Source: a virus. From it: DNA of 64,000 nucleotides. A model generated the notes under the pieces. The model ran no database searches. It was not told where the DNA came from and saw only the letters and a list, made by a program, of their open reading frames with translations. Both the position numbers and the translations under genes were made by a program. Positions 1-64,000 of this stretch are shown piece after piece (position 1 is the first letter of the stretch; every line of letters begins with the position of its first letter). The stretch spans positions 1 through 64,000 of the IMG/VR virus record IMGVR_UViG_3300047480_000598, one strand, 5' to 3'.

Positions 1-2
1 GT

Positions 3-203
3 ATATACTTTGTTAACGGTGTACAAGCAACTAAACAACAAGTAGCATCGTATTGCACAGCAAGCGCAGCGCAAAAGCTACTACAAGATAACAGCATTGT
101 ACATAACGTAACACACGATGTACTGCATACTGTACATATACGCACTATAGCACTTGCTAACATTGTAAGTATAGCAGCTAATAAACAACAGCTTGTAGTG
201 TAA
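3..203 (+). CDS. C-terminal fragment of an unidentified protein, cut by the window edge
   Basis: The frame starting at base 3 is open from the window edge to a TAA at 201-203, giving 66 residues with no internal stop. The peptide is rich in Ala, Val, Gln and His and has no motif I recognise. It is directly followed by a strong terminator hairpin, which is what the end of a plus-strand transcription unit should look like and supports it being a real gene end. Codon use (many GCA, AGC, GTA) differs from the genes to the right. The start lies outside the window and no function can be given. Confidence 0.5.
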   Translation: MYFVNGVQATKQQVASYCTASAAQKLLQDNSIVHNVTHDVLHTVHIRTIALANIVSIAANKQQLVV

Positions 204-222
204 TAGCAACGCATTGTTGCAA

Positions 223-253
223 GCGCACAACTAAAAATTGTGCGCTATTTTTT
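223..253 (+). terminator. Rho-independent terminator
   Basis: A perfect 8-bp stem GCGCACAA / TTGTGCGC (223-230 and 238-245) with a 7-base loop is followed by TATTTTTTT. It closes the plus-strand gene ending at 203 and isolates the packaged-protein cassette from what lies to the left. Confidence 0.85.
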
Positions 254-580
254 TATTATACACCCCGTCTTGCAGCAAAAAACCTAAGCAGCAGCGGTCG
301 GGAAGTACTTCGTATAGCACAGCAGCAGGTTTAAAAAACTACGGTCGGGGTATATATTTTAAATTGTTGCGCAAAAACAACAAACGCTGTTCTCTTTTCT
401 CTCTTTTTCTTCAAATTCTCTTTTTCAAATCTTTTTCTTCTTCTTAAAATTCATGGTATATAGGTAAGAAATCACCAGGGGAAAAGTTTAAGTACTGTTC
501 TTTTATTTTTCGTAAATCATTTTTTTACCCTGTAGGACCCATTTCGGAACAACGTGAAGAAGTGTGTCTCATTCGGGCAT
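254..580 (+). other. Intergenic region without a convincing gene
   Basis: About 330 bases between the terminator and the first late promoter. It holds two copies of CGGTCGGG (near 295 and 341) and a long pyrimidine-rich run (about 385-446). A short open frame here has no ribosome binding site and a low-complexity translation, so I do not call it. No tRNA or clear sigma70 promoter was found. The DNA just after the terminator is less AT-rich than the rest, which may mark a boundary between modules. Confidence 0.5.
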
Positions 581-588
581 TATAAATA
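581..588 (+). promoter_or_regulatory. T4-type late promoter TATAAATA, five bases before ATG
   Basis: A perfect TATAAATA octamer is followed by five bases (CTGTT) and then the ATG at 594. In T4 the late octamer occupies about -13 to -6, so +1 would fall on the A of the start codon and the mRNA would be leaderless. Confidence 0.75.
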
Positions 589-593
589 CTGTT

Positions 594-1124
594 ATGAAAA
601 TTAATGAAATCATCTCAGAAGCTCACCATTCCATATATCAATCTATTGGCATTGGACATTGGATTGTAGATATTGACACACATTTTATAGTTACTCTTAC
701 TGATCGAAGTGATGTGCTCAATCCAAAGGAAGTTTTCAATATTATAACACATGCCTGTCTCTCAGAAGAATTACAAAAGATTCCTCGTGGCACAGGTGCA
801 TTTGTTCAAGACGTAGTTTCTAAAATTTCTGTTTATCTATACCGTTATAAGAACAAGCCCAACCGATTACGTTTAGAAACCGTTCTCACTCCAGATATGA
901 TTCCAAAGGATCCCATTATTCATATATATGTTATACCTGATGACTACACAATATCTGCCCGTGACGTTAAGCGGATGGATCGAGCAAGATCAACTGTTCG
1001 CTCTATGGGCAGGGACGCTATTAGCCAAGATCTCGAGCAGGATAAGAATATTATGCACACCATGTCACAAATGAGTCGTAACGAGCGTAGGGCATTTAAA
1101 AAGTTTCTTCAGCGTACCAAATAG
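594..1124 (+). CDS. Candidate packaged protein with capsid-targeting-like leader (176 aa)
   Basis: The start at 594 is chosen over a GTG at 564 because a perfect late promoter ends five bases upstream and because translation from 594 begins MKINEIISEA, matching the leader seen on its neighbours. The T4 leader MKTYQEFIAE is cleaved after Glu by prohead protease, and IISE-A has the same form. The rest is a mixed alpha/beta protein with a basic, probably helical C-terminus (many Arg and Lys after residue 125). I do not recognise the family; a compact RelE-like or other small nuclease/toxin fold is possible but unsupported. It converges with the minus gene ending at 1109 and overlaps it by 16 bases. 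Inferred role: protein carried in the head and ejected with DNA. Confidence 0.75.
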   Translation: MKINEIISEAHHSIYQSIGIGHWIVDIDTHFIVTLTDRSDVLNPKEVFNIITHACLSEELQKIPRGTGAFVQDVVSKISVYLYRYKNKPNRLRLETVLTPDMIPKDPIIHIYVIPDDYTISARDVKRMDRARSTVRSMGRDAISQDLEQDKNIMHTMSQMSRNERRAFKKFLQRTK

Positions 1125-1555
1125 CCCATTTTACCGTCGGAACTTTGAGCAGATTTAGTTTTGAATCCTTGTTGTTTAAGTATTCTCACAAATCTGTTAT
1201 AAAGTTTCTGACGGTTCAATTCTTCTGCGGTAAACTTTAGGGTAGCATCTTTGTGTTGCTGTTTAAAGTTTCTCAGAATATCTATTACAGTAGCAAACAC
1301 AGTTTTTGACTCAGATCCAAATTTGCCCGTAATACCATAAGGGTCGTTTGATTCAGGGTCTTTAAACTCCACATCCCAAACGTCCATAAACTTAAGTTCA
1401 CCGTGTTCGTCATATATGGGGATGAGGAGGAAAGTCACTTCCATATCAATATTGTTAACTTCAAAGTGTGCGACCTTATGATCGTTAGCCTGGATGTGCC
1501 ATTGCCAAGGTGCGGGTCGATCTAAAAATTCTGTAATAAATTCTTGTGCTTTCAT
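1109..1555 (-). CDS. Candidate packaged protein with capsid-targeting-like leader (148 aa)
   Basis: Translation starts MKAQEFITEF, again an amphipathic leader ending [I/L]-x-E. The body has a beta-rich first half (WDVEFKDP, then GITGKFG) and a helical second half with KLYNRFVRIL. The pattern 'Trp-x-Val-x-Phe ... Gly-x-Thr-Gly ... Thr-Val-x-x-x-Leu ... Arg-x-Lys-Leu-Tyr' recurs, as I recall, in uncharacterised T4-like phage proteins, but no biochemical function is known to me. It lies on the minus strand inside a mostly plus-strand cassette, converging with the 594 gene. No late octamer is visible at the usual distance. Function unknown; packaging is inferred from the leader only. Confidence 0.75.
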   Translation of the reverse strand: MKAQEFITEFLDRPAPWQWHIQANDHKVAHFEVNNIDMEVTFLLIPIYDEHGELKFMDVWDVEFKDPESNDPYGITGKFGSESKTVFATVIDILRNFKQQHKDATLKFTAEELNRQKLYNRFVRILKQQGFKTKSAQSSDGKMGYLVR

Positions 1556-1605
1556 AGTATTAATGTGGGTAGATAATCGATTATATAATCTGTGCTACCG
1601 TTTTT

Positions 1606-1621
1606 CCGCTTCGCGGTTTTT
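1606..1621 (+). terminator. Short hairpin followed by a T-run
   Basis: CCGC-TTC-GCGG (1606-1616) followed by TTTTT (1617-1621) lies between two divergent genes. On the plus strand it could stop read-through before the SGNH gene. The stem is only four base pairs, so this is a weak call. A perfect palindrome GATTATATAATC lies just before it, at about 1579-1590. Confidence 0.4.
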
Positions 1622-1656
1622 GTGTTCTTCTATATTTATTTTTGATAATTAAGTAT

Positions 1657-2388
1657 ATGTTATGGATATATGGAGATAGTTACTCGGCAAATTTTGTTCA
1701 TTTGAAATCCACCTGGTCGTGGGTTCGCCGAATTAATCAAAGATTAGCTTGTGAATCAAAAAATTTTAGTTTTGCTGGATCTGGGTTGGGATATACGTAT
1801 TGTAAGTTCAATGAAACGTGTGATCAGTTTTCCGAAGGGGATCATGTTATCATTACTCTTACAAGTTTAAACCGACGATATTTCTTTTATGATCAGCCTA
1901 TGTTAGTAAACTTGTGGAATTTGAAATATCCTTCTTACGATATGAACGGGGACAGGATTAAATTCAACCCGTCGGAAGCTGATGCATTTAGAAAGTATTT
2001 TATGTTTTTAGATAAGAATACAAAGTTAGAAGAAGTAAATCTCATTAACTTTTTGACTATGGTAGATAGTATTAGTCGAAGGAAAAAGTTGGGTAGTGTA
2101 ACTATTATGTCTTGTTTTGAAGATTCTTATCTAGTTGCTAAAACAGTAGCAATGGAAAATGCAATTGTAGCTAGCGGGTGGTTATATAAGATTAGTACAG
2201 AAGAGTGTGCTCGAGAAGAGTTAGTTAGTCAAATTCAAACAGATGATAAGCGTGCATGTCATCTAAGTCAGCATAATCATGGCATTCTTTTGTCTAAACT
2301 CTATAATTCAATAGTGAATAAAACTCCGTTAGACCTTACGCAGGGATTTAAGAAAGGATTCATTCATGAGGTATGTGATGTTAAATGA
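1657..2388 (+). CDS. SGNH/GDSL-like hydrolase-fold protein (243 aa)
   Basis: The ATG at 1657 is preferred over a TTG at 1642, since the protein then begins MLWIYGDSYSANF, placing the GDS block at residues 6-8. In SGNH hydrolases this Ser is the nucleophile. A Gly block follows (GSGLGYTY, near 41-48), then a block III-like strand (ITLTSLNRR), and near residue 205 a C-terminal RACHLSQHNH that would supply the catalytic His. Such enzymes are esterases, often acting on acylated sugars. A paralogue at 15013-15828 has the same blocks, so the two flank the packaged-protein cassette. This one lacks the [I/L]-x-E leader. A degenerate late octamer (GATAATTA) ends five bases before the ATG. The substrate is unknown; catalytic completeness is inferred. 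Confidence 0.7.
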   Translation: MLWIYGDSYSANFVHLKSTWSWVRRINQRLACESKNFSFAGSGLGYTYCKFNETCDQFSEGDHVIITLTSLNRRYFFYDQPMLVNLWNLKYPSYDMNGDRIKFNPSEADAFRKYFMFLDKNTKLEEVNLINFLTMVDSISRRKKLGSVTIMSCFEDSYLVAKTVAMENAIVASGWLYKISTEECAREELVSQIQTDDKRACHLSQHNHGILLSKLYNSIVNKTPLDLTQGFKKGFIHEVCDVK

Positions 2389-2935
2389 AAGTAGCCCCGA
2401 TACACCTCTTGGTAGTATTAGTCCCGATTTAAACCTAAGTAAGTTATGGTTATGTAACATGCTTAAGAAGTTTGAATTGACGAAATTTGATAACATTTAT
2501 ATTCTAGGTTCTTGGTATGGATCGATGGGCCTATTCTTATTAACAAAGGGTATTGAGTTTGATGATGCATATAACATTGACTGGGATCATGAAAAGACCA
2601 CCAATGTAATGCATATGTTAAAGCGTATGAAGTTAAATGATTGTATTCATGCTGTTCGAGCCGATGCAAATGATATTGAATATAAAGGTGATTGTCTAGT
2701 GATCAATACTTCAACGAATGACATCGAAGGGCGAGATTGGTTTGATAATATACCTTCGGATACTCCTGTAGTATTGCAAGGTAAGAGTGATCAAGAAAAG
2801 TCTAATGGGGAAGATACTATGGAAAAGTTTAATCGTGCATATCCGTTGAGTCAAACTTTATTGTTAGATTTCTTAACGGTGGAAGATGTTAAGGGCAATC
2901 CATATTCTAGATTTATGAAGATAGGTTACAAATGA
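2366..2935 (+). CDS. Methyltransferase-like (Rossmann) protein (189 aa)
   Basis: It starts at ATG 2366, seven bases after AAAGGA, and overlaps the end of the SGNH gene by 23 bases, so the two are probably co-translated. A Gly-containing loop after a hydrophobic strand (YILGSWYGSMGLFLL, near 45-59) followed by an acidic strand end (AYNIDWDHE) and a later VINTSTNDIEG resembles motifs I, II and IV of class I SAM-dependent methyltransferases. The usual GxGxG is degenerate. It could be a methyltransferase acting on the same substrate as the SGNH protein, or only share the fold. There is no capsid leader. Confidence 0.5.
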   Translation: MRYVMLNESSPDTPLGSISPDLNLSKLWLCNMLKKFELTKFDNIYILGSWYGSMGLFLLTKGIEFDDAYNIDWDHEKTTNVMHMLKRMKLNDCIHAVRADANDIEYKGDCLVINTSTNDIEGRDWFDNIPSDTPVVLQGKSDQEKSNGEDTMEKFNRAYPLSQTLLLDFLTVEDVKGNPYSRFMKIGYK

Positions 2936-2944
2936 TCTTGTAGC

Positions 2945-2958
2945 GGTAAATATAAATT
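2945..2958 (+). promoter_or_regulatory. Possible late promoter abutting the start codon
   Basis: GGTAAATATAAATT runs directly into ATG 2959. GGTAAATA would leave six bases to the ATG; TATAAATT would leave none. The better spacing is close to the five-base arrangement seen elsewhere, but the octamer is imperfect. Confidence 0.35.
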
Positions 2959-3771
2959 ATGCGTATACATGAAATTATTAGCGAAGCGGATACAGACCCT
3001 AAATTAATTCAACGAATGAAAGACTTGTGGGATCAAGGATACAGTTCGAAAGAAATCAGCAATGCACTTGGTTGGACTAAGAGTCAAATAGGCCATAATT
3101 TGAATCGACATTATCATGATCGCGAAGGCAAAAGAAAACCCCACCCTCCTGAACTAATTGCAAGAGTCGGCGAGTTGTGGGACGAAATTCCAAGTCCCAC
3201 AAAGATAGCAAAAGAATTAGGAAAAACAGTTCAAGAAATTAATACTATTCTATATCTATATCATTCTGATAGGATAAACAAGTTCGATAATTCTCGTAGT
3301 TTAACTGATCAAGAAATTCAAGATATAATATCGAGTTATTCTCAAGGCGAGACTACTAATAGTATATCCAGGAAATATAAAGTGTCTCCAACCTTTATAC
3401 AAGACCTTATTATGAGAGAGATTGGTAAAGATGCATATGATGAGATAATGAATTCTCGTAGATTAGTTCCAGGAGCCTTTGTACCTAACAAGATGACAGA
3501 CGAGATGAAAGAAACAATTATTAAATTATTTGTCTCTGGTTATAATTTTACTGACATAAAGAAACAAATTAACGATGTGTTAGTAAGAAGTACAATTAGT
3601 AAATTTTTAAAGAATCATCCAAATTGGAACCAAATGCTACAGGCACATAAGTTAGCTAGAGATCAAAAGAAGCCTCAAGTAGCAACAACTAAACGAATGA
3701 CCAGTAAGCCAATGAGCAAAGGCATTAAAGCTATTCGTAAAATCGGCCCTGTCACCGGAGGTAAATTATAA
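2959..3771 (+). CDS. Four-unit helix-turn-helix protein with capsid-targeting-like leader (270 aa)
   Basis: The protein starts MRIHEIISEAD, the same leader type as its neighbours. After it come four helix-turn-helix-like units: about residues 13-45 (YSSKEISNALGWTKSQIGHN), 54-90 (SPTKIAKELGKTVQEI), 113-148 (TNSISRKYKVSPTFIQDLI) and 182-216 (NFTDIKKQINDVLVRSTISKFL). The C-terminus is basic. Such units normally bind DNA. If the leader directs it into the head, it would be a DNA-binding protein delivered with the genome, able to coat or organise it or regulate host or phage genes before phage transcription begins. The next gene starts one base after its stop codon. No homologue of known function is recognised. 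Confidence 0.75.
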   Translation: MRIHEIISEADTDPKLIQRMKDLWDQGYSSKEISNALGWTKSQIGHNLNRHYHDREGKRKPHPPELIARVGELWDEIPSPTKIAKELGKTVQEINTILYLYHSDRINKFDNSRSLTDQEIQDIISSYSQGETTNSISRKYKVSPTFIQDLIMREIGKDAYDEIMNSRRLVPGAFVPNKMTDEMKETIIKLFVSGYNFTDIKKQINDVLVRSTISKFLKNHPNWNQMLQAHKLARDQKKPQVATTKRMTSKPMSKGIKAIRKIGPVTGGKL

Positions 3772-3772
3772 G

Positions 3773-4621
3773 ATGAGATATAGAGAATTTTTACTAGAAA
3801 GTAGTTATGATTCTATGATTGTCAGTCTTAAGAATCAATATCGTGGGTCGAAACAACGTGAATTTATTGATAATTGTGTCCTCTTTGCAAAAACTAAATT
3901 AAAGAAAGATGAGCGTGTTGTATGGTTTTTACGTATAGCAAGATCTATTTTATTTGATATTAAAAATAAAACTAATACTAGATTTGAGCTTATAGGGTAT
4001 AATACTGTTCCTACAAAATTTTTAACTTATACTGTACCTTATTTTGAAGACGAACTTAGAGTTGCAGAGCACATTAATCAAGGGAATGTTAAATTTGATA
4101 ATTATATATTTGGAAACAAATCGTTATCGACAGTAATACATGATTTCAACAATATATCCGAAGAGTGGAAAGTAAAAAAATCATTAAAAAAAGTCCCTAT
4201 TCAACCCGGTGATAAAAAACTTATTGATTTTGGAGATGGGAGTGCATGGTGGTTTTTAGATCGTGCGGCGTGTGAGAAAGAAGCCACTGCCGGAAGACAT
4301 TGCGGGAATCGACCAAATCAATGGAGATCTAATCACCGATTACTTAGTTATCGAGAAAATGGTCGAGTAAAAATGACTTTTGTACTAGAAACTGACACTG
4401 GTATGCTATTAGATCGACGTGCAGTTGCAAATCAACATCCAGATCCAAAGTATTATGAAAAAATCATAGCACTTTTAAAACTTCCGATTATAACCGATCT
4501 ACTTCCTAAAGACGTAAGAAACGATTTTCAATTGTCGAATTTATCTCCAGCACAACAACACCAGCTTCGTATTGAAAAGCCTAGTTTGTTCAAACAAACT
4601 GATAAATGGGAAGCTGACTAG
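3773..4621 (+). CDS. Candidate packaged protein with Cys-His motif (282 aa)
   Basis: The start ATG follows GGAGG inside the preceding gene's end, and the leader is MRYREFLLES. The central part (about residues 150-215) carries FGDGSAWWFLDRAACEKEA, then RHCGNRP, LLSYRENGR and TFVLETDTG. That is a Trp/Cys/His-containing beta block similar in layout to blocks in the genes at 6449 and 13880, where Cys also precedes a segment containing Tyr. I recall such blocks from uncharacterised phage proteins, and no activity is established that I know of. The invariant Cys and His could be catalytic or metal-binding. Inferred role: ejected effector. Confidence 0.7.
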   Translation: MRYREFLLESSYDSMIVSLKNQYRGSKQREFIDNCVLFAKTKLKKDERVVWFLRIARSILFDIKNKTNTRFELIGYNTVPTKFLTYTVPYFEDELRVAEHINQGNVKFDNYIFGNKSLSTVIHDFNNISEEWKVKKSLKKVPIQPGDKKLIDFGDGSAWWFLDRAACEKEATAGRHCGNRPNQWRSNHRLLSYRENGRVKMTFVLETDTGMLLDRRAVANQHPDPKYYEKIIALLKLPIITDLLPKDVRNDFQLSNLSPAQQHQLRIEKPSLFKQTDKWEAD

Positions 4622-4638
4622 CGTAAGAGAAATAAGAC

Positions 4639-5496
4639 ATGAGATTTAAAGAATTTTTAATAGAGGCCTCTATCTATAATCTGATCAAGGGACATCCGCA
4701 TCGTAATCATATATTGGACACTGGTATCGTAAAAGAACTCAGTCATCAAGCAGATTTCAAAGAAGCGCCATTAGAAGATCTAAGCGAGTTTCCCGAAAAG
4801 TATCCTTATGATGATGCAGAGTATTATATCTATGTTCTTGTGTTAGGTGATCAAGGATCGGCATTATTACGGTATGATCGATATTATGACGATCATTCAT
4901 TTCTTGTCTATGGTATACAAACAATGCCAAATGGGGAAGTCAAAACTCGCTATAGTGTAACCGAACTCTTTTATCCTTATAATATTGTACAATTTTTACA
5001 TGGATATACCGGGGAAAATTCTAAAATGTATATGGCTCTAAACCCCGGAAATCAAGTTCGAGAACGACTTCGTCGTTCAAGAGTACAAACAAGACAGGTC
5101 CCATCGTTCGGCGAGTCCCTTAGAATCATGTATAAACACATTTTACCGATTATATCCGATGAAGTTCCTAAAGCATTATTTCGTATGCAATCTCTATACA
5201 GACAAGCAATTGAACAATCTAATTATGCACTTGCAGAACAGATCTCTCAAAAAGGTACACAACTTGACGCATTTTTAAGAGTAAAAGATACAGGTATTCT
5301 CAGGGTAGAAATTCACCCGATAGTATCTGGTATTGCTAAAAGAGGATATAAGACATGGGCACTTAAACGACGGCCAGGTGTTGTACCGCCTATTGAGCGA
5401 TGGGCACATAATGCTTCATCAATGTCAAAGCCAGAATTTAACTCGTTTGTAGAAGCATTTAAAGAATACCTATTTAATACTGAACCGATGGATTGA
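4639..5496 (+). CDS. Candidate packaged protein, divergent member of the five-paralogue family (285 aa)
   Basis: The leader is MRFKEFLIEA. The body matches the layout of the four tandem proteins at 10291-13875: a short helical segment, a beta block containing YVLVLGDQGSALLRY (the others have VGDSGCAFLEY, VGEHGCAFMTG and similar), a hydrophobic segment with KMYMALNPG, then a long helical C-terminal domain with LYRQAIEQSNYALAEQISQ, matching 'x-D-A-x-x-x-G-D-Y-x-x-A-E-x-x-S' of the paralogues. Here the conserved Cys after Gly is replaced by Ser (GSA for GCA). Function unknown. It sits between the Cys-motif protein and the metallopeptidase-like gene. Confidence 0.7.
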   Translation: MRFKEFLIEASIYNLIKGHPHRNHILDTGIVKELSHQADFKEAPLEDLSEFPEKYPYDDAEYYIYVLVLGDQGSALLRYDRYYDDHSFLVYGIQTMPNGEVKTRYSVTELFYPYNIVQFLHGYTGENSKMYMALNPGNQVRERLRRSRVQTRQVPSFGESLRIMYKHILPIISDEVPKALFRMQSLYRQAIEQSNYALAEQISQKGTQLDAFLRVKDTGILRVEIHPIVSGIAKRGYKTWALKRRPGVVPPIERWAHNASSMSKPEFNSFVEAFKEYLFNTEPMD

Positions 5497-5498
5497 CT

Positions 5499-6452
5499 AT
5501 GAGAGCAAATGAATTCATAAGTGAAGCGTTAAACACATCACGATATTCGGCACAAGTAACTAATGCTATGCTTGATAGTCTTGCAGAAATTATTATCACC
5601 GATTATAACGAATCTAATCGAAGAAGAGAATTTAATTTTGATATACAAAATAGTTTTTTAGAAGCTGCCGAAGCCTCCTTAAATTCTACTAAGCGGTGGG
5701 GGAACAAAAAGGTTAGTCTAGCATTTAGTAATAACACCGAAGGGGCAAGATTTAATAGAGCCACTTATGAAATGACTGTGTCATCTGGTTTTGTAGATAT
5801 ACTAGTACAAAACATTGAAGAATTTTGTGAGTTGTATATAAAGGAAAGACAAATTCCATTAAAGATATCTAACATCAAACCAGGATTATACAATAGTCCT
5901 GTTCATGATACTGTTTCGTTCATTGTAGGGTTAATAATACATGAATTCACACACGGAGTACAACAAACTCTACAAAAAAACATATACCCAACCCACGGGT
6001 ATCTTGCACCAAGAGCTGACGACTATGATGCAGCAATGTCTAGAATCAATAAATTGCCTTTGGAAAAAGATCATAAAATTTATGCTAGTAGTCCGGACGA
6101 AATCGGTGGTCATGCCGCGCAAGCAGCCGGTCGAATAATTTCGTTAATGGCTCATATGCCAAAAGAAGAACAAATTAAGAAATTACAAAAATTACTTAGC
6201 AACCCTAAAGAGTTTGTTTCTATAGTAGCTCGTGGTGTTAAAGATACTGCGTTTAATGTATTAAGATTTAATCAATCGCATAGAAAGGAAAAATATGTAT
6301 TTGATCAATATTTAAAACGATGTTATGAGTTACTTCTTGATTATTTAAAATATATTCAAGGTCGTAATGTTAATCCTACGATCGATGATAAAGTTAATGC
6401 TAACTATGAAAAATGGTTAAAATCTCAAAAAGGGCCGGGAAACAAAAAATGA
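5499..6452 (+). CDS. Zinc metallopeptidase-like protein (HExxH) with capsid-targeting-like leader (317 aa)
   Basis: ATG 5499 is chosen over TTG 5493 because it gives the leader MRANEFISEA. At residues 148-152 the sequence LIIHEFTHGVQQ contains HEFTH, the HExxH zinc-binding and catalytic signature of gluzincin/metzincin peptidases, set in a hydrophobic helix as expected. A downstream SPDEIGGHAAQAA (Glu near residue 201) could give the third zinc ligand. The C-terminal third is helical and basic. With the leader, this would be a protease carried in the capsid and delivered to the host, or a morphogenetic protease sequestered in the prohead. It overlaps the next gene by ATGA. Activity is inferred from the motif only. 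Confidence 0.75.
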   Translation: MRANEFISEALNTSRYSAQVTNAMLDSLAEIIITDYNESNRRREFNFDIQNSFLEAAEASLNSTKRWGNKKVSLAFSNNTEGARFNRATYEMTVSSGFVDILVQNIEEFCELYIKERQIPLKISNIKPGLYNSPVHDTVSFIVGLIIHEFTHGVQQTLQKNIYPTHGYLAPRADDYDAAMSRINKLPLEKDHKIYASSPDEIGGHAAQAAGRIISLMAHMPKEEQIKKLQKLLSNPKEFVSIVARGVKDTAFNVLRFNQSHRKEKYVFDQYLKRCYELLLDYLKYIQGRNVNPTIDDKVNANYEKWLKSQKGPGNKK

Positions 6453-7669
6453 GATATAGAGAATTTTTACTAGAAGCCAAACCTGACAATTTAGGTGATG
6501 GATTAATCAAAAAAATTGGGCAAGCATATTTTCGAAAAGTAAGAGTTATGCCCAATGCTGAATCTACCGATCCTGTTGCAGTTGATCAAGCAGTATTACA
6601 AACAGGATATAGTTTAGCAGATAGCATGTATAATCATGTCGGACCTAAGAATCTAATATGGGTTGCAAAACAATTTGTACAAGATCCTCACTTTATGCCC
6701 GAAGATTTTCCTGCGTGGGCTGATACATTAGGTGAATATACTTCGGCAGTCGATGCCCGTAAACCTATTGAAAGAGATCTTAACAAGTTTGCAAACATTA
6801 ATCAATTAAGGACAGAAATTCGCAAGTATCAAGATGAAGCTGTAGGAGAAGTTTACGACATTATTGTTCCTGTATTAGACAAGTTTGTTCAACAAGGTCA
6901 AGCAGCATGGTTATATAAAGGAAAAGACTATGCTATCTATCGTCCCGACACTTGGCAAGCCAGTAATGAGTTTTATCGAGTATTAAACAACAAGGGAATC
7001 AACACAAGTTTGTGTGTAACATACAGTGAAGATATGTATAAACAGTATACTAAGCGTGGCGTATTTGTTTTAATCATTGCACCGGATACGGCTTACATCT
7101 CTTATATTAGTACTGGAGATACTAACGGCCATTATGCTGCAACTTCGGAGTTTTCGGATATGTACAATGATCATCAACATGGATTAGAAGAACAAATTAA
7201 GATGTTCCCGAGACTTAAACCGATCCTAGCCGACTATGCAAAAGAGAGTAATGATGTCGAAGTATTAATCTATCTAAATCCTGCATTAGCAAAGAAGAAG
7301 TATCCAGAGATGATGAATCTTGTAGAGAAATATAATATACGACTTATTAGCCCTGAATCTGATGTAGCAGTCGAGCATGGTGACCCCGAATACTTAGATG
7401 TTGATCAAGCAGAAAATTTTGTGAAAGTTATGAATGATCCGAAGAACTCTAAAGAAGTTAACAGACTAAAAAACCTAAAAGAATATGGGTTACGTGCTTT
7501 AGGTATCTCAAAGACTGAAAAATCAATCTTCGGAACTCCGCTTATATTATGCCAGATTCCTGGCTCTAGTTTTGGTTTTGGAGACAGGGATAACTTTGAA
7601 CTATTTCCAGCCGAATTCCTGTGGTCAGACATACATGAAGATTACTTGATTAATATTCTAGCTTTTTGA
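6449..7669 (+). CDS. Candidate packaged protein, Cys-motif family (406 aa)
   Basis: The start at 6449 overlaps the previous stop as ATGA and yields MRYREFLLEA, nearly identical to the leader at 3773; an upstream in-frame ATG at 6413 would bury the leader. A central block (about residues 160-235) reads KDYAIYRPDTWQASNEF, then NTSLCVTYSEDMYKQYTKRG and VFVLIIAPDT. The layout 'hydrophobic strand, helix, Cys, ten residues, Tyr, strand' matches the gene at 13880 (GAIWCTGMLHTDDHFIHYT). No enzyme family is recognised. It meets the minus-strand gene at 7658-7912 tail to tail. Confidence 0.7.
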   Translation: MRYREFLLEAKPDNLGDGLIKKIGQAYFRKVRVMPNAESTDPVAVDQAVLQTGYSLADSMYNHVGPKNLIWVAKQFVQDPHFMPEDFPAWADTLGEYTSAVDARKPIERDLNKFANINQLRTEIRKYQDEAVGEVYDIIVPVLDKFVQQGQAAWLYKGKDYAIYRPDTWQASNEFYRVLNNKGINTSLCVTYSEDMYKQYTKRGVFVLIIAPDTAYISYISTGDTNGHYAATSEFSDMYNDHQHGLEEQIKMFPRLKPILADYAKESNDVEVLIYLNPALAKKKYPEMMNLVEKYNIRLISPESDVAVEHGDPEYLDVDQAENFVKVMNDPKNSKEVNRLKNLKEYGLRALGISKTEKSIFGTPLILCQIPGSSFGFGDRDNFELFPAEFLWSDIHEDYLINILAF

Positions 7670-7912
7670 TTGTTGAAATTTAGTAAATCGTCCCTTCTCA
7701 CCACGTACTTGAGGACCAATCGGTTGACGACCTTGTTTAGCTTGACTAATAGCAATGTCTGTGCCGTTATTAAAGCTATTGCTCGGTGTAGATTGTTTAC
7801 GTCCAGTATTATGTTTTCGTTCCCATTCCCATCCGGCTTTATGCCCCGAACAGTCTTTTGTACATTGGCGCCCAAAGAAACTTAACTCGGTAATAATTTC
7901 TATAATTTTCAT
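7658..7912 (-). CDS. Small candidate packaged protein with Cys/His cluster (84 aa)
   Basis: It starts MKIIEIITEL, the leader motif, five bases after a CATAAATA late octamer on the minus strand. The body is basic and contains RQCTKDCSGHKAGWEWER followed by SNSFNNGTDIA and GEKGRF. C-x3-C-x2-H-x3-W suggests a small metal site or nucleic-acid-binding module. As far as I recall, related short proteins occur across T4-like phages without assigned function. Most of its length lies in the gap between two plus-strand genes. An alternative frame on the same strand (7642-7875) lacks the leader and is rejected. Confidence 0.7.
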   Translation of the reverse strand: MKIIEIITELSFFGRQCTKDCSGHKAGWEWERKHNTGRKQSTPSNSFNNGTDIAISQAKQGRQPIGPQVRGEKGRFTKFQQSKS

Positions 7913-7917
7913 TATAA

Positions 7918-7925
7918 TATTTATG
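7918..7925 (-). promoter_or_regulatory. Late promoter CATAAATA, five bases before ATG (minus)
   Basis: On the minus strand CATAAATA is followed by TTATA and the ATG at 7912, a second exact five-base spacing that predicts a leaderless mRNA. Confidence 0.7.
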
Positions 7926-7957
7926 TGTTCTTAAAGTTAAATGTAAAATAAAAAGAG

Positions 7958-7965
7958 AATAAATA
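7958..7965 (+). promoter_or_regulatory. Late promoter AATAAATA for the 756-aa protein
   Basis: AATAAATA lies 24 bases before the ATG at 7990. T4 geometry puts +1 near 7971, giving a leader of about 19 nucleotides. It is divergent from the minus-strand octamer at 7918-7925. Confidence 0.55.
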
Positions 7966-7989
7966 TACAATAACCATTTGGACAAAAAT

Positions 7990-10260
7990 ATGCCAACTAA
8001 ACCTACAGATACAAGAACAAATGCATTCCCAGAATTAGATGATTTTGACGGAATTCTAAAACCAAAGAAAGTAAACCCTTTATCAAAAGTTGAACCAGAA
8101 CCAGAACGTCATAGTCGTTCTAAAGCAGGTGACCCGGACTTAAGAAGAGCTTCTGCTGCTGATACAAGAGCAGCAACATCTGGAATTAATATTTCAGCAG
8201 GTGGAAGAGATAGATTACATCAAATGCCAGATCTTGGTCCTGACGAAATTGACGATGAAGAAGCGGCAAGACGAGCTGGATTAAGGCATGGCGGAGGACT
8301 TGAACCTCGTGAACCGGGTACTGACTTAGTGCAGCCGCGAGATTTAGCGAATGCTGCTCAAAATGCAGTTCAAGTTCAAGGTATGCAAAATCCTAAGTGG
8401 CATGCTATAAGACATTTGCCTGCATACTTAGCTAGTCAAGTTCGTAAGATGGGACGGGGAACATTTGGATTAATAACAGATACTCCTATTGAAGATATTA
8501 TTACTATTGCAAATTTAGGCGGACAAGGCCCAAACACTATAGAAGAAGTTAATGCAGTAGCAGGATGGATAATAGCCAACGGAGAGTTTGTTCGTAATGT
8601 TGATTTTGATTTTAGTCAAGTTATGCCCGATTACGAACCGTTAGTACGAGAATTTCGTGTTGGCGGTATACGATTCCACCTTGTACAAGATGATCGAGGA
8701 AATCCGGACGACTTTGACCCAAACGATCCAAGCAAGAAGGGAACATACGTTTATGCTTATCCTGAGCAAGATGCCAAGGAACCAGAATCGTTAGTAGTTA
8801 CTGATATTGGTCTTCCGGGACCCCCCGGCGGTATGCGTAGATTACCGAGATTTGAAGGTGAATCTTTAGCAAACGAAATGAGAAGAACTATTCAATTATT
8901 AGAATCGTCATATAGTAGTCCTTACGATATATTTAAAATGCAACAACCACAGGATAATAAAAAGGAGAGTAAAGTGGCCAGTTTATCGGATGAAATTAGA
9001 AAGAACATTCAATTATTAGAATCATTAGAAGAAGATATCGAAGGTTCGAAAGAAATTGATCAACTAATGGAAGAATTAGTTGCATTAGAAGCATATCGTG
9101 GAAAAGCGTCGAAGGCACGATATATGGACCCAGAAGCTCAAAAGAAGCGTATGGCTCGTCATTCGACATTAGCACCTTTAATATCAAAAGATCCTGGCGG
9201 ACCTCGATTAATTAGTTGGTTGCATAAGCAGTTAGGACTATCGGCGGAAGCTGACTGGGGCAGAGATCAGGCAGTTCGTTACAATGCAGCAACAATGCCG
9301 CATATGCCTAAGCAATCAGACAAAGAAATTTCTACTAGGTGGGGTTCCGGTGTATGGAGTGACAAAGTTAGAGATTCTCGTCAGTTATGGAGTATCATTA
9401 AGAGCTCTCCGGATAATTTCATCGTTTTTGTTGGAGAAAAAGGTGTAGGTGCAGTTCGTCCGAAGCCTGGTTATATCGAATCCATGAGAAAGTCCAAGGA
9501 CAACTATGAACCGGCGGCCGATAGAAACTTACCTTACATTTATGCGTTCTTTACAGCTGATCAGCAATGGTATAATAACAGCTCCGATGATGCTGGGGTA
9601 TTTGATCCGGACACCGGAAAGATTGCAACTAGAGGAGGATTATTCCATGGAGGAGATCAAAATTTTAATATAGTCGATGCTGTTACATCAATGATCGGTA
9701 AACTTAAACGAGCATATGCTGCATATCCTGCACCGGCTGATTATCCTCATCCTGAAGATCTAGAGTACGACGACGAAGGAAATCCGATCCCACGTTCGAA
9801 AGATAGACCATCGGTTGAAAGAGAAAAGATTGCTCAAAGAGCAGCATCAAGAGCAACCCCGGCAAATACTCGTAGTAAACATCAATTAGAAAGTGATGTA
9901 TTTGAAAAAATTAAACCTGTTATGTCTAAACTTTGCAAAAATGCTGTAGGAATGGTTAATCGAAAGGCACAGAGAGCAGTTAACGGCGGTAACTGGGACG
10001 AGGCCCAAAGAGTGGCTAGAGTAGGTAACACGCTTAACACAATTATTGCTGCACTTGACAATCCGCAAGAACCAGGTGTGCCTTATCAACTAAGTGAGAA
10101 ATATAGAAGCGCATTGCAATATGCTGCATCGGAACACGGAGTCAATATCAGAGATGATCAAGATTACAAAGACTTCTTATTGTCTGCATTAACCGCCGGT
10201 CCCGAAACTAAGTCGATCCTTGATGCGGTACGTTCGGTATTAGTCGGTGTACAACTTTAA
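7990..10260 (+). CDS. Large two-part candidate internal protein with internal leader-like segments (756 aa)
   Basis: The ATG at 7990 (MPTKPTDTRT) is used; a TTG at 7978 is also in frame. The first 110 residues are polar and low complexity. Residues about 130-270 form a mixed domain. Near residues 292-306 and 331-349 are two similar segments, NEMRRTIQLLES and DEIRKNIQLLES. They resemble the N-termini of the following genes (AERIRELLNAIE, TEQIRSLLNLLNE) and contain an L-L-E site of prohead-protease type. Between them is AAGGAG followed by an in-frame GTG at 8974, so the C-terminal 428 residues may be made separately. No enzyme motif is recognised. It may be a fusion of two packaged proteins or a polyprotein cut in the prohead. 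Confidence 0.7.
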   Translation: MPTKPTDTRTNAFPELDDFDGILKPKKVNPLSKVEPEPERHSRSKAGDPDLRRASAADTRAATSGINISAGGRDRLHQMPDLGPDEIDDEEAARRAGLRHGGGLEPREPGTDLVQPRDLANAAQNAVQVQGMQNPKWHAIRHLPAYLASQVRKMGRGTFGLITDTPIEDIITIANLGGQGPNTIEEVNAVAGWIIANGEFVRNVDFDFSQVMPDYEPLVREFRVGGIRFHLVQDDRGNPDDFDPNDPSKKGTYVYAYPEQDAKEPESLVVTDIGLPGPPGGMRRLPRFEGESLANEMRRTIQLLESSYSSPYDIFKMQQPQDNKKESKVASLSDEIRKNIQLLESLEEDIEGSKEIDQLMEELVALEAYRGKASKARYMDPEAQKKRMARHSTLAPLISKDPGGPRLISWLHKQLGLSAEADWGRDQAVRYNAATMPHMPKQSDKEISTRWGSGVWSDKVRDSRQLWSIIKSSPDNFIVFVGEKGVGAVRPKPGYIESMRKSKDNYEPAADRNLPYIYAFFTADQQWYNNSSDDAGVFDPDTGKIATRGGLFHGGDQNFNIVDAVTSMIGKLKRAYAAYPAPADYPHPEDLEYDDEGNPIPRSKDRPSVEREKIAQRAASRATPANTRSKHQLESDVFEKIKPVMSKLCKNAVGMVNRKAQRAVNGGNWDEAQRVARVGNTLNTIIAALDNPQEPGVPYQLSEKYRSALQYAASEHGVNIRDDQDYKDFLLSALTAGPETKSILDAVRSVLVGVQL
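8962..8976 (+). promoter_or_regulatory. Internal ribosome binding site and GTG start within the 756-aa gene
   Basis: AAGGAG (8962-8967), six bases, then GTG (8974-8976) in the same frame. The resulting product would start MASLSDEIRKNIQLLES, like the leaders of the genes at 10291-12910, and would be 428 residues long. Strong Shine-Dalgarno sequences inside genes are otherwise uncommon in this AT-rich DNA. Confidence 0.5.
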
Positions 10261-10290
10261 TATTAATTGGTGTAGACCTTTAGTATAAGT

Positions 10291-11175
10291 ATGTCACTTG
10301 CGGCTGAGAGAATTAGAGAACTATTAAACGCGATCGAACTCTCTCAGCCGCATCTTCTACTCGAAGAGACGGATTACAACATCTTAAAAAATGCTGTTGG
10401 TGGAAAAGAATTGTTTAAGTTCTTACGACAGAAAAATTTAACTAATCATTTAGGTGATTTTCAAGAAGCAGAGACTGGTCCTAATGGGTATCCTTCGATA
10501 TACCAGTTTGGGATTGCTGTAGGGGATAGCGGATGTGCATTTCTTGAATATGTCGGTGTTACTTATAGTCAATACAAAACAAATATATGGGTCCGAAATA
10601 ACAATGGGGAATTAGAACATAACGTTAAAAATGCTAATGCATTTGCTGTAAAAGAGCTTGTAGGACCAAATACAAAATTCTTTACAACTGGAATGTTTAG
10701 TACTGGAAAAGGCGAAGATGATCGTTTAAAATCTCGCAATTTAACACGGGTTAGAAATTACTCTAAAAACGAAAACTTGAATTATAACTTTAAACATATT
10801 ATATTTTATAACCTAATTCCAGTTTTAGTTCCTATACTTAAAAAATCTTTGTTAGATTCTCGGGATACTCTAAAAGATGCATTTGCTCGAGGTGATTACG
10901 CAGCAGCTGAGTCTTTAAGTAAACAATTAAATGATATCAATTCGGCAATAGTTGATTTGGGTCCCACAGAAAGAATTACACTTGGAGTGATGCCTCACAC
11001 TTTTATTCGAAATTTAGTTTTTGATGCTATCGAACAAACTTTTAACAGAATAGACAGCTCACACCCTGGAAAAGAAGCTAGAAGAATCGAATGGGGTGTA
11101 GCTGTAGCAAAGGGAGATAAGAAAGGCCTAGCGCAAATCATTCGAACTATTAAACAAAAGTTACATGTGAGATAA
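10291..11175 (+). CDS. Five-paralogue family, member 1: candidate packaged protein (294 aa)
   Basis: First of four tandem paralogues. Its N-terminus, SLAAERIRELLNAIELSQPHLLLEE, is a longer version of the leader with an L-L-E site. The shared body follows: an initial block 'ILKNAVGGKELFKFLR', a beta domain with the signature VGDSGCAFLEYVG (residues about 77-89), and a helical C-terminal domain with KDAFARGDYAAAESLSKQL (about 195-213). The Gly-Cys pair is retained in members 1 to 4. A TATAAGTA sequence overlaps the ATG but is too close to serve as a normal late promoter for this gene. Function unknown; delivery with the genome is inferred. Confidence 0.75.
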   Translation: MSLAAERIRELLNAIELSQPHLLLEETDYNILKNAVGGKELFKFLRQKNLTNHLGDFQEAETGPNGYPSIYQFGIAVGDSGCAFLEYVGVTYSQYKTNIWVRNNNGELEHNVKNANAFAVKELVGPNTKFFTTGMFSTGKGEDDRLKSRNLTRVRNYSKNENLNYNFKHIIFYNLIPVLVPILKKSLLDSRDTLKDAFARGDYAAAESLSKQLNDINSAIVDLGPTERITLGVMPHTFIRNLVFDAIEQTFNRIDSSHPGKEARRIEWGVAVAKGDKKGLAQIIRTIKQKLHVR

Positions 11176-11177
11176 AA

Positions 11178-12050
11178 ATGTCTACAGAACAAATTCGATC
11201 GTTATTAAACATACTGACAGAAGAACAAGATACTAAAATATTGAAGGGTGTAATCGGTGGGAAACAACTAGTACGATATCTTCGTCAAAGTGGTGTGTTT
11301 ACTCACTTAGCAGACTTTGTCGAAACTCCGTACGATATTAATCAAGCATATTATTCTCAAACAATCGTAGTCGGCGAACATGGCTGTGCATTTATGACCG
11401 GAAAGTCGACCGGAAGAATAGGTGATCTGCCTGACTGGAGTATTAAAGTATTTTATGATTCTGGATATGGGACTGCCCTCTTTAGCGTCGAAGGATTTCC
11501 TTACGGTATGGAGGAAAAAATCGGTCCAATTCGAAAGATGTATGTAAATGTAGAACCTGAAAAAAGTCAGCCTCGAAAATTTCCTAGAAAAGTAAATCGA
11601 AATCAAGAATTACAAGATCAGTATAGATTTGTTAGACACGAATTTGTGACAAGGATGTTTGAAAGACTAGTACCAGTTATGATTCCAGTAATTAAGCAAT
11701 CAGTAAATTCAATCAAACCAGCAATGAGTGATGCAGTTAATAACGGTGACTATGATCGATTAGAAATATTATCTAGAAGAGCAAACGTTCTAGATTATGT
11801 AATTGCCGGAATTAACCAATCAGAAAACGAATTATCTCCGCAACTCGAAGCTATTCTCAGTCAAATTATTATTCGTGTTTATTCTTTAACTACTGGGACA
11901 GAAGTCGACGATTACGATGATGTACGAGGTAGAACTATGATAGGTTCAACATACGACTATGTTGAATGGGCGTATACAACATATCGAGACAACAAATACC
12001 TCCCACAATTTGTTAAAGCATTTAAAGATTACTTGGCAGGAAAGATATAA
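11178..12050 (+). CDS. Five-paralogue family, member 2 (290 aa)
   Basis: The leader region STEQIRSLLNILTEE is nearly identical to that of member 3. Body signatures: LKGVIGGKQLVRYLRQ, VGEHGCAFMTGKS, and in the helical domain MSDAVNNGDYDRLEILSRR. It starts two bases after the previous stop. The C-terminal 60 residues (EWAYTTYRDNKYLPQFVKAF) match the ends of the other members. The GDY repeat-like helix pair suggests a protein-interaction or pore-forming helical bundle, but this is speculation. The tandem copies have diverged strongly outside the signatures, arguing for old duplication rather than recent copying. Confidence 0.75.
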   Translation: MSTEQIRSLLNILTEEQDTKILKGVIGGKQLVRYLRQSGVFTHLADFVETPYDINQAYYSQTIVVGEHGCAFMTGKSTGRIGDLPDWSIKVFYDSGYGTALFSVEGFPYGMEEKIGPIRKMYVNVEPEKSQPRKFPRKVNRNQELQDQYRFVRHEFVTRMFERLVPVMIPVIKQSVNSIKPAMSDAVNNGDYDRLEILSRRANVLDYVIAGINQSENELSPQLEAILSQIIIRVYSLTTGTEVDDYDDVRGRTMIGSTYDYVEWAYTTYRDNKYLPQFVKAFKDYLAGKI

Positions 12051-12910
12051 TGAGCACTGAACAAATTAGATCACTATTAAATTTATTAAACGAATCGATA
12101 TTAGTCGAAGATAATATAAGTCAAATTTTGAATAGTGCCCCTTCTGGAGAATCTCTTAAGAAATATCTTTTAGGACGTATAATGTCTCACAAATCTAATT
12201 TTGAAAAAGGCACATTGTCGAGTATTATGAAAAGTAGAACTAAATTTTCTAAAGATAATAATGCAATAATAATCGGAACACAAGGGTGTGCATACAAACC
12301 AGCCGACGATGACGATTTTACTGACGGGGGAGCAGTACATATGTTTTCACCTTATGCTACTAGTCGCAGCAGGCCATATCTCGGATCGTATATGGTTATC
12401 AGTGGTAGGGTTGCAGATTTAAAACAAGTAATCGGTGATATAAAGGCAGTATATGTTGCAACAAATTTAATCGCTAAGGAAAAATCGGATGAGCAACGAT
12501 TTAGCAGATTCAAAGATCATTACAGTTACGTGCATACAATTAATAAAACAATATTACCGGTAATAGTTTCATATGAGCATCAGGTAATTAACAATTTAAA
12601 GAATAAAATTCATGATTTGTTTCGTGACGGAAAATATGAAGAAGCAGAACGAGTATCTAAATTTGCAAATTATGTTGTAAGATTATACACAGATTTTAAA
12701 AATCCTAATTCTGGAGCAGCATTTCGTTTTATGGAAACTGTCTTAAAAAATTTACTTATGAATCGTAGTATGGATTCTACCGGAGATTTTCAGGGGTTTA
12801 TAGATCAAGAAAAATTATCAAATTTTGTGATGGATGTTGCAACCGGAAGCACGACAAATCGATTAAAAGTGATACGATTCATTAAAAATTATTTGTCCGG
12901 AAATCAATAA
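12050..12910 (+). CDS. Five-paralogue family, member 3 (286 aa)
   Basis: It overlaps member 2 by one base (TAATG). The leader STEQIRSLLNLLNES ends in an L-N-E site. Signatures are LNSAPSGESLKKYLL, IGTQGCAYKPADD and IHDLFRDGKYEEAERVSKF. The beta domain is shorter than in member 1, and the C-terminus ends in the shared hydrophobic helix (LKVIRFIKNYLSG). Shared architecture and arrangement indicate the same job as its neighbours; the activity is unknown. Confidence 0.75.
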   Translation: MSTEQIRSLLNLLNESILVEDNISQILNSAPSGESLKKYLLGRIMSHKSNFEKGTLSSIMKSRTKFSKDNNAIIIGTQGCAYKPADDDDFTDGGAVHMFSPYATSRSRPYLGSYMVISGRVADLKQVIGDIKAVYVATNLIAKEKSDEQRFSRFKDHYSYVHTINKTILPVIVSYEHQVINNLKNKIHDLFRDGKYEEAERVSKFANYVVRLYTDFKNPNSGAAFRFMETVLKNLLMNRSMDSTGDFQGFIDQEKLSNFVMDVATGSTTNRLKVIRFIKNYLSGNQ

Positions 12911-13875
12911 TGAGTACGCAAGATTTTCGACATTTAATCAATCTTCTAACGGAATCGGCTGAACAGTTAAACGAAGCGCGGGCAACATCTATCTTAAAAA
13001 TTAACGAAAGTCGAAAAATTCTCTTAGAAGATCAACTCGGTCGAGTGTTAAGTAAAGAAGTCGGCGGCGATCAACTAATGAATATGTTAAGGTCTTTTCG
13101 AATAGTGTATAATGATGCAAAATTTGAAGAAGTTCCTTATAGTACATTACTCGACGATGATTTTTTTAAGCAACCGATGCAAGCAGTTGTCGTTGGGACA
13201 ACAGGTTGTGCTGTAGTACGTCCCGGAGGCCCGGGCCCATTTTTAAAGTATTTTGTTCGAGGCTATGAGAAAAAAGCAAAACTAAATCCGGAATATTTTA
13301 CAGCTAATCAACCTGGTCAGATGCTACACTTTATCGGCAATATTAAAAACTGTTATTTGATTCGTAATCCAAGACCGCAGACACAAGGATTAGAAATAAG
13401 AAGACAAAATAGAGCAAGTGAATATAAAAACGAAGAAACTTTAATGGATCAAATCTTTAAACGAATTCGTCCGATATTAGCACCAATCATTAAAAAATCT
13501 TTCTTAGAAGTGCAACGCTTGTACAAAGATGCTATCAATAATGGAGACTATCAGACCGCAGAGATGTACGGTAGTGCTGCTTCTAAATCAAATACTTTAC
13601 TTGCTATTTTATCAAAAGATGATTTAACATCTCTCCCAGGGCACGATGGCGGAGTTAATTATAGTCGTAAATTTGTCGAGATAGTTCGAAATGCATTTAC
13701 TGATATGTATAAAAAATATCCTCCTTATGATTTATATGGTGGCCCGGAGGATACTGCTGAAGATGTAGAAGCTATGAAACTTTATTCGAACTTTTTAAGT
13801 AATGCAGCAGATAATACCGGTAAAGAGGTTAAATACATTATTGATAGATTTAGAGAATATTGCTTAACAGGATAA
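12910..13875 (+). CDS. Five-paralogue family, member 4 (321 aa)
   Basis: It overlaps member 3 by one base. The N-terminus is extended: STQDFRHLINLLTESAEQL is followed by further leader-like stretches (LKINESRKILLEDQLG), so up to three [I/L]-x-E sites occur in the first 45 residues. Signatures: LSKEVGGDQLMNMLRS, VVGTTGCAVVRPGG and YKDAINNGDYQTAEMYGSAA. It ends with the common helix (VKYIIDRFREYCLTG). Inferred packaged protein of unknown action. Confidence 0.75.
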   Translation: MSTQDFRHLINLLTESAEQLNEARATSILKINESRKILLEDQLGRVLSKEVGGDQLMNMLRSFRIVYNDAKFEEVPYSTLLDDDFFKQPMQAVVVGTTGCAVVRPGGPGPFLKYFVRGYEKKAKLNPEYFTANQPGQMLHFIGNIKNCYLIRNPRPQTQGLEIRRQNRASEYKNEETLMDQIFKRIRPILAPIIKKSFLEVQRLYKDAINNGDYQTAEMYGSAASKSNTLLAILSKDDLTSLPGHDGGVNYSRKFVEIVRNAFTDMYKKYPPYDLYGGPEDTAEDVEAMKLYSNFLSNAADNTGKEVKYIIDRFREYCLTG

Positions 13876-13879
13876 TTAA

Positions 13880-15004
13880 ATGTTTTTACGTGAATTACTT
13901 TATAGAACAAAAAGAAGGCTTTTAAACGAAGCATTATCAAAAGGATCTCAAACTGTACTTACTCACAAAAGTAAAGCTAATTTGTTTCCAGCAATCGGAG
14001 ATGCATTAAGAGACGATGCAATGCACACTCCTCAATACTTTTTTGGACAAGCTGCGGCAGTTAAAAAAATGACCGACGAACAAGCAGTTACTTGGTTCCT
14101 TGAAAAATTAGATGCCATGGAAGAAGCAGGATACAACGGAGTTAGAACGTCAACTGACGGTAAGTTTAATTTGTGGGTTGCAACATCATATGCAAATGGT
14201 CGCGATACTTGGGAAGATATTAAAGGTAAGTTACAGCCAATAATGTATAAATTTAAAGTATTAAAAGATGCAAACCCATCTCCTCTTCGCCCAGAACATT
14301 CAAGTATAACAAATTTTTCCAGCATACGAGAAGCTGCTCTTTATATAACAACACATTACGGAAATGTACTCGACGAGTTACTGAAAAGAAAGGAGACATC
14401 TGTTGCTGAAAAGTTTAACAATAAATTTGCTAGGGCATTCGAACTAGTAGACAATGAAGATTACAAAATTTTTATCGTTTTAAATCGATGTGCTGCAATG
14501 AAATTAGCTAGAGGTGCAATATGGTGTACAGGAATGTTACATACTGATGATCATTTTATTCACTATACTAGTAAGGCAATGGTATTTGTTGTCCTCCCAA
14601 AAGATGCTCAACATGTCGACAAGGCGAAAGGAGGAAGACAAATTCAGGGACCAGAAAAATATCAGTTTGATGCCGGCGGTCCCTACTTTATGGATATTGC
14701 CGACGACATGCAATCTAGAGATTTTGTAAAAAACAGATTTCCTTATCTATATAAAGATGTAGTCGGTGCATTACAAGAAAATAAAGAAGATTTAACCGAC
14801 ATTATGATCAACTTATCTCAAGACGAAAAATTGTTAATGGACGATCGATCAAAAACATTGAAATACGATGTAGACAATGAAATTCAAAAATTGAGAGTCT
14901 TTATTGACCGAGGATATATGTCCGAAGTCGAACGGCCGCCGGCTCCTGAAGTAGATCCTAATGCAGCACCTGAAGCAGGAGCACAACCTCCGCAAATTCA
15001 ATAA
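13880..15004 (+). CDS. Candidate packaged protein, Cys-motif family (374 aa)
   Basis: The leader is MFLRELLYRTKRRLLNEA, amphipathic and basic with an L-N-E site. The middle (about residues 195-260) has YKIFIVLNRCAAMKLARG followed by AIWCTGMLHTDDHFIHYT and AMVFVVLPKD. The Trp-Cys-Thr then Tyr pattern is shared with 6449-7669 and more loosely with 3773-4621. The C-terminal 30 residues are Pro/Ala-rich and probably disordered. It begins four bases after the previous stop and ends the run of leader-bearing genes on this strand. No enzyme family is recognised with confidence. Confidence 0.7.
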   Translation: MFLRELLYRTKRRLLNEALSKGSQTVLTHKSKANLFPAIGDALRDDAMHTPQYFFGQAAAVKKMTDEQAVTWFLEKLDAMEEAGYNGVRTSTDGKFNLWVATSYANGRDTWEDIKGKLQPIMYKFKVLKDANPSPLRPEHSSITNFSSIREAALYITTHYGNVLDELLKRKETSVAEKFNNKFARAFELVDNEDYKIFIVLNRCAAMKLARGAIWCTGMLHTDDHFIHYTSKAMVFVVLPKDAQHVDKAKGGRQIQGPEKYQFDAGGPYFMDIADDMQSRDFVKNRFPYLYKDVVGALQENKEDLTDIMINLSQDEKLLMDDRSKTLKYDVDNEIQKLRVFIDRGYMSEVERPPAPEVDPNAAPEAGAQPPQIQ

Positions 15005-15007
15005 ATA
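15000..15007 (+). promoter_or_regulatory. Late promoter AATAAATA, five bases before ATG
   Basis: AATAAATA overlaps the TAA stop of the previous gene, and GATTC separates it from ATG 15013. This is another exact five-base spacing, predicting +1 on the A of ATG. Confidence 0.7.
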
Positions 15008-15012
15008 GATTC

Positions 15013-15828
15013 ATGACATTATGGGTATTCGGCGATAGCTATGCTAACGGTTATGAATCAAAAGATTGGTTTTGGTCCGAATCGTTAGCAACTAAACTTT
15101 CTACAGATTTACAAAATTTTGGCGAAAGTGGCACTGGTCTAGAGTATACATATGCTGAATTTCAAAATTGTTATCATAAAATTCAAAAGAACGATGTTAT
15201 TGTAATTTGTTTTACACAATTCCATCGACAATTTTTTATTCCATCTCATCCACAAATTTCAATAGCAGCTTCGTTAGATAATGTGTTTATAACACCTAGA
15301 GAAATTAAAAGAGAATATAAAACTGCATTTGAACTTTTTCATAAAAAGTTGTATAGAGAAGAAAATGCAAAAACTAACTTTACAAATTTTTTATTCTTTT
15401 TAGAATACGTATCTAATCAATTAGACTTACAAATTATCGGATTACCTTGTTTTTCCGATGTTGAAGAATTCTTATTGCATAACAAATATAAATTCCCTTC
15501 AATACATTTTGCATCCGGTAATTTATTTAATATATCAAAGGACGAGTGTGTTGACGACGAAGTAGTAGAAGTATTTTACTTTCACGAAGCAAGAGCAAAT
15601 CACATGTGTAGAAGAAACCATGAGGTACTGTTTAATAAGTTATTAAATTATCTAGATAACAAAAAAGACATTAATCTTAACACAGATTTTCATAAATCTT
15701 TTATGACCAAAGAGTTATGTATTGATAAAGATTTTGCAAATTACGAATATTTAGATCCTAATAAGATGTGTGAAGTAACAAAACACAACTTGTTTCATCG
15801 TTTTATCAAAAGACCAAACTTTCCTTAA
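15013..15828 (+). CDS. SGNH/GDSL-like hydrolase-fold protein, second copy (271 aa)
   Basis: Paralogue of 1657-2388. The nucleophile block is WVFGDSYANG (GDS at residues 6-8), the Gly block is GESGTGLEYTYAEF, the third strand is VICFTQFHRQFF, and the C-terminal His block is EARANHMCRRNH (near 196-207). The shared 'Arg-Ala-x-His-x-x-x-x-Asn-His' pattern in both copies suggests conserved catalysis or binding. Known SGNH enzymes are esterases or lipases, including acetyl-xylan and polysaccharide esterases. It converges with gp41 (stop codons overlap at 15825-15828). Substrate unknown. Confidence 0.7.
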   Translation: MTLWVFGDSYANGYESKDWFWSESLATKLSTDLQNFGESGTGLEYTYAEFQNCYHKIQKNDVIVICFTQFHRQFFIPSHPQISIAASLDNVFITPREIKREYKTAFELFHKKLYREENAKTNFTNFLFFLEYVSNQLDLQIIGLPCFSDVEEFLLHNKYKFPSIHFASGNLFNISKDECVDDEVVEVFYFHEARANHMCRRNHEVLFNKLLNYLDNKKDINLNTDFHKSFMTKELCIDKDFANYEYLDPNKMCEVTKHNLFHRFIKRPNFP

Positions 15829-17249
15829 AAGTCGTCATCTGGCGGTAAGTTATTAAGAAGTTGCCTTAATTTTGAACTTTCAACATTGGCATTGATCTTT
15901 CCAACACTCATCGATGGCATTATTTCTCCAGTTGATTGATCTACAGTTGATCTATTTTTAATCTGCGTTAATAATGAAGATCCGGCCGATTGCGGAGGAC
16001 TATATCCACTATCATCCTCATCTAAATCTACAATTCTTAAAGTGTCGATGTTAAACTCTAAGTCAATTTTTTGCCCAACACCGCTAGAACTTCTTGTTTT
16101 CATAAGTTGTAATTGATATCTTCCTTTTTCTCTCATTGCTCTACTTGTAAAAATACCAAATACATTATCAGCAGTTTGAATTTTAGATAATCCGCCTGAG
16201 ATATGACTATGATCAAATTCTACTTCTTCTACTGCACCTCTGTTTAACTGACTAGCTGTTACAAAAATACAGTTCTTCTCAACGGCAAGATTTCTTAATT
16301 CTTCAGATACATATTTGTCTTTAATGAACAAATCTGCAGGACTAATTTTCTTACTGATAGGCATTAACAAATCTAAGTAATCTACTAACAATACATCTAT
16401 TTTTTGACCGATTCTAATTTCATACTCTTTAAGATATGATCGAAGGTCGTTTGCAGTTTTTCCGCTAGGCATATACTTAACTTGCATACTTCCTGCTTTC
16501 TTTCCGATCATTTTAACCTTCATTTCAACGTCATCCATATTTTTAAATATTTCTCGACTAGAAATGCCTGTAATCATACTATCGATACGCATAGATACTA
16601 GTTCTTCACTAAGTTCTAATGTTAAGTATAATACATTTAGTCCTGCAAGTGCCCAGTTGACTCCAAGATTTGCTAAGAACAAAGATTTTCCAGCGCCAGA
16701 GCCGCCTGCAAAAATATTCAGTTCTCCACGATTCATACCTCCAAACAATCTATCATCCATAGATTTCCATCCGGTTGATATTTGTCCGTTTTTATCTTTG
16801 ATCTTCATTAATCGTGCTCTTGGATTTTCAAAATAATTAGTTCCAAGATCCTTAGTAAGGCCGACTTGAACAGCCTTTTTAATCATATCTTCAACCGGTC
16901 CATATTCTCCTTTTTCGAGCATGTCTGAAGACTCTAAGATAGCTCTTTCAAGACCTTTATGTCGAATAAATGTCTCAAATTCGTTCAACAACCAATCGTA
17001 ATGCTTGTCTTGAAGATCGTGAGTCACTTTGAAATCAACTTTTGTAGCAGCGACAATAATTTGTTCAGTGGGCATAACATTATGTTCTTTAACATATTCG
17101 TTGATGAACTCAGCCGACTCTTGAAGTCTACGATCAAACAATGTATGATCAAATATCGACTGACATCTTGCAAATGATGCTGCATCCGAAAGCATCATTT
17201 CTAAATATAATTTTTGAATGTCATAGCCATAGTCGATATTTTGTTTCAT
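15825..17249 (-). CDS. 41: Replicative DNA helicase, T4 gp41 type (474 aa)
   Basis: A RecA-fold hexameric helicase of the DnaB/gp41 family, which would unwind the fork and partner the primase. Walker A is GGSGAGKSLFL (about residue 190), the Walker B region ends in VLLVDYLDLL, and an arginine-rich strand with SQLNRGAVEE and SGGLSKIQTADN follows. Length is close to T4 gp41. I place the start at ATG 17249 (MKQNIDYGYD), preceded by AGGAG 13 bases upstream. A GTG at 17285 would add 12 residues and overlap the carbamoyltransferase. Being last in the operon, it follows primase, a small ORF and carbamoyltransferase. Confidence 0.9.
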   Translation of the reverse strand: MKQNIDYGYDIQKLYLEMMLSDAASFARCQSIFDHTLFDRRLQESAEFINEYVKEHNVMPTEQIIVAATKVDFKVTHDLQDKHYDWLLNEFETFIRHKGLERAILESSDMLEKGEYGPVEDMIKKAVQVGLTKDLGTNYFENPRARLMKIKDKNGQISTGWKSMDDRLFGGMNRGELNIFAGGSGAGKSLFLANLGVNWALAGLNVLYLTLELSEELVSMRIDSMITGISSREIFKNMDDVEMKVKMIGKKAGSMQVKYMPSGKTANDLRSYLKEYEIRIGQKIDVLLVDYLDLLMPISKKISPADLFIKDKYVSEELRNLAVEKNCIFVTASQLNRGAVEEVEFDHSHISGGLSKIQTADNVFGIFTSRAMREKGRYQLQLMKTRSSSGVGQKIDLEFNIDTLRIVDLDEDDSGYSPPQSAGSSLLTQIKNRSTVDQSTGEIMPSMSVGKINANVESSKLRQLLNNLPPDDDF

Positions 17250-17265
17250 ATATAAATTGTAACTC

Positions 17266-18720
17266 CTAATTAAAAACTTTAACACCGTAATGGTGTTCGA
17301 ATGCTATTGCATCTTGATATGTATTAACCATCGGTTGTCCTTTAATATTTAAACTAGTGTTAAGTAATAAAGGACATCCAGTTTTCTCATACCATATTTC
17401 TAACAATCTTCGAATATGTCGATCGTCATTAGTTCCTACCGTTTGTACTCTGCTAGTACCGTCTTTGTGAATAATTGCAGGATATAAATTAGGATGTTTA
17501 CATCGAACAGTATATTGCATATATCTATGATCGTTACTTATTAGTTCGAAAATTTCGTCAGCATATTCTTCAAGTATCATAGGAGCAAACGGTCTAAATT
17601 CTTGCCGTTGTTTTATATTATTAACTCGATCTTTAATATCAATACCTCTAGGATCAGCTAATAAACTTCTATTACCGAACGCTCTAGGACCAAATTCAGC
17701 TTTGCCTCTTGCTACCCCACAAATTTGATTTTGTAACAAATATTCAACAATTTCTTCTTCAGTACTAGAATAGCCCATATCGTATCCTAAAAATGGACCT
17801 GGCCAATGCACATGTTTCCCTAAGTGAGCTAATACCGAACCCATGCTAGATCCTGCATCACCAGGATTTGGCATGATCCATACATTGTCAAATAATTTAT
17901 GTGCTATATCATTTGCTGCACAATTTAATGCACAACCGCCCATTAATACTAAATTTTTACTTTTACTTAATTTACGAGCACGTTGTAGTACTGAGTAAAA
18001 TAATGCTTCATAAGTGCTCTGGGTTCCTTTTGCAACGTCGAAATATCTACTAACTGGCGTATCAAGTCTCCAATCTAAACATCCTCGATGTAGATTCTTT
18101 TTAAAAGTTATTTTTTCAATATTATCAACAAAATCATCGAGGATAGTGAAATTGTAATTTCTATTACCATATGCAGCCATTCCCATTAGAATATACTCAT
18201 CTTCTAACGGTTTAAGTCCTAATCTCTGTGTCATAGCAGAGTACCAAAGTCCAATACTATGCGGGAACGATTGGCTCCACTTCTTCTTTAATTTACTATT
18301 TTGAGCGTCCCAGATAGTCGTAGTTTCAAATTCTCCGATTGCATCTAATACAACAATACATGCATTATCAAATTTGCTAGTATAGTATCCCCCAGCTGCA
18401 TGGCTAAGATGATGTGATGTAAACTTAACAGGGGCAGTAATTCCGTATGATTTAAGATAATTAACAATGTTATTATCTTTCCATTTCCATCCCTGACCCG
18501 CAAATAATTGTCGTATTGTTTTAAGATAGGGATTTTCATACCAAATAATTTCTTGAGGGTCTCCAAAAGTTAATGCATATTGGATAAGATCAGGATGCAA
18601 ATTACGATCATTTTTAACTCGACTAAATCTTTCGCTATGACTTGCAAATATTATTTTTTCGTCATAGAACACAGTAATCGCTGCATCATGACTATTTGCC
18701 GATATACCCCAAGTAATCAT
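17266..18720 (-). CDS. Carbamoyltransferase, NodU/TobZ/CmcH family (484 aa)
   Basis: Transfers a carbamoyl group from carbamoyl phosphate, via carbamoyl-AMP, to a hydroxyl of an acceptor. The N-terminal part (residues 1-300) has GISANSHDAAI, the His-rich HHLSHAAGGYY (about 103-113) that binds metal and adenylate in TobZ, and GMAAYG. The C-terminal Sua5/YrdC-like part has KAEFGPRAFGNRSLLADPR and LLLNTSLNIKGQP. Its ATG overlaps the stop of the 37-aa gene, so it is coupled to primase expression. Its place between primase and helicase hints at a role in DNA or nucleotide modification, but sugar or small-molecule acceptors are the usual substrates. The acceptor is not deducible. Confidence 0.88.
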   Translation of the reverse strand: MITWGISANSHDAAITVFYDEKIIFASHSERFSRVKNDRNLHPDLIQYALTFGDPQEIIWYENPYLKTIRQLFAGQGWKWKDNNIVNYLKSYGITAPVKFTSHHLSHAAGGYYTSKFDNACIVVLDAIGEFETTTIWDAQNSKLKKKWSQSFPHSIGLWYSAMTQRLGLKPLEDEYILMGMAAYGNRNYNFTILDDFVDNIEKITFKKNLHRGCLDWRLDTPVSRYFDVAKGTQSTYEALFYSVLQRARKLSKSKNLVLMGGCALNCAANDIAHKLFDNVWIMPNPGDAGSSMGSVLAHLGKHVHWPGPFLGYDMGYSSTEEEIVEYLLQNQICGVARGKAEFGPRAFGNRSLLADPRGIDIKDRVNNIKQRQEFRPFAPMILEEYADEIFELISNDHRYMQYTVRCKHPNLYPAIIHKDGTSRVQTVGTNDDRHIRRLLEIWYEKTGCPLLLNTSLNIKGQPMVNTYQDAIAFEHHYGVKVFN

Positions 18721-18830
18721 TTGTATATGAACGGGTCTCTTTTACGAAGTTCTTCTAATCTTTTCTTAAATGCTCTATGTTCTTTCCAATATCTCCAAGG
18801 ATATGTAATAAATCTTATAATTGCGTTCAT
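18717..18830 (-). CDS. Small basic protein bridging primase and carbamoyltransferase (37 aa)
   Basis: An open frame missing from size-filtered ORF lists. It starts with an ATG overlapping the primase stop (ATGA at 18830-18827) and ends with a TGA overlapping the carbamoyltransferase ATG (ATGA at 18720-18717). It encodes MNAIIRFITYPWRYWKEHRA and then a Lys/Arg/Glu-rich helix ending DPFIYK. The hydrophobic aromatic N-terminus followed by a charged helix suggests an amphipathic peptide, perhaps membrane- or protein-associating. Double coupling to both neighbours is good evidence that it is translated. Function unknown. Confidence 0.7.
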   Translation of the reverse strand: MNAIIRFITYPWRYWKEHRAFKKRLEELRKRDPFIYK

Positions 18831-19801
18831 TTGTTTTTCTCCTTAAACCATGTTTTCATTCTGAGTCTAATTTTTAACTCGTAGGATTCTTTTGCTTTTA
18901 AAATAAGATATAATGTTGCTACTCTACCTAGTTTAACTACAGCATCATTAACATCTTTAACACCGTCTGGCCAATCTGGCATACTAACTGACCAGCCTAA
19001 GTCAATTGCTTGTTCGACGGATTTTGGACCTTCATGATCCTTATCCGGAACTAGTATAATCTCTCGTTGAAGTTGCTTAAGAAGCCAATCTTGACTCTTT
19101 TTAATATCGGCTCCCATAATAGCACACCCGTCAATACTTATTGCATCTATAGGTCCTTCGCAAACAATTACGAACTGTCTGTCGTATGTTTGTCTATCAA
19201 GATTAAAAACATATCCAGGTTGTTGTTCGCTTAAATATCTCGGATTACTGTTACTATTAATAACTCTTGCCGTATATCCAACTATTCTATTTTGAAAATA
19301 AAACGGAATAATTAATCGATTATCAAATCCCTTTCTAGGCGACCAGTAAAAGGGATAGTCTTCTAAAAATAAATTTCTTTTACATAGATACTCTAAAACC
19401 GGTTTTAAGTTATTAGGGAATGTAGAAATATCTGAAATTAACTGTGCATCCATCGGTAATGCACGATTATCAAATGTTGGTACAATACTTCTAATTTTTA
19501 GATTCGATTCTTCGTTTAATCGTAATGCTTCGAATCGTAATTGAGCAATAGTATCGTCGTCAATATTTAACAAATGCATTAATCTAAGCATTTTATTGCC
19601 TAATTGTCTACCAGGTTGCCAACTTGCTTTAAATTGACAATTGAAGCAATGATAACTTATTGCATTACCGTCATTAAAAATCATCCCGCCTCGTTGGCGT
19701 TTATCTCCGCAACAAGGAGCATTAAAACTAATCCATCCGGAAGGAGTATGTTTTCTGTTTAGAGGGAGATATAGTCTGATAGTATCTGTAATAAGGCTCA
19801 T
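18827..19801 (-). CDS. 61: DNA primase, T4 gp61 type (324 aa)
   Basis: Makes RNA primers at the fork with gp41. The N-terminal zinc-binding region (residues about 27-60) has NAPCCGDKRQRGG and YHCFNCQFK. The TOPRIM core has VIVCEGPIDAISIDG (catalytic Glu, near residue 218) and ILVPDKDHEG (Asp-x-Asp type acidic pair). The length agrees with T4 gp61. It starts at ATG 19801 after a TAAGG Shine-Dalgarno and ends in an ATGA overlap with the 37-aa gene. It heads the segment 61 - small ORF - carbamoyltransferase - 41. Confidence 0.88.
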   Translation of the reverse strand: MSLITDTIRLYLPLNRKHTPSGWISFNAPCCGDKRQRGGMIFNDGNAISYHCFNCQFKASWQPGRQLGNKMLRLMHLLNIDDDTIAQLRFEALRLNEESNLKIRSIVPTFDNRALPMDAQLISDISTFPNNLKPVLEYLCKRNLFLEDYPFYWSPRKGFDNRLIIPFYFQNRIVGYTARVINSNSNPRYLSEQQPGYVFNLDRQTYDRQFVIVCEGPIDAISIDGCAIMGADIKKSQDWLLKQLQREIILVPDKDHEGPKSVEQAIDLGWSVSMPDWPDGVKDVNDAVVKLGRVATLYLILKAKESYELKIRLRMKTWFKEKNK

Positions 19802-19812
19802 ACCTTATTATA

Positions 19813-20907
19813 TTAAGATACTATCACTTTTTCAACTAATCCGGCAACATTGTTACCGCTTACAAGATGCACGCCAGTTCCAGATTGTGCAGTTCCGGTC
19901 CAAGTAATGCTAGTAATACTACTCACGGCATAGCTAGACGTATATCCTGCTGTAGTAGCGTCTACATGTGTAACTGTTATTAATAAGTCATGTATACCGC
20001 TTGTTCCGCCTAATTGATCTCCGGGGACTAAAATTTGAGACCCCATAGCATATCCTGTGCCACCACTTTTAACAGTAACATTGTATTCGTTATTAGATCT
20101 AGTTACAGTAAAACTTGAACCGACTCCGTTAATAGTAGGACATTCAAATGACAATCTAAAGTAATTGTTTCGATTAATTGCTAAGTTCGATCCATAAGGC
20201 ACAACCCCTGTGAACGGACCGTCTTCGATAGTTCTAGTCCAAGACCCAAACGGCTTTCCGCCTTTTTTCCATGCTTCAGAATTTATCGTACTATTTTCAG
20301 TTGCATCGATCCAAATTGAACCAATGAATCCTGCTACATGTATTTCAAAGTCTAGTGTCGTAGTTGCTATTGCTTCGTAAAATTTTGTAGGAATTGCACT
20401 ACTGTGGTATGTGGGTTGACCTTTTAAATCAATCTCAGCAGTAAATGTGTCAAATGTCTTTGCATCTCTAAAGGTAGGTAATGCACTTCCTATTAATTCA
20501 ATAGTACCTACAGCACCAAATTTGCTGTCAGTATAGAGAATAACATCCTCGCCGTCTTTAGTTGCTGTTACGCTAAATTTAAGATATTGTTCTGATAAAT
20601 CTACTAAATCTTCTTGAGGAATAGTAGCTTTTCCAATTCCTTTATATGCTGTAGTATTAATAGTATATGGACTATTTGGAAGAGCATTGCCTGTTGCATC
20701 CATTAGATTTAGTTCTAATGATGTTAATGTTGACAGGTCGATTCTTTTTTGATCGCTATTTTTGACATCGAATTCTAATGTATTATCGATACCATTATAA
20801 ATCTTTACATTCTTTTGATACACGTTGGTATACTCCACAGTAAATCCTGTCAAATTGGCTAGTAGTTCAATTCTGTTTGGATATAAATAAGTTAGTATTT
20901 TTTGCAT
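19813..20907 (-). CDS. Putative virion structural or fibre-associated protein (364 aa)
   Basis: It begins MQKILTYLYPNRIELLANL. The first 130 residues look like a beta-sandwich of the BppU/baseplate-upper type (VKIYNGIDNTLEFDVKN, LELNLMDATGNALP). The rest is Ser/Thr/Gly-rich beta, with VTVKSGGTGYAMGSQILVPG, a Gly-rich turn motif typical of structural and adhesion proteins. No catalytic motif. It sits in the replication block but has its own CATAAATA late promoter 20 bases upstream, consistent with a late structural gene. I infer a virion protein; the position in the particle is unknown. Confidence 0.6.
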   Translation of the reverse strand: MQKILTYLYPNRIELLANLTGFTVEYTNVYQKNVKIYNGIDNTLEFDVKNSDQKRIDLSTLTSLELNLMDATGNALPNSPYTINTTAYKGIGKATIPQEDLVDLSEQYLKFSVTATKDGEDVILYTDSKFGAVGTIELIGSALPTFRDAKTFDTFTAEIDLKGQPTYHSSAIPTKFYEAIATTTLDFEIHVAGFIGSIWIDATENSTINSEAWKKGGKPFGSWTRTIEDGPFTGVVPYGSNLAINRNNYFRLSFECPTINGVGSSFTVTRSNNEYNVTVKSGGTGYAMGSQILVPGDQLGGTSGIHDLLITVTHVDATTAGYTSSYAVSSITSITWTGTAQSGTGVHLVSGNNVAGLVEKVIVS

Positions 20908-20926
20908 GGTTATTAAACCCTTTATG

Positions 20927-20934
20927 TATTTATG
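20927..20934 (-). promoter_or_regulatory. Late promoter CATAAATA (minus)
   Basis: A minus-strand octamer whose predicted +1 is near 20921, giving a 14-base leader with an AAGGG ribosome site before ATG 20907. It overlaps the ATG of the plus-strand gene at 20932, so the two divergent genes share these bases. Confidence 0.65.
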
Positions 20935-21306
20935 GCAAGATTAACAGATAATATAGAACACAGTTTACCTTTTATTTCAGTATTAACCTATGGTGGGGAA
21001 GAATATGTCGGGATCATTATTAATCAAGATCAATTCGTTACCTGCTTTTATGATTACAATGCAATAAAATCGACAGAAGAAAAATCGGCTTTCCTAAGCA
21101 TCGGTGAAACATGGTGGTGGGAATCAAATCGACAATTTCCTATTTCTATATTTTGCAGAGATCAAATACAACCCTTTCAATATGCTATTAGAACATTTAA
21201 TAGCAAAGATGTAAAAATTACCCTCGGACCTGTAGTAAATTTGATGAATCTAACTCTTAAAAGGGTTAAAAGAAAATCTGTACAGTTAGTTCGTAGGACT
21301 CGTTAA
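20932..21306 (+). CDS. Conserved phage protein of unknown function (124 aa)
   Basis: A lone plus-strand gene inside the minus-strand replication block. The sequence starts MARLTDNIEHSLPFISVL and has YGGEEYVGIIINQD, then GETWWWESNRQFPI, and a basic tail (KRVKRKSVQLVRRTR). I recall similar proteins from other aquatic T4-like phages but no function. The basic C-terminus may bind nucleic acid. It converges with the DnaE-like gene (4-base overlap of stops). No clear ribosome site or octamer is visible ahead of its ATG. Confidence 0.65.
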   Translation: MARLTDNIEHSLPFISVLTYGGEEYVGIIINQDQFVTCFYDYNAIKSTEEKSAFLSIGETWWWESNRQFPISIFCRDQIQPFQYAIRTFNSKDVKITLGPVVNLMNLTLKRVKRKSVQLVRRTR

Positions 21307-21878
21307 CTATTTTCTATACTTATACTTTCGCAAATTAGATTCATCTGCACAACTATTGCATGTGCGTATGCAATAGCATGTGCTTTCTTAAAATAATACT
21401 CGTTACTCGTCGGATTGGTCCATACTTCGTTCATCACTGTTTTCCAGTCCTGACCAATCAGATGGCGTTTTGCGGGCCGTATAATAGCGAGAACCGCGGC
21501 GAGCTGTTCCATTGAACGTGGCTTCATCTTCCTCAGGATGGTACCATGTCCGTTGACGTGAAATAGTAGATTTGTAAAGTCGTCTTGTTCGAGAAGATCC
21601 CATAGTGGCTCCGTATTCATTAATTCAAGTAAATGTTCTTTACTTCGAACATCTTCATATAGTTTAACGTTTAAAAAGTCAATTTTGAAATAGCCGCGAG
21701 ATTCTCCTTCTTTGTAATCTAAGGTACTAAGATTAGTAGAAGCATCATGCGGTATTGGTTGAAAGTAAACACCGGTATTGTGGGGAATTAATTTTTCATC
21801 AGCTGTTCGTGCTGCGACAATATGTTTAACATATGATAACGCTTTGGTACGATCAGCAAAATCGATATCAATATCCAT
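21303..21878 (-). CDS. Miniature DnaE-like (C-family DNA polymerase core-like) protein (191 aa)
   Basis: Six segments occur in the order of the bacterial Pol III alpha catalytic core. DIDIDFADR at residues 2-10 matches PDxDxDF, which holds two catalytic Asp. HNTGVYFQP at 33-41 matches HAGGVVIAP. YFKIDFLNVK at 63-72 matches KFDFLGLRT, which holds the third Asp. FHVNGHGTILRKMKP at 106-120 matches QLESRGMKDLIKRLQP. LAIIRPAK at 130-137 matches ALFRPGP, and YFKKAHAIAYAHA at 162-174 matches GFNKSHSAAYAL. All three catalytic Asp are kept, but the protein is a small fraction of DnaE length and lacks PHP, beta-binding and OB domains. It lies two genes from the gp62-like clamp-loader gene. Homology is seen; polymerase or other nucleotidyltransferase activity is inference. 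Confidence 0.7.
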   Translation of the reverse strand: MDIDIDFADRTKALSYVKHIVAARTADEKLIPHNTGVYFQPIPHDASTNLSTLDYKEGESRGYFKIDFLNVKLYEDVRSKEHLLELMNTEPLWDLLEQDDFTNLLFHVNGHGTILRKMKPRSMEQLAAVLAIIRPAKRHLIGQDWKTVMNEVWTNPTSNEYYFKKAHAIAYAHAIVVQMNLICESISIENS

Positions 21879-22072
21879 TAGTGTTTTGTATCTGATTCAA
21901 ACAAAATTAACGGAAGAGATTCGCCTAAATATTCTGCATATTCGTTGGCATCTTCGAACGATTCAAACCCTGTAATCTTTAAGTATATAGAATTATCATC
22001 TTGATCAACAGCAATTTTTAAATCTAACGGCACTCCGTCAGAAATAGGTGGGGGTGTGATATAATTGTTCAT
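21878..22072 (-). CDS. Small acidic protein of unknown function (64 aa)
   Basis: It starts at ATG 22072, overlapping the end of the upstream zinc-finger gene, and ends one base into the DnaE-like gene (TAATG-type junction). The sequence is acidic with a beta-alpha pattern (LKIAVDQDDNSIYLKITGF, then SFEDANEYAEYLGESL). The tight coupling on both sides shows it belongs to the replication operon. No family is recognised; it could be an accessory of its downstream neighbour. Confidence 0.65.
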   Translation of the reverse strand: MNNYITPPPISDGVPLDLKIAVDQDDNSIYLKITGFESFEDANEYAEYLGESLPLILFESDTKH

Positions 22073-22752
22073 AAATTAGATTCCTTAATTATCTGTTTCA
22101 CTAAACTTACATCTGCTGGGAGAGTTTTGAACTTCTTAAGCCAATATGGCAAATCAATCATTGTACTTATGCCTGCAAGTTGTTCGTCGTTAAACTTCTT
22201 TAACATTTCTTTGCCATTCGGACAATTTAACACTAACCATGGACTAATTTTTCCATCTTTTATATCATACATTGCTCGATTAAGGCTAACATATAAGAAA
22301 TATTGATTCCATGGACATTGATTAGAATCTGCCCATTCAAACATATGATTGAGACTTCTTTGTACAGCAGTTTCGACTGTTTCGGTTTTAATTAGGTGCA
22401 AAATGTATTTTTCGTACAATTCATCTCTACACCAGTGATCTAATTTAACACCACTAGTTACAACATATTCAATAAATTTTGTCGGATACATTGGGTTAAC
22501 ATTACTAACAAAACTTCCAAATTTAACAAAAGCATTGTAATAAGGGCTTTTGCAAAAATCTTCATATGTTTTATCTTCTGTTTTATGCTGAGTCTTTTTA
22601 TAAAATTCCAAATAAGTCGTAAATCCAATAACAACATGTTTTTCGGTTCTAGCTAGAGCTCTTCTTTTTTGCTCGCATACATGAACCGAAAGAGTTTTTT
22701 CTTTTGTGAATTTATGATCACAATATTTGCAAGTAAATGGTTTAGTTGACAT
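22069..22752 (-). CDS. Zinc-finger protein in the replication operon (227 aa)
   Basis: ATG 22752 gives MSTKPFTCKYCDHKFTKEK; a GTG at 22764 overlapping the previous stop (GTGA) would add four residues. Residues 7-28 form a C2H2/C2HC-like finger (CKYC, then HVC). The remaining 200 residues are helical and aromatic (YEDFCKSPYYNAFVKFG; DHWCRDELYEKYILHL). As I recall, similar proteins occur next to clamp-loader genes in related phages. It may bind DNA or act as a transcription or replication accessory. No enzymatic motif is visible. Confidence 0.65.
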   Translation of the reverse strand: MSTKPFTCKYCDHKFTKEKTLSVHVCEQKRRALARTEKHVVIGFTTYLEFYKKTQHKTEDKTYEDFCKSPYYNAFVKFGSFVSNVNPMYPTKFIEYVVTSGVKLDHWCRDELYEKYILHLIKTETVETAVQRSLNHMFEWADSNQCPWNQYFLYVSLNRAMYDIKDGKISPWLVLNCPNGKEMLKKFNDEQLAGISTMIDLPYWLKKFKTLPADVSLVKQIIKESNL

Positions 22753-22760
22753 TAAAGATA

Positions 22761-23237
22761 TCACTTTAGTGCTTTGTCAATTGCCGAGTCATCCATCCCT
22801 AACTCTTTAGCTATTTGATACAGTTCTTTATTTGTATATTTAGAACATAAAAGATCTATTTCTTGACTGTTTTTATCCGGATATAGTTCTTCGATAAATC
22901 TAATCTTTTTATTTTCTGATTTTCTCTTCTTATGTCCGATCCATTTATGAAAGAATCTCTTTTTACTATCGTGACTACACATGCACAATAGTAACCATAA
23001 TAGTTTGGGATGTTTTTGCAAGTCAAACCAATGCTTATTAAAGTATTCGTTTACAGTTAACACAAAATGTTCTTGTATATGTCTTGGTTGCCCTTCTGCA
23101 TTGCTAATAAATCTATTGAGAATATACAATTCACTTTTGAGCAATTTTTGATTGGCTTCATCCATTGCATCCCATAGTTCTCGTAGATTTTCGTCAACAG
23201 CTTGAATTTTTTCAGTTAATTCTACTTTATCTTCCAT
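22761..23237 (-). CDS. 62: Clamp-loader small subunit, T4 gp62-like (158 aa)
   Basis: T4 gp62 works with gp44 to load the gp45 sliding clamp. The match is by pattern rather than strong identity: LYILNRFIS (compare the family's xxVNRxLS), a helical middle ending in an aromatic/basic WHKW-like segment (KKRFFHKWIGHKKRK, compare KRFxKWxK), then EELYPDKNSQEIDLLCSKY and KELYQIAKELGMDDS, as in the C-terminal part of phage gp62 proteins. The size is slightly below T4 gp62. Its position downstream of uvsW in the replication operon fits. A remaining possibility is an unrelated helical accessory protein. Confidence 0.6.
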   Translation of the reverse strand: MEDKVELTEKIQAVDENLRELWDAMDEANQKLLKSELYILNRFISNAEGQPRHIQEHFVLTVNEYFNKHWFDLQKHPKLLWLLLCMCSHDSKKRFFHKWIGHKKRKSENKKIRFIEELYPDKNSQEIDLLCSKYTNKELYQIAKELGMDDSAIDKALK

Positions 23238-23241
23238 TGTA

Positions 23242-23748
23242 TTAAAAAAGCCTATCTAGATATATAATTTCGTTTTGACGACTAATTTCCTTAACAAAAT
23301 ATGCACATAGCGGATTTGTAGTATGTTTGCTAGGTACTGCTAACAATTGCCCGCTTTTCATCTTTGGAAAGTACCACTTAACGTCATTATAAAAGTTTAC
23401 TATCTCGATACGTCGAAACTCAAGTCTAAAGGAGCTCAAGGGATTATACATCAATGCTTCAAATCCCCTATCATTTAAACTAGTTAAAGGTAATATTTCA
23501 ATGTCGTTTCCGGTTGCACTATCGCCGACTGCAATACACCAATCAATAGGCATTGTAATCTCGTCGTCTCCGATCTTTAGAACCATAGCCGGACTGTTAA
23601 ATGATTCAAGAAATATTAACGGAACAAAAAAGAAATCTGGATCTTTAGGATCACTATTGTCAAGTACTGCAAATCTAGTACTATCGTCGACTTCGTCGGG
23701 CAAATCGTTTAAAGAAAACGATACATTATCAAGGGTTAATATATTCAT
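23242..23748 (-). CDS. Conserved phage protein of unknown function (168 aa)
   Basis: An acidic, mostly beta protein. Recognisable stretches are FFFVPLIFLESF, PIDWCIAVGDSATGN, VKWYFPKMKSGQLLAVPS and CAYFVKEISRQNE. I recall comparable proteins in aquatic T4-like phages, between uvsW and clamp-loader genes, without assigned function. It starts three bases after the uvsW stop and ends four bases before the gp62-like start, so it belongs to the same message. No catalytic motif or membrane segment is visible. Confidence 0.65.
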   Translation of the reverse strand: MNILTLDNVSFSLNDLPDEVDDSTRFAVLDNSDPKDPDFFFVPLIFLESFNSPAMVLKIGDDEITMPIDWCIAVGDSATGNDIEILPLTSLNDRGFEALMYNPLSSFRLEFRRIEIVNFYNDVKWYFPKMKSGQLLAVPSKHTTNPLCAYFVKEISRQNEIIYLDRLF

Positions 23749-23751
23749 TAA

Positions 23752-25245
23752 TTATTTCCAATCTATTTTTTGTACTGTAAAAGGATAGTTAGCTTCTTTA
23801 TAAAACTTTTTTCTTTCGGTTAGATGTTTTTTTGCGTATTTGCATGTACTAGTAAAATCCCAAATATTTACAAAGTCTTTGTCTTCGGCTTTTCTAATAC
23901 CTCTTCCGATACTTTGTATAACTCTAACAAAGCTCTTTCCAGGTTCAATAAGGACCAAGTTAAAGATGCGAGGAATATTAATACCAACGGCAGCAACACC
24001 ATATGTAGCAATAGTGATTTTACTATTACTCGTTTTGAAATCGTCATAGTCTTCTTTCCGATCTTTTGTTTTTATTTTTCCGGATATAAACGCTACATCT
24101 GGATTCTCATTCAATATACTAAACGAATTACTTAAGTGTGCTTGTAAAAAATTACCAGTATCAATTAAGTTAACTAGCACTAGAGTATTACCTGTTTCGG
24201 CAATTTTCTTAATTTGATTAGACATATATTCTAATCTTTCGTTATTTGTTACTAGATATCTGTTTTCTTCGTGATAATTCTTAAAATCAAGCACATCTAG
24301 TAATTGCAATACGTTTACATGACAGTTAGATAATACCCCTCTATCTTGTAATTCGGATGCAGATATACCACCAACTACAGGCCCGATACTAGCAAAGATA
24401 CTCTGAGATTCAAATGCTTCTTTAGGTATTGTACCCGTTAATCCCCATCGTATAGGAGCATTAGACAAATTTTTTGTTAGAAGATTTTTTAAAACTTCGG
24501 CTTTTGCTTGATGTACCTCGTCAACAATAACTGCATTTACGTTATCTAAAAATTCAGCTAAAGTTAAAATTTCATGTTCGCTTGCTTTAGATTTTTTATC
24601 TAGAACATTTAAACTTTGCCATGTACATATAGTGTGTGTTTTAAATAGATCTTTTCGATCACCATAATAAACACCAACATCTAACCCTACATTAATAAAA
24701 TCTTCTTCTGTCTGTTCCACTAGGCCTTTGTTTGGAACTATAACAATTGTTCTTCCTACCGATTCGCAAATTTGTGCTAGTGTAGCTGTTGTAATAGTTT
24801 TCCCTGCGCCGGTTGCAATTTGTTGTAGTGATTGCGGATTATCAATAAATCGATTAATTGCTTCAACTTGATAATCACGAAGCATGATAGGTTGGCCTGC
24901 TTTTTCGTGTCCTTGTGGCCAAACTTTTCCTTGATCGTGCCAGTAGTTTTCTGTAATTTTTTTAAAGTTTAAATTACATGGTTTTCGATGATCGTCAACA
25001 TCTTCTACATGAATTCCGTTCTTACTCAATGTTTCTAATATTAATTCTAAACTATTTAAATAGCCAGAACCGCCCAATCCGAATAGTGTTACACTTCCGT
25101 CCCATCTTCCCAATTTGTACGAAGGTCGATATCTTGCAGTTGGGTCCACATATTTAAATTGTGATACTAATTTTTTTCGTATATCTAACGGAAGTCCTTC
25201 AAATTTAATGTTTACTTCATCTTTTATTATTAGTTTAACACCCAC
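23752..25245 (-). CDS. uvsW: DNA helicase, T4 UvsW type (497 aa)
   Basis: A superfamily 2 helicase that unwinds R-loops and branched DNA. The N-terminal part has the UvsW-type KYVDPTARYRPSYKLGRWDG domain. Walker A is QQIATGAGKTITTATLA (near residue 140), motif II is VIVDEVHQAK (DEVH) and motif VI is VIQSIGRGIRKAED. An ATG at 25302 would add 19 residues that align poorly, so I favour GTG 25245, preceded by GAGGA with four bases between. That start overlaps the upstream gene by 16 bases and begins the protein at HxGVKLIIKDEV, where T4 UvsW begins. Confidence 0.88.
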   Translation of the reverse strand: MGVKLIIKDEVNIKFEGLPLDIRKKLVSQFKYVDPTARYRPSYKLGRWDGSVTLFGLGGSGYLNSLELILETLSKNGIHVEDVDDHRKPCNLNFKKITENYWHDQGKVWPQGHEKAGQPIMLRDYQVEAINRFIDNPQSLQQIATGAGKTITTATLAQICESVGRTIVIVPNKGLVEQTEEDFINVGLDVGVYYGDRKDLFKTHTICTWQSLNVLDKKSKASEHEILTLAEFLDNVNAVIVDEVHQAKAEVLKNLLTKNLSNAPIRWGLTGTIPKEAFESQSIFASIGPVVGGISASELQDRGVLSNCHVNVLQLLDVLDFKNYHEENRYLVTNNERLEYMSNQIKKIAETGNTLVLVNLIDTGNFLQAHLSNSFSILNENPDVAFISGKIKTKDRKEDYDDFKTSNSKITIATYGVAAVGINIPRIFNLVLIEPGKSFVRVIQSIGRGIRKAEDKDFVNIWDFTSTCKYAKKHLTERKKFYKEANYPFTVQKIDWK

Positions 25246-26375
25246 ATGTTCCTCGGTTCGATAATCGGCTCTTTCTCTGTATAAGAAATAATACAGTCGC
25301 AATTTGCCGCATAAATTGCTGTTTTATTGTGTCGGAGATAATCATTGATTGAAATTACACTCATAGGTTTCCAGTCATTTGATAACATAAATTTAGGTAA
25401 TTTTGAAGGTTGTATACCTACAACTTGTGTGGTGGTATCTAACTGTTGATTATATCGATAATTTCCAATTTTTTGATTAAATTCTTTCCCATGTATATCG
25501 TTGTTGCTCAATCTAAAATAAATGCCAACGCCTGTAGTAATGTTATTTTTACTTAATGCATCATGTAATCTATCCAATTCAGCCAATGTCTTTTTTGGTT
25601 CTCTATGATCAAATACTACTAATAAGGGGAGTCTTTTTAACTCAATTAATGAGCCAATAATACCCCCTAATTCATATTCTGTAGAGTTTAACCATAGTTT
25701 TGATTGACCTCTGTATGCAATCTTTTCAGTAAGAGATGTTGGTTCGATCTTATTGATGTAGTATTGATATCTAGTACTACGATCAGCTATTAAATTTGTA
25801 GTTAAGGGAGTATTAATACCTAAATCTTCACCAATAATTTTTTGGAAATTTTGATGTTTTATAGTATTAATACGATATTGATCTACAACTTCTTCTTCTT
25901 TCCAAGAATCGATTAGATCATAATATTCTTTTAATTTTGGATCAATTTCGAAATTATGCGGGATCAATGCAGAAACAAGATCCTTTATATTTCTTTCAGT
26001 TAAGTCAGCATGATAAAATCGTCCTTGAGATTTTAATGATATTATACTCTTAGTTAAGTTATTCATCAAGTTTTTAAGTGTAGTCGAAAACGTAAATTCG
26101 ATTACAATGTTATTATCTTCTATATAGAGTTTTTTAACCATATTTACAAATCTAAAAGGTCTAGACCACATAGGATTATCAAGTAAATTAATATCAATAT
26201 TAGTATGTTGATAGTTATTTTTAAGAATTTTAACTAGTAACTTTGCCTGATTTTCGGTAAGAAAGTCGGGCGTTAGTATTCTCTTACATAAATCATTAAT
26301 TAATTTTACATCTCTAGAATCCATGTTTTTATCATCTAGTATAATGTTTATTAACGAATAATCGATATAATTCAT
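25230..26375 (-). CDS. Unidentified protein upstream of uvsW (381 aa)
   Basis: It starts at ATG 26375 and overlaps uvsW at its end. The N-terminal half is helical (DVKLINDLCKRILTPDFLTENQ; LVKILKNNYQH). The C-terminal half is alpha/beta with LLVVFDHREPKKTL, VGIYFRLSNNDIHGKEFN and a final AANCDCIISYTEKEPI. The order of strands near the end could be a nuclease- or ATPase-like fold, but no complete signature (Walker A, PD-ExK, DEDD) is visible. Its conserved place next to a recombination helicase suggests a partner in replication or recombination. Confidence 0.6.
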   Translation of the reverse strand: MNYIDYSLINIILDDKNMDSRDVKLINDLCKRILTPDFLTENQAKLLVKILKNNYQHTNIDINLLDNPMWSRPFRFVNMVKKLYIEDNNIVIEFTFSTTLKNLMNNLTKSIISLKSQGRFYHADLTERNIKDLVSALIPHNFEIDPKLKEYYDLIDSWKEEEVVDQYRINTIKHQNFQKIIGEDLGINTPLTTNLIADRSTRYQYYINKIEPTSLTEKIAYRGQSKLWLNSTEYELGGIIGSLIELKRLPLLVVFDHREPKKTLAELDRLHDALSKNNITTGVGIYFRLSNNDIHGKEFNQKIGNYRYNQQLDTTTQVVGIQPSKLPKFMLSNDWKPMSVISINDYLRHNKTAIYAANCDCIISYTEKEPIIEPRNMWVLN

Positions 26376-26411
26376 ACTACTATATTACACTCTTATAGAA
26401 CATTTGTCTAC

Positions 26412-27323
26412 TTACAGCTTTGATTTCCAGATATTAATTGCTCGATCTAATCCTTCATTTAACTCAACTTTTGGCTTCCATCCTAAAATTCGTTCAGCCT
26501 TTGCAGACGACGAATTAAGAACATAAATTTCACCGACTCTAAATGGTTTTTTGTCCCAGTTAATAGTGCCTTTCCAATTTAACTTTTCTGCTATAATGTT
26601 AACTAATGTTTCGATGTTTAATGCATTAGCAGGACCTGTGCAAAAAATTTCTTTTTTTGCTAACTCCTCTTTTTTGAGCACAGTTTCGTATAAATCTAAC
26701 AAATCATCGATCCATAAAAAGTTTCTATAAGGCTTTTTGTATCCTAAATTTATTTCATTTGGATTTTTTAGCATTTGTGTTATAACTTGTTCTACTACAA
26801 AGAAGTCGTTATCTGATCTGCCATATGTATTAGTCTGTCTTAGAATACAATACGGAAAGTTATATGCTCGTCCTGCATATTCTAAATACTTTTCACATCC
26901 TACTTTAGCAACAGCGTACGGCGCATTAGGATGTTGGACGGTTTCTTCATCAAATACAGGAATTTCGCATTCTTTTCCGTCTCTAATTAAATCACTTTCC
27001 GGTTGCCATCCATATGATTCCATTGTTGAACTAAACACAAACAATTTTAGGTTCTTAAGTTGTTTAGCTGCTTCAACAATGTTAACTGTTCCTACATAAT
27101 TAACTGAACTAAAACTTGATTGTTCGTAAAAGCTCTTTTCTACTTCTGTTCTAGCTGCTAAATGTATAATATAATCTGGATCGACATATTGTAATCTAGC
27201 ATTTACTGCTGTTTCGTCTAATAAGTCTTGATCTAAGTCAAAAACTTGATATTTTCCTTCTAATCTTTCTTTTAAATTGGAACCAATAAATCCGCTTAGT
27301 CCGGTTATTAAAACTTTCTTCAT
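26412..27323 (-). CDS. NAD-dependent nucleotide-sugar epimerase/dehydratase (303 aa)
   Basis: Extended SDR family. LITGLSGFIGSN at residues 5-16 is the NAD-binding GxxGxxG. The active site has SSTMESYG (Ser) and the YAVAK Tyr-x3-Lys near residue 135. NTYGR and a C-terminal NVETL-type sugar-binding region are also present. The size matches UDP-glucose 4-epimerase and GDP-mannose dehydratase relatives. The product is probably a modified nucleotide sugar for DNA, lipopolysaccharide or capsid glycosylation. It is an insertion in an otherwise recombination-only stretch between uvsY and the uvsW pair. The exact sugar cannot be read from sequence. Confidence 0.85.
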   Translation of the reverse strand: MKKVLITGLSGFIGSNLKERLEGKYQVFDLDQDLLDETAVNARLQYVDPDYIIHLAARTEVEKSFYEQSSFSSVNYVGTVNIVEAAKQLKNLKLFVFSSTMESYGWQPESDLIRDGKECEIPVFDEETVQHPNAPYAVAKVGCEKYLEYAGRAYNFPYCILRQTNTYGRSDNDFFVVEQVITQMLKNPNEINLGYKKPYRNFLWIDDLLDLYETVLKKEELAKKEIFCTGPANALNIETLVNIIAEKLNWKGTINWDKKPFRVGEIYVLNSSSAKAERILGWKPKVELNEGLDRAINIWKSKL

Positions 27324-27332
27324 AAACTCCTC

Positions 27333-27788
27333 TTATAAGGTAGCATCTTCCATTCCAGCAACTCTTAATTTAACAATATTTGTAATTTGCCATTGCTTTT
27401 GATCAAGTGCTTTAGTAATGCCTAACCATTTGTTTCGGAGCAAGGCAAATTCGTTGACAACTTTTTCAAATTCAACAACATCTGCCTCTCCTTCAACAAA
27501 TCGATCACAATCTCGAGAACTTAAAGCTCTTTGATAATTCTCGAGATATTTTCGAAAGAACTGACTTTTTAATCGTCTAAGTTCGATATTAAGGAACTCT
27601 AATATAGCTTCGATTTCTTGCAATTGATTAAATCGATGTTCAACAATGCCGGGCATCTTAGCTGCTAATTTCTCTAAATTTCCTGATATTTGACATTCAG
27701 TCTTTGCATCAAGTAACTGATTATTATAGTATTCGATCGCATCCGGAATAAACGATATGTCTTTTGCTATATTAGAATAGTAACCCAT
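27333..27788 (-). CDS. uvsY: Recombination mediator, UvsY-like (151 aa)
   Basis: UvsY loads the UvsX recombinase onto gp32-coated single-stranded DNA. The protein is nearly all helical with coiled-coil-like heptads (EAILEFLNIELRRLKSQF) and a central basic/aromatic FRKYLENYQRALSSRDCDRF. Length is near T4 UvsY (137). The identification leans on size, helical character, order uvsX - small ORF - uvsY, and the internal spacing of charged residues. It overlaps the 75-aa gene by one base. Confidence 0.7.
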   Translation of the reverse strand: MGYYSNIAKDISFIPDAIEYYNNQLLDAKTECQISGNLEKLAAKMPGIVEHRFNQLQEIEAILEFLNIELRRLKSQFFRKYLENYQRALSSRDCDRFVEGEADVVEFEKVVNEFALLRNKWLGITKALDQKQWQITNIVKLRVAGMEDATL

Positions 27789-28015
27789 TAAAAATCTAAC
27801 TCCTCTTGATCTTCTTCCTGATCGTCTTCTAGATAATATGCTATAGCGTGATCTAATACTTGATCAACTCCGGTAGCATTTTGCAATGTACGGTCGTTGA
27901 CTCCTTGATCAACTAATAATTCGATATATCGTTCAGCTACTACATCAATTTGCTTTTTATCTAGATAATCAGAAAATAAAAGCCATACTTCTCCAATTTG
28001 TGTTTCATTCAACAT
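27788..28015 (-). CDS. Small acidic protein between uvsX and uvsY (75 aa)
   Basis: It starts LNETQIGEVWLLFSDYLDKK and ends with an acidic tail (DDQEEDQEELDF). Helical middle: IDVVAERYIELLVDQG. As I recall, a similar short acidic gene follows uvsX in other marine T4-like phages. The acidic tail could mimic DNA or contact recombination proteins. It overlaps the end of uvsX by 11 bases and uvsY by one base, so the three are translated together. No function is established. Confidence 0.7.
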   Translation of the reverse strand: MLNETQIGEVWLLFSDYLDKKQIDVVAERYIELLVDQGVNDRTLQNATGVDQVLDHAIAYYLEDDQEEDQEELDF

Positions 28016-29060
28016 TCTCTTCTATCTCCTCGAGAGTTTCTTCCTTTTTAGGTGTGATATGGAAATTCTCCATTATCATATCTAATTTATCATCTTTCCA
28101 CTCTTTTCGGTATAAAAGGGTCTCTTCTTGAGTCAACGGGTGTACATACTTCAATCTGTTACCTTGTTGAACAAGTAATCCCATATCTTCAAACATGTCA
28201 ACTAAACCACTATAAGGATTCATACCTGTATCGTAAGGAATCTTTACTTGTACAGTCTCAAACGGCTTTGCATAACGTGTTTTCATAATCTTACATACAG
28301 CACGAATACCGTTAACACTAGTAGTCTTATTGCCGTCTTCGTCTTCCTTGAGTTTAAGTTTTTTCATAGCAACTACAATAGAACTTGCATAGATAAAACC
28401 TTGTCCTCCTGAAATTTTATCGTCTGGATCGAACATATCTTGACTTGCATAACTGTGATTAGTTGCTACAAGACCTACATTATGTGATCCGAACATGTTA
28501 ACACAATTACGAACAAGTGCAGTTAATGCCTTAGGTTTGCGACCCATATCTCCCTTTAAGTCACCTGCTTCGAACTGGTTAATATCAGTCGGAGTAAGTA
28601 ACATACCGAGCGAATCGATAACAAATAAGACTTTAGGTTTGTCCTCCATAGTCTTATATTCTTTCATAAACTCACTAATGGTTTTAGCAACATCGTCAAT
28701 CATTGCCATGTTAAGTTTAAGAAGCTTATCTTCATTTGTGTCTACACCTAGCGCATGTAACCACGACTCATCTAACGCATTTTCACTGTCGATTAGAATA
28801 CAGTAAATGCCTTGTGATTGAGCATGTTTTATAATATTACCGGAACAAATATAACTCTTACCTGCACCAGATTCTCCTGCAAAAACAGTCACTTTTCCTA
28901 ACGGAATTCCTTTATTGAAATCGTCACTAATTCGATAATTTAATGCATAGTTGCCTGTGCTAATCCAGTCAGTAGGATCGTTAAATCCTACACCTAGCCC
29001 GTCAATACTTTTTGTTAAAGTTTTTCTAAATTTTGATAGATCAAACGGCTTTGTTGCCAT
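28005..29060 (-). CDS. uvsX: RecA-like recombinase UvsX (351 aa)
   Basis: Catalyses strand exchange in recombination-dependent replication. Walker A is FAGESGAGKSYICSG (about residue 60), the Walker B strand is VLFVIDSLGMLLTP, and the DNA-binding loop region has SYASQDMFDPDDKISGGQG. Length is close to T4 UvsX (391) and RecA. A TAGGAGGAATT ribosome site precedes ATG 29060. The C-terminal tail is acidic (EETLEEIEENVE), a known regulatory feature of RecA-type proteins. Confidence 0.93.
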   Translation of the reverse strand: MATKPFDLSKFRKTLTKSIDGLGVGFNDPTDWISTGNYALNYRISDDFNKGIPLGKVTVFAGESGAGKSYICSGNIIKHAQSQGIYCILIDSENALDESWLHALGVDTNEDKLLKLNMAMIDDVAKTISEFMKEYKTMEDKPKVLFVIDSLGMLLTPTDINQFEAGDLKGDMGRKPKALTALVRNCVNMFGSHNVGLVATNHSYASQDMFDPDDKISGGQGFIYASSIVVAMKKLKLKEDEDGNKTTSVNGIRAVCKIMKTRYAKPFETVQVKIPYDTGMNPYSGLVDMFEDMGLLVQQGNRLKYVHPLTQEETLLYRKEWKDDKLDMIMENFHITPKKEETLEEIEENVE

Positions 29061-29082
29061 AATTCCTCCTAAGATAAAAGAT

Positions 29083-29105
29083 GTAGGGGGAAAAATCCCC
29101 CCTAC
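29083..29105 (-). terminator. Hairpin between gp32 and uvsX
   Basis: GTAGGGGG pairs with CCCCCTAC around a short A-rich loop. In the minus direction it follows the gp32 stop and is not followed by a clean T-run, so partial attenuation, 3' end protection or processing that raises gp32 over uvsX expression is more likely than full termination. Confidence 0.6.
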
Positions 29106-29106
29106 A

Positions 29107-30078
29107 TTAATTTTGTGTGTTACGATTACGAATCATAGCAAGAATATCTTGTGCTCTGTTATCGCCAGAAGCAGATTCGCTTGTAGGTGCTGTAGGAGTA
29201 ACCGTTTCTGTCTGCACAGGAGCCGGCTCATCATAACTATCGTCTTGAACCTTAGGAGCCGTTGTCTTAACAGGATCGCCTGTTCTCTGATTTGCTCCGG
29301 CTGGTCTAAAATGTGCTCCCCAACGTTCCATATCAAATGCATCTCCGTTTACACTTGCTTCGAACATTTGGGCCATTACCTTAAGTTCAACTTCGGTTGG
29401 CTTCTTAGGTAGGAAGTCTGAAAGATTAAACAATCCATATTGTTCAATTGCCGCAGTTTCCTTTTCATTTAATGGTCTTTCTCGACGTGACCATGATGAA
29501 GTAGAATAGTCAGCAAATCCGCCTTTGCTAGACTTCTTTAATCTAAAATCTAAACCATGTACATAGTCAGTTGGTAGATCGTCGAGTTCCGGATCTACTA
29601 ATGCGCTCTTGATTAGAGTAAAGATTTGAGGACCGATGATAAGTCTACGAATAGGATTTTCAGGTTGTTCCTGTTCATTTAATCCATCTTCAGGTACAAA
29701 TCCTTGAAAAACATAACTCTTCTTCTTCCAATACTTTCTACCTAGATCTTCTAGTGAAGGATTCTTAAACCAACCTCTTACTTCATTTAAGATTGGGCAA
29801 GATTCGTTATACATTTCCATACAAGGTACTTGTACAATAGTTTGCCTAGTATCTGTTTCTCCCTTTATTCCATGAAAAGGAAGTTTGATCATAGCACGTT
29901 CGACCCAGAAAAAAGAATTTTTATCGTTGCGATCTGGAAGGAATCTTAGCACAGATTCTCCGCCTTCTTTGAGATTCCAAAATGGATAAACTGAATTGTC
30001 TGTTGACCCGCGGTTGTTATCTGATCCGCGTGTTTCTGCCTCTTTTAATTTTGCCCTAAGTTCTGCTAGTTTGTTCAT
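29107..30078 (-). CDS. 32: Single-stranded DNA-binding protein, T4 gp32 type (323 aa)
   Basis: Coats single-stranded DNA at forks and in recombination. The N-terminal basic B-domain (NKLAELRAKLKEAE) is followed by the OB-fold core with VYPFWNLKEGGESVLRFLPD and WVERAMIKLPF. A metal-site region follows with His in LPFHG and Cys in VPCMEMYNESCPIL. T4 has one His and three Cys; here only two Cys line up, so the fourth ligand is missing or replaced. The C-terminal tail is Thr/Pro/acidic, as in the T4 interaction domain. It is first in the recombination operon, with an unusual leader (hairpin, tandem repeat) upstream. Confidence 0.9.
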   Translation of the reverse strand: MNKLAELRAKLKEAETRGSDNNRGSTDNSVYPFWNLKEGGESVLRFLPDRNDKNSFFWVERAMIKLPFHGIKGETDTRQTIVQVPCMEMYNESCPILNEVRGWFKNPSLEDLGRKYWKKKSYVFQGFVPEDGLNEQEQPENPIRRLIIGPQIFTLIKSALVDPELDDLPTDYVHGLDFRLKKSSKGGFADYSTSSWSRRERPLNEKETAAIEQYGLFNLSDFLPKKPTEVELKVMAQMFEASVNGDAFDMERWGAHFRPAGANQRTGDPVKTTAPKVQDDSYDEPAPVQTETVTPTAPTSESASGDNRAQDILAMIRNRNTQN

Positions 30079-30114
30079 ATTATTCTCCTTTTATGCCTTT
30101 AATTGTATTTGCCT

Positions 30115-30148
30115 AATTCTTAAATAAGAACAATTCTTAAATAAGAAA
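30115..30148 (-). repeat. Tandem 17-bp repeat in the gp32 mRNA leader
   Basis: AATTCTTAAATAAGAA plus one base occurs twice in direct tandem (30115-30131, 30132-30148), differing only at the last base. In the minus-strand mRNA this is an unstructured A/U-rich repeat just before the ribosome site. T4 gp32 represses its own translation by binding A/U-rich leader RNA, so this is a candidate translational operator. Confidence 0.65.
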
Positions 30149-30177
30149 CGCATACAACAAGATTATTGTATGCGTTT
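30146..30177 (-). promoter_or_regulatory. 5' terminal stem-loop of the gp32 transcript
   Basis: A perfect 12-bp inverted repeat, AAACGCATACAA / TTGTATGCGTTT, with an 8-base spacer. With the late octamer at 30179-30186 and T4 spacing, +1 is near 30173. The RNA would then begin GCAUACAA and fold at once into an 8-bp stem at its extreme 5' end, a typical stabilising element. Confidence 0.6.
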
Positions 30178-30178
30178 G

Positions 30179-30186
30179 TATTTATA
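30179..30186 (-). promoter_or_regulatory. Late promoter TATAAATA for gp32 (minus)
   Basis: A perfect octamer on the minus strand about 100 bases before the gp32 ATG. It is flanked upstream by the palindrome TTATCAA-GAATA-TTGATAA (30187-30205). Confidence 0.7.
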
Positions 30187-30230
30187 TTATCAAGAATATT
30201 GATAACAAAAAGTGACCTAATATCACCAAA
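30187..30230 (-). other. Palindromes in the gap before the gp32 promoter
   Basis: TTATCAA / TTGATAA (30187-30205) and GTGA-CCTAATA-TCAC (about 30212-30226) follow the stop of the peptidoglycan-binding protein. They lack a T-run, so termination is uncertain; the first could be a protein-binding site next to the promoter. Confidence 0.4.
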
Positions 30231-31088
30231 TTAATATTTAATTAAATCTTTAATTCTATTAAGTTCTGTGGATTCGTTCATTCTTGATGCAGCGTCGGTA
30301 TATATCTTTGCTCTAGCTGAATCACCTGCTCTTGTGAGTTCTGCTGCTTTTGCTAATAAATCTTGTTTTTGCTGACTCGGAGGAACAGTTGCATACGGAT
30401 TAGGCATACCTGTTGCTGCTGCCATGCTTTTGCTTAAATCTTGCTTTGCTGTACGTCCTTGTTGATAGTTTTGTGGAACTGGAGGATTTGGATCTGTTTG
30501 CCCCGGTTGTTGTCCGTACATTTGCGAATATGCTTGTCTATATGCTTGTTGAGTTTTTGGACCAAATTTTCCGTCGACTGCAATTGGATAACCCATAGAT
30601 ACAAGTTGTTGTTGAATTGCTTGTACTTCTTGAGGGCTATTATATCCGTATTGTGCACCTAAGTCTTTGAATGCAGGTTTTGCACTTGTTACAGGTTTTG
30701 TAGTTGGGGTTTTTGTTGCTGCTGTGCCTGATGCAGGAGCTTGGGTCGTTGCTTGCGCAGGTGCAGATGCCTGTGCAGTTGCTTGTGGTTTAACATCCCA
30801 ACCTGTTGTAGCAACTCCAGATGGAGAATATTGAGTTGGACTCGGTGCAGTTGCTTGTTGTGGATATGCTCGTTTGTATGCAGGATTTGTCGGATCTGAT
30901 GGCATAACATCTTGCCCTTGTCCTCTTGCGATTGCTGCATCTCTACGTCCAGATCGTGCCCATTTTTCAAGATCGTCTACTCCCTGACCGGCTTTTTGTT
31001 TAACCCACTCCCATCCAGTAGGATCTGTTGGATTATACCCCGGTTGCTCAGCTTCGACTAACTTAATATATTCATGAATTGATTTCAT
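30231..31088 (-). CDS. Peptidoglycan-binding-domain protein with capsid-targeting-like leader (285 aa)
   Basis: It starts MKSIHEYIKLVEAEQPG, again an amphipathic leader with an acidic cleavage-like site. A Gln/Pro/Ala/Thr-rich linker covers about residues 60-140 (low complexity, coded by many CAA/GCA). Residues about 150-190 form a PG_binding_1 domain: VQAIQQQLVSMGYPIAVDG, then KFGPKTQQAYRQ. That domain binds cell-wall peptidoglycan in lytic enzymes. No catalytic domain is attached. It is the last gene of the packaging operon. Inferred: a cell-wall-anchoring protein in or on the virion, possibly ejected. The C-terminus ends LNRIKDLIKY. Confidence 0.8.
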   Translation of the reverse strand: MKSIHEYIKLVEAEQPGYNPTDPTGWEWVKQKAGQGVDDLEKWARSGRRDAAIARGQGQDVMPSDPTNPAYKRAYPQQATAPSPTQYSPSGVATTGWDVKPQATAQASAPAQATTQAPASGTAATKTPTTKPVTSAKPAFKDLGAQYGYNSPQEVQAIQQQLVSMGYPIAVDGKFGPKTQQAYRQAYSQMYGQQPGQTDPNPPVPQNYQQGRTAKQDLSKSMAAATGMPNPYATVPPSQQKQDLLAKAAELTRAGDSARAKIYTDAASRMNESTELNRIKDLIKY

Positions 31089-32929
31089 TTTTTAATTCCT
31101 GCTAATCTTATGATTGATTCAAACATTTCTTGTTCTACATTTGCGCTTGGATCTTTCATATCAATAAACTTTAATACTTTTGTAAGATCGTCCGAAGTAG
31201 CATTTGGGAACATACCGTCATCGAAATCTTTCTTAACTTTAATCTTTACTCGCATTCCGCCCAATGGAAAATTCTTTTCATCTCTATTATAGAAACCGGA
31301 AATATACTTTAACATTTCATGTAGTCCGGTTTCTCCTTGTGATTCTGCCATCGGAGGAGGAATAGGTTGTGCCGGTTCCGGAAGAGGAGTTGGTTCACCG
31401 CCCGGAGGAAGTGCACCTTCTGGGCTTGGCGGAAGTTCAGCTGTTGGTTCCGGCATTGGTTCTTCAGGAGTAGGCGGAAGTTCAGCTGTTGGTTCCGGCA
31501 TTGGTTCTTCTGCAGGTTCTGGAATATTATCACCACCGATCGGTTCTGGTTCTTTATTCATTACAAGTCGAGAAAATACTCCGGGATCTCTATCTAAGAT
31601 GTAGTCCTTAAGAACATCTCTAATGTCTTCATCTTGATCGAGTACTTTAACTTTTTCAATTAACTTAGGATCGTCAATGATTCCTTTTAAACTTAAAACA
31701 CCATTAAGTCCGCCAGTTAATTCTCCTGCTAATAAACTGTTTAATTCTTCGATTGCCTGATTTTGTGTGCCCGGCAACGGGCTAAACAATTCGTCTTTAT
31801 TTTCGTTAATGATATAATCCATATACGATTCAAACGTATTTTCTGGGTTGAATCCTTCATTTTTCTTTGACCCGCACTTACAAGGACGTTTTCCTGTTAC
31901 CGGACATAACTTTCCTTTTTCTTCTTCGCTTAATAAATCGTCAGCGGTAAGTTCTTTAACAGGTATATCTGACTCACCGATAAACTTGTATATGTAAGGA
32001 AAAGCTGCTTTTAATTCTTCATTGAATGTTCGAACAGTTAATCGATCAACTAGATCATTAACAATATCTTCGGGGATACTTTGTTCTTCTCTTTCTTCGA
32101 ATGATTCTGCAAATGTTTCATAAAATGCAGGTCGTTGTAATTGTTGTATTTCTTTTTTAATTTCGTCAATTCTACCAACTACGCGATCAGTCACAGCACC
32201 CATTGCTTCGGAAACCATAGGTGTGCGACCAACAAATCCTTTAAATTTACGTAGATGTGTAAGTTCTTCGCTTAATCCAGTAATATATTTCCCAATAGAA
32301 TCATAAGGATTGCCGCCGTGCTTGATATGTTCGGCTAACGCTCTTGCGCCATTAAGGTGTTTGAAAGGATATTTAAATCTTTCGCCTTCTACATTTTCAA
32401 CATAGATACTACCGATATGCATTGTTCTGCCAGCAGGTAAATCATAATTAACCGGTTGTGTATGTTTAATGATAAGACGTGCTTCGCCTAAATCTTGATA
32501 GCTAACTTTTGATGTGCCAAATAACTTACTTTCCATCATTGGGAATTCCTTACGTTTTGCTTGAAATTGATAATCTCTTTTATCTAAATTGCTTTTACCG
32601 ATGTTCTGTACGTCAAAGTTAAGTAGTCGATTCTTAGCAAATTGTCTAAATGACTTTATAAATTTGTACAAACTATGACCGATTACATTAGCATTTGCTA
32701 GTGCATCACTAATCTGTACAATAATACCGTCGTCTTCATCTAAAGTAATTGCAATAGTTCCTAATGACTCTCCGTTCTCTTCGTAATTAAACTCAAAAAA
32801 TCTTGCATTTGGAATATCTTGTTTTTTACTCAATACTTCGGCATTCTCGTCGCCGATTTTAATACTAGGAAATCTAGTTTGTATTTTGCCGTAAAGCTCT
32901 TGTGCGATTTTATCTAAATTCGAATTCAT
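31085..32929 (-). CDS. Putative structural or scaffold-like protein with Pro-rich repeats (614 aa)
   Basis: No catalytic signature. It has an N-terminal alpha/beta region (residues 1-150), a helical middle with FKHLNGARALAEHIKHGGNPYDSIG and a Cys cluster CPVTGKRPCKC (near 355), and a Pro/Glu repeat region at about 470-530 in which EEPMPEPTAELPP occurs twice. The end, MFESIIRLAGIKK, resembles the C-terminal helix of the next gene. A GATAAATA octamer lies four bases before its ATG, in the end of gp17, so it can be transcribed separately and late. Inferred virion-associated protein. No T4 counterpart is recognised. Confidence 0.6.
   Translation of the reverse strand: MNSNLDKIAQELYGKIQTRFPSIKIGDENAEVLSKKQDIPNARFFEFNYEENGESLGTIAITLDEDDGIIVQISDALANANVIGHSLYKFIKSFRQFAKNRLLNFDVQNIGKSNLDKRDYQFQAKRKEFPMMESKLFGTSKVSYQDLGEARLIIKHTQPVNYDLPAGRTMHIGSIYVENVEGERFKYPFKHLNGARALAEHIKHGGNPYDSIGKYITGLSEELTHLRKFKGFVGRTPMVSEAMGAVTDRVVGRIDEIKKEIQQLQRPAFYETFAESFEEREEQSIPEDIVNDLVDRLTVRTFNEELKAAFPYIYKFIGESDIPVKELTADDLLSEEEKGKLCPVTGKRPCKCGSKKNEGFNPENTFESYMDYIINENKDELFSPLPGTQNQAIEELNSLLAGELTGGLNGVLSLKGIIDDPKLIEKVKVLDQDEDIRDVLKDYILDRDPGVFSRLVMNKEPEPIGGDNIPEPAEEPMPEPTAELPPTPEEPMPEPTAELPPSPEGALPPGGEPTPLPEPAQPIPPPMAESQGETGLHEMLKYISGFYNRDEKNFPLGGMRVKIKVKKDFDDGMFPNATSDDLTKVLKFIDMKDPSANVEQEMFESIIRLAGIKK
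31428..31510 (-). repeat. Tandem 38-bp in-frame repeat (period 45) coding Pro/Glu repeats
   Basis: Two identical 38-base copies, 31428-31465 and 31473-31510, encode the repeated PMPEPTAELPP linker. Such repeats in linkers change copy number easily and usually mark flexible, surface-exposed segments. Confidence 0.8.
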
Positions 32930-32933
32930 GTTG

Positions 32934-32941
32934 TATTTATC
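32934..32941 (-). promoter_or_regulatory. Late promoter GATAAATA (minus), four bases before ATG
   Basis: It overlaps the stop codon of gp17 and lies four bases (CAAC) before ATG 32929, nearly the same spacing as the five-base leaderless class. Confidence 0.6.
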
Positions 32942-34535
32942 ACATACTACTAGTTACATAGATTGGTAGAGGTGGTTCCCATTCCTCATCTAAATGCATT
33001 CCGACACTTAAAGTTTCGAACACATGAGGATCCCATTCTGCTAAAACTGCGCTCATTCTAATTACTAGTAGCAATGCAGATACTAAATCGTCGTGTTGTC
33101 CTTGTTTTGCTTTAAATGTAATACCTTGTGCAGTAAAACCTTTTAATTCGGAGATTAAAGGTTTACTGTATATTTTCATCTTATCTTCTTCGACTAAAAA
33201 TTTAAGTCTCGAACACGCAGAAATTTTGCTTGTGTATGTAGTATTAAACCCTTTTCTAAACTTTCTTACATGTCCTTTTCTACCGGGCTCGCTTAAGAAT
33301 AATCCAGGAAAAGTTTCTTCTCCTAAATCTTGTATTACAATTAACCCCGCTTCACCGACGGTATTATTTTCAATTGACCAATATATGTTAGTTGAATTTT
33401 CAGATCCTATTTCTGATTGTATATGTTTCAATACATCTCGAAATAGCTTAATTTGTCCTTGAATTGGAGTAATGTTATGCTGCCATTCTGCTACTTGATC
33501 GAAACTCGGAAGTTCAAATACTTGTATTCCGGCGTAGTCTCCTCCAGTCCCTAAACTTGGATCTAATGCAACTAAGTATAGATTTTTTGGACTCGGTTTC
33601 TTATACCATCTAACCTGCCCCATCTTTGTAATCGGGTCTTTTCCTAGCAATTCACTTAGTTTAATACTGTTGATTAATGTTTCATCATATACTAAGAATT
33701 CGCATCCATATTCACGGCGAAATCTTTCTTCGCCGATGCGACCCATTTCAGTTTTACGCCAGTCTTCGTCACGATCTGGATGTTCGTCCCATTCTGCTCT
33801 ATAGCCATAAAATCCATTAATTCCAGTTCCGTCGTCATTTTCGTTACCAAATTCGTCAAATAAATTCTGACTTTCCTTCCAAATTTGAGCAAAGGTATCT
33901 TCGTCTGAATTAGGTGTAGATGTTAGAATTGCGCGACCACCTGTTGCTAATGTAGGCGATATCGAAGTCCAAAACTCATCTGCAATATTAGGTTGTACGA
34001 ATGCAAACTCGTCGCAATATAGTAATGAAATTGACATACCTCTACCAGTATTGCCAGTCGTAGTTGCACTTACAATACGTGATCCGTTATCAAATTCCAT
34101 CGAACCTTTGTTATAACTAATAACCCCTGCTCTTAAGAAATCAGGGCATAATTCATAACCATATCGAATACGCTGCATAATTTCTTGTGCGCCTGTATAC
34201 TTGTGAGCAGCAACAAGAACCGTCTGATCTGGGTGAAACATTGCATACCAAAGTAGGTAAGCACTGGCACATGTTGTTTTTCCACTTTGACGCGGTAACA
34301 TGTTAATATTGAATCTATGATTATGATAACTTGATAATAAGCGTTCCTGATAAGGATACGGCTCGAATAGCAATTTCCCTTTTACAGCATGTTGAATGTG
34401 GAAAAAATGCTTGGCAAAATGCAAATATCCATTTTCTCTATCTGCGCATGTTAATAGATGTGTTACTTGTTCTTCTGTAAATTTTTCTTTTGAATGGGCT
34501 TTCTTTGTAAGTACCCCATCGAGTGATTTACTCAT
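32940..34535 (-). CDS. 17: Terminase large subunit, T4 gp17 (531 aa)
   Basis: The ATP-driven DNA-packaging motor and headful nuclease. The ATPase domain has Walker A LPRQSGKTTCASAYL (near residue 83), Walker B LLYCDEFAFV and the coupling motif ILTSTPN. The RNase H-like nuclease domain starts with VALDPSLGTGGDYAGIQ (catalytic Asp near 318) and has WSIENNTVGEAG and GQHDDLVSALLL. T4 gp17 is 610 residues, so this is somewhat shorter at both ends. It is separated from the upstream pair of genes by a strong terminator and has an AAAGGAAA ribosome site. Confidence 0.95.
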   Translation of the reverse strand: MSKSLDGVLTKKAHSKEKFTEEQVTHLLTCADRENGYLHFAKHFFHIQHAVKGKLLFEPYPYQERLLSSYHNHRFNINMLPRQSGKTTCASAYLLWYAMFHPDQTVLVAAHKYTGAQEIMQRIRYGYELCPDFLRAGVISYNKGSMEFDNGSRIVSATTTGNTGRGMSISLLYCDEFAFVQPNIADEFWTSISPTLATGGRAILTSTPNSDEDTFAQIWKESQNLFDEFGNENDDGTGINGFYGYRAEWDEHPDRDEDWRKTEMGRIGEERFRREYGCEFLVYDETLINSIKLSELLGKDPITKMGQVRWYKKPSPKNLYLVALDPSLGTGGDYAGIQVFELPSFDQVAEWQHNITPIQGQIKLFRDVLKHIQSEIGSENSTNIYWSIENNTVGEAGLIVIQDLGEETFPGLFLSEPGRKGHVRKFRKGFNTTYTSKISACSRLKFLVEEDKMKIYSKPLISELKGFTAQGITFKAKQGQHDDLVSALLLVIRMSAVLAEWDPHVFETLSVGMHLDEEWEPPLPIYVTSSM

Positions 34536-34566
34536 AAAATTTCCTTTTATTGATTTTATTATTTAC

Positions 34567-34591
34567 AAAAAAAACGGGCAAAAATGCCCGT
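34567..34591 (-). terminator. Strong rho-independent terminator upstream of gp17
   Basis: ACGGGCA-AAAA-TGCCCGT with flanking A- and T-runs on both sides; in the minus direction the stem is followed by eight T. It ends the transcript carrying small terminase and the two leader-bearing genes, so gp17 needs its own promoter or read-through. Confidence 0.85.
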
Positions 34592-34624
34592 TTTTGAACT
34601 AAGTATACCAACGACAGTATTCTT

Positions 34625-35215
34625 TTACTTTCTTGTTTTAACTTCGTCGTAGTGTGAACTTAATCTACTAAGAAGTGACTCGCTTATTGATGAAATAACA
34701 GCAGCCTTCTTAATAGATGCCATAGCATTGTCGCCTTTTTGAGCCATTGGATACGCTGCTTTTTCCTTATTTAGATCGTCACCGCTAATAATATTATCAA
34801 ATTCTTGAGTGGCTGGTTCGTTTTCATATTCTTCCTCGTCCATCTCCGGTTCTTCCATTGGCTCTTCGTCAGGTTTGCTAACACCTAATGGTATTTCTTT
34901 TGGTTTATCTTGCGGATTACCTACAATGATAGAGTCTTTTTCTTTATTTGCCGACGGAAGATTGGTATCGATGTTTCGTAGAATGTCCATTAAGTCACGA
35001 ATACCGCCTGCACCCTGCCCGTTCATGTTAACACTCATGCTAACTGAATCTTGTTGCTTCGGTTGTGACGGTTGCTCTGCGGAACATTGGCCTTCCATAC
35101 CAGATCCACATTCGTTAGTTTCGGGCATAGACGGCGGAGCCATGATACCAGTTCCTTGATTCATGTCGCCTTCGTCGAGTCTTTTTAAAGTTTTATATAA
35201 ATCTAAAAAATTCAT
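34625..35215 (-). CDS. Acidic leader-bearing protein near the terminase genes (196 aa)
   Basis: The N-terminus MNFLDLYKTLKRLDEGDM is an amphipathic leader with an L-D-E site. The body is acidic and probably disordered (Gly/Gln/Ser-rich 20-75, then EEPMEEPEMDEEEYENEPATQEF near 115-137). The C-terminus is a basic helix (SISESLLSRLSSHYDEVK). This composition suits a scaffold-core or internal head protein. It overlaps the previous gene by one base (ATAATG). No T4 counterpart is recognised. Confidence 0.65.
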   Translation of the reverse strand: MNFLDLYKTLKRLDEGDMNQGTGIMAPPSMPETNECGSGMEGQCSAEQPSQPKQQDSVSMSVNMNGQGAGGIRDLMDILRNIDTNLPSANKEKDSIIVGNPQDKPKEIPLGVSKPDEEPMEEPEMDEEEYENEPATQEFDNIISGDDLNKEKAAYPMAQKGDNAMASIKKAAVISSISESLLSRLSSHYDEVKTRK

Positions 35216-35832
35216 TATAGGTCTCCAGCTGTTGGCAACTTAACAGATTTGCTGCCAATAACACTCTGTGAACTACTTGATTTTTCTATAGCTTTAGCGG
35301 CCGGTCCTTTTTCAGATGGCGATTTTTTTGCTAAAATCTTATCGTTAACACCTTTATATTGTTCACCTTGGTGTTTAGTTTTGTTCAATTCTTTTAGTAA
35401 GTTCATTTTTTGCTTTTCACCGACTATATGTTGATTATTTTCTTTATCATAGTCAGTACCAAGCAATGCCTTACCCGATTTTGTATCAAATTGATGATTA
35501 AGTTCTTCTTCTTCTAGTTCTTTGGTGTTTCTAACCTTAACACAACAATCAGGAATTTTTAATGCTTCGGAAATTAAAACACCAATTTCTCGACTTGTGC
35601 TAGGGTAAGAGCAACATACGGTGCATGTAGTAACGCTAATGTTTTTTTGTTCTGGAAAATCTACTTGAGTTTCCTGAATAGGTGTTCGTTTTTCTTCTGA
35701 ACATGATTCAACATTAAACTTGGCTAATGCTTCTTTAATTTTGTCGGTGCAACCTTCATGGTCTCCGGCAATTTTAATCTTAAATTCGTAGGTTTTTTTG
35801 CTCTCAGTTAAGTATTCTTTAAATGATTTCAT
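35215..35832 (-). CDS. Leader-bearing protein with Cys-rich ferredoxin-like domain (205 aa)
   Basis: The leader is MKSFKEYLTESKKT (L-T-E site), the closest match here to the T4 leader MKTYQEFIAE. Residues about 15-105 look like two beta-alpha-beta units with Cys in pairs (ESCSEEKR; TTCTVCCSYPS; PDCCVKV). The layout recalls heavy-metal-associated domains, though no CxxC in the canonical place is present. The second half is basic and disordered. The ribosome site AAGG sits in the tetraloop of a 7-bp DNA dyad (35833-35850) directly before the ATG. Confidence 0.65.
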   Translation of the reverse strand: MKSFKEYLTESKKTYEFKIKIAGDHEGCTDKIKEALAKFNVESCSEEKRTPIQETQVDFPEQKNISVTTCTVCCSYPSTSREIGVLISEALKIPDCCVKVRNTKELEEEELNHQFDTKSGKALLGTDYDKENNQHIVGEKQKMNLLKELNKTKHQGEQYKGVNDKILAKKSPSEKGPAAKAIEKSSSSQSVIGSKSVKLPTAGDL

Positions 35833-35850
35833 GATAGTATCCTTATACTA
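35833..35850 (-). promoter_or_regulatory. Dyad with the ribosome binding site in a tetraloop
   Basis: In the mRNA sense ATAGTAT-AAGG-ATACTAT-C-ATG. The AAGG is the Shine-Dalgarno sequence. RNA from the octamer just upstream would start inside the left arm and leave the site open, whereas read-through RNA would present it in a hairpin. Confidence 0.5.
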
Positions 35851-35858
35851 TATTTATT
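35851..35858 (-). promoter_or_regulatory. Late promoter AATAAATA (minus) for the 205-aa gene
   Basis: The octamer overlaps the end of the small terminase gene. Predicted +1 is near 35845, giving a leader of about 13 bases that includes AAGGA. Confidence 0.6.
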
Positions 35859-36333
35859 TCAAATTCTTCAGTTTCTCAAGTAGGCTATTGCGATCGGCAA
35901 CAATATAACCGTCACCGGGTATACTGATTCCTTTGTCTTCACTTGAGTCTTGTTCGAGTTTTGCCTTCTTAAGTTGGAGCTCGATCATTTTAAGTTTCTT
36001 GTCAACCTTAGCAGCTTTAGCATCGATGGCATTTTTTAACATACTAGCAGCAACTTCAAATACTCTACCACTATATCGAGCCTCAACGTTCATTCCTAAG
36101 TCCATTAAGTCATCGTATGCGTTAGTTGCTCTTTGTGCAAGGTCATCAAACTCTTTATCCGAGATGTCTCCGAGACCTTTAACTTGAGGTAATGCAGCAG
36201 ATATCTTGTCAAAATCTTCAATATCTCTAAGGAAAGGTTCTACCTTCGACGGGGGATCAACTTTTGGCTCTTCTTCTTTGATGATTTCTTTGCTATCAGG
36301 TAAATTTAGTAAATCTTCGAGTTTTTTAGTCAT
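35854..36333 (-). CDS. 16: Terminase small subunit, T4 gp16-like (159 aa)
   Basis: Recognises DNA and regulates the gp17 motor. The protein begins TKKLEDLLNLPDS and has the central two-helix coiled-coil region expected of gp16: DEFDDLAQRATNAYDDLMDLG then GRVFEVAASMLKNAIDAKAAKVDKK. Length is the same as the family (T4 gp16 is 164). The order, upstream of gp17 in the packaging operon, supports it. It has no obvious strong ribosome site. A Ser/Gly loop near the end (GISIPGDGYIVADRN) precedes a last helix. Confidence 0.8.
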   Translation of the reverse strand: MTKKLEDLLNLPDSKEIIKEEEPKVDPPSKVEPFLRDIEDFDKISAALPQVKGLGDISDKEFDDLAQRATNAYDDLMDLGMNVEARYSGRVFEVAASMLKNAIDAKAAKVDKKLKMIELQLKKAKLEQDSSEDKGISIPGDGYIVADRNSLLEKLKNLK

Positions 36334-36368
36334 ATTTTACTTATCAATTGTTCGGGTAAACTAATTGT

Positions 36369-36794
36369 TTATTGATGAAAGATGTCGTTTTCATTAACTA
36401 CTCGAAATTTAATACCTTGTTGTTTGCACCATGCATTAGCAGCAGCCCATTTTGCTTGATTTTTGATATATTGTATTTGATTGGCTTTGCTTTTGCCAAC
36501 TCTCTCTAAAATCGACTGACTTGCAGGTTTTATTTCAATTAGTTCAACTAGCATTTTTCCAGTTTTGTCGAGATATTGAATGAAAAAGTCCGGAACATAA
36601 ATGGTATTACGCCCGCTTGTTGGATCTCTGTAAGGAATTGAAATTGCTTCACTCGCCCACTTCTGTATACTTGGGTTAGTATCACAAAATCTCATAAAAT
36701 GCCACTCCCAAGAGCTTCTGTATATAGGAGTTTTAGTACCTACATACTTTTCTGGGTTTTTCATGACGAATTTATCCCGAGCAAACTTTGCCAT
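36369..36794 (-). CDS. 4: Head completion protein, T4 gp4-like (141 aa)
   Basis: T4 gp4 (also gp50) completes DNA-filled heads before tail joining. The match is clear in pattern: KNPEKYVGTKTPIYRSSWEWHFMRFCDTN, then KWASEAISIPYRDP, VPDFFIQYLDK and LVELIEIKP. The last two stretches give a PD-(D/E)xK nuclease-like fold (Asp in PDF, then E-x-K), seen across the gp4 family. It starts as TAATG over the preceding stop. Confidence 0.85.
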   Translation of the reverse strand: MAKFARDKFVMKNPEKYVGTKTPIYRSSWEWHFMRFCDTNPSIQKWASEAISIPYRDPTSGRNTIYVPDFFIQYLDKTGKMLVELIEIKPASQSILERVGKSKANQIQYIKNQAKWAAANAWCKQQGIKFRVVNENDIFHQ

Positions 36795-37165
36795 TAGACT
36801 AAAATATTTCTAGATTCGTATGTATCAACTAAACTAGCAATTCGATAACCTAATAAACTAGTTTTTTCTCGATATGTGTTTAATATCTGAGCTACTACTT
36901 GACTTAATTGAACATCATTCAATGCTCTAAGTGAATCTATAAGTTGAAAAACGTCAACATTATCGATTTTTGCTTGGTTTAATAAGACAATAGCTACGCT
37001 TTGAGAGCTTTGTAAATCGAAACCGTGTTTAAGGAAAAAACCTATAGTTGCATCAATCTCGTTGCTAGGAAAACTAACTTTGTGGGTGTAAAATTTGTCA
37101 AAAAATTGACGAACCTCTAATGCGCTATCGGTATTGTCTACTGGAATATTAGTTATTACTGTCAT
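36794..37165 (-). CDS. Small virion or assembly protein (123 aa)
   Basis: A mixed protein, mostly helical, without known motifs (VRQFFDKFYTHKVSFPSNE; QLIDSLRALNDVQLSQVVAQILN). It lies between the second tube-like protein and gp4-like, overlapping both (ATGA with the former, TAATG with the latter). By position it may be a baseplate-wedge or tail-assembly component such as T4 gp53, but similarity to gp53 is not visible. Part of the late structural operon. Confidence 0.65.
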   Translation of the reverse strand: MTVITNIPVDNTDSALEVRQFFDKFYTHKVSFPSNEIDATIGFFLKHGFDLQSSQSVAIVLLNQAKIDNVDVFQLIDSLRALNDVQLSQVVAQILNTYREKTSLLGYRIASLVDTYESRNILV

Positions 37166-38142
37166 AGTTTAGTAAGTTTTGCTATAGTTTCTGTTGTAGT
37201 TTGATAAACAGGAAATTCAATACCAGTTATTCCGCTTACCCCCGATATTGCAGTTTGAGAAACATTATTAATAATACCGTATATACCCCCGACCGGTAAT
37301 GCTCCAGTATTTTGATAGGTATTAATTGTAGTAGACGAATTATTTACAAATGCTGTTTTATCTACAGTATATGCTGATGAAAAACTTGGACTAGCTGTAC
37401 CTGTTCTGACACCGGTTAATGGACTTGGAGTTTTATCGTAATGCTCTTGTCCAAATCCTTCTGGCGATCCTTCAGACACTGTGCCGGTATTATACGAAAC
37501 TGCTTCATATGCAATTTGCATAGTTTGATCGTGTATTCCAGTATCAGATGAACTGACTGCATTATGATTCCATGATGTAATTATTGGATTGTATAGACGA
37601 TATTCTACAAATTCATGTCTTGCCATTTGATAAATTTTAATGTATTTAAAAAACGGAAGTTGGCTACCGTTATCAAATCCATACGTATTTTTAACATAAC
37701 TAAAATTCTTAGTTGCATTTCTTGCATATGCTCCGGGGTCTTTAGAAGACGATGGATCAGCATAGTAATAGTTATAATAATTTTGCCATAACTGATTAAT
37801 TAACCCCATATTATCATCATGGAATGTGATACTAATCGGGTTATATGTATGAGTAACTTGTGTATTCTTTTTTCGATTATACTGATTTAAAGTTTCAGTT
37901 TTAATTGTAAAATTTGGTAAATCACACTTTTTAACAAGCATGTTGATTTCGTTATTATGTCTCTGTACCAGATTAATATTCATTAATGCAGCTGAATTGA
38001 TACCAAATGCTACATGAAATAGAAAGTTAAATTTAGGTGCTAATCGAAACTGATCGTCAACAAATAGCCTTGCAGCATGTTGTTGATCTCTCAATGTTAC
38101 TGTTTGATTTGCATTTAAAAATTGTGTTTGTACAAAGGCCAT
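37162..38142 (-). CDS. Second tail-tube-fold protein, gp19/gp54-like (326 aa)
   Basis: It starts AFVQTQFLNANQ; the core has NFLFHVAFGIN, then VKKCDLPNFTIKTETLNQYNRK and VTHTYNPISITFHDDN. These follow the order of T4 tube-fold proteins gp19, gp48 and gp54 (strand, 'LPxxxxxxExxNxYxxK', 'PIxIxFxDD'). Being longer than gp19 (163) and near gp54 (320), it may be a tube initiator or a second tube-like subunit. The last 70 residues are Ser/Thr/Gly-rich. Transcription probably begins at its own octamer five bases upstream, predicted leaderless. Confidence 0.7.
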   Translation of the reverse strand: MAFVQTQFLNANQTVTLRDQQHAARLFVDDQFRLAPKFNFLFHVAFGINSAALMNINLVQRHNNEINMLVKKCDLPNFTIKTETLNQYNRKKNTQVTHTYNPISITFHDDNMGLINQLWQNYYNYYYADPSSSKDPGAYARNATKNFSYVKNTYGFDNGSQLPFFKYIKIYQMARHEFVEYRLYNPIITSWNHNAVSSSDTGIHDQTMQIAYEAVSYNTGTVSEGSPEGFGQEHYDKTPSPLTGVRTGTASPSFSSAYTVDKTAFVNNSSTTINTYQNTGALPVGGIYGIINNVSQTAISGVSGITGIEFPVYQTTTETIAKLTKL

Positions 38143-38147
38143 ACTAA

Positions 38148-38155
38148 TATTTATA
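38148..38155 (-). promoter_or_regulatory. Late promoter TATAAATA, five bases before ATG (minus)
   Basis: A perfect octamer on the minus strand, followed by TTAGT and ATG 38142. Predicted +1 is the A of ATG. Confidence 0.8.
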
Positions 38156-38190
38156 TTCTATAATTAACTACGTATATTATAAAATGTCAT

Positions 38191-38213
38191 AAAAATGCCC
38201 GCCGAAGCGGGCA
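38191..38213 (-). terminator. UUCG-tetraloop terminator after the tail tube gene
   Basis: TGCCCGC-TTCG-GCGGGCA (minus strand sense) followed by TTTTTA, just after the gp19 stop at 38220. It separates the sheath-tube transcript from the downstream structural operon. Confidence 0.85.
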
Positions 38214-38219
38214 AATTCA

Positions 38220-38846
38220 TTATACTCTTGCACCGGAACCAGTAGCAAGTACTCCTGTTCCTCGTGTAGTCGGAGCAGTTGCTCCTCCTGTAATCTGAAT
38301 GCAATTGTCTGGTTGAATTGTAAGATCAATTGTCATAGGATCTTGTGCAGTATAGCTTAATGTTTGATAGTTAGCTGCTTGTACATAACATCCGTAACAT
38401 TCCCATGTTTCTAAAACATTAGGTGTATGTATGCCGTTGCCTCCGTCTAACATTTCAATACGCATTAAGAACTTATAGTCGCCGCCTGAAGCAGCAGAAC
38501 TTTGTTCAAAGAAGTCGTATTGCTTCTGCATTTGTTCCCCGACAAGTTTGCTAACTGCGCCTGTTACATCGTCTCTTAACTTAATAGCAATAGTCTGCCA
38601 AACTGGGCGGCCTGCATAGTTAATTGTTGAATTGTACACTTGAATCTTTTGAGCATCAAAAGATACGTTCGGTCGAGCAGCATCTTGAACTTGCTTAGTT
38701 AATTCAGTAGTCGGCGTTGAAACTCCAAAATTTTCAAACATCACTCTAAAGCGAAATTTGAGTTTTGGCATTAACATACCTTGTGACGTTGCACTTTGGT
38801 CTGACGCTAACGGTACTGTGAATTTTGATAATGATGCGATTGCCAT
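38220..38846 (-). CDS. 19: Tail tube protein, T4 gp19 (208 aa)
   Basis: Forms the inner tail tube. The core follows the family: KLKFRFRVMFENFGV, RPNVSFDAQKIQVYNSTINYAGRP, then WQTIAIKLRDD and LMRIEMLDGGNG, GCYVQAANYQTLSYTAQDP. It is about 45 residues longer than T4 gp19, with an extra Gly/Thr-rich end. It sits directly downstream of the sheath with a GGAG ribosome site, the normal 18-19 order, and is followed by a terminator. Confidence 0.88.
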   Translation of the reverse strand: MAIASLSKFTVPLASDQSATSQGMLMPKLKFRFRVMFENFGVSTPTTELTKQVQDAARPNVSFDAQKIQVYNSTINYAGRPVWQTIAIKLRDDVTGAVSKLVGEQMQKQYDFFEQSSAASGGDYKFLMRIEMLDGGNGIHTPNVLETWECYGCYVQAANYQTLSYTAQDPMTIDLTIQPDNCIQITGGATAPTTRGTGVLATGSGARV

Positions 38847-38865
38847 TTTATTACTCCGTTATTCC

Positions 38866-41800
38866 TTATCTACCTACTGTATTTTGAATTTCGCCAGTGT
38901 TCTTTAAACGTAGTGGAATGTAAATAAATTCTACTGCTTTAACTGGTTCGATAGCAATATCTAAATATAGTTCATTGCGATCAATTCTTGCAGGTGTGTT
39001 GTTTGATTCGTCGCAAACAACTATATAATCGTATAAAGCACGTTGTCCTACTAATTCTAATAGTAAGTTTTCTGCCGCACCTTTCAATTCGTCTCTTGTA
39101 ATTTTATCGTTCGGTTCAAACACATAAGGTCTTGCTAACTGTGCAAATCTTCTACGTAGGTATACAACTAAACGAGCAACATTAATACGATCTAATTGAC
39201 TTGCATTTCTAGAACGTGTAAATTGTCCGTAATTAACAAGTGCACCTGAGATAGTAGTAATTGGGTTGATCTTAACAAGGGACATTGCATCGCGTTGGCC
39301 CGATGTTAAAGATACAGTTACAAATTCGCCTTCGGAATCTATATAACCTACTGAAGTAGCGTTAGTAATTCCACCTCTTCTAGTACCAGCCGGAGCAAAC
39401 CATGGATAACTTACATTGTCGCTAAGTGAAAATGTACGTAACATCATGTGACTCGGTGGAACAACAACATCATTGCCTAAGTTATCTGAAGTGTACCCCC
39501 ATGGATAGAACACACCTAAATATTCGTCGCTGCTTGATAATCCAGATGAATTATTTGTTGCTGATTGAGCGGAGTTATTTCCCCAGCTAGTTAAGGAAGT
39601 TGCATCTGATGCTAAACGAGCAGGAGTATCACCGATAACAAATGCTGTTAATCCTCGATCATAATTTAATGCAACCATTTCGTCGATTAATTCTGGGTAA
39701 CCCGGACAAGCAATTAAGTTAAAGATTCTGCTTTCTTCTTCTCTAATCTTTTGATTGCTATTAACAAGTGCTTGTAATGCTTTTACTACTACACCTCTTT
39801 GAGCAAGTCTACCGAAAGATCCTACACCGTTTTCTTGATTTGGAGCTTCACTGACCCAACGATGTGGATAGTAAGTAGTCATTCCTTCGCCGTTGTAAAC
39901 AAGATTATCAGCAGTTGTATCAATGTAATCAGTTACATAACGCTTTACATTGAAGCCTGAACGACGTAAGTTCCATAATAACATACCTGTAGGATAAAGA
40001 GCAGGATCTACACAATCCGGATCAACAAAATCACTAGTTAATAACTCTGGAATTGTTCCTTGCGGTGAAGTTCCGGTTTGTGCAATCGGATCATAAGTTC
40101 CGCCCGAAGTCCCCCATCGAGCATCGGCAAATACTACACCATTTTCAGTTGTTTGATCAGTAGTGTCTATTTGTAACCACTTATTTAATTCTTTACTATA
40201 TCTGTAAATTGATGGATAGTTTTCAATTCCAGCATCACTAACGTCGATCCAAATATCACCTTCTTCAAGATCAGTTAAATCGGATTGCTTTTTTGGCTTA
40301 GTTGCTGAAATAATCGGACCATTATCATCAGTGTCAATGTTAGCAGCATAATTCTTATATCCTACCCATTCAGTACCGTTATTAATCATAATATCAACAT
40401 CGTGTAGATAACTGTTGTACCATAATTGACCGTCTACCGGTGTAGTTGTTAATGCTGTCGGGCTTGCTTCTGCTAACCAGCTATCACCGATACTAGAAGT
40501 CCATAAAGACCCTACATAGTGATCGGTTCCTAGTGCAAAAGCCGGATCTTCGTAGAAATTTGCTGAATCTGTAAATAAGGTACCGATCGGTGTTCCTGAT
40601 GTATCTACAAATTTAATTTCTCCACCTAACCTATGACGTAAAACAATTTTGTTAAATTCGTTTTTAGTAGCAACAATATTTGACGCATATGCATTACCGC
40701 TTAATGTTGTTTCTGCTAATTTAGTTGTTAGTGCTGTGATAAAGCTATCAGCATCTGCACTAGCACTACCAGAAGCAACAAATTGAACTGAAAGAGGTGC
40801 TGTAAAAACTGTGCTATTCTTTACAGATTCTGAAATAGTAAATGTATACGTTCCTGCTGTTACTGTGCTTTGTGATGTAAGAACAGTATCACCTACTGCA
40901 TTTCTAGCATAAATCTTAAAGTTTGCAATTTGAGGATCGGCTTCGCCTTCATTAAATTTTACATATAATGAGCCTAATGCTAAATTACGGCCGCCGCCGG
41001 TTTTATCTAATTCAGCTAATGCAGCAACATTTGATTCATATAAAGGAGCTGAAACATTTTCCCAAGCATCAGTAACTTGGTTAAACTTACGAACAATCCA
41101 GTTTGCACCAAAGTTTGGATTAGTTGTTTTAATCCAAATCGATCCAGTTGGCTTTCCTCTAGCAGAATTAGTTAAGCTAGTTGTTTTAAATACCGGAACA
41201 TCTGTGTGCTTAGAAATTTGCAATTCTGGTGCATAGTAAGTTTTACCCGATTCTAATCCGACTTTGCTTACTGATGTTCCTGCTAAACTAATCGGAGTTC
41301 CTGTAGAATATAGCTCTAATTTACCATTAATTCTGGCAGCAGTAACTCCTGGGATACTTGCTGCATTGATTGCAGTTACTAGTTCGGCAATTGTAGTTAC
41401 TGTGTTAATCGAACTATATGTTTGACTATTGGCAGTAATAGTAAATGTATCAGCATCTATTCCTGCACCGTCTAAAATGTCACCATTGCTCGATACTGTT
41501 CCTTGTGCTGTAGGCCAACTTGCAACCCATTCTTCAGATCCAACTTCTACCCATACTCCAGCAGGCTCGTCTGTAAGTGACTTTTTAAACCATAGTTTGT
41601 TTAATGTAGTTACCGAAACAAGAGCATAATCCCCAACTGCTCCGATACTTGATTTAGGAGTGTAATCTCCCGCTTCGAAGTCTACTACCTTAGTAGTTTC
41701 GGTGATTACTAAAGGAAGTTTATTAGTAAATGTCTGCCCGCCTGGTTCTTTAGCCGGAGCTGAATTCCACTCAAAAATACCAAATCTTGTCGAATTGGTA

Positions 41801-42216
41801 TTGAACCAAAGTGTACCGTCCTCTGGATTACCAGTCGGTTCGGTTGAAGTACCGTCAAGTTGTGATAAATCAAGATCTGCTCTAACAACATAGGCTCTAT
41901 TGCTAACACCTAAATAACTATAAGCTGCCTGCAATCCATATTCATTTTGCTCTCCAGCATGAATAGGATTGTTGTTAATATCAGTTTTAAATACAGGTGT
42001 TCCGAATGTGTCTACTAGTTCTCTTTGACTAGTAATTAAATATACTTGTCCGGAATTTACCTTTTCAGTTCCAGCAGCGGTTCCGGTTCCTCCGCTATTT
42101 TGCTTATTTTCTGCCGAAGCAACGACGATTAATGGTACAGTACCTGGTGCGGATGTAGCATAGAAACTTTCATCTGTAACTGTAACACTTACGCCTGGTG
42201 AAATTAATTGGGCCAT
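38866..42216 (-). CDS. 18: Tail sheath protein, T4 gp18, strongly enlarged (1116 aa)
   Basis: The contractile sheath. The N-terminal part (LISPGVSVTVTDES; LITSQRELVDTFGTP; AAYSYLGVSNRAYVVRADL) and the C-terminal part (RLVVYLRRRFAQLARPYVFEP; GAAENLLLELVGQRALYDY; AIEPVKAVEFIYIPLRL) are clearly gp18. T4 gp18 has 659 residues; the excess lies in the middle (about 125-720). There the short motif 'G-x-[LI]-[WY]-[FIVT]' recurs (DGTLWFN, GSIWIKT, GSLYVKF, GSLWTSS, DGQLWYN, EGDIWID), each followed by an aromatic strand. This suggests a chain of small beta modules decorating the tail surface. An imperfect octamer (ACTAAATA) and a GGAG site precede it. Confidence 0.92.
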   Translation of the reverse strand: MAQLISPGVSVTVTDESFYATSAPGTVPLIVVASAENKQNSGGTGTAAGTEKVNSGQVYLITSQRELVDTFGTPVFKTDINNNPIHAGEQNEYGLQAAYSYLGVSNRAYVVRADLDLSQLDGTSTEPTGNPEDGTLWFNTNSTRFGIFEWNSAPAKEPGGQTFTNKLPLVITETTKVVDFEAGDYTPKSSIGAVGDYALVSVTTLNKLWFKKSLTDEPAGVWVEVGSEEWVASWPTAQGTVSSNGDILDGAGIDADTFTITANSQTYSSINTVTTIAELVTAINAASIPGVTAARINGKLELYSTGTPISLAGTSVSKVGLESGKTYYAPELQISKHTDVPVFKTTSLTNSARGKPTGSIWIKTTNPNFGANWIVRKFNQVTDAWENVSAPLYESNVAALAELDKTGGGRNLALGSLYVKFNEGEADPQIANFKIYARNAVGDTVLTSQSTVTAGTYTFTISESVKNSTVFTAPLSVQFVASGSASADADSFITALTTKLAETTLSGNAYASNIVATKNEFNKIVLRHRLGGEIKFVDTSGTPIGTLFTDSANFYEDPAFALGTDHYVGSLWTSSIGDSWLAEASPTALTTTPVDGQLWYNSYLHDVDIMINNGTEWVGYKNYAANIDTDDNGPIISATKPKKQSDLTDLEEGDIWIDVSDAGIENYPSIYRYSKELNKWLQIDTTDQTTENGVVFADARWGTSGGTYDPIAQTGTSPQGTIPELLTSDFVDPDCVDPALYPTGMLLWNLRRSGFNVKRYVTDYIDTTADNLVYNGEGMTTYYPHRWVSEAPNQENGVGSFGRLAQRGVVVKALQALVNSNQKIREEESRIFNLIACPGYPELIDEMVALNYDRGLTAFVIGDTPARLASDATSLTSWGNNSAQSATNNSSGLSSSDEYLGVFYPWGYTSDNLGNDVVVPPSHMMLRTFSLSDNVSYPWFAPAGTRRGGITNATSVGYIDSEGEFVTVSLTSGQRDAMSLVKINPITTISGALVNYGQFTRSRNASQLDRINVARLVVYLRRRFAQLARPYVFEPNDKITRDELKGAAENLLLELVGQRALYDYIVVCDESNNTPARIDRNELYLDIAIEPVKAVEFIYIPLRLKNTGEIQNTVGR

Positions 42217-42249
42217 TTTATGATCTCCATCAAATACGATTTCTAATTG

Positions 42250-42257
42250 TATTTAGT
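42250..42257 (-). promoter_or_regulatory. Possible late promoter ACTAAATA before the sheath gene
   Basis: An imperfect octamer; predicted +1 near 42244 gives a leader of 28 bases containing the GGAG site. Confidence 0.4.
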
Positions 42258-42310
42258 GGATTGTTTTAATTTTGGACCGGTTAACTACACTATAAAAGGG
42301 GTGTAAAAGG

Positions 42311-42318
42311 TTTAAATA
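42311..42318 (+). promoter_or_regulatory. Possible late promoter TTTAAATA, four bases before ATG
   Basis: TTTAAATA, four bases (ACAT), then ATG 42323. One mismatch from TATAAATA; the spacing resembles the leaderless class. Confidence 0.4.
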
Positions 42319-42322
42319 ACAT

Positions 42323-42658
42323 ATGAGACCGATATGTAAGTGCGGAGAACGTCCTAAAGCCGTTAATTATATTAAAGACGGACGAACATACTATCGAAAG
42401 CTATGCGAAGTATGTATGAAAAATGGGTTATATCACGGTATACCTCGATGGAAGAGGGCCGGATATAAGTTACACAAGTGTTGTGATAAATGTGGATTCA
42501 AATCCCCGTACAAAGAAGTGTTTTCAGTGTTTCATGTTGACGGGGATCTAAATAATTGCTCGTTTTTAAATCTTAAAACAGTTTGCGCAAATTGTCAACG
42601 AGTTCTAGCGAGAGAAGGGATTACTTGGAGACAGGGGGATCTTGTACCAGATCTTTAA
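42323..42658 (+). CDS. HNH-like zinc-binding protein, possible recombination endonuclease (111 aa)
   Basis: Cys pairs CKCGERP and KLCEVC (residues 5-40), CCDKCGF, then FHVDGDLNNCSFLNLKTVCANC (about 73-94). The last resembles HNH nucleases (His-x-Asp-Gly ... Asn ... Asn-Leu-x-x-x-Cys-x-x-Cys). T4 endonuclease VII has a related zinc-bound His-Asn site, so Holliday-junction resolution is a reasonable guess, but a general nicking or zinc-ribbon protein is equally possible. It is the only plus-strand gene between sheath and neck genes, and its end overlaps the kinase gene tail to tail. Confidence 0.65.
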   Translation: MRPICKCGERPKAVNYIKDGRTYYRKLCEVCMKNGLYHGIPRWKRAGYKLHKCCDKCGFKSPYKEVFSVFHVDGDLNNCSFLNLKTVCANCQRVLAREGITWRQGDLVPDL

Positions 42659-44339
42659 TAGATTGATATAGTTCATCAATAGTTCCATCATTTTCAATAG
42701 TCACATCAATGTTAGGCCCTATCCAAGACATTTCGCTTTCGTGAATTTTACGATACTTTAGTTTATCAGCTGCACCAGATTTGCCGATGTTTGCATCGTA
42801 CGCAAATTTATACCAATCTGGTTCTGGCCCTCGTTTTATACGAACTACAATTCCTCCAGCTTCTTTGAGTGCCTTAATTTCGTTAGGAAATCGACAATCT
42901 GTAATTACAATGTTGTCGTTACTAAATCGAAGTTTGTTTTCTACACTAGCGATCCATATGTCAGGATGAAATTGATGTCGAAGTATTTCTGTTCCCCAAT
43001 GCTGAAGTACAAATCTCGGAGTTATAGTCATATCCAACCTGTTTGACCACCATTCATCGGGCTCTTCTCGCCATTTTCTTGATTCAGCTGTGCGTCCTTC
43101 TAGTAAGACACGATCCCAACCAAATATTGCTGATACTGCATCTTTTAAAGAACTTGCAAAACTTTCCCTTCTAAAACCATGAAAATTAACTAAGTAATCG
43201 GCAACAGTATCTTTGCCTGACCCTATAAATCCGCATATACCTATAATCATATTTCCTCTAAATAAAAAGTGATATTTGTTATTTTTATATTCAAATCGAT
43301 CTTTAGTGTAAACTATTTTATCATCATATTGAACTACTAATTTTCCAGCTTCTATTATAACTGTGTAAAAGTCATCAAGAACATCTGAAAAGACTGTTTG
43401 ATCGTATAGATGATGTGTATTATAATTTATTTCTTGCACAAAAATTGGACCTGATGTGCTAGTCATTCCGAATAGAGATATAATAGATGCATGTTTATCA
43501 ACTACAAGATCAGTAACTTGCTCACGAGATGGCGATAATATTGTATATATTGTTAGATTTAGTAACGACGATGCTCGATTATACTTAATAAAATTATCTA
43601 TCATAGTATCAAACATTATGCATCGAGTTATACCATAATAACTAATGTAAGATGGCCAGATATTATTGTCATCATCGCACCAAAATTGATTTTTACAAAA
43701 CTTAAATGCTGGCAAAAAGAATAATGCTAAACTAGTACCATGATGTAATATTCTAGTATGCATACATCTATCGTTATTATCAATTTTGAAGAGCTTACCG
43801 TTTCTATGTAATAAACGGTAATAAAACTCATGGGAGTGTTCTTCAATTGCGTCCGATCGTATTTTTTGTGTGTATTTTTCGCTAATCGATCTTGTTAAAA
43901 TAGATGAATTGTTAGCCCATTTAATGTCTTTTTTCGAAGTATCTTGATATGTTTTAATAATATTCGCATCAATTGCAGTATCTTTATATGTATTTGTAAA
44001 CTCTAATAGATCTTTCTTATCGAATGGTACAATTACATGATCAATCTTTCCATATCGATTATTTAATTCTTTGTAGTTTGAGATTTTATGTGATACTGCA
44101 ATTACAAATACTAATCCTAATTCGGCACACGCATAAAACCATGGAGTATAATAATTTCCAAATGTAATGATAACTTGGTCTCCGGCTTTAACATTAACCT
44201 CTTTAATTAAATAAGTTTTTGCCCTATCAATTAACTCAATTAGCTCATCGTACTCAAAAATTAACTCTTTGTCGACTATATGTAATGATAGGTCAGAATT
44301 GATACAAGCTCGAGTTATTATTTTATCATTCGACGACAC
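42621..44339 (-). CDS. Fusion: degenerate acyl-adenylate ligase domain + deoxynucleoside monophosphate kinase (572 aa)
   Basis: GTG start after GAGG. Residues 1-363 align with the ANL protein at 44318-45613 (EELIDRAKTYLIKEVNVKAGDQVI; HTRILHHGT; IISLFGMTSTSGP), but its phosphate-binding Ser/Gly/Thr loop is absent, TE became TS, and TGD became TKD. The match stops at FRGN, the hinge before the C-terminal ANL lid. The next codon is ATG 43250, preceded by AGAGGAAAT, and starts a 209-residue kinase: GICGFIGSGKDTVADYL (P-loop), RESFASSLKDAV, ITDCRFPNE, as in T4 gp1. The kinase feeds dNTP synthesis and can be made alone from its own site. Confidence 0.85.
   Translation of the reverse strand: MSSNDKIITRACINSDLSLHIVDKELIFEYDELIELIDRAKTYLIKEVNVKAGDQVIITFGNYYTPWFYACAELGLVFVIAVSHKISNYKELNNRYGKIDHVIVPFDKKDLLEFTNTYKDTAIDANIIKTYQDTSKKDIKWANNSSILTRSISEKYTQKIRSDAIEEHSHEFYYRLLHRNGKLFKIDNNDRCMHTRILHHGTSLALFFLPAFKFCKNQFWCDDDNNIWPSYISYYGITRCIMFDTMIDNFIKYNRASSLLNLTIYTILSPSREQVTDLVVDKHASIISLFGMTSTSGPIFVQEINYNTHHLYDQTVFSDVLDDFYTVIIEAGKLVVQYDDKIVYTKDRFEYKNNKYHFLFRGNMIIGICGFIGSGKDTVADYLVNFHGFRRESFASSLKDAVSAIFGWDRVLLEGRTAESRKWREEPDEWWSNRLDMTITPRFVLQHWGTEILRHQFHPDIWIASVENKLRFSNDNIVITDCRFPNEIKALKEAGGIVVRIKRGPEPDWYKFAYDANIGKSGAADKLKYRKIHESEMSWIGPNIDVTIENDGTIDELYQSIKDLVQDPPVSK
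43248..43261 (-). promoter_or_regulatory. 1: Internal ribosome site and ATG of the nucleotide kinase
   Basis: AGAGGAAAT-ATG on the minus strand, inside a continuous frame. It makes independent production of a gp1-like deoxynucleoside monophosphate kinase likely, coding 42621-43250. Confidence 0.7.
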
Positions 44340-45613
44340 TTGATCCTCACGGCATTTGCATTAAACTTAACACCACTCATGAATCTACTTTTAGGAAGTG
44401 ATAGTTGTTTAGATATTTTATAATTACTTCCTAATAAAGTTTGTATATTTAGATTTAGTTCTTCTAAGTTTAGTTCACAAGTCGTTCTAAGATATATCTC
44501 ATTGAAAACAGAATCTATAACAATATCAAAATCGTTGATGTATTTTATGATAAGATTGTTTAGTAAATTAACATCAACGAGTTCATTGTTTATCGAATAT
44601 CTATTGCCTCGTCCTTGAAAGATCATACGATTGTCAATAACAGAAAACTGATCGCCCGTATCGATAATTTGACCCGACGGCATTGTTACTTGCAGCAAAT
44701 TATTTTTTATATTAATTTTGTAAAAATTATCAAGTAACTCCCCGAAATCGTTTGGTTGAAAAGAGAGTTTATTCTTATTGTTTAATTTTGACAAGAAAAT
44801 AGGACCCGATGTCTCAGTGCATCCGTACAGAGAAATAACTTCGATTCGATCATTAATTATTCGGTCAAAACCGTTGGGTAACTTTGATGCTACAAATATT
44901 GTAAAATTATAATCGATGTCATTGTCGAAGTTATTATGAATTGCATCTAGGTACTTTAAAAATACTAAACATCGATTGATTTTGTTCTCTTTTATAAACT
45001 TTACCCACTTATCTTTCTTACCGTCAAAGTAATAGTGATTTTTACAGGAAATGATGACCGGAAGGAAGTATACTCCTACAGTACTACTATGAGCTAAGGT
45101 TCGTGTATGAATGCATCTATCTTGCAGTTGTAAATTATATAACTTACTGTTACGATGCGCTAACTTATATAAAAAGTTATGTGTGTATTCGACAATTTTA
45201 GGATCGTTGGTCGACCCAGAACTTAAAGTTTCGATTAAAATCGAATCAGGTTCGGCCCAGTATTCATTTTGAAGCGAGGTGTCGGTCCAATCTAAAATTT
45301 CCCCAAAGTCTGATAATAAGTGGTCGATATTGCCGTATAACTTTAATGTGCTTTTAGATTCCTCTGCATTAGAATCAACGACAATAAACTTTAATCCAAG
45401 TTCGGCTCCTGCTAGAAACCAAATGAACAATCCGGGCCACTTGCTGTTTAAAATTAGAACACGCTGTCCTTTTTTAACTTGTTTAATTTTTATTAAGAAT
45501 GTTTTAGCACGATTGATATAATCAATAATATCATTATAACTGTAGTGGGTTTCTACAGTTTCAGAATTAACTGTAATATTAAGCTGTGAATTAAGTATTC
45601 TTCTTGTAATCAA
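44318..45613 (-). CDS. Acyl/aminoacyl-adenylate-forming enzyme, ANL superfamily (431 aa)
   Basis: Activates a carboxylate with ATP. Motifs in order: LSSGSTNDPKIVEYTH (phosphate-binding loop, near residue 132), HTRTLAHSS, VISLYGCTETSGP (YGxTE), IDTGDQF (TGD, ribose-binding) and GRGN (hinge). A C-terminal lid ends SRFMSGVKFNANAVRIKCRR, where a Lys may be catalytic. All core motifs are kept, unlike the fused paralogue downstream. It is shorter than typical CoA ligases (500+), closer to small adenylation domains. The start is a TTG overlapping the membrane protein gene by 23 bases; no ATG is available upstream. No carrier protein is visible nearby. Confidence 0.8.
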   Translation of the reverse strand: MITRRILNSQLNITVNSETVETHYSYNDIIDYINRAKTFLIKIKQVKKGQRVLILNSKWPGLFIWFLAGAELGLKFIVVDSNAEESKSTLKLYGNIDHLLSDFGEILDWTDTSLQNEYWAEPDSILIETLSSGSTNDPKIVEYTHNFLYKLAHRNSKLYNLQLQDRCIHTRTLAHSSTVGVYFLPVIISCKNHYYFDGKKDKWVKFIKENKINRCLVFLKYLDAIHNNFDNDIDYNFTIFVASKLPNGFDRIINDRIEVISLYGCTETSGPIFLSKLNNKNKLSFQPNDFGELLDNFYKINIKNNLLQVTMPSGQIIDTGDQFSVIDNRMIFQGRGNRYSINNELVDVNLLNNLIIKYINDFDIVIDSVFNEIYLRTTCELNLEELNLNIQTLLGSNYKISKQLSLPKSRFMSGVKFNANAVRIKCRRMIK

Positions 45614-45845
45614 GACTATTTTGCAACCATGCTTTGTAAGAAGGATTAGGATGATTTTCTAATCGCTGTTTATATAGCTTTATAACAATAAATGCTGCTG
45701 TACCTTTGAAGAAGAAAGGAAAGATTGCATGTATAATTGATGCTATTGCTGCATAGAATAGCAGAAAACCGGCATAGATTGCAAATTTTAGATGTTCAAA
45801 ATACGATGTTTGGCTGTCTTTTAAATGTTGTGTTAAAAATTTCAT
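45591..45845 (-). CDS. Small membrane protein, DUF6356-like (84 aa)
   Basis: Two hydrophobic segments (about residues 20-39 and 40-58: FAIYAGFLLFYAAIASIIH and AIFPFFFKGTAAFIVI) are joined by a His/Pro turn (IHAIFPF) and followed by a basic tail. The HxxFPF turn is typical of a small family of bacterial and phage membrane proteins of unknown function. It lies between gp13 and the ANL pair, overlapping each. It might anchor or transport a product of the ANL enzymes; this is only a guess from position. Confidence 0.65.
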   Translation of the reverse strand: MKFLTQHLKDSQTSYFEHLKFAIYAGFLLFYAAIASIIHAIFPFFFKGTAAFIVIKLYKQRLENHPNPSYKAWLQNSLDYKKNT

Positions 45846-46630
45846 TACCCAATAATAAATGTATAAGGAGTGCCGCCCGGAATATTTAACTCTATTTCCT
45901 TATCGAGTCTTTCAATTTCTTGATTGCCTTCTGTAATAAGTGCAGTTCCGTTTAGTGTAATACCGCCACTTGGCCCTGCGATGTTTCCAAATAAACTACG
46001 TGCTTGCCCTAACATAGTCTTACAGGTCGCTAATGTATAATCTTTAATCCATTGCTTTGCATAGATGTCTTGCAATAATACAAAGTCTGGACGAAAGTTA
46101 TGAGTTCTTAGAAGAATTTGCTCGCCTTGTGCAAACGGACGTTGTAAGATTGTTAAGATATGACTAGTTGGTTTCCATTTAAACTCAACAAAACTACCGA
46201 ACATTCTTCCTACTAACTTTTGATATCCTGCAAATAGCTCGTAAGTTGCTAAACCGCCCATCATAGTTCCGCTTAACAAATAAGTGTTAGTGTATGCTAA
46301 GTTGAATGGTTCAAATAAAGTACCACCTGCACCTAAGCCGCTTCTAGAACCAATAGATCTACGAAAAATAGATTGAACTTCGATTACTTCGTCAGGAAGT
46401 CTATACTCGTTCACATCCTGCATTAATTCGAGAAACATATAACTTTCTTCGACTGCATTTGAACTTCTTTGACGGAATCTAGTCAATGCTCTATCTAATG
46501 CTGTTTCGTAATGCTTAGGATCGAGCTCTACATCAATCATGCCGTCACCGAGCATATTTCTCACATAATCAAATACTTTATTTCTTTCAATTAACGAGGT
46601 TGATTCGTTGCTAGCTGGTAGATCATCCAT
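45845..46630 (-). CDS. 13: Neck protein, T4 gp13-like (261 aa)
   Basis: gp13 caps the filled head and joins it to the tail. The protein starts with DLPASNESTSLIERNKVFDYVRNMLGDGMIDVELDP and has ALDRALTRFRQRSSNAVEESYMFLEL, EYRLPDEVIEVQSIFRRSIGS and WIKDYTLATCKTMLGQARSLFGN, as in gp13 proteins of marine T4-like phages. Size is close to T4 (309). It is transcribed leftwards from one half of the palindromic double late promoter, with a 12-base leader containing GGAG. gp14 and gp15 read rightwards from the other half. Confidence 0.85.
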   Translation of the reverse strand: MDDLPASNESTSLIERNKVFDYVRNMLGDGMIDVELDPKHYETALDRALTRFRQRSSNAVEESYMFLELMQDVNEYRLPDEVIEVQSIFRRSIGSRSGLGAGGTLFEPFNLAYTNTYLLSGTMMGGLATYELFAGYQKLVGRMFGSFVEFKWKPTSHILTILQRPFAQGEQILLRTHNFRPDFVLLQDIYAKQWIKDYTLATCKTMLGQARSLFGNIAGPSGGITLNGTALITEGNQEIERLDKEIELNIPGGTPYTFIIG

Positions 46631-46647
46631 TTTTAATTCTCCATGTA

Positions 46648-46655
46648 TATTTATC
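46648..46655 (-). promoter_or_regulatory. Late promoter GATAAATA (minus) for gp13
   Basis: The left arm of the perfect dyad TATTTATC-CTGC-GATAAATA. Predicted +1 near 46642 gives a short leader with GGAG before ATG 46630. Confidence 0.8.
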
Positions 46656-46659
46656 CTGC

Positions 46660-46667
46660 GATAAATA
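46660..46667 (+). promoter_or_regulatory. Late promoter GATAAATA, five bases before ATG, for gp14
   Basis: The right arm of the dyad; TGAGT separates it from ATG 46673. Predicted leaderless. Confidence 0.8.
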
Positions 46668-46672
46668 TGAGT

Positions 46673-48244
46673 ATGCCTAGATTATCCCTTTATAAACCTG
46701 AGAAAGGTAACAATTATAAGTTTATAGATCATCATATATCTCAGATGTTTCAAGTCGGGGGTACTGATGTATATGTTCACAAATATATCGGACCTAAAAA
46801 TCCTACAGAAGGAACAGCAGATCAACCGATTTATAATGATATACAAGTAACTAATATACAAGATTTGCTATTCTTAGAAAATCGAGATAGAAAGTACGAT
46901 TCCGAAATATATCTTATAAGAGGTATTTACAATGTTCAAAATATTGATTTTAATTTAAGTCAATTTGGACTATTCATTGATAACGACACGTTGTTTATGA
47001 CTGTACATATTAACGATTTTATCAATTATATCGGAAGAAAACCCATTACAGGAGATGTTCTCGAACTTCCTCATTTGCGAGATACATTTCAGTTAGGAGA
47101 TTACGATGTAGGTCTTCCTAGATATTATGTAATCGAAGACGTAGGTCGTGCAAGTGAAGGATTTAGTGCAACATGGTATCCTCATTTATATAGATTAAAA
47201 CTAAAGAAACTGACTGCAAGTCAACAATTTGATGATATTCTTAATAAACCAGTCGGTGCTGATATTGATCGATTTGTCGGTGAATGGAATAGTAGCGATA
47301 TGTTTTATACTGGTAATATTGTAAGATATAACGGGATACTATACGAAGTTAAACCTGGATACGAGGCACCTAATGGAACTACATCATCACCGACGGATCA
47401 AACAGCATGGTCGGTATACTCCGGAAATACATTAGAAGATATTTTGAGTACTAGACAAAAAGAACTACAAATTAATGATTCAGTAATTGCACAAGCGGAA
47501 GCAGATGCACCATTAAGCGGATACGAAACTAGACACTTTTATACTTTAGCTGTAGACGACCAAACCGGACAAACTTTATTGCAAACAGCAGATCTTGATC
47601 GACTAAGTGCTAGTAATGCATCTTATACAGCCGACGAAACTAACACTCGACCAAAGAGAACTTCATATACTGGTTACCTAGTCGGCGACGGATTCCCTTC
47701 TAATGGTCATAATTTTGGACACGGTATACAATTTCCAGATAATCCAGGTCAAGATGATTATTTCTTAAGAACTGATTTTATGCCTAATAGACTATTTAGG
47801 TTCGATAAATCAAGATGGGTTCGTATAGAAGATGCTGTTCGTACAACAATGACTAATAATAACGCCCGAGCAACTCAGAAAACATCATTCATTAATAACG
47901 AAAATTATATTTACAATGAGATGGTTGCAGTCGATTATGTAAAATTAGAGCAAGGTGATACTATTTTTGATACAAATTTAGATGTTGTTTCGGCAATATA
48001 TCTAGTATTAAAAATACAATCAGATTTAGTGTATTCAGAAACTGCATACACTATTAACGATCATGCAGGTATAATTACAACTTATTTAAATGAGTTAGGA
48101 GATGAAAAAATTAGAGTTACTTTACCTAATGAGATTCCTGCATCTGGTTTATGGAAAATTAGTCTATGTAATAATCGAGAAGAACAGAGACAAAGTTTGT
48201 CAAAAGCTATTAAACCTAGAGCGTCCTTACAATCGGATATATAA
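46673..48244 (+). CDS. 14: Neck protein, T4 gp14-like, enlarged (523 aa)
   Basis: The start at 46673 (MPRLSLYKPEKGNNYKFIDH) is chosen from the promoter spacing; ATGs at 46643 and 46667 lie upstream, the first before the predicted +1. The N-terminal 230 residues have the gp14 order: SQMFQVGGTDVYVHKYIGPKNP, LFLENRDRKYDSEIYLIRG, LSQFGLFIDNDTLFMTVH and ITGDVLELPHLRDT. They are followed by about 290 extra residues not in T4 gp14 (256), including a TNDVVRYNGILYEVKPG-like beta module typical of phage structural decoration. gp14 binds gp13 in the neck. Confidence 0.75.
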   Translation: MPRLSLYKPEKGNNYKFIDHHISQMFQVGGTDVYVHKYIGPKNPTEGTADQPIYNDIQVTNIQDLLFLENRDRKYDSEIYLIRGIYNVQNIDFNLSQFGLFIDNDTLFMTVHINDFINYIGRKPITGDVLELPHLRDTFQLGDYDVGLPRYYVIEDVGRASEGFSATWYPHLYRLKLKKLTASQQFDDILNKPVGADIDRFVGEWNSSDMFYTGNIVRYNGILYEVKPGYEAPNGTTSSPTDQTAWSVYSGNTLEDILSTRQKELQINDSVIAQAEADAPLSGYETRHFYTLAVDDQTGQTLLQTADLDRLSASNASYTADETNTRPKRTSYTGYLVGDGFPSNGHNFGHGIQFPDNPGQDDYFLRTDFMPNRLFRFDKSRWVRIEDAVRTTMTNNNARATQKTSFINNENYIYNEMVAVDYVKLEQGDTIFDTNLDVVSAIYLVLKIQSDLVYSETAYTINDHAGIITTYLNELGDEKIRVTLPNEIPASGLWKISLCNNREEQRQSLSKAIKPRASLQSDI

Positions 48245-49746
48245 TGAAACATTTTTACGATGCCCAAATAAGAAGATACATTACACAAACTATAAGAATT
48301 TTAAGTAATTTTGTAGTAAAGTACGGAGATGGGTCTTTAGTTAGAGTTCCAGTAATGTACGGCGACATGGACAAACAAGTTGCTAACATTATTAGATCAA
48401 ATTCAGAAAATGCAGTAAATGCTTCTCCGAGAATTGCAGTATATGTGTCCGATCTAGATATTGACAGAGATAGATTAAGTGATTCGACTTATGTCGGTAA
48501 GTTACATATTAGGGAAAGGGACATTGTTGACGAAACATATACTGTAGGTCAGGGTCGTAACTACACAGTTGAACGCCTTATGCCTACTCCGTATAAGTTA
48601 AGTTTAAAGGTTGACATTTGGTCGTCAAACACCGATCAAAAATTACAAATCTTGGAACAAATTTTAGTACTGTTTAATCCTAGCTTAGAATTACAAACTA
48701 CAGATAATTATATCGATTGGACAAGTTTAACAGTTCTTAACTTAGATAGAGTTACATGGTCAAGTCGATCAGTTCCTATCGGTACTCAGGAAACTCCGAT
48801 TGATATTGCTACTTTAAATTTAACTACTCCAATATGGATCAGTCCTCCGGCTAAAGTTAAGCATCTCGGTGTTATAACTAAAATTATAACTAGTTTTTAC
48901 AATTCGGCAACGACTGAAAACGATGCAGGTTATGTCGAGGGGTTAGGTCATCCGTTAATCAACCCGTCATCAGAGGTAACAATGCAAGGTCAATTGTCAA
49001 GGGATTATACAACCATAACTGATTATAATCTTCAAGTTTACAATAATTCTCAAGGACAAGGACAAGCGATCGCTTTAGGCAAATCTGAAAATGTATCATC
49101 GAGAGATTCATCTTTAGATATTCCAGTAAGATCAGGAGCTCCTATTTTATGGAAGGATGTGTTTGATCGTTATCCCGGCCAATACGTTGCCGGATCGTCG
49201 ACATTATTTTTAACTCAATCGAACGGAACTGAAATTGTCGGTACTGTAGCTATAAATCCCTTAGACGAAACTATCTTAACAGTATCATGGGACCCGGATA
49301 CTTTAACTACTAACACAGGAATTGATAGCCAAGGATATCTAGACATGGATATTGATTACAATGCCGAAAGCAGTTATCGATCAAGTAGCCCAGGAACATT
49401 TGATGCAATTATTGATCCGTTAAAAGTCGGACCCGGACACGGAATTAGTAATTTGCAAGCAGGTGATAGATTTTTAATTATCGAAGATATTGGATCAAAT
49501 TTAAATACAGAAGGTGCAATAGCATGGAGAAATACTGATAACTCCGATCTTATTGCTTATGCTAATGATATTATAGAATGGTCAGGAACACAATGGTCGG
49601 TTATTTTTAACTCTAGTGTACAAACTGATTCGATTGTGTATCAAACTAATGTGTTTACCGGTGTACAATATGTTTGGAACGGAGTACAATGGTCTAAATC
49701 ATTCGAGGGAGATTATCGTCGAGGTTTTTGGAGAATCGAACTCTAA
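48244..49746 (+). CDS. 15: Proximal tail sheath stabilising protein, T4 gp15-like, enlarged (500 aa)
   Basis: gp15 caps the sheath and tube and meets the neck. The N-terminus KHFYDAQIRRYITQTIRILSNFVVKYGDGSLVRVPVMYGD matches gp15, as do RNYTVERLMPTPYKLSLKVDIWSSNTDQKLQILEQILVLFNPSLELQTT and the tube-cap region TWSSRSVPI. T4 gp15 has 272 residues; the last 230 residues here are additional, containing a fibronectin-like or carbohydrate-binding-like beta region (VQYVWNGVQWSKSFEGDYRRGFWRIEL). It starts one base before the end of gp14. Confidence 0.8.
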   Translation: MKHFYDAQIRRYITQTIRILSNFVVKYGDGSLVRVPVMYGDMDKQVANIIRSNSENAVNASPRIAVYVSDLDIDRDRLSDSTYVGKLHIRERDIVDETYTVGQGRNYTVERLMPTPYKLSLKVDIWSSNTDQKLQILEQILVLFNPSLELQTTDNYIDWTSLTVLNLDRVTWSSRSVPIGTQETPIDIATLNLTTPIWISPPAKVKHLGVITKIITSFYNSATTENDAGYVEGLGHPLINPSSEVTMQGQLSRDYTTITDYNLQVYNNSQGQGQAIALGKSENVSSRDSSLDIPVRSGAPILWKDVFDRYPGQYVAGSSTLFLTQSNGTEIVGTVAINPLDETILTVSWDPDTLTTNTGIDSQGYLDMDIDYNAESSYRSSSPGTFDAIIDPLKVGPGHGISNLQAGDRFLIIEDIGSNLNTEGAIAWRNTDNSDLIAYANDIIEWSGTQWSVIFNSSVQTDSIVYQTNVFTGVQYVWNGVQWSKSFEGDYRRGFWRIEL

Positions 49747-49783
49747 AACTCTTTCTTATTAAATTTTAAAAACTATATAGTGT

Positions 49784-50218
49784 ATGGTTGATAAAATTGT
49801 TTGTAGTGGTGCCCTAGTATATTCAAAAGAAACTAAAAGATTTTTATTATTACAAAAATCTCATGGAAAGCACTCCGGTACATGGGGTTTAGTAGGCGGA
49901 ACTACTGTCGAAGGAGAAAATCCGTGGCAAGGGTTGCAAAGAGAAATTGTTGAAGAAATTGGATCTATTCCGGCGATAATTAAAACTATTCCGATAGAAA
50001 CATTTGTATCTAACGATACTGTTTTTCATTTTCACACATACTTATGTGTAGTCGAAAACGAATTTATTCCAGTGTTAAGTGACGAGCATTGTGGATGGTC
50101 GTGGGCTACAATTGACAAATCGCCAAAACCTCTGCATCAAGGATTAAAAAATAGTTTTTCGAGTAAAATTATTCGAGCTAAAATACAAACAATTTTTGAT
50201 TTAATGGATTTAATATAA
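49784..50218 (+). CDS. Nudix hydrolase (144 aa)
   Basis: The Nudix box is GGTTVEGENPWQGLQREIVEEIG, at about residues 38-60, matching Gx5Ex7REUxEExGU, which binds metal and cleaves a nucleoside diphosphate bond. The rest has a normal small Nudix beta-alpha-beta layout (FLLLQKSHGKHSGTWGLVG). The substrate may be an oxidised or unusual nucleotide, a nucleotide sugar, or a cap. It is the first gene of the plus-strand accessory block and overlaps the next gene by one base. T4 also has a Nudix gene (nudE), but specificity cannot be transferred. Confidence 0.85.
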   Translation: MVDKIVCSGALVYSKETKRFLLLQKSHGKHSGTWGLVGGTTVEGENPWQGLQREIVEEIGSIPAIIKTIPIETFVSNDTVFHFHTYLCVVENEFIPVLSDEHCGWSWATIDKSPKPLHQGLKNSFSSKIIRAKIQTIFDLMDLI

Positions 50219-51039
50219 TGTGGTTTAAAAAGAAAAGTTGGGTTCGATTTTATTCTCTAGATCAAAATGTTGCTACTGTTTATCCGATTATCGAATCTAA
50301 AGTAACTCCTCGAGATTGGAACGGGGTTGGAAATTTAGAGAGAAATAGGCCCGAACAAGGTAAACAAACTGTACTAAATTGTCCTGCAATAAAACAAGTT
50401 ACGAGCATAGGGTATGTATTAAAAGCGCCTGCTGATTTTGTTATTAAAACCGACGGTAACCATTCACCGATATCTTGGGAAACTCCGATTTTATTTAAAC
50501 GGCATAGTGACAAATACACATTTAGCACTTCTGATTATTATGTTAGTTGGCATAGCCCTGCACAAACAGAACCGGTTATTCCTCGCGAATGCCCTCATGC
50601 AGATAAAGAATACATGCATAGTGCGATAAAAGTCGAAACTCCATGGAGAGTAAAGTCTAGCGATGATATTGTATTATTACAATTACCTGTAACTTATAAT
50701 AACGAAGAACGATTTAGCGCCGCAGTTGGAATAGTTGATCCTCGATATATGCATGCCATTAGTGTACAACTGTTATGGCATATCACCAAAGGTGAAACTT
50801 TAATAAGAGCAGGTACACCTCTAGTTCAGTATATTCCCGTTAGTAGAAAACTACTAGAAAAGGGTAATATTGATTTTATTGTTGATACAGCAACCTCTGT
50901 TGAAGAGGAAATCGAAGATGCATATATTTTCTCAAATCATAGTCGATTTCCAAGAAGTGACACAGTAACAAATAAAATTAAAGTTATTACATCGTTGTTT
51001 GATTATTTTAGAAAGAAATATCCAAGATCTAAAATTTAA
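50218..51039 (+). CDS. Unidentified protein, possibly DUF6065-like (273 aa)
   Basis: A beta-rich protein with VLNCPAIKQVTSIGYVLKAPADFVIKTDG, SDYYVSWHSP, KVETPWRVKSSDDIVLLQLP and LLWHITKGETLIRAGTPLVQYIP. The 'CPA ... GY-x-L-x-x-P-x-D' opening resembles an uncharacterised family that, as I recall, includes proteins near tryptophan-halogenase and oxygenase genes. This would fit the neighbourhood, but I am not sure of the family. It converges with the 51036-51626 oxygenase. No catalytic residues can be named. Confidence 0.55.
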   Translation: MWFKKKSWVRFYSLDQNVATVYPIIESKVTPRDWNGVGNLERNRPEQGKQTVLNCPAIKQVTSIGYVLKAPADFVIKTDGNHSPISWETPILFKRHSDKYTFSTSDYYVSWHSPAQTEPVIPRECPHADKEYMHSAIKVETPWRVKSSDDIVLLQLPVTYNNEERFSAAVGIVDPRYMHAISVQLLWHITKGETLIRAGTPLVQYIPVSRKLLEKGNIDFIVDTATSVEEEIEDAYIFSNHSRFPRSDTVTNKIKVITSLFDYFRKKYPRSKI

Positions 51040-51626
51040 ATTACTAATCGTGTAAGAGGGGCTAGATTAATATTACCTTTTACAAATGTATTAAATGCCA
51101 AACTAATCCTGGGAGTTTCTCCAATATATTCCTCAACTAAGTGTTCAACGTTACTTGGAAACAAAATCATCGATCCAACCTCTGGAGTCATAGACCAACT
51201 TCTAGAATTATATAAGTTAGCTTCTACGATATTATATTCAATAGTATCAAACTGGCTTGTGATAAATTTAATTCGTCCGCTGTCTCCAGCTGATTCAAGA
51301 AATACAACTCCGGATACTATCGAGTTTGGGTGCCAATGTCGATGATGGGATTGCCTACATTCTGTTTTATTAAACCAGCTTTCTGTAATATATATTTCAA
51401 CATCTTGATTAGCTCCCATTACCCCATAAAAGTATTCCGATAATCCATCTGATATTCCAGATAGTAAATTACTATATTTTGATTCAGATAATACATTCTG
51501 TGATGTACTAATCCAATTTTGATAATTTTGTGCCCATTGTATTTCCGATAAATCTACATTAGTAGTGTTTAAATACGTTTTAAATACAGGTTTTGAAAAT
51601 AAAGGTATTAACGACTTTTCATTCAT
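51036..51626 (-). CDS. 2OG-Fe(II) oxygenase-fold protein, TIGR02466-like (196 aa)
   Basis: Double-stranded beta-helix oxygenase. SHHRHWHPNSIVSGVVFL (residues about 95-112) holds the His-x-(D/E/H) metal site in the 'H-P-N-S-x-x-S-G' setting of this family. The distal strand SMILFPSNVEHLVEEY supplies the second His, and RISLAFN supplies the 2OG-binding Arg. Such enzymes hydroxylate small molecules or proteins. It is a minus gene between plus genes, with a weak AGAGAG ribosome site. Confidence 0.8.
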   Translation of the reverse strand: MNEKSLIPLFSKPVFKTYLNTTNVDLSEIQWAQNYQNWISTSQNVLSESKYSNLLSGISDGLSEYFYGVMGANQDVEIYITESWFNKTECRQSHHRHWHPNSIVSGVVFLESAGDSGRIKFITSQFDTIEYNIVEANLYNSRSWSMTPEVGSMILFPSNVEHLVEEYIGETPRISLAFNTFVKGNINLAPLTRLVI

Positions 51627-51698
51627 AAATCTCTCTAAATTTAAGAAAAGTATATAGTCATTTGATATATATTACTACCAAATAAACGATATTTTCAC

Positions 51699-52277
51699 AT
51701 GGAATTAAAAGAACACATCGCATCATTTACAAAAGTAATGACGCACAAAGAATGTCAAATTCTTATCGATCATTATAACACATTGTCGAATCTAAATCTG
51801 AGCTTTACTCGAATTGATCTTAGAGATGCACCAAATCATAAAAAATCAGATACAGCAGTATTTGTATTAGAAGAATCGTCTGTACGAATTACTCCAGATA
51901 TGGGATTTTTAAATTTTTTCTTAGATAGGCTTTGGAAATGCTATGAAGAATATACTACTAAGTATAGCATCCTTGAACAAGCCAACAAACATCAAGTTAG
52001 ATCGATGAAAATTCAGAAAACTCTTCCGGGTGAAGGTTATCATGTGTGGCATTTTGAATCTGATACATTAGAACATTCATCTAGACTCATAACTTGGGGA
52101 TTATATCTCAATACAGTGGAAGAAGGAGGAGAAACTGAATTTTTATATCAAGGGTTGAGAGTTTCGGCAGTTGAAGGAACATTAGTAATGTGGCCAGCTA
52201 CTTATACCCATGTTCATCGAGGTAATCCTCCGTTAAGTGGAGAAAAGTATCTTCTTACAGGATGGATTGAATATTAA
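51699..52277 (+). CDS. 2OG-Fe(II) oxygenase, prolyl-4-hydroxylase-like (192 aa)
   Basis: MKIQKTLPGEGYHVWHFESD (about residues 102-121) has the proximal metal-binding His and acid (HFESD or HVWHFE), followed by LITWGLYLNTVEEGGETEFL, the usual strand of this family. VMWPATYTHVHRGNPP gives the distal His and KYLLTGW the 2OG-binding basic residue. Similar proteins are common in marine T4-like phages. It heads the plus-strand run that leads into the halogenases, joined by an ATGG/TAATG junction to the next gene. Confidence 0.85.
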   Translation: MELKEHIASFTKVMTHKECQILIDHYNTLSNLNLSFTRIDLRDAPNHKKSDTAVFVLEESSVRITPDMGFLNFFLDRLWKCYEEYTTKYSILEQANKHQVRSMKIQKTLPGEGYHVWHFESDTLEHSSRLITWGLYLNTVEEGGETEFLYQGLRVSAVEGTLVMWPATYTHVHRGNPPLSGEKYLLTGWIEY

Positions 52278-52900
52278 TGGAAGTTCTTAATCTATTTCCT
52301 ACTGAAGTTTTTGTTTTTAAAAATTTAACAATTGATAATTCTAATTTAATTATTAATCTAGAAAAGTTTGCAGACCAAGTTAAACAATCAAGTAACATAA
52401 GTTATATTAGAAATATTCATGATAAACAAGAAACTAAAGAATTGTTCGATTGGTGCAAAAATTGCTTAGAAGAAATTAGATTAAAGAATCGTTATGATTG
52501 TGATCAATTTGAAATTACAAGTAGTTGGTTTAATAGAGCATTACCAAATTCCGGAATGTGCCAAAATTACCACAGGCATTCTTTAAGTTTTTTTAGTGCT
52601 GTTTATTATCTTACCGACGGATCTCCTACTGTTTTTGAAGATCCTGTAATTCATAGAACACAAGCACAATTAGAAGTATTACGAAAAGATTTCAATCCAT
52701 ATGAATACATACAACCCGAGCCGGGAAAATTAGTAGTTTTTCCAAGTTGGCTGTATCACACTTCTTTACCTCATGTTACAGGTAAGGATAGATATATTAT
52801 CAGTTTTAACACTTTGCCGACGGGGTACGTAAATTATAATGTTGCTACAGATTCCGTTGCTCATATCACATTAGAAACTAAAGAAAAAAAATATGATTAA
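52277..52900 (+). CDS. 2OG-Fe(II) oxygenase-fold protein (207 aa)
   Basis: QNYHRHSLSFFSAVYYLTDG (about residues 97-116) gives the His-rich proximal site, PEPGKLVVFPSWLYHTSLPH the distal His, and KDRYIISFN the Arg-x-Ser of 2OG binding. It overlaps the first halogenase by eight bases. The family is close to TIGR02466. The proximal acid of the triad is not clear (H-R-H instead of H-x-D), as in several proteins of this cluster. Confidence 0.78.
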   Translation: MEVLNLFPTEVFVFKNLTIDNSNLIINLEKFADQVKQSSNISYIRNIHDKQETKELFDWCKNCLEEIRLKNRYDCDQFEITSSWFNRALPNSGMCQNYHRHSLSFFSAVYYLTDGSPTVFEDPVIHRTQAQLEVLRKDFNPYEYIQPEPGKLVVFPSWLYHTSLPHVTGKDRYIISFNTLPTGYVNYNVATDSVAHITLETKEKKYD

Positions 52901-54380
52901 TTCAGTATGTGTGTTAGGAGGAGGTAATGCAGGTCTAATGGCTGCACTTTATCTTAAAACTTCATTACCTGCATTAGATGTATTGCTTATTAAATCTAAA
53001 AAAATCGGTACAATCGGAGTCGGTGAAGGAAGTACAGAACATTGGTCAGCATTTGCCAATGCAGTTGGGATCAACATAGTCGATTTAATACAGCATTGTG
53101 GTGCTACTATTAAAATAGGTATAAAATTTGAAAATTGGCACGGAGATGGAACTAGTTATTTTCATAGTCTTCCGGAATTTTTAGCATCAATGCATTCATA
53201 CTCTGGTGCACCGTATACTTTAATGAGATTAATAGGCGACGGCATAGGAACTGAACAATTACATTGGGACTTACCGATGAAAGGATATGTTCGAGAACCG
53301 TTAACTGACTATTATCAATTTCATTTTGATAGTGAAAAACTAAATTTGTTTTTAGAAGATAGATGTAAGTTAATCGGAATTAAAATTATTGATACTGAGA
53401 TTGTTGGACCGGAATTAGACAATGAAGGATTTGTACAAAATATTGTCGATGTTAATAGCCGACGATTTTATGCTGATTTCTTCATCGACAGTAGTGGATT
53501 TAACAGAGTCATTGCTTCTAAATTAGGAGCAGAATGGGTTGATTGGTCAAAATATTTACCTTTGAATAGTGCCATTGCATTTCAAACAGCGTATGAAGAA
53601 GAGATCCCTCCCTATACTTTAGCAAAAGCTATGAGCAGTGGGTGGCATTGGAGAAGTCCAGTACAGGATCGATATGGAAACGGATATGTATTTAGTGACC
53701 ATTTTATCTCAGAGACACAAGCAATCGATGAAATTCAAAAACAGTTTAAAGATACCATTCATATCGGACGAAAAATAAACTATATCTCAGGGAAAGTTAA
53801 TCGAGCATGGATTAAAAATTGTGTGTCTATTGGACTTAGTAGTAATTTTGTTGAACCTTTAGAGGCGAGTAGTATTTCGACTACTATAAAACAACTACAG
53901 TTATTAACTACTACAATGTGGAATTGGTCTAAAGAAGATGTTAATGGAATTAAATCTTATAATGCAAACGTCGATGATATGATGAATAACATCTTAGACT
54001 TTATACAGCTTCATTATTTTACACAAAGAGATGATACTAATTTTTGGAAATGGTGTAAGAATGAGATTGTCATGACTGATTTTAATAAAGAAAATTTAGA
54101 ATATTTTAAGAAAAATTTTGTAAATCATGCATTATTACCCGAGGACAGTGTATTCCAGAATTATCGTATATATGATTGTTTAAATTGGATTCAAGTAATG
54201 CACGGGTTACGAATGTTTGATACTGCAAAAATTAAAGAATTATATGAAAAGCATTTTGGTTTTATGAGGTATGCAGATGAACAAAATATTTCTACAATTC
54301 AAAATAATAAAACCGACGAATGGATGACTTGTCGTGAAGCGATTAATTTTGTTAAGAATCCAAAGGTATATAAATTATGA
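52893..54380 (+). CDS. Flavin-dependent tryptophan-halogenase-like protein 1 (495 aa)
   Basis: FAD-binding GGGNAGLMAALYL (residues 8-20) and GVGEGSTEHW. The conserved Lys that forms the halogenating chloramine site in this family is likely the Lys in ATIKIGIKFENW (near residue 75). The catalytic Glu is in NFVEPLEASSI. The diagnostic WxWxIP reads WHWRSP here (near residue 250), so Ile is changed to Ser. The enzyme would add Cl or Br to an aromatic or indole substrate with reduced flavin supplied by a reductase, which is not seen in the window. It overlaps the next halogenase by ATGA. Confidence 0.82.
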   Translation: MINSVCVLGGGNAGLMAALYLKTSLPALDVLLIKSKKIGTIGVGEGSTEHWSAFANAVGINIVDLIQHCGATIKIGIKFENWHGDGTSYFHSLPEFLASMHSYSGAPYTLMRLIGDGIGTEQLHWDLPMKGYVREPLTDYYQFHFDSEKLNLFLEDRCKLIGIKIIDTEIVGPELDNEGFVQNIVDVNSRRFYADFFIDSSGFNRVIASKLGAEWVDWSKYLPLNSAIAFQTAYEEEIPPYTLAKAMSSGWHWRSPVQDRYGNGYVFSDHFISETQAIDEIQKQFKDTIHIGRKINYISGKVNRAWIKNCVSIGLSSNFVEPLEASSISTTIKQLQLLTTTMWNWSKEDVNGIKSYNANVDDMMNNILDFIQLHYFTQRDDTNFWKWCKNEIVMTDFNKENLEYFKKNFVNHALLPEDSVFQNYRIYDCLNWIQVMHGLRMFDTAKIKELYEKHFGFMRYADEQNISTIQNNKTDEWMTCREAINFVKNPKVYKL

Positions 54381-55882
54381 TTAACTCTTTGTGTATTTTG
54401 GGCGGGGGTACTAGTGGATTAGTCTCAGCATTAATACTTAGGAAAGGTTGGCCTGAACTTAAAATTACTATTATCGAAAGTTCAAAATATGGAATTGCCG
54501 GAGTTGGAGAAGGTAGTACCGAACATTGGAAGAACTTTATTCAGCATGTTGATATTACAATACCTGATTTAATCAGAGAGACAGATGCTACATTTAAAAT
54601 GGGTATTAAATTTACAAATTGGCATGGTGATAATACACACTATTTCCATAGTTTATCAGAACAATGGGGCGGTATAAGTAGAACTAATGGAGTTCCGTTT
54701 ACTTTTGCAAAACAAATTAGTGAAAATGTTGATCCGTTAGAAACAGCATGGCATTTATCTAAAAATAGTCGACATATTGAACCTTTACATGATATTCTTA
54801 GCCAATATCATTTTGATACATTTAAATTAAATGAATTTTTACATAAAAAATGTATCGAACGAAATATCGATATTATTGATACTGAAATTAATGACGTGAT
54901 CTTAGATAACGAAGGTCATGTGAAGTCGTTACTCGATTGTAATAATAACATTCATTCTTACGAATTTTATGTTGATTGCAGTGGATTTCGACGTGTAATA
55001 GGTTCTAAATTAGGGGCTAAATGGATTGATAGAAGTGCGCAATTACCGATGAACTCTGCAATTGCATTCCCTACCAGTTACAAAGAAGAAATTCCATCAT
55101 ATACAGAAGCTACCGCATTAAGTAGCGGTTGGTGTTGGCGAATTCCGACGCAAGAAAGATTTGGAAACGGTTATGTATTTTGTGATCAATTTATTACCGA
55201 AACTAAAGCATACGACGAAGTACAACAACATTACAAAAATTTAGGTATTAATGATTCGATAGACATTGGACGAACTTTCAAATTTCAAGCAGGATATGTT
55301 GATAAATTTTGGATTAAAAACTGTGTAATGGTGGGGCTATCAGGTGTATTCGTGGAGCCACTGGAAGCTAGTTCGATAGGAACAACAATTCAACAACTCT
55401 TTATATTAGTAGCATCTTTATTTTATTATGATCGAACCAATTCCAATACTGCTACTAGATATAACAAACATATGACTGAAATTTCTGAAAATATTATTGA
55501 TTTTATACAATTGCATTATTTTACTCAGCGTGAAGATACTGAGTTCTGGAAATGGTGTAAACACAACATTAAATTAACAGATTTTAACGCCGAAAATTTA
55601 GATCATTTTAAAAATGATTTTGTAAATGCACAATTTTTTGGAACTCCGATGGTATTGTTTTCTCAATTAAATTGGATTCAAGTAATGCATGGACTAAGGT
55701 TGTTTAATATTCCTGCACTAAAGGAGAAATATGATAAACATATGAAGGATATTTATACTTCGGTCGTAAACAATATAATGGAAGAAGATCGCGAATTTGT
55801 TAAAAAGAGGGAATCCTTTCCTCATCGTATTGCATTAGAAATGATTAAGGAGAGGTTCAATGAAGTTAAAATACAACTCTAA
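54377..55882 (+). CDS. Flavin-dependent tryptophan-halogenase-like protein 2 (501 aa)
   Basis: The most canonical of the three. GGGTSGLVSALIL (residues 8-20), GVGEGSTEHW, the Lys in ATFKMGIKFTNWHG, the intact WxWxIP as WCWRIP (about 253-258), and GVFVEPLEASSIGTT with the catalytic Glu. C-terminal HYFTQREDTEFWKWC is shared with protein 1, showing recent paralogy. It starts by ATGA overlap and ends 23 bases inside protein 3. The substrate is not predictable; free tryptophan, peptide or pyrrole are known ones in the family. Confidence 0.85.
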   Translation: MINSLCILGGGTSGLVSALILRKGWPELKITIIESSKYGIAGVGEGSTEHWKNFIQHVDITIPDLIRETDATFKMGIKFTNWHGDNTHYFHSLSEQWGGISRTNGVPFTFAKQISENVDPLETAWHLSKNSRHIEPLHDILSQYHFDTFKLNEFLHKKCIERNIDIIDTEINDVILDNEGHVKSLLDCNNNIHSYEFYVDCSGFRRVIGSKLGAKWIDRSAQLPMNSAIAFPTSYKEEIPSYTEATALSSGWCWRIPTQERFGNGYVFCDQFITETKAYDEVQQHYKNLGINDSIDIGRTFKFQAGYVDKFWIKNCVMVGLSGVFVEPLEASSIGTTIQQLFILVASLFYYDRTNSNTATRYNKHMTEISENIIDFIQLHYFTQREDTEFWKWCKHNIKLTDFNAENLDHFKNDFVNAQFFGTPMVLFSQLNWIQVMHGLRLFNIPALKEKYDKHMKDIYTSVVNNIMEEDREFVKKRESFPHRIALEMIKERFNEVKIQL

Positions 55883-57419
55883 AGTAGTTATTTTAGGAGG
55901 TGGAACAGCCGGATGGCTTACTGGTTTGTTTATAAGAAGAAATTGGCCGAATACATCTATCACTATTGTAGAAGATCCAAATAGACCTCCAATTATAGCA
56001 GGCGAAAGTGGAAATACTACGTTTCTTTCTTTATTAAGACATTTAAAAATTGATAATGACGAGTTTATTCGAGAGGTAAATGCTACACCTAAATTAGGAG
56101 GAAAATTTACAGACTGGAACGGAGTTGGAACAGAATTTATACATTGTTTGCAAACCGATTATGCTCCTTGGTTAGATGGTTGGACTGACTATGTAACTCA
56201 AAATATCGATAAGGACGATGACTTAACCTTAGGGTCATTAGTTAGTATCATGGACAACGAACGGTCTAAAGATGCTTATCTAAAAACTTTAATCGGAAAT
56301 AATATACCCTTAGCTGATGCATTTTTTGCTACATATTTTATTAAAGAAGATAAAGTTCCATTTGGATCATTGCTAGATATCCCGTGTATTCCGATGTGGC
56401 ATTTTGAAAGTCGAGGAGCTGCTGCATATTTTAAAAAAATTGGATTAGAAAGAAACATTACATTAGTCGAAGGGGAATACAAACATTCAATTCAATGTGA
56501 GAATGGAGATATTAGTAGCATCACATTAAATAACGGAGTTTCTTTAGAGGGGGATTGGTTTTTTGATTGTTCAGGATTTTCAAGGTTATTGCTTGGCGGT
56601 GTTTTAAAAGAGCCAATAGTAGATTACACGAATTATTTTCCTGCAAGATCAGTAGTTGCATGGTGGGATCAATCTTGCCCATGTGTTACAACTAATTCGA
56701 TAGCTATGAAATACGGCTGGTCTTGGAATATTAATATACGTTGTCGATCAGGAAATGGATATATCTACGATCCCGATCATATAAATCTCGATCAAGCAAT
56801 CGACGAAGTGAATCAGCGATTTAACCTTAAAATCGATCCTATTGCAAATTTCACATTTGTCCCCGGAATGATGCGTAAAGCATGGAAAAATAATGTTTTT
56901 GCCATAGGGTTAAGTAGCGGATTTTTAGAACCGTTAGAAGCAAATGGCATTGCTGTAATTGTAGAAAGTTTGTTCGGGTTACAAGATTATTGGAGTCCTT
57001 CTCAAAAAAATTATGAAAAATCGACTATAGATAGATTCAACGATCGTATTTGGTATATTACAGAAGATATTAGAGATTTCCTAACTTTACATTATCGAGG
57101 CCATCGTTCTGATAGTGATTTTTGGAGGAGTCATAATAATGACTCGTTTAGAGTACCTGATTCTCTAAAGGAAAAACTAAGTTTATGGGATCAGTTTTAT
57201 CAAGGAAAGGGACCAGAACCATATATAACCGGATATTCTCCTGCTGCTTGGTTAATGGTATTACAAGGATTAAAGATTTTTGACCATACTCGTATTGCTG
57301 ATTTAAATAAAAATTTATTACCGTTAGGTAAGAAGATACTAAATATCAATGAAAATAAATATAAGTCTATGGTTGATTCATGTTGGACTATACATCAATG
57401 GATTAAAAATATAAAATAA
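55860..57419 (+). CDS. Flavin-dependent tryptophan-halogenase-like protein 3, divergent (519 aa)
   Basis: GGGTAGWLTGLFI (residues 11-23), GESGNTTF in place of GxGEST, the Lys in ATPKLGGKFTDWNG, and GFLEPLEANGI. The motif WxWxIP reads WSWNIN (near residue 287), with Pro lost. It is more distant from proteins 1 and 2 than they are from each other, so it was probably acquired separately or split off earlier. The C-terminus has DFLTLHYRGHRSDSDFWR. A late octamer follows it for the next gene. Confidence 0.8.
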   Translation: MKLKYNSKVVILGGGTAGWLTGLFIRRNWPNTSITIVEDPNRPPIIAGESGNTTFLSLLRHLKIDNDEFIREVNATPKLGGKFTDWNGVGTEFIHCLQTDYAPWLDGWTDYVTQNIDKDDDLTLGSLVSIMDNERSKDAYLKTLIGNNIPLADAFFATYFIKEDKVPFGSLLDIPCIPMWHFESRGAAAYFKKIGLERNITLVEGEYKHSIQCENGDISSITLNNGVSLEGDWFFDCSGFSRLLLGGVLKEPIVDYTNYFPARSVVAWWDQSCPCVTTNSIAMKYGWSWNINIRCRSGNGYIYDPDHINLDQAIDEVNQRFNLKIDPIANFTFVPGMMRKAWKNNVFAIGLSSGFLEPLEANGIAVIVESLFGLQDYWSPSQKNYEKSTIDRFNDRIWYITEDIRDFLTLHYRGHRSDSDFWRSHNNDSFRVPDSLKEKLSLWDQFYQGKGPEPYITGYSPAAWLMVLQGLKIFDHTRIADLNKNLLPLGKKILNINENKYKSMVDSCWTIHQWIKNIK

Positions 57420-57422
57420 ATA
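57415..57422 (+). promoter_or_regulatory. Late promoter AATAAATA before the 68-aa gene
   Basis: The octamer overlaps the halogenase 3 stop. Predicted +1 near 57428 gives a 12-base leader with GGGAG before ATG 57440, the same leader length as gp13. Confidence 0.6.
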
Positions 57423-57439
57423 TAGTATGGGAGAAAAAC

Positions 57440-57646
57440 ATGGCTGTTTATAAAATGATTCTAAGAGACGGTGAAAATCCGGACACTTCTAAATTGCATG
57501 TAATTGCATACTTTTGCAATGCAGAAACTAAACTTGAAGCTGCAAAATTATTTGACGACAAGTTTGGGCCTAAGTGGAATGTAGCAGGTCCAACAAAAAT
57601 TGAAGACGAATCTTCAATTCCAGGCGACGCAAATTTTATTAATTAA
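57440..57646 (+). CDS. Small protein after the halogenases (68 aa)
   Basis: An acidic protein with a beta-alpha-beta beginning (VYKMILRDGENPDTSKLHVIAYFCNAETKLEAAKLF) and a loop with KWNVAGPTKI. No carrier-protein Ser motif (DSL) is present, so it is not an obvious acyl or peptidyl carrier. It has its own late promoter and GGGAG site, suggesting high late expression. It converges with the oxygenase at 57643. Function unknown. Confidence 0.65.
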   Translation: MAVYKMILRDGENPDTSKLHVIAYFCNAETKLEAAKLFDDKFGPKWNVAGPTKIEDESSIPGDANFIN

Positions 57647-58278
57647 ATTTTACTTGCATTATCTATAAGATCTTTAACAGTTGCAATATGTTGTAACTCA
57701 GACTGCACTGCCTGGCTGGTGTACTCGAACGGTAATCCTAAGCACGGCCGAGTATCATATTTTAGCCAGGCATCTGTACCTGTTGCATCTACATATTGAA
57801 GGAAACATTGTATATGCTTTGAACTAGTCAACGGATCTCTCCAATGTGCATGTTTTCTTCCACTATAAATTCCAGCATCTCCGACTTCTAGTCGGATTTC
57901 ATGCGTTGTGCCGTTTTCGTTTTTAACGTACAATGGCCAAATTTCGGTTTGCATCAAACATATACTAACTGTTACTTCAGAGCTTGCTCTGTCAAAATGA
58001 TATTGCAGTTTGCTTCCTTCGTAGTAAATTCTAGCATAGGAATATGTAGGATACAATTTCATTTGTACTGCTTCTTCAATTTTCGGTTGTATTTTTACAG
58101 CTAATGCTTCTATCATGAGAGGACTATATCTTGCAAATGTATTTTCACACAAATCGGCTAAATTTGCAGTAGGATAAAGATGCTTACATACATCTTCCAT
58201 CATTTGATATTCTAATGCAATAAATTCTGCTAACTCTTTACTAATAATGTTTTTAATAATTTTATAATCTTCTTTCAT
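57643..58278 (-). CDS. 2OG-Fe(II) oxygenase-fold protein, prolyl-hydroxylase-like (211 aa)
   Basis: SKLQYHFDRASSEVTVSICLM (about residues 111-131) has the clean His-x-Asp site (HFD). VGDAGIYSGRKHAHWRDP gives the distal His, and HIQCFLQYVD with a following D-RPCLGLPF closes the fold. It ends the long minus-strand oxygenase run. The sequence FARYSPLMIEALAV near the start is a lid-like helix. The clear triad makes iron- and 2OG-dependent activity likely. Confidence 0.8.
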   Translation of the reverse strand: MKEDYKIIKNIISKELAEFIALEYQMMEDVCKHLYPTANLADLCENTFARYSPLMIEALAVKIQPKIEEAVQMKLYPTYSYARIYYEGSKLQYHFDRASSEVTVSICLMQTEIWPLYVKNENGTTHEIRLEVGDAGIYSGRKHAHWRDPLTSSKHIQCFLQYVDATGTDAWLKYDTRPCLGLPFEYTSQAVQSELQHIATVKDLIDNASKI

Positions 58279-58829
58279 AATAGCGGTATTAAACTCATGT
58301 TTCCAAAAGGTCGTTCAATATATTTTGTTACATATTTTTGTAAAGGTAGTGTGTGAACATCGTATCCGATAGTTGTTCGGATTCCTTCAAACGGCTCTAT
58401 TAATTCAACTTTATGTTTTCTATAACCGGGAGCAAAATAAATCTGTCCTACTTCGTTTTTAATAGTATAATTTTCGAAAATAGTGTTAGTATTTTTTGGT
58501 TCAATTGAAATGTATCCGTGATATTCAAATTCGTGAGCATGCCAATCTAACATCTCATCAGAACTATGATAATTAATCCACGCTTGTATCCATAAAGGTC
58601 GATCGTCGCCCAATTGCGATCTAATAAGTGTTCTAAGTTCCTTATATATTTGATGAAATGCACTAGATGGTGCTGTGAGAGCAAATACATTATATTTGTG
58701 ATAACTCCATGTTGAGTCATCTGCTGGAAATACTTGTTTAAACACTCGATGAGCGATTGCAATATCTTCTTTAATTAAATCGATATTATCGACAATATAT
58801 TGAGATTGATGAAGAATATAATCATTCAT
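58275..58829 (-). CDS. 2OG-Fe(II) oxygenase-fold protein (184 aa)
   Basis: WINYHSSDEMLDWHAHEFEYHGYISIEP (about residues 87-114; HAHE at the proximal site), VGQIYFAPGYRKHKVELIEP (distal His) and GIRTTIGYDV (basic residue). ATGA overlaps with both neighbours. As in many members here, the proximal acid appears as Glu in HAHE. The N-terminal 75 residues are helical. Confidence 0.75.
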   Translation of the reverse strand: MNDYILHQSQYIVDNIDLIKEDIAIAHRVFKQVFPADDSTWSYHKYNVFALTAPSSAFHQIYKELRTLIRSQLGDDRPLWIQAWINYHSSDEMLDWHAHEFEYHGYISIEPKNTNTIFENYTIKNEVGQIYFAPGYRKHKVELIEPFEGIRTTIGYDVHTLPLQKYVTKYIERPFGNMSLIPLL

Positions 58830-59437
58830 AAAATTATAGATCCTAAATTAATGTTTATCAAGCATCTAAATTCTGATTCTTTGCAAAAACTTGCTGTGTG
58901 ATAATAATGCCCGGGAAATAATAATAGTTTTCCTTGTTTAGGAGTAATACGTCTTTTAACACTAAAAGGTCCTAATTTTATTTTATTAATATCCTTTTCT
59001 CCAGAATCAAAATCGTCATTCGTTTCATTAAAAATAATTGTATCCCCGTCACTGTTATTAACATAATAAATTGCCACATAATGAGGGAAGAAACTATCAA
59101 TATGAGGCATGAACTGATCTAATTCCGTAGACTGGCCTGATAATGTAAGATTAGCTCGCATTCTTAATAACCTATTGATTGGTAGATTCTTAACTTGGCT
59201 TGTTAATGATAATACTATCGGATATACCATATCGAAAAAGTTACTAGTTGATTTATTATGCTCGTAAAAAAAATGGTTGAATCCTGGGGGATTATTTTTT
59301 TGATTTAAAAAACAATCGTCGCCAGACACAATATTTTTGTTTAATACCCACGGGAAACTAAATCCAGTCATAATGTCGGCGATATATTTTTGTTGATCTA
59401 CAGGAATTATGTTGTCAATTTCGATTATGTCAGTCAT
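58826..59437 (-). CDS. 2OG-Fe(II) oxygenase-fold protein, prolyl-hydroxylase-like (203 aa)
   Basis: LDQFMPHIDSFFPHYVAIYYVN has the His-x-Asp site HID (about residues 108-110). GDTIIFNETND follows, then QGKLLLFPGHYYHTASFC with the distal His and FRCLININLG with the 2OG Arg. The same architecture, down to 'HYVAIYYVN', appears in 61356-61940, so these two are close paralogues. Confidence 0.82.
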   Translation of the reverse strand: MTDIIEIDNIIPVDQQKYIADIMTGFSFPWVLNKNIVSGDDCFLNQKNNPPGFNHFFYEHNKSTSNFFDMVYPIVLSLTSQVKNLPINRLLRMRANLTLSGQSTELDQFMPHIDSFFPHYVAIYYVNNSDGDTIIFNETNDDFDSGEKDINKIKLGPFSVKRRITPKQGKLLLFPGHYYHTASFCKESEFRCLININLGSIIL

Positions 59438-60051
59438 TGCTTTTTTCGTATATTACCGGATATAGAAATTCGATAGCCATCGGCTGTAGAAAAAGGATAA
59501 ACCATATGCGGAAGTGCAGATGGAAATAACATTATTGTCCCTTCAGATGTCCGATCAACTACAAATTCAGATTCTCTTGATTCTCCAAATACATTAGTAT
59601 ATACAAAAGAGAACATACCCGGGCGGGGCATATTGGTTAATTTACACATATCAGTTAATATTTCGTCTTGAAAATAAAATGGTACTTTTAACCATATTAC
59701 GAAACTATATATACCATCATGTGTATGCATGGGATTAAACTCGTGTTTTTTTTGAAAATTGGACCAATATACATACATTTCAAGATTATTAGAACTTAAA
59801 TTGTTGCGAGTATATGTAATATCCCAGTTTTGCTCGTATTGTTGACATAAAGTTAACACATACTGTTCTAACTCTTTATGGCATTTACTCAACTTAAATT
59901 CTAACGAAATATTTCCAGCAAGATTATTATTATATCTTTCTGCTGTGTTAAAATCTAACTCGTTTATTTCTGTGTTTAGTTTATTAAATAATGATTGAGG
60001 AACGCTATCTTTAATAAATCCATAGTTTGCAAAATTGCCGTATAGTGTCAT
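59434..60051 (-). CDS. 2OG-Fe(II) oxygenase-fold protein, TIGR02466-like (205 aa)
   Basis: FNPMHTHDGIYSFVIWLKVP (about residues 103-122) gives HTHD, a good His-x-x-Asp-like site. GTIMLFPSALPHMVYPF gives the distal His and YRISISGN the Arg-x-Ser pair. It starts by ATGA with its upstream neighbour. The metal site is more conventional than in 62649-63248, a likely relative. Confidence 0.75.
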   Translation of the reverse strand: MTLYGNFANYGFIKDSVPQSLFNKLNTEINELDFNTAERYNNNLAGNISLEFKLSKCHKELEQYVLTLCQQYEQNWDITYTRNNLSSNNLEMYVYWSNFQKKHEFNPMHTHDGIYSFVIWLKVPFYFQDEILTDMCKLTNMPRPGMFSFVYTNVFGESRESEFVVDRTSEGTIMLFPSALPHMVYPFSTADGYRISISGNIRKKQ

Positions 60052-60659
60052 ACAGCTAAACCAAAAAAGTTAATAGTTAATCTAGAATCATCTAAATTGT
60101 TTCCAAAAAACTTATCTGCACCGTGCCATTGTTCCGGATGAAACATTAAACACCGATTAAAAATGTTTTCCACCGACATTGTTCTTGTAAACAGTTTTTT
60201 CTGATCTAATTTAAATTTTTCAAAATTAGAACGTTCATCTAAATTAGCAGAAATTTCGTCAAAAAATAGCTGATTAAAGTTAGTATCACTCGACGATATT
60301 TTGTTATAAAAACTTGTCCCTGTCCCTTCTGGCGGATCTGGGTTTAAATAAATTACTCCTGCTACATTATATTGTGGTTCGTCTTGATGCAGCCAACCGG
60401 ATCCAAAACTTCCGTCAACACTTGTAAAATTTACCTTAAGATGTAAAAAATTATTTTTATCGTGTATATGCAACATAAGTTTCGATGCAAGAGAATTAAA
60501 TAGTTCCATATCTAACTCGTTTAACGTTGCTGATCTTACACCCGGCCATGTTGAGGTCTCATCTCTCGAATACTGCTGTTTTAATGCAAAGATTCTCCAT
60601 AAATCCGGAGACTCAAAAAAGTTATCGATAACTTTAATCGGTTGTTTTAATTTTCTCAT
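60048..60659 (-). CDS. Oxygenase-fold protein, DUF6445-like, copy 1 (203 aa)
   Basis: GSGWLHQDEPQYNVAGVIYLNPDPPEGTGTSFY (about residues 84-116) with HQDE, then NIFNRCLMFHPEQWHGADKFFG with the distal His and DSRLTINFFG with the Arg. This signature, 'H-x-D-E ... N-x-A-G-V-I-Y-L-N ... N-R-x-x-x-F ... H-x-A-D', matches a family of oxygenase-like proteins often seen beside tryptophan halogenases. The next gene upstream is its paralogue. Confidence 0.78.
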   Translation of the reverse strand: MRKLKQPIKVIDNFFESPDLWRIFALKQQYSRDETSTWPGVRSATLNELDMELFNSLASKLMLHIHDKNNFLHLKVNFTSVDGSFGSGWLHQDEPQYNVAGVIYLNPDPPEGTGTSFYNKISSSDTNFNQLFFDEISANLDERSNFEKFKLDQKKLFTRTMSVENIFNRCLMFHPEQWHGADKFFGNNLDDSRLTINFFGLAV

Positions 60660-61363
60660 GACTTTATAAAAAATACCTGTGTTAATCTAGAATCTTCTTT
60701 CGTTTTTCCGAAAAAGTTGTCGGCGCTATGCCAACACCTTGAATCAAACATAATAAGACGATTAAAAACATTCTCGACTACAATACTTTTTTCGAATTTT
60801 GATATTTGATCTTCTCTATATTTTTGATATTTTTCTCGATCGTTAGGTGACGACAAATGTACATCTTCAACAAACGCTTTTGAATACTGGTCCCCGTTGA
60901 AATCTACCGAATCCTCGTATATCGTTGTACCTGCACCTAACGGTGCATCTTTATTTAAATATATAATCCCTGCTACTTGAAACGAAGGGTCGTCATCATG
61001 TACCCATCCTCGGCCATATGTTTCGTCGATACTTTGAAATCCGGTTTGAAGTTCTGATACTTCTGTTATTCCGTATTCTTTTAAGATAAACAAAAGTTTT
61101 TTTAACGTTACATTAAACAGATTTCGATTTAATCGATGTAATAATTCAGTTCTAAGACCAGGCCAATTCCCTCGATCACCTTTAAAAAATTCTTGACTTA
61201 ACGCAAAATCTCTCCATAAATTAGGATCTTCATAAAAATTATCTACTACGATAGTCGGTATGTATGGATATAAAAATCTGTTTTTTAAATCATTAAGTTT
61301 GATAAAATCTGAACTACTTTGATTTAACTCATTAGTGAAACGATTAATAAAATGATTATTCAT
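60656..61363 (-). CDS. Oxygenase-fold protein, DUF6445-like, copy 2 (235 aa)
   Basis: Same layout as copy 1: GRGWVHDDDPSFQVAGIIYLN, then NVFNRLIMFDSRCWHSADNFFG and EDSRLTQVFF. It carries a 30-residue N-terminal extension with FLYPYIPTIVVDNFYEDPN, similar to PIKVIDNFFESPDLW of copy 1. The tandem arrangement and shared ends indicate duplication. HDDD gives a good His-x-Asp metal site. Confidence 0.78.
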   Translation of the reverse strand: MNNHFINRFTNELNQSSSDFIKLNDLKNRFLYPYIPTIVVDNFYEDPNLWRDFALSQEFFKGDRGNWPGLRTELLHRLNRNLFNVTLKKLLFILKEYGITEVSELQTGFQSIDETYGRGWVHDDDPSFQVAGIIYLNKDAPLGAGTTIYEDSVDFNGDQYSKAFVEDVHLSSPNDREKYQKYREDQISKFEKSIVVENVFNRLIMFDSRCWHSADNFFGKTKEDSRLTQVFFIKS

Positions 61364-61940
61364 GGTGTGTAGCTTTAAAGTTTATGGTTATAGCTAATCT
61401 TTTTGTATGTACTTTTGGGCATGTACTTGAATGATAATGTGCTCCATTAAAAATTAATAGTTTTCCTTGTTCAGGAGTGCATTTATGCATAGGATAATAT
61501 TTTTCCGATTGTTCAAGTTCATGAAAAACTACCGTATCACCGTCGGATTTATTTACATAATAAACTGCTACATAATGATCAGTATGGAAGTCTTTATGGG
61601 GTATATTATATCTATAAGGCATACTCGGAAGTGAATACTTTGTGTTTAATAAAAACCCTGCCCTAACTCGTAATAAATCTACAATTTTTAAATTTGTTTT
61701 TTCATTAATTGTATTTACTAGCGGTTCAATAAATTTAAAATGTGGATTTTCAGTTTGATCGTAGTAATATAATAGATTTCCAAATGCCGGAGTACTTATT
61801 TCCGGAGTATTAGAATATACAGTTGTAGAATCCTCCATGAAGTGCCAATCAAATTTTATATCAGTAAGATATTGGTATATTGCTTTTTGGTACTCATAGT
61901 CTACAAAATTATTAATTTCAATCGGTTTAAATATGCTCAT
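61356..61940 (-). CDS. 2OG-Fe(II) oxygenase-fold protein, prolyl-hydroxylase-like (194 aa)
   Basis: ATG 61940 (MSIFKPIEINNF), preceded by AGGA, is favoured over a start at 61967 that overlaps the upstream gene more deeply. IPHKDFHTDHYVAVYYVN has HKD and HTD as candidate proximal sites (about residues 112-120). GKLLIFNGAHYHSSTCP gives the distal His and KRLAITINF the Arg/Lys. Close to 58826-59437. Confidence 0.8.
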   Translation of the reverse strand: MSIFKPIEINNFVDYEYQKAIYQYLTDIKFDWHFMEDSTTVYSNTPEISTPAFGNLLYYYDQTENPHFKFIEPLVNTINEKTNLKIVDLLRVRAGFLLNTKYSLPSMPYRYNIPHKDFHTDHYVAVYYVNKSDGDTVVFHELEQSEKYYPMHKCTPEQGKLLIFNGAHYHSSTCPKVHTKRLAITINFKATHHE

Positions 61941-62652
61941 GATTAATCCTATATATATTTCTATCAATAGAGTTAGTCGGTAATTCTGTAGGGAATCTAT
62001 TCCAACAAGGAATACTCATACTTAGTCTCTTTGTGGTTGGATTTGCAACGTGGAAACATCTAGATGGTATATACAATCCATCGCCGGGTGTTAAAACTAC
62101 ATCGATTGCAAGATCTAATTCATCTTCTTGAATTAAGTTATTCATTATTCCTGTTCGATGCATATACGATATTCTATTATTAAATACCTTCCAGTGTGTT
62201 TCTCCTTCTACTTGAATAATAAAGTTACACGGGTAATCGTCATGGATAGGAAACGAAGTCGAAGAACCTAATCCGCAATACACATGAATAGCAGCATTCA
62301 CACTAAACATCTTTTCAAATATCGATAATAAATGATTTGTTTTTTCGCTATAGAATCCATAATTTGTTATTACAAGTCCGTATCCTTGATTAACTTTACT
62401 AAACATGAATTCTTTATCCTGCACTTTTCGATCCCATATCCATGCTTTAGAATGCTCAGGGATTTCAATCTTCGAATTCGTTTCTGGATCAATCAGTTCA
62501 AATGTATATAGTTCAGGTCTATTTAAACAATTTTCAACATCAGACCATGTAAGAAGATCATTAGAATTAGGTAGTAAATTTTTAAAAAAATGAGGGTTAT
62601 CATTAGTTAATAAATTTGTCTCATTTAATATACGTTGACCTAAATAATTCAT
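61927..62652 (-). CDS. JmjC/cupin-type oxygenase-fold protein (241 aa)
   Basis: SFPIHDDYPCNFIIQVEGETHWKVF (about residues 137-161) holds the JmjC-style His-x-Asp (HDD) and the Trp of the beta core. VLTPGDGLYIPSRCFHVANP supplies the distal His. Related enzymes hydroxylate ribosomal proteins, transcription factors or small molecules. It differs from its neighbours, which are of the P4H/TIGR02466 type, so the operon mixes at least three oxygenase subfamilies. Confidence 0.8.
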   Translation of the reverse strand: MNYLGQRILNETNLLTNDNPHFFKNLLPNSNDLLTWSDVENCLNRPELYTFELIDPETNSKIEIPEHSKAWIWDRKVQDKEFMFSKVNQGYGLVITNYGFYSEKTNHLLSIFEKMFSVNAAIHVYCGLGSSTSFPIHDDYPCNFIIQVEGETHWKVFNNRISYMHRTGIMNNLIQEDELDLAIDVVLTPGDGLYIPSRCFHVANPTTKRLSMSIPCWNRFPTELPTNSIDRNIYRINHEHI

Positions 62653-63248
62653 TCTTCTGTCCTAATTAATTTTACATTGAACGCTACTGATATTCTATCA
62701 TCTTTAGTTGGGTTATGACCAACTCCGTGAGGCAAATGCCCTGGAAACATTACTAATCTTCCGGTCATTGCTTCATATGTTATAGCACTTGCACTAATAG
62801 GTGTATAATTTTTAATTATAGCTTGAGAACTTACAATATAATCGAGTGCATGATTTTTGTAGAAGGTAATATTTCCTTGTCCGGGTTTTGCTTTAACATA
62901 AAAGCAACCGGATAGAAAAGAATTATCGTGAATGTGTACCGAATTACTATTTCCGAAATTGTTAATATTAAACCAAAAATTTTCAATTTTAAGTTTACAA
63001 TAATCTTCATTATACCCGTAATCTCTAATACAATTTTCAGATTGAATTAAAATTTTATCCTCTAACTCTTGCATCTCGGCATAAAGTCCTGGTCGGAAAT
63101 CTTTGCTTTGCCATCCGCCTTCATTGCTTAGTTTTCTTCCTTCCTGATCCGCGTCTCTCATCGTTAAACATAATGATAAAATCGGTTCTGGGTCTATCGA
63201 TGATTGTTCCCACCAAATAGGTGTCGGAAAGTATAGATCATAATTCAT
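62649..63248 (-). CDS. 2OG-Fe(II) oxygenase-fold protein, TIGR02466-like (199 aa)
   Basis: SNSVHIHDNSFLSGCFYVKAKPGQG (about residues 104-128; HIHD metal site, 'NSxLSG' setting). RLVMFPGHLPHGVGHNP gives the distal His and DRISVAFNVKL the Arg-x-Ser. ATGA overlaps both neighbours. It shares the start pattern (YDLYFPTPIW) with TIGR02466 proteins. Confidence 0.82.
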   Translation of the reverse strand: MNYDLYFPTPIWWEQSSIDPEPILSLCLTMRDADQEGRKLSNEGGWQSKDFRPGLYAEMQELEDKILIQSENCIRDYGYNEDYCKLKIENFWFNINNFGNSNSVHIHDNSFLSGCFYVKAKPGQGNITFYKNHALDYIVSSQAIIKNYTPISASAITYEAMTGRLVMFPGHLPHGVGHNPTKDDRISVAFNVKLIRTEE

Positions 63249-64000
63249 CGAAATAGATCTCCTATAGTGCGTGGAGGTAATTCATGGCTAAATGCAAATG
63301 CATGGCTCCATCGAAAATCTACCGTGTCTGATATATAAGCAAGATGACATATATTAGATTCATACATTGTTACAGTTCTCGCTCGAGTAGGTACTATTCC
63401 TATAAGATCAAATCCCCATCTCAGTAATTCGTCATCAGACAAATTGAACCAGTTATTAGACCTTGTTGGATTTTCGCTCATTATTTTCCATTCTTTATGC
63501 ATTATATGATGTTCGTCTATTTGAAAATCATATATTTCGTTATACATTCTTCCGTTATATCGGTATAATTTAGTACCGCTTTCATTTATAGAATGATCAG
63601 TAAACCACATATTTGCCACCATACCGTGTACATAGTCAATATGAGGAATTCTCCAACACGAAATAGGTCTACTTCGATTTTTAAAATATACATTTCCCCA
63701 CTCATGTATTTGTGGATCAAACCAATCAGTCCGTACATTTTTATGATAAAAATCTCTAACTAAAAAACACAATCGATTACTAACCCACTCCGGCACATGG
63801 ATAGTATCAAATGGATTAGGATCAACATTATCGTCGTGATTGTTGTCTTTTTGTATTGGAAAACATGAAATTAAATTTTTATAAATCTCAAATCCGTTAT
63901 CGATAAATGGATCTTCGGCAATCCAATATCCTATCGATTTATCGAGCTTTATATATTCGACATTCCAGTCTTCGACATTCTTAACTTTGATTACCTTATC
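63245..64000 (-). CDS. Oxygenase-cluster protein, 5' end cut by the window edge
   Basis: The minus frame stays open from 63245 through 64000 with no ATG, giving at least 251 residues; a GTG at 63796 is internal and not a good start. Upstream of it the frame codes VKNVEDWNVEYIKLDKSIGY, then FEIYKNLISCFPIQKDNN and VDPNPFDTIHVPEWVSNR. The centre has WRIPHIDYVHGMVANMWFT, a His-x-Asp-containing strand (HID), and the distal part HAFAFSHELPP. The layout suggests another 2OG-type member. The start must lie to the right of the window. Confidence 0.65.
   Translation of the reverse strand, partial: DKVIKVKNVEDWNVEYIKLDKSIGYWIAEDPFIDNGFEIYKNLISCFPIQKDNNHDDNVDPNPFDTIHVPEWVSNRLCFLVRDFYHKNVRTDWFDPQIHEWGNVYFKNRSRPISCWRIPHIDYVHGMVANMWFTDHSINESGTKLYRYNGRMYNEIYDFQIDEHHIMHKEWKIMSENPTRSNNWFNLSDDELLRWGFDLIGIVPTRARTVTMYESNICHLAYISDTVDFRWSHAFAFSHELPPRTIGDLFR

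Follow-up and report, generated by a model that had tools for sequence, protein, structure and literature searches.

A degenerate adenylation core without a lid domain is joined in frame to a T4 gp1-like deoxynucleoside monophosphate kinase in a viral contig

Introduction

Phage deoxynucleoside monophosphate (dNMP) kinases of the T4 gp1 type (phrog_139; PF21448) are complete P-loop domains. In the jumbo Xanthomonas phage XaC1 the kinase is free-standing between the neck and sheath genes, with the annotated 'neck protein' one small gene upstream of it, and in the jumbo phage Phosso the kinase is located ahead of the sheath gene. The closest precedent in design for a second enzyme placed within an adenylating protein comes from NRPS, in whose interrupted adenylation domains (e.g. 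KtzH) the additional enzyme lies between a8 and a9 and both activities are kept (PMC11355689). Insertion at the hinge can also link a reporter to the binding of a ligand (PMC10590383). No description of a fusion between a dNMP kinase and an ANL domain was found in the open-access literature. A match to a 'thymidylate synthase'-kinase of Bacillus phage BM15 was rejected, as it is an annotation label and not a fusion.

Here we describe a locus in a 64,000-nucleotide stretch of viral DNA (positions 1 to 64,000 of IMG/VR record IMGVR_UViG_3300047480_000598; hereafter the window). Its kinase is likewise a complete P-loop domain encoded ahead of the tail sheath, like those of XaC1 and Phosso, but it is preceded in frame by a 363-residue degenerate ANL core, whereas the kinases of all relatives examined stand alone. 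This core, ANL2, is a clear paralogue of the neighbouring ANL superfamily (PF00501) protein ANL1, but in it the A3 loop, the Glu of A5, the Gly of A7 and the entire C-terminal lid are missing. Interrupted adenylation domains and ANL2-kinase both carry a second enzyme near the ANL hinge in one polypeptide. However, the interrupted domains keep adenylation and the lid around a methyltransferase, and since ANL2 has lost the lid and the ATP-site motifs and its core looks dead, ANL2-kinase falls outside that class.

The fused reading frame and its junction

In this ORF the ANL core continues, uninterrupted by a stop codon, into a complete gp1-like dNMP kinase (Table 1). The first-pass annotation of this DNA had placed the two parts in one frame, and the frame is indeed open over all 572 codons. 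Contig IMGVR_UViG_3300047483_000341 is 100% identical to the window across the junction (0 differences over 7,776 bp), and contig L085 shares 6,073 identical bp with it on the upstream flank. By the test that these contigs allow, the junction does not appear to be the error of a single contig.

Table 1. Positions of the features of the ANL2-kinase locus in the window
Feature	Position	Strand	Remarks
Small opposite-strand gene	42323..42658	+	shares 38 bp with kinase 3' end; weak similarity to HNH, PHROG E about 0.05
ANL2-kinase fusion ORF	42621..44339	-	572 aa, GTG start, without internal stop; same DNA in contig L004
dNMP kinase (T4 gp1-like)	42621..43250	-	209 aa with own ATG; intact P-loop GFIGSGKDT; free-standing in 127 relatives
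ANL2	43251..44339	-	degenerate lid-less adenylation core, 363 residues; weak acyl-CoA ligase matches
Kinase Shine-Dalgarno AGAGGA	43254..43259	-	codons of ANL2 R361-G362; -6.0 kcal/mol with anti-Shine-Dalgarno
Promoter-like TTTACA-17-TATAAA	43284..43312	-	10 of 12, inside ANL2 3' end; weak candidate only
A7 motif position in ANL2	43293..43310	-	YTKDRF in place of TGD; Asp kept, Gly lost (alignment)
A5 motif position in ANL2	43449..43472	-	FGMTSTSG in place of YGxTE (alignment)
ANL1	44318..45613	-	431-aa paralogue of full length, with A3/A5/A7 and lid; PF00501 E 1e-16
DUF6356 protein	45591..45845	-	first cassette gene; ATG overlaps neck-gene stop; PF19883 E 6e-17
Neck-type gene	45845..46630	-	borders kinase in relatives (synteny)

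ANL2 (residues 1-363) is 35% identical to ANL1 (E 7e-49), and it belongs to the ANL superfamily through this homology, ANL1 itself being an AMP-binding protein (PF00501). When searched alone, ANL2 gave only weak matches to acyl-CoA ligase models (3.5e-4) and reached no family in Pfam. The AlphaFold models of ANL2, built on a two-row alignment, and of ANL1, built on its single sequence, had mean pLDDT of 45 and 32, which is below the quality needed for a fold search.

Alignment to ANL1 bore out the motif losses proposed earlier for the Ser/Gly/Thr loop, the YGxTE Glu and the TGD Gly. Active ANL enzymes have a Ser/Thr-Gly-rich A3 phosphate loop ending in PK, and LSSGSTNDPK of ANL1 stands against SISEKYTQKIRSD in ANL2 in the pairwise alignment. 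The Glu of the A5 motif YGxTE is changed to Ser (YGCTE in ANL1, FGMTS in ANL2), and TGD of A7 is TKD, with Lys for Gly and the Asp retained. The C-terminal lid with the A10 Lys is missing, and RGN runs directly into the kinase. From these changes, ANL2 is predicted to be catalytically dead. A block near the presumed acyl pocket (A4 region; HRNxKL..DRCxHTR.L.H..FLP) is 48% identical between ANL2 and ANL1, against 35% overall; because this block is better kept than the whole, ANL2 could have a role in binding or as a partner.

The coding frame of ANL2 has also been kept. Over 332 aligned codons, the identity of ANL2 and ANL1 at the three codon positions was 0.50/0.60/0.37; the third-position value is near the chance level of 0.30, and synonymous sites are near saturation. 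No stop was observed in 363 codons of ANL2, whereas about 24 would be expected had it drifted neutrally to the same divergence. This indicates that ANL2 was under selection, and not junk, for most of its history, although the signal could date from before the truncation.

The kinase part, residues 364-572, matches phrog_139 deoxynucleoside monophosphate kinase (E 1e-52 and 8e-54), Pfam DNMK PF21448 (4e-12) and the T4 structure 1DEK. By its P-loop (GxxGSGKDT), its family profile and its syntenic position between neck and sheath genes, this part is assigned to the gp1-like dNMP kinases. The kinase had been reported to begin with an ATG of its own, and AGAGGA-AAT-ATG was found at this start. The pairing energy of this Shine-Dalgarno sequence is in the best 3% among 165 internal in-frame ATGs of long genes in the window. 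Pairing in the relatives is slightly stronger at the median (-7.3 vs -6.0 kcal/mol), and the spacing to the ATG in the window (GAGG + 4 nt) is below that usual in them. The region around the start has less structure than the corresponding region of 97% of the relatives. The strong Shine-Dalgarno sequence and the scarcity of structure make it likely that a free 24 kDa kinase is produced from the ATG at 43250. ANL2 itself, which shares 22 bp with the ANL1 3' end, has a usable Shine-Dalgarno sequence of its own (-6.0 kcal/mol) at its start, GTG 44339. As no stop codon intervenes, ribosomes that start at this GTG must make the 64 kDa fusion, so that both products are expected.

The ANL part had been said to end exactly at the hinge, with FRGN where ANL1 has GRGN. 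The alignment does finish RGN/RGN just before the kinase Met, but this is weaker evidence than it looks, because the in-frame AGAGGA ribosome-binding site itself encodes the RG of FRGN. The match at the very end of ANL2 may therefore derive from the ribosome-binding site. We conjecture that a microhomology deletion between the hinge codon pair and a native AGGAGA-type Shine-Dalgarno sequence of the kinase would yield exactly this junction. The in-frame relation by itself is about a 1-in-3 event. The ANL homology is certain and, together with the rank of the internal Shine-Dalgarno sequence, amounts to more than chance.

The locus in related viruses

Relatives were collected as viral contigs from kinase-based and neck-gene-based scans, which gave 127 distinct kinase-bearing contigs. 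A survey of relatives had been called for to see whether the fusion is conserved, and it was present in none (0/127). In all 127 the kinase is free-standing and starts at the same Met, and a stop lies in frame 0-38 codons before it. No ANL gene was found at the kinase loci of the relatives, none of them has both domains, and 34 whole records of relatives, many of which are fragments, had no AMP-binding match.

The conserved gene order is neck gene, kinase, small opposite-strand gene and tail sheath. The small gene, a 111-aa Cys-rich ORF antisense to the kinase 3' end, keeps its position in nearly all relatives. In near relatives about 58 bp separate the neck stop from the kinase ATG. This gap holds a strong conserved sigma70-type promoter (TTGACc-N17-TATACT), which scored 10-12 of 12 in 60 of the 65 neck-selected leaders. 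In most near relatives (L098-L177), this promoter, about 58 bp before the kinase ATG and between two structural genes, is very strongly conserved, spacer included (TTGACCTTGTAATAAAACTGTTATATACTAG). In the window, the gap between neck and kinase genes holds a 2.6 kb AT-rich cassette, DUF6356-ANL1-ANL2, in place of the ~58 bp, and the canonical kinase promoter is absent from it. The best remaining match is TTTACA-17-TATAAA; a score of 10 or more of 12 is also reached by about 7% of shuffles.

The GC content of the ANL genes is 29-32%, against 38% for the neck, kinase and sheath genes. Searches with short conserved peptides or tblastn (five queries on viral contigs) detected no relatives of ANL1 or ANL2 in viral, phage, plasmid and genome collections save the same virus, and the profile matches imply that remoter ANL relatives exist. 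The single genome match to the ANL query, in Paenibacillus (L084), was an AraC-like protein and was rejected as false. A carrier-protein domain (PF00550) was not found across the 162 kb record.

Other inserts of 0.4-5.1 kb occupy the slot between neck and kinase genes in further relatives, and these comparisons mark the slot as a hotspot for accessory genes. An accessory ORF of 173-431 codons runs up to the kinase in 18 relatives, where its stop and the kinase start share an ATGA, out of frame. In these ATGA-coupled loci (L005, L012, L036 and others), as in the window, the 3' end of an accessory gene in the same slot bears the ribosome-binding site of the kinase; unlike ANL2, the accessory ORFs stop out of frame and no fusion results. 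Since about one in three inserts ending at the kinase start would be in frame, the in-frame state alone is no sign of design. One ORF with an ATGA overlap, present in many relatives (L005:5480-6004, also in L012, L036, L058 and others), resembles a DEDD exonuclease by eye (DLMIDLEGLATGPD...). The larger inserts include a Cys-rich, radical-SAM-like ORF, and L069:4900-5988 is among the slot loci. The largest insert seen, in L175, gives a gap of 5,132 bp, and there the kinase promoter is still beside the kinase.

The kinase of the window is 57-67% identical to those of neck-close relatives, whose neck genes average 78%, and its branch is 0.93-1.2 long, against 0.12 for the neck gene. Grouping of the window kinase with those of L032, L011 and L072 was not rejected (p-AU 0.1). 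Faster evolution of the kinase as a sign of altered constraint was considered and dropped: unfused kinases of neck-close relatives are equally divergent (29% of pairs), and the divergence is thus no evidence that fusion changed the kinase. In L105, L107, L108, L110, L112 and L155, the mean identity is about 63-65% for the kinases and about 77% for the neck genes. These comparisons suggest frequent replacement or fast evolution of the kinase at this locus.

Discussion

Our data point, with fair but not high confidence, to a lineage-specific insertion in which a truncated pseudo-ANL was joined in frame to the kinase by chance, giving a 64 kDa fusion and an internally initiated 24 kDa kinase. In this scheme, an accessory cassette of DUF6356, ANL1 and a duplicated ANL2 would have entered the gap that separates the neck and dNMP kinase genes. 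The duplicated ANL2 would have lost its ATP-site motifs and lid, the promoter and leader of the kinase would have been replaced by the cassette, and the truncated end of ANL2 would have joined the kinase in frame. The last ANL2 codons, AGA GGA AAT, would then act as the ribosome-binding site of the kinase. The GTG at 44339 would lead to the pseudo-ANL-kinase fusion, unavoidable if this start is used, and the internal ATG would give the free kinase, which is the most likely source of ordinary dNMP kinase function. The locus would be a clear case of a hotspot accessory cassette capturing a core gene, displacing its promoter, lending it a ribosome-binding site from its own codons and creating an in-frame fusion.

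The first-pass annotation had left the choice between a remnant, with the kinase translated from a start of its own, and a true bifunctional or regulatory fusion. The former fits best, given the free kinase at the same Met in every relative and the strong unstructured start, but without a stop codon the fusion is to be expected too. In favour of the latter is the selection that held the ANL2 frame open through most of its past, but the fusion is not conserved and any regulation of the kinase is hypothetical. A functional fusion serving regulation or scaffolding, in which the dead ANL core, by binding ANL1 or an acyl or nucleotide ligand, modulates the kinase or directs its location, would agree with the open frame held through most of the divergence of ANL2, with the better-kept A4-region block, and with the enzymes that work near ANL hinges elsewhere (PMC11355689) and the hinge insertions that can report ligands (PMC10590383). 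However, it is conserved in no relative, the kinase keeps its own ribosome-binding site, the selection signal may be older than the truncation, and the divergence of the kinase, equalled by unfused kinases, lends no support; we regard such a role as rather unlikely. One form of it, which we hold to be doubtful, is a two-isoform kinase: the pseudo-adenylating domain with its acyl pocket, possibly pairing with ANL1, would sense a metabolite and tune the dNMP kinase, and the internal start would give an unregulated kinase. If the fused domain does act as a regulator, no earlier case of a pseudo-ANL sensor on a nucleotide kinase is known to us.

It seems improbable that ANL2 is only a recent, decaying, pseudogene-like leftover, an N-terminal extension without a role. 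All ATP-site motifs and the lid are gone together and no relative keeps ANL2, but its 363 codons have no frameshift or stop and its start retains a usable Shine-Dalgarno sequence. That an assembly or sequencing artefact deleted a stop codon or the ANL2 lid is very improbable. A single haplotype is known, and the two records may stem from related samples; yet the second contig is identical across the junction, L085 agrees upstream of it, and both flanking genes are intact.

Other genes in the window

Three tandem genes of the tryptophan halogenase family (PF04820, E 1e-84 to 1e-98) are located at 52893-57419 on the plus strand. Short ORFs resembling 2OG-Fe(II) oxygenases adjoin them, and the one that was checked (62652-63248) matches PF13759. 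A complete carbamoyltransferase gene (PF02543 and PF16861) at 17266-18720 on the minus strand adjoins a helicase-like gene.

Follow-up and report, generated by a model that had tools for sequence, protein, structure and literature searches.

Oxygenase and halogenase genes at the locus

We analyzed a 64,000-nt stretch of viral DNA (the window), positions 1-64,000 of IMG/VR record IMGVR_UViG_3300047480_000598; all coordinates are those of the record, and genes beyond 64,000 lie past the window edge. The locus holds 14 oxygenase-fold genes, 13 within the window and one just past it, together with four halogenase genes (Table 1). Eleven of the oxygenase genes form one overlapping run (57643-64623), and the other three (X1, X2 and X3) start at 51036, 51699 and 52277. 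The dense oxygenase-fold array that an earlier note reported on this DNA is thereby confirmed, with genes where that note placed them and an oxygenase-type Pfam or PHROG match for 13 of the 14 (best PHROG E-values 4e-17 to 7e-73). Judged by these E-values and by conservation across genomes, the homology of the array members is far from chance. The matches also bear out the presence of several subfamilies within one run. From 57643 onwards, the note had counted eight complete minus-strand genes and one partial gene; the positions were correct, but nine are complete (R11 to R3) and one, R2, is cut by the edge. As the note expected, the array runs past the window, where it ends with one more oxygenase (R1); next come a short ORF (small83), p7084 (a phrog_7084 protein) and the fourth halogenase.

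Neighboring oxygenase genes overlap by a median of 4-32 bases, and both their order and their overlaps are kept across two phage lineages. Recent tandem amplification of the array was ruled out, as the paralogues are mostly <32% identical (39% for R6/R7). For R5 we took the ATG as the start, though a TTG at 61967 is likewise open.

Table 1. Genes of the locus, by position along the record
Gene	Coordinates	Strand	Matches and residues
Nudix hydrolase	49784..50218	+	PF00293 5.7e-17; outer edge of left cluster
Second phrog_7084 protein (predicted dUTPase fold), paralogue of p7084 beside hal4	50218..51039	+	phrog_7084 2.4e-48; AF2/Foldseek on paralogue
X1, TIGR02466/phrog_81 oxygenase	51036..51626	-	PF13759 5.5e-19, phrog_81 1.5e-31; H97-x-H99...H162, R173
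X2, P4H-like phrog_61 oxygenase	51699..52277	+	PF13640 9.9e-10, phrog_61 1.2e-40; H118-x-E120...H173, K183
X3, TIGR02466-type oxygenase	52277..52900	+	PF13759 2.4e-15, phrog_81 1.3e-33; H99-x-H101...H161, R172
hal1, flavin-dependent halogenase	52893..54380	+	PF04820 2.7e-98, phrog_2928
hal2, flavin-dependent halogenase	54377..55882	+	PF04820 1e-98; 52% identical to hal1
hal3, divergent flavin-dependent halogenase	55860..57419	+	PF04820 1.7e-84; WSWNIN instead of WxWxIP
small68, small ORF closing left cluster	57440..57646	+	Kept in related contigs; no family match
R11, phrog_2954 oxygenase	57643..58278	-	phrog_2954 6.9e-50, PF13532 4e-4; H94-x-D96...H145
R10, phrog_2696, oxygenase fold	58275..58829	-	AF2 model; H97-x-H99...H139, R151
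R9, phrog_274 oxygenase	58826..59437	-	Pfam/PHROG match; H112-x-D114...H180, R191
R8, TIGR02466-type oxygenase	59434..60051	-	PF13759 1e-10, phrog_81; H109-x-H111...H182, R194
R7, DUF6445/phrog_1644 oxygenase	60048..60659	-	PF20043 1.7e-17, phrog_1644; HQD...H...R
R6, DUF6445/phrog_1644 oxygenase	60656..61363	-	PF20043 3.3e-15; H122-x-D124...H212, R226
R5, phrog_274 oxygenase	61356..61940	-	phrog_274 1.3e-29, PF13640 2.1e-5; H115-x-D117...H170, R181
R4, JmjC_2-type oxygenase (phrog_8014)	61927..62652	-	PF08007 5.7e-16, phrog_8014 6.9e-73; H137-x-D139...H201, R209
R3, TIGR02466 oxygenase	62649..63248	-	PF13759 7.5e-21, TIGR02466 1.3e-27, PDB 3bvc/2rg4; H105-x-H107...H174, R185
R2, DUF6445-like oxygenase	63245..64042 (window edge 64000)	-	phrog_1644 4.3e-17; H134-x-D136...H233, R244
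R1, His-x-His oxygenase	64039-64623 (past window)		PF13759 above cut-off
small83	64610-64861 (past window)
p7084 (phrog_7084)	64861-65658 (past window)
hal4, VirX1-like halogenase	65633-67246 (past window)
phrog_1787 protein	67343-67840 (past window)
Three Gly-rich fibre-tip genes	67860-70452 (past window)

Family membership and metal-site residues

The Pfam and PHROG matches, together with a structure match for R10, relate the array to the Fe(II)/2-oxoglutarate (2OG) oxygenase superfamily, and its genes are predicted to encode enzymes of this type, whose activity we infer from sequence. R10 matches phrog_2696, a family of unknown function, but its AF2 model (pLDDT 91.4) resembles 2OG oxygenases, among them PDB entry 3bvc (TM 0.60), a mimivirus lysyl hydroxylase and a BesD homologue. 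The curated PF13759 cut-off is exceeded by X1, X3, R1, R3 and R8, with R10 below it; of the two proteins tested against the TIGR02466 cut-off, R3 lies above and X1 narrowly under (60.6 vs 62.5). Two of the PHROG families carry misleading labels, phrog_2954 (R11) being mislabelled ferrochelatase and phrog_274 (R9) endonuclease V.

In alignments of homologues, metal-site residues are near-invariant within their families; in the R7 group, HxD is kept in 27 of 38 homologues. A proximal His-x-acid motif, previously ascribed to every member, occurs in eight of them as a His-x-Asp/Glu...His triad (R2, R4, R5, R6, R7, R9, R11 and X2), whereas the six TIGR02466-type members (X1, X3, R10, R8, R3 and R1) have an invariant or near-invariant His-x-His instead. 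Where profile alignments are clear, they place the second His of this motif opposite the acid of the other members. Downstream of the distal His, an Arg or Lys, the candidate basic residue for 2OG binding, is conserved in most families, though R11 gave no clear position for it. The outcome that the earlier note had set against its own reading, absence of metal-site residues from most members, is contradicted by alignment, with a structure model for one member. The six His-x-His proteins pose a metal-site question for a large, uncharacterised oxygenase family.

The halogenases and a fixed fibre-tip context

By far the closest PDB match of hal4 is VirX1 of cyanophage Syn10 (6qgm, E 1.4e-197; ~55% identical), a phage that likewise has the gene unit described below. 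The hal4 sequence contains the FAD motif (G10-x-G12-x-x-G15), WxWxIP (W276-x-W-x-I280-P281) and the catalytic Lys and Glu (K75, E356); apart from the second Trp, every one of these residues is unchanged in five relatives. WxWxIP is altered in hal1 (WHWRSP) and hal3, and hal1-hal3 share just 25-29% identity with hal4 and its relatives. A T4-type late promoter motif, TATAAATA, lies 23 bp before the halogenase and recurs in relatives; it is absent ahead of R1-R11 and p7084. From this motif, the halogenase and oxygenases are predicted to be expressed late.

Dozens of contigs share a unit in the order Gly-rich fibre-tip proteins (two to three), phrog_1787 protein, halogenase, p7084 and oxygenases. 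Searches with the Gly-rich protein and with the phrog_1787 protein matched the identical 20 of 50,697 phage records, with the halogenase directly downstream in each. In all 53 distinct cases among contigs fetched by the phrog_1787 protein alone, the halogenase lies no more than four genes downstream and a gene for a Gly-rich protein lies upstream. We found no earlier description of this fixed context in the literature searched. Fibre genes are not an obligatory neighbor of this enzyme class: halogenase genes lie beside SbcC-like genes in S-H35 and beside psbA in S-MbCM6. An assignment of p7084 as an additional oxygenase was rejected on its dUTPase-like AF2 model.

The unit is present in two phage lineages, cyanomyoviruses and the jumbo-phage relative studied here. 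The terminase and sheath of this genome are closest to those of jumbo phages, and no psbA was found in its 162 kb, leaving a cyanophage origin unsupported. A cellular origin of the cassette was also rejected, as the sole cassette-bearing 'cellular' contigs resemble phage sequence; cellular contigs otherwise hold only remoter relatives of p7084 (23-31% identical), near which neither the set's halogenase nor its oxygenases occur. In the cyanomyoviruses Syn9 (gp40-gp54) and S-CREM1 (ORF68-80), whose terminases are 35-36% identical to that of this genome, the same families run in largely the same order from the fibre-tip proteins through 9-10 oxygenases, including the phrog_1787 protein, halogenase(s), p7084 and small gene. 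This locus differs in having a second, convergent cluster that adds three halogenases and two to three oxygenases; no such cluster was seen beside the Syn9 and S-CREM1 blocks. The array itself is not new: 9-10 such genes stand in a similar order in Syn9 and S-CREM1, and numbers of oxygenases have been published. The earlier note's view that it is striking, single oxygenases being the norm, does not hold, since S-RIM44 and P-TIM40 also have arrays of this kind. S-SCSM1, with 24 2OG-Fe(II) oxygenase genes reported, is similar in that a single phage has numerous oxygenases from several subfamilies; in contrast to this locus, its genes are scattered over the genome by ORF numbers and the text mentions no halogenase (PMC9602691).

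Genomic hitch-hiking, in which accessory genes gather behind fibre genes and the enzymes have no substrate in common with these, would fit the frequent occurrence of accessory genes near phage fibre genes, as well as the variable downstream flank and the variation of hal1-hal3 and X1-X3 between contigs. We consider it quite unlikely, given that order and overlaps persist across two lineages and that the phrog_1787 Trp tail tracks the halogenase.

Candidate substrates of the cassette

The phrog_1787 family match stops at residue 115 of the 165-residue protein, and the protein's candidacy as a Pfam tail chaperone was rejected for want of a Pfam match. A Trp-containing C-terminal tail past the core is present in 120 of 120 halogenase-linked phrog_1787 proteins vs 0 of 10 short unlinked homologues, and the Gly-rich domain contains 6.0% His vs 0.7% in 20 other Gly-rich proteins from these loci; both control sets (10 and 20 proteins) are small and the comparison takes no account of phylogeny. 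The His residues sit at conserved positions, though a tip rich in His might do no more than bind metal, as happens in T4 gp37. PF21722 (Gly-rich domain) is above cut-off in three copies, with a phrog_863 tail fibre assembly match. These proteins are likely fibre tips resembling S16 gp38 and Pam3 gp24, with an adhesin role suggested by analogy to the Gly-rich tips of those phages, which act as adhesins (PMC9608196).

Synteny, co-occurrence and the late promoter favor a virion fibre-tip target; the earlier note had proposed stepwise tailoring of one molecule or separate modification of virion or host proteins, and either tailoring of one molecule or modification of virion proteins may hold. We put it at close to an even chance that one halogenase and the run of eleven oxygenases form a late-expressed operon chemically tailoring a phage fibre-tip protein. 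Somewhat more tentatively, this may be a dedicated late pathway common to jumbo phages and cyanophages, in which a VirX1-type halogenase forms the core and a receptor-binding fibre-tip protein is halogenated and repeatedly hydroxylated. For such tailoring, one late polycistronic transcript would start just past the fibre-tip genes, and its enzymes would modify a protein of this adjoining module. The halogenase would target an aromatic residue, for which the conserved Trp in the tail of the phrog_1787 protein, encoded immediately upstream, is the likeliest candidate. Each oxygenase would hydroxylate a different residue, either in this tail or in loops rich in His, Tyr and Asn on the Gly-rich proteins. 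The tip modified in this way may differ in receptor binding, stability or assembly. Precedents for this reading are the open active site of VirX1 (PMC8407142), the bromination of a C-terminal Trp by SrpI (PMC10858898) and the Gly-rich adhesin tips of Pam3 and S16 (PMC9608196). Like enzymatic activity, substrate and effect are what we infer.

The JmjC member, R4, matches JmjC_2, the family of ribosomal oxygenases, and would suit a role directed at the host. Hydroxylation or halogenation of host proteins or metabolites, or drainage of 2OG to tune NtcA and nitrogen stress, follows a published cyanophage model (PMC3037559, PMC9602691), and the literature searched treats VirX1 and the phage 2OG oxygenases as host-metabolism genes. 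We nevertheless regard it as unlikely: the promoter motif is late rather than early, the same set occurs in a non-cyanomyovirus lineage where psbA was not found, and drainage would need no dozen distinct, near-invariant enzymes kept in order.

We give a low probability to a small-molecule pathway, active in infection, whose product would be a metabolite both halogenated and hydroxylated, resembling an antibiotic or serving as a signal. The halogenases are homologous to Trp halogenases, VirX1 takes many small aromatics (PMC8407142), and antibiotic protection has been suggested in print (PMC2984593, PMC9964418). However, no scaffold-building, ligase, carrier or export family was found among the cassette proteins scanned, and such a pathway would not lead one to expect a late promoter or invariant fibre-tip linkage.

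The cassette resembles the SrpI/SrpE proteusin RiPP system, where SrpI carries out leader-guided bromination of a C-terminal Trp (PMC10858898), in pairing a flavin-dependent halogenase with a candidate substrate whose N-terminal part is folded and joined by a linker to a C-terminal tail bearing Trp. Here, by contrast, a protein linked to phage fibres is the candidate, halogenation is putative and no peptidase or export gene was found. We do not class the cassette as a RiPP system, despite its tail-bearing candidate precursor, because no peptidase family was found (Pfam/PHROG) among the cassette proteins scanned.

If fibre-tip tailoring is correct, the locus offers a candidate natural substrate for VirX1, which was the first viral halogenase to be characterised. 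The way abundant marine phages recognize their hosts would then hinge on chemistry that is not encoded and that host-range prediction from sequence would miss. In the literature searched, the S-CREM1 virion proteome comprises 14 detected proteins and no modification is named (PMC9964418). Fibre-tip tailoring is directly testable in the cultured isolates Syn9, Syn10 and S-CREM1.

Oxygenase genes and their metal sites

The IMG/VR virus record whose bases 1-64000 form the window runs to 162,335 bases. The oxygenase array described in the earlier note is present, with one gene more than was counted there: from 57643 to the window edge, the minus strand carries nine complete oxygenase-fold genes and a tenth that is cut. 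As that note anticipated, the array continues past the window; beyond its eleventh gene come a small gene, a protein of phrog_7084 (p7084), the fourth halogenase, a phrog_1787 protein, and a trio of Gly-rich fibre-tip genes.

Features of the locus, with families from Pfam and PHROG scans
Position	Strand	Feature	Family	Placement
51036	-	oxygenase-fold	phrog_81/PF13759	adjoins halogenase trio
51699	+	oxygenase-fold	phrog_61	adjoins halogenase trio
52277	+	oxygenase-fold	phrog_81/PF13759	adjoins halogenase trio
52893-57419		three halogenases
57643	-	oxygenase-fold	phrog_2954
58275	-	oxygenase-fold	phrog_2696
58826	-	oxygenase-fold	phrog_274
59434	-	oxygenase-fold	phrog_81/PF13759
60048	-	oxygenase-fold	phrog_1644/DUF6445
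60656	-	oxygenase-fold	phrog_1644/DUF6445
61356	-	oxygenase-fold	phrog_274
61927	-	oxygenase-fold	JmjC_2
62649	-	oxygenase-fold	phrog_81/PF13759
63245-64042	-	tenth oxygenase-fold	phrog_1644/DUF6445 (weaker match)	cut by window edge
64039-64623	-	eleventh oxygenase-fold	phrog_81/PF13759	outside window
65633-67246		fourth halogenase		outside window

By these scans, 13 of the 14 genes fall in oxygenase-type families. For gene 58275, an AlphaFold2 model (pLDDT 91.4) matches 2OG oxygenases in structure comparison, with 3bvc (TM 0.60), a mimivirus lysyl hydroxylase, and a homologue of BesD among them. In most families, 93-100% of homologues keep the metal-site residues. The acid position in the 51699 family is Glu or Asp, and in the 60048 (R7) group HxD occurs in 27 of 38 homologues and is absent at the aligned position in over a quarter, possibly inactive paralogues or misassigned members. 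A His-x-acid motif, previously ascribed to every member, holds for those with His-x-Asp/Glu but not for six with His-x-His (the phrog_81 type and 58275). In profile alignments, the second His of 62649, 51036, and 52277 aligns with the acid of 58826, 61356, or 51699 (probabilities 84.7-97); for 59434, 58275, and 64039, this position falls in a weak or gapped alignment.

PHROG labels oxygenase-type proteins with a conserved HxD...H as 'DNA endonuclease V' in phrog_274, as 'minor coat protein' in phrog_1644, and as 'ferrochelatase' in phrog_2954; among the proteins concerned are 58826, 60048, and 57643 in the window and RefSeq Syn9 gp46, gp51, gp52, gp53, and gp54. These labels recur in RefSeq cyanophage annotation.

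The oxygenase array as such is not new, and the number in one run is less striking than first proposed. Syn9 (gp45-gp54) and S-CREM1 (ORF72-80) hold the same oxygenase families in similar order, and S-RIM44 and P-TIM40 carry shorter versions with these same families, again similarly ordered. Published counts are 10 oxygenases in S-CREM1 (PMC9964418), 24 in S-SCSM1 (PMC9602691), and several in each of most cyanomyoviruses (PMC3037559). These papers propose that the enzymes serve in DNA repair, 2OG/NtcA control, host metabolism, or antibiotic protection; for the present locus, we consider host-directed modification unlikely.

A recurring unit with fibre-tip genes

Viral contigs were collected via the JmjC protein, via the halogenase and, independently of both, via the phrog_1787 protein; their genes were called and then assigned by HMMs built from this genome. 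One order recurs across the contigs with few changes: Gly-rich genes, phrog_1787 protein, halogenase, p7084, small gene, and oxygenases R1 to R11 (numbered from 64039 back to 57643). All 53 of 53 distinct proteins in the phrog_1787-fetched set have a Gly-rich gene upstream and, at most 4 genes downstream, a halogenase, a figure that covers closer relatives of the halogenase-linked members because the query alignment was drawn from those members. In tblastn searches against 50,697 phage records, the phrog_1787 and Gly-rich proteins returned an identical 20 records (11 phages), in all of which the coordinates place a halogenase directly downstream or after a second halogenase. Halogenases without the fibre-tip module occur in S-H35, S-MbCM6, and HTVC008M, as well as in Sf-CH11, where the gene sits between other fibre-like genes. 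That the association reflects genomic hitch-hiking seems improbable. We found no description of the fibre-linked unit in the papers searched, which lie largely outside subscription journals.

A variant unit (L148:5660-12367, also contigs L154, L158, L136, and L129) comprises two to three Gly-rich genes, a phrog_1787-like protein, a ~410-aa protein (phrog_1458), and a halogenase, sometimes preceded by one oxygenase; some copies include a ~240-aa protein. The position of p7084 between halogenase and oxygenases is fixed, and phrog_7084 proteins lie at L006:4862-5659 and at 50218-51039 of the window. The protein is predicted to adopt a dUTPase-like fold (pLDDT 92, with a top TM of about 0.7 when normalised by target length).

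Candidate substrates and timing

The phrog_1787 family model stops at residue 115 of a 165-residue protein. An extra C-terminal tail with Trp (median 46 residues; for example, PAWxRYPGWxGY or GRKAWDPWVDNW) is found in 120 of 120 distinct halogenase-linked phrog_1787 proteins, and ten homologues not so linked stop close to the end of the core (eight from the loci, the other two from MEP301 and MedDCM-OCT-S46-C10). His, at conserved positions, makes up 6.0% of the Gly-rich domain versus 0.7% of 20 other Gly-rich proteins from those loci; like the Trp tail, this enrichment is a correlation among related sequences, uncorrected for kinship. The leader-guided brominase SrpI targets a C-terminal Trp (PMC10858898), the active site of VirX1, the flavin-dependent halogenase of cyanophage Syn10, is open (PMC8407142), and the Gly-rich tips of Pam3 and S16 act as adhesins (PMC9608196). 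Late tailoring of a fibre-tip protein would be the most likely role of the unit, at slightly less than an even chance, and small-molecule synthesis appears quite unlikely.

The gap that separates the phrog_1787 gene from the halogenase holds a terminator-like hairpin and, 23 bases before the halogenase start, TATAAATA, which is the T4 late-promoter consensus. Of 94 distinct gaps of this kind, 52 contain TAAATA, versus 14 expected from shuffles. The full TATAAATA lies at most 70 bases upstream of 32 of 103 phrog_1787 genes and 24 of 163 halogenase genes; a 70-base search upstream of R1-R11 and p7084 found none. Because neighbouring oxygenase genes overlap by a few bases, one late transcript would be their simplest reading.

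Lineages and spread

The terminase and sheath of this genome are closest to those of jumbo phages (terminase identity 54% to PA5oct/Paride and 51% to Phosso), and psbA was looked for in this genome and not found. Terminases of 11 further contigs that carry the cassette or a halogenase, the longest of 354 kb, are 59-73% identical to this one, and those of Syn9 and S-CREM1 35-36%. Cassette proteins share 38-63% identity between this genome and S-CREM1, and thus either exchange or strong conservation of the unit between the two lineages is probable.

The cassette or part of it also occurs in L257 (NZ_RMVE01000006.1), L259 (NHGE01000052.1), and L258 (QCLS01000024.1). The first of these contigs is assigned to Nonlabens xiamenensis, the second to a Euryarchaeota MAG, and the third to a Prochlorococcus single-cell genome; all three are probably phage sequence inside those assemblies.
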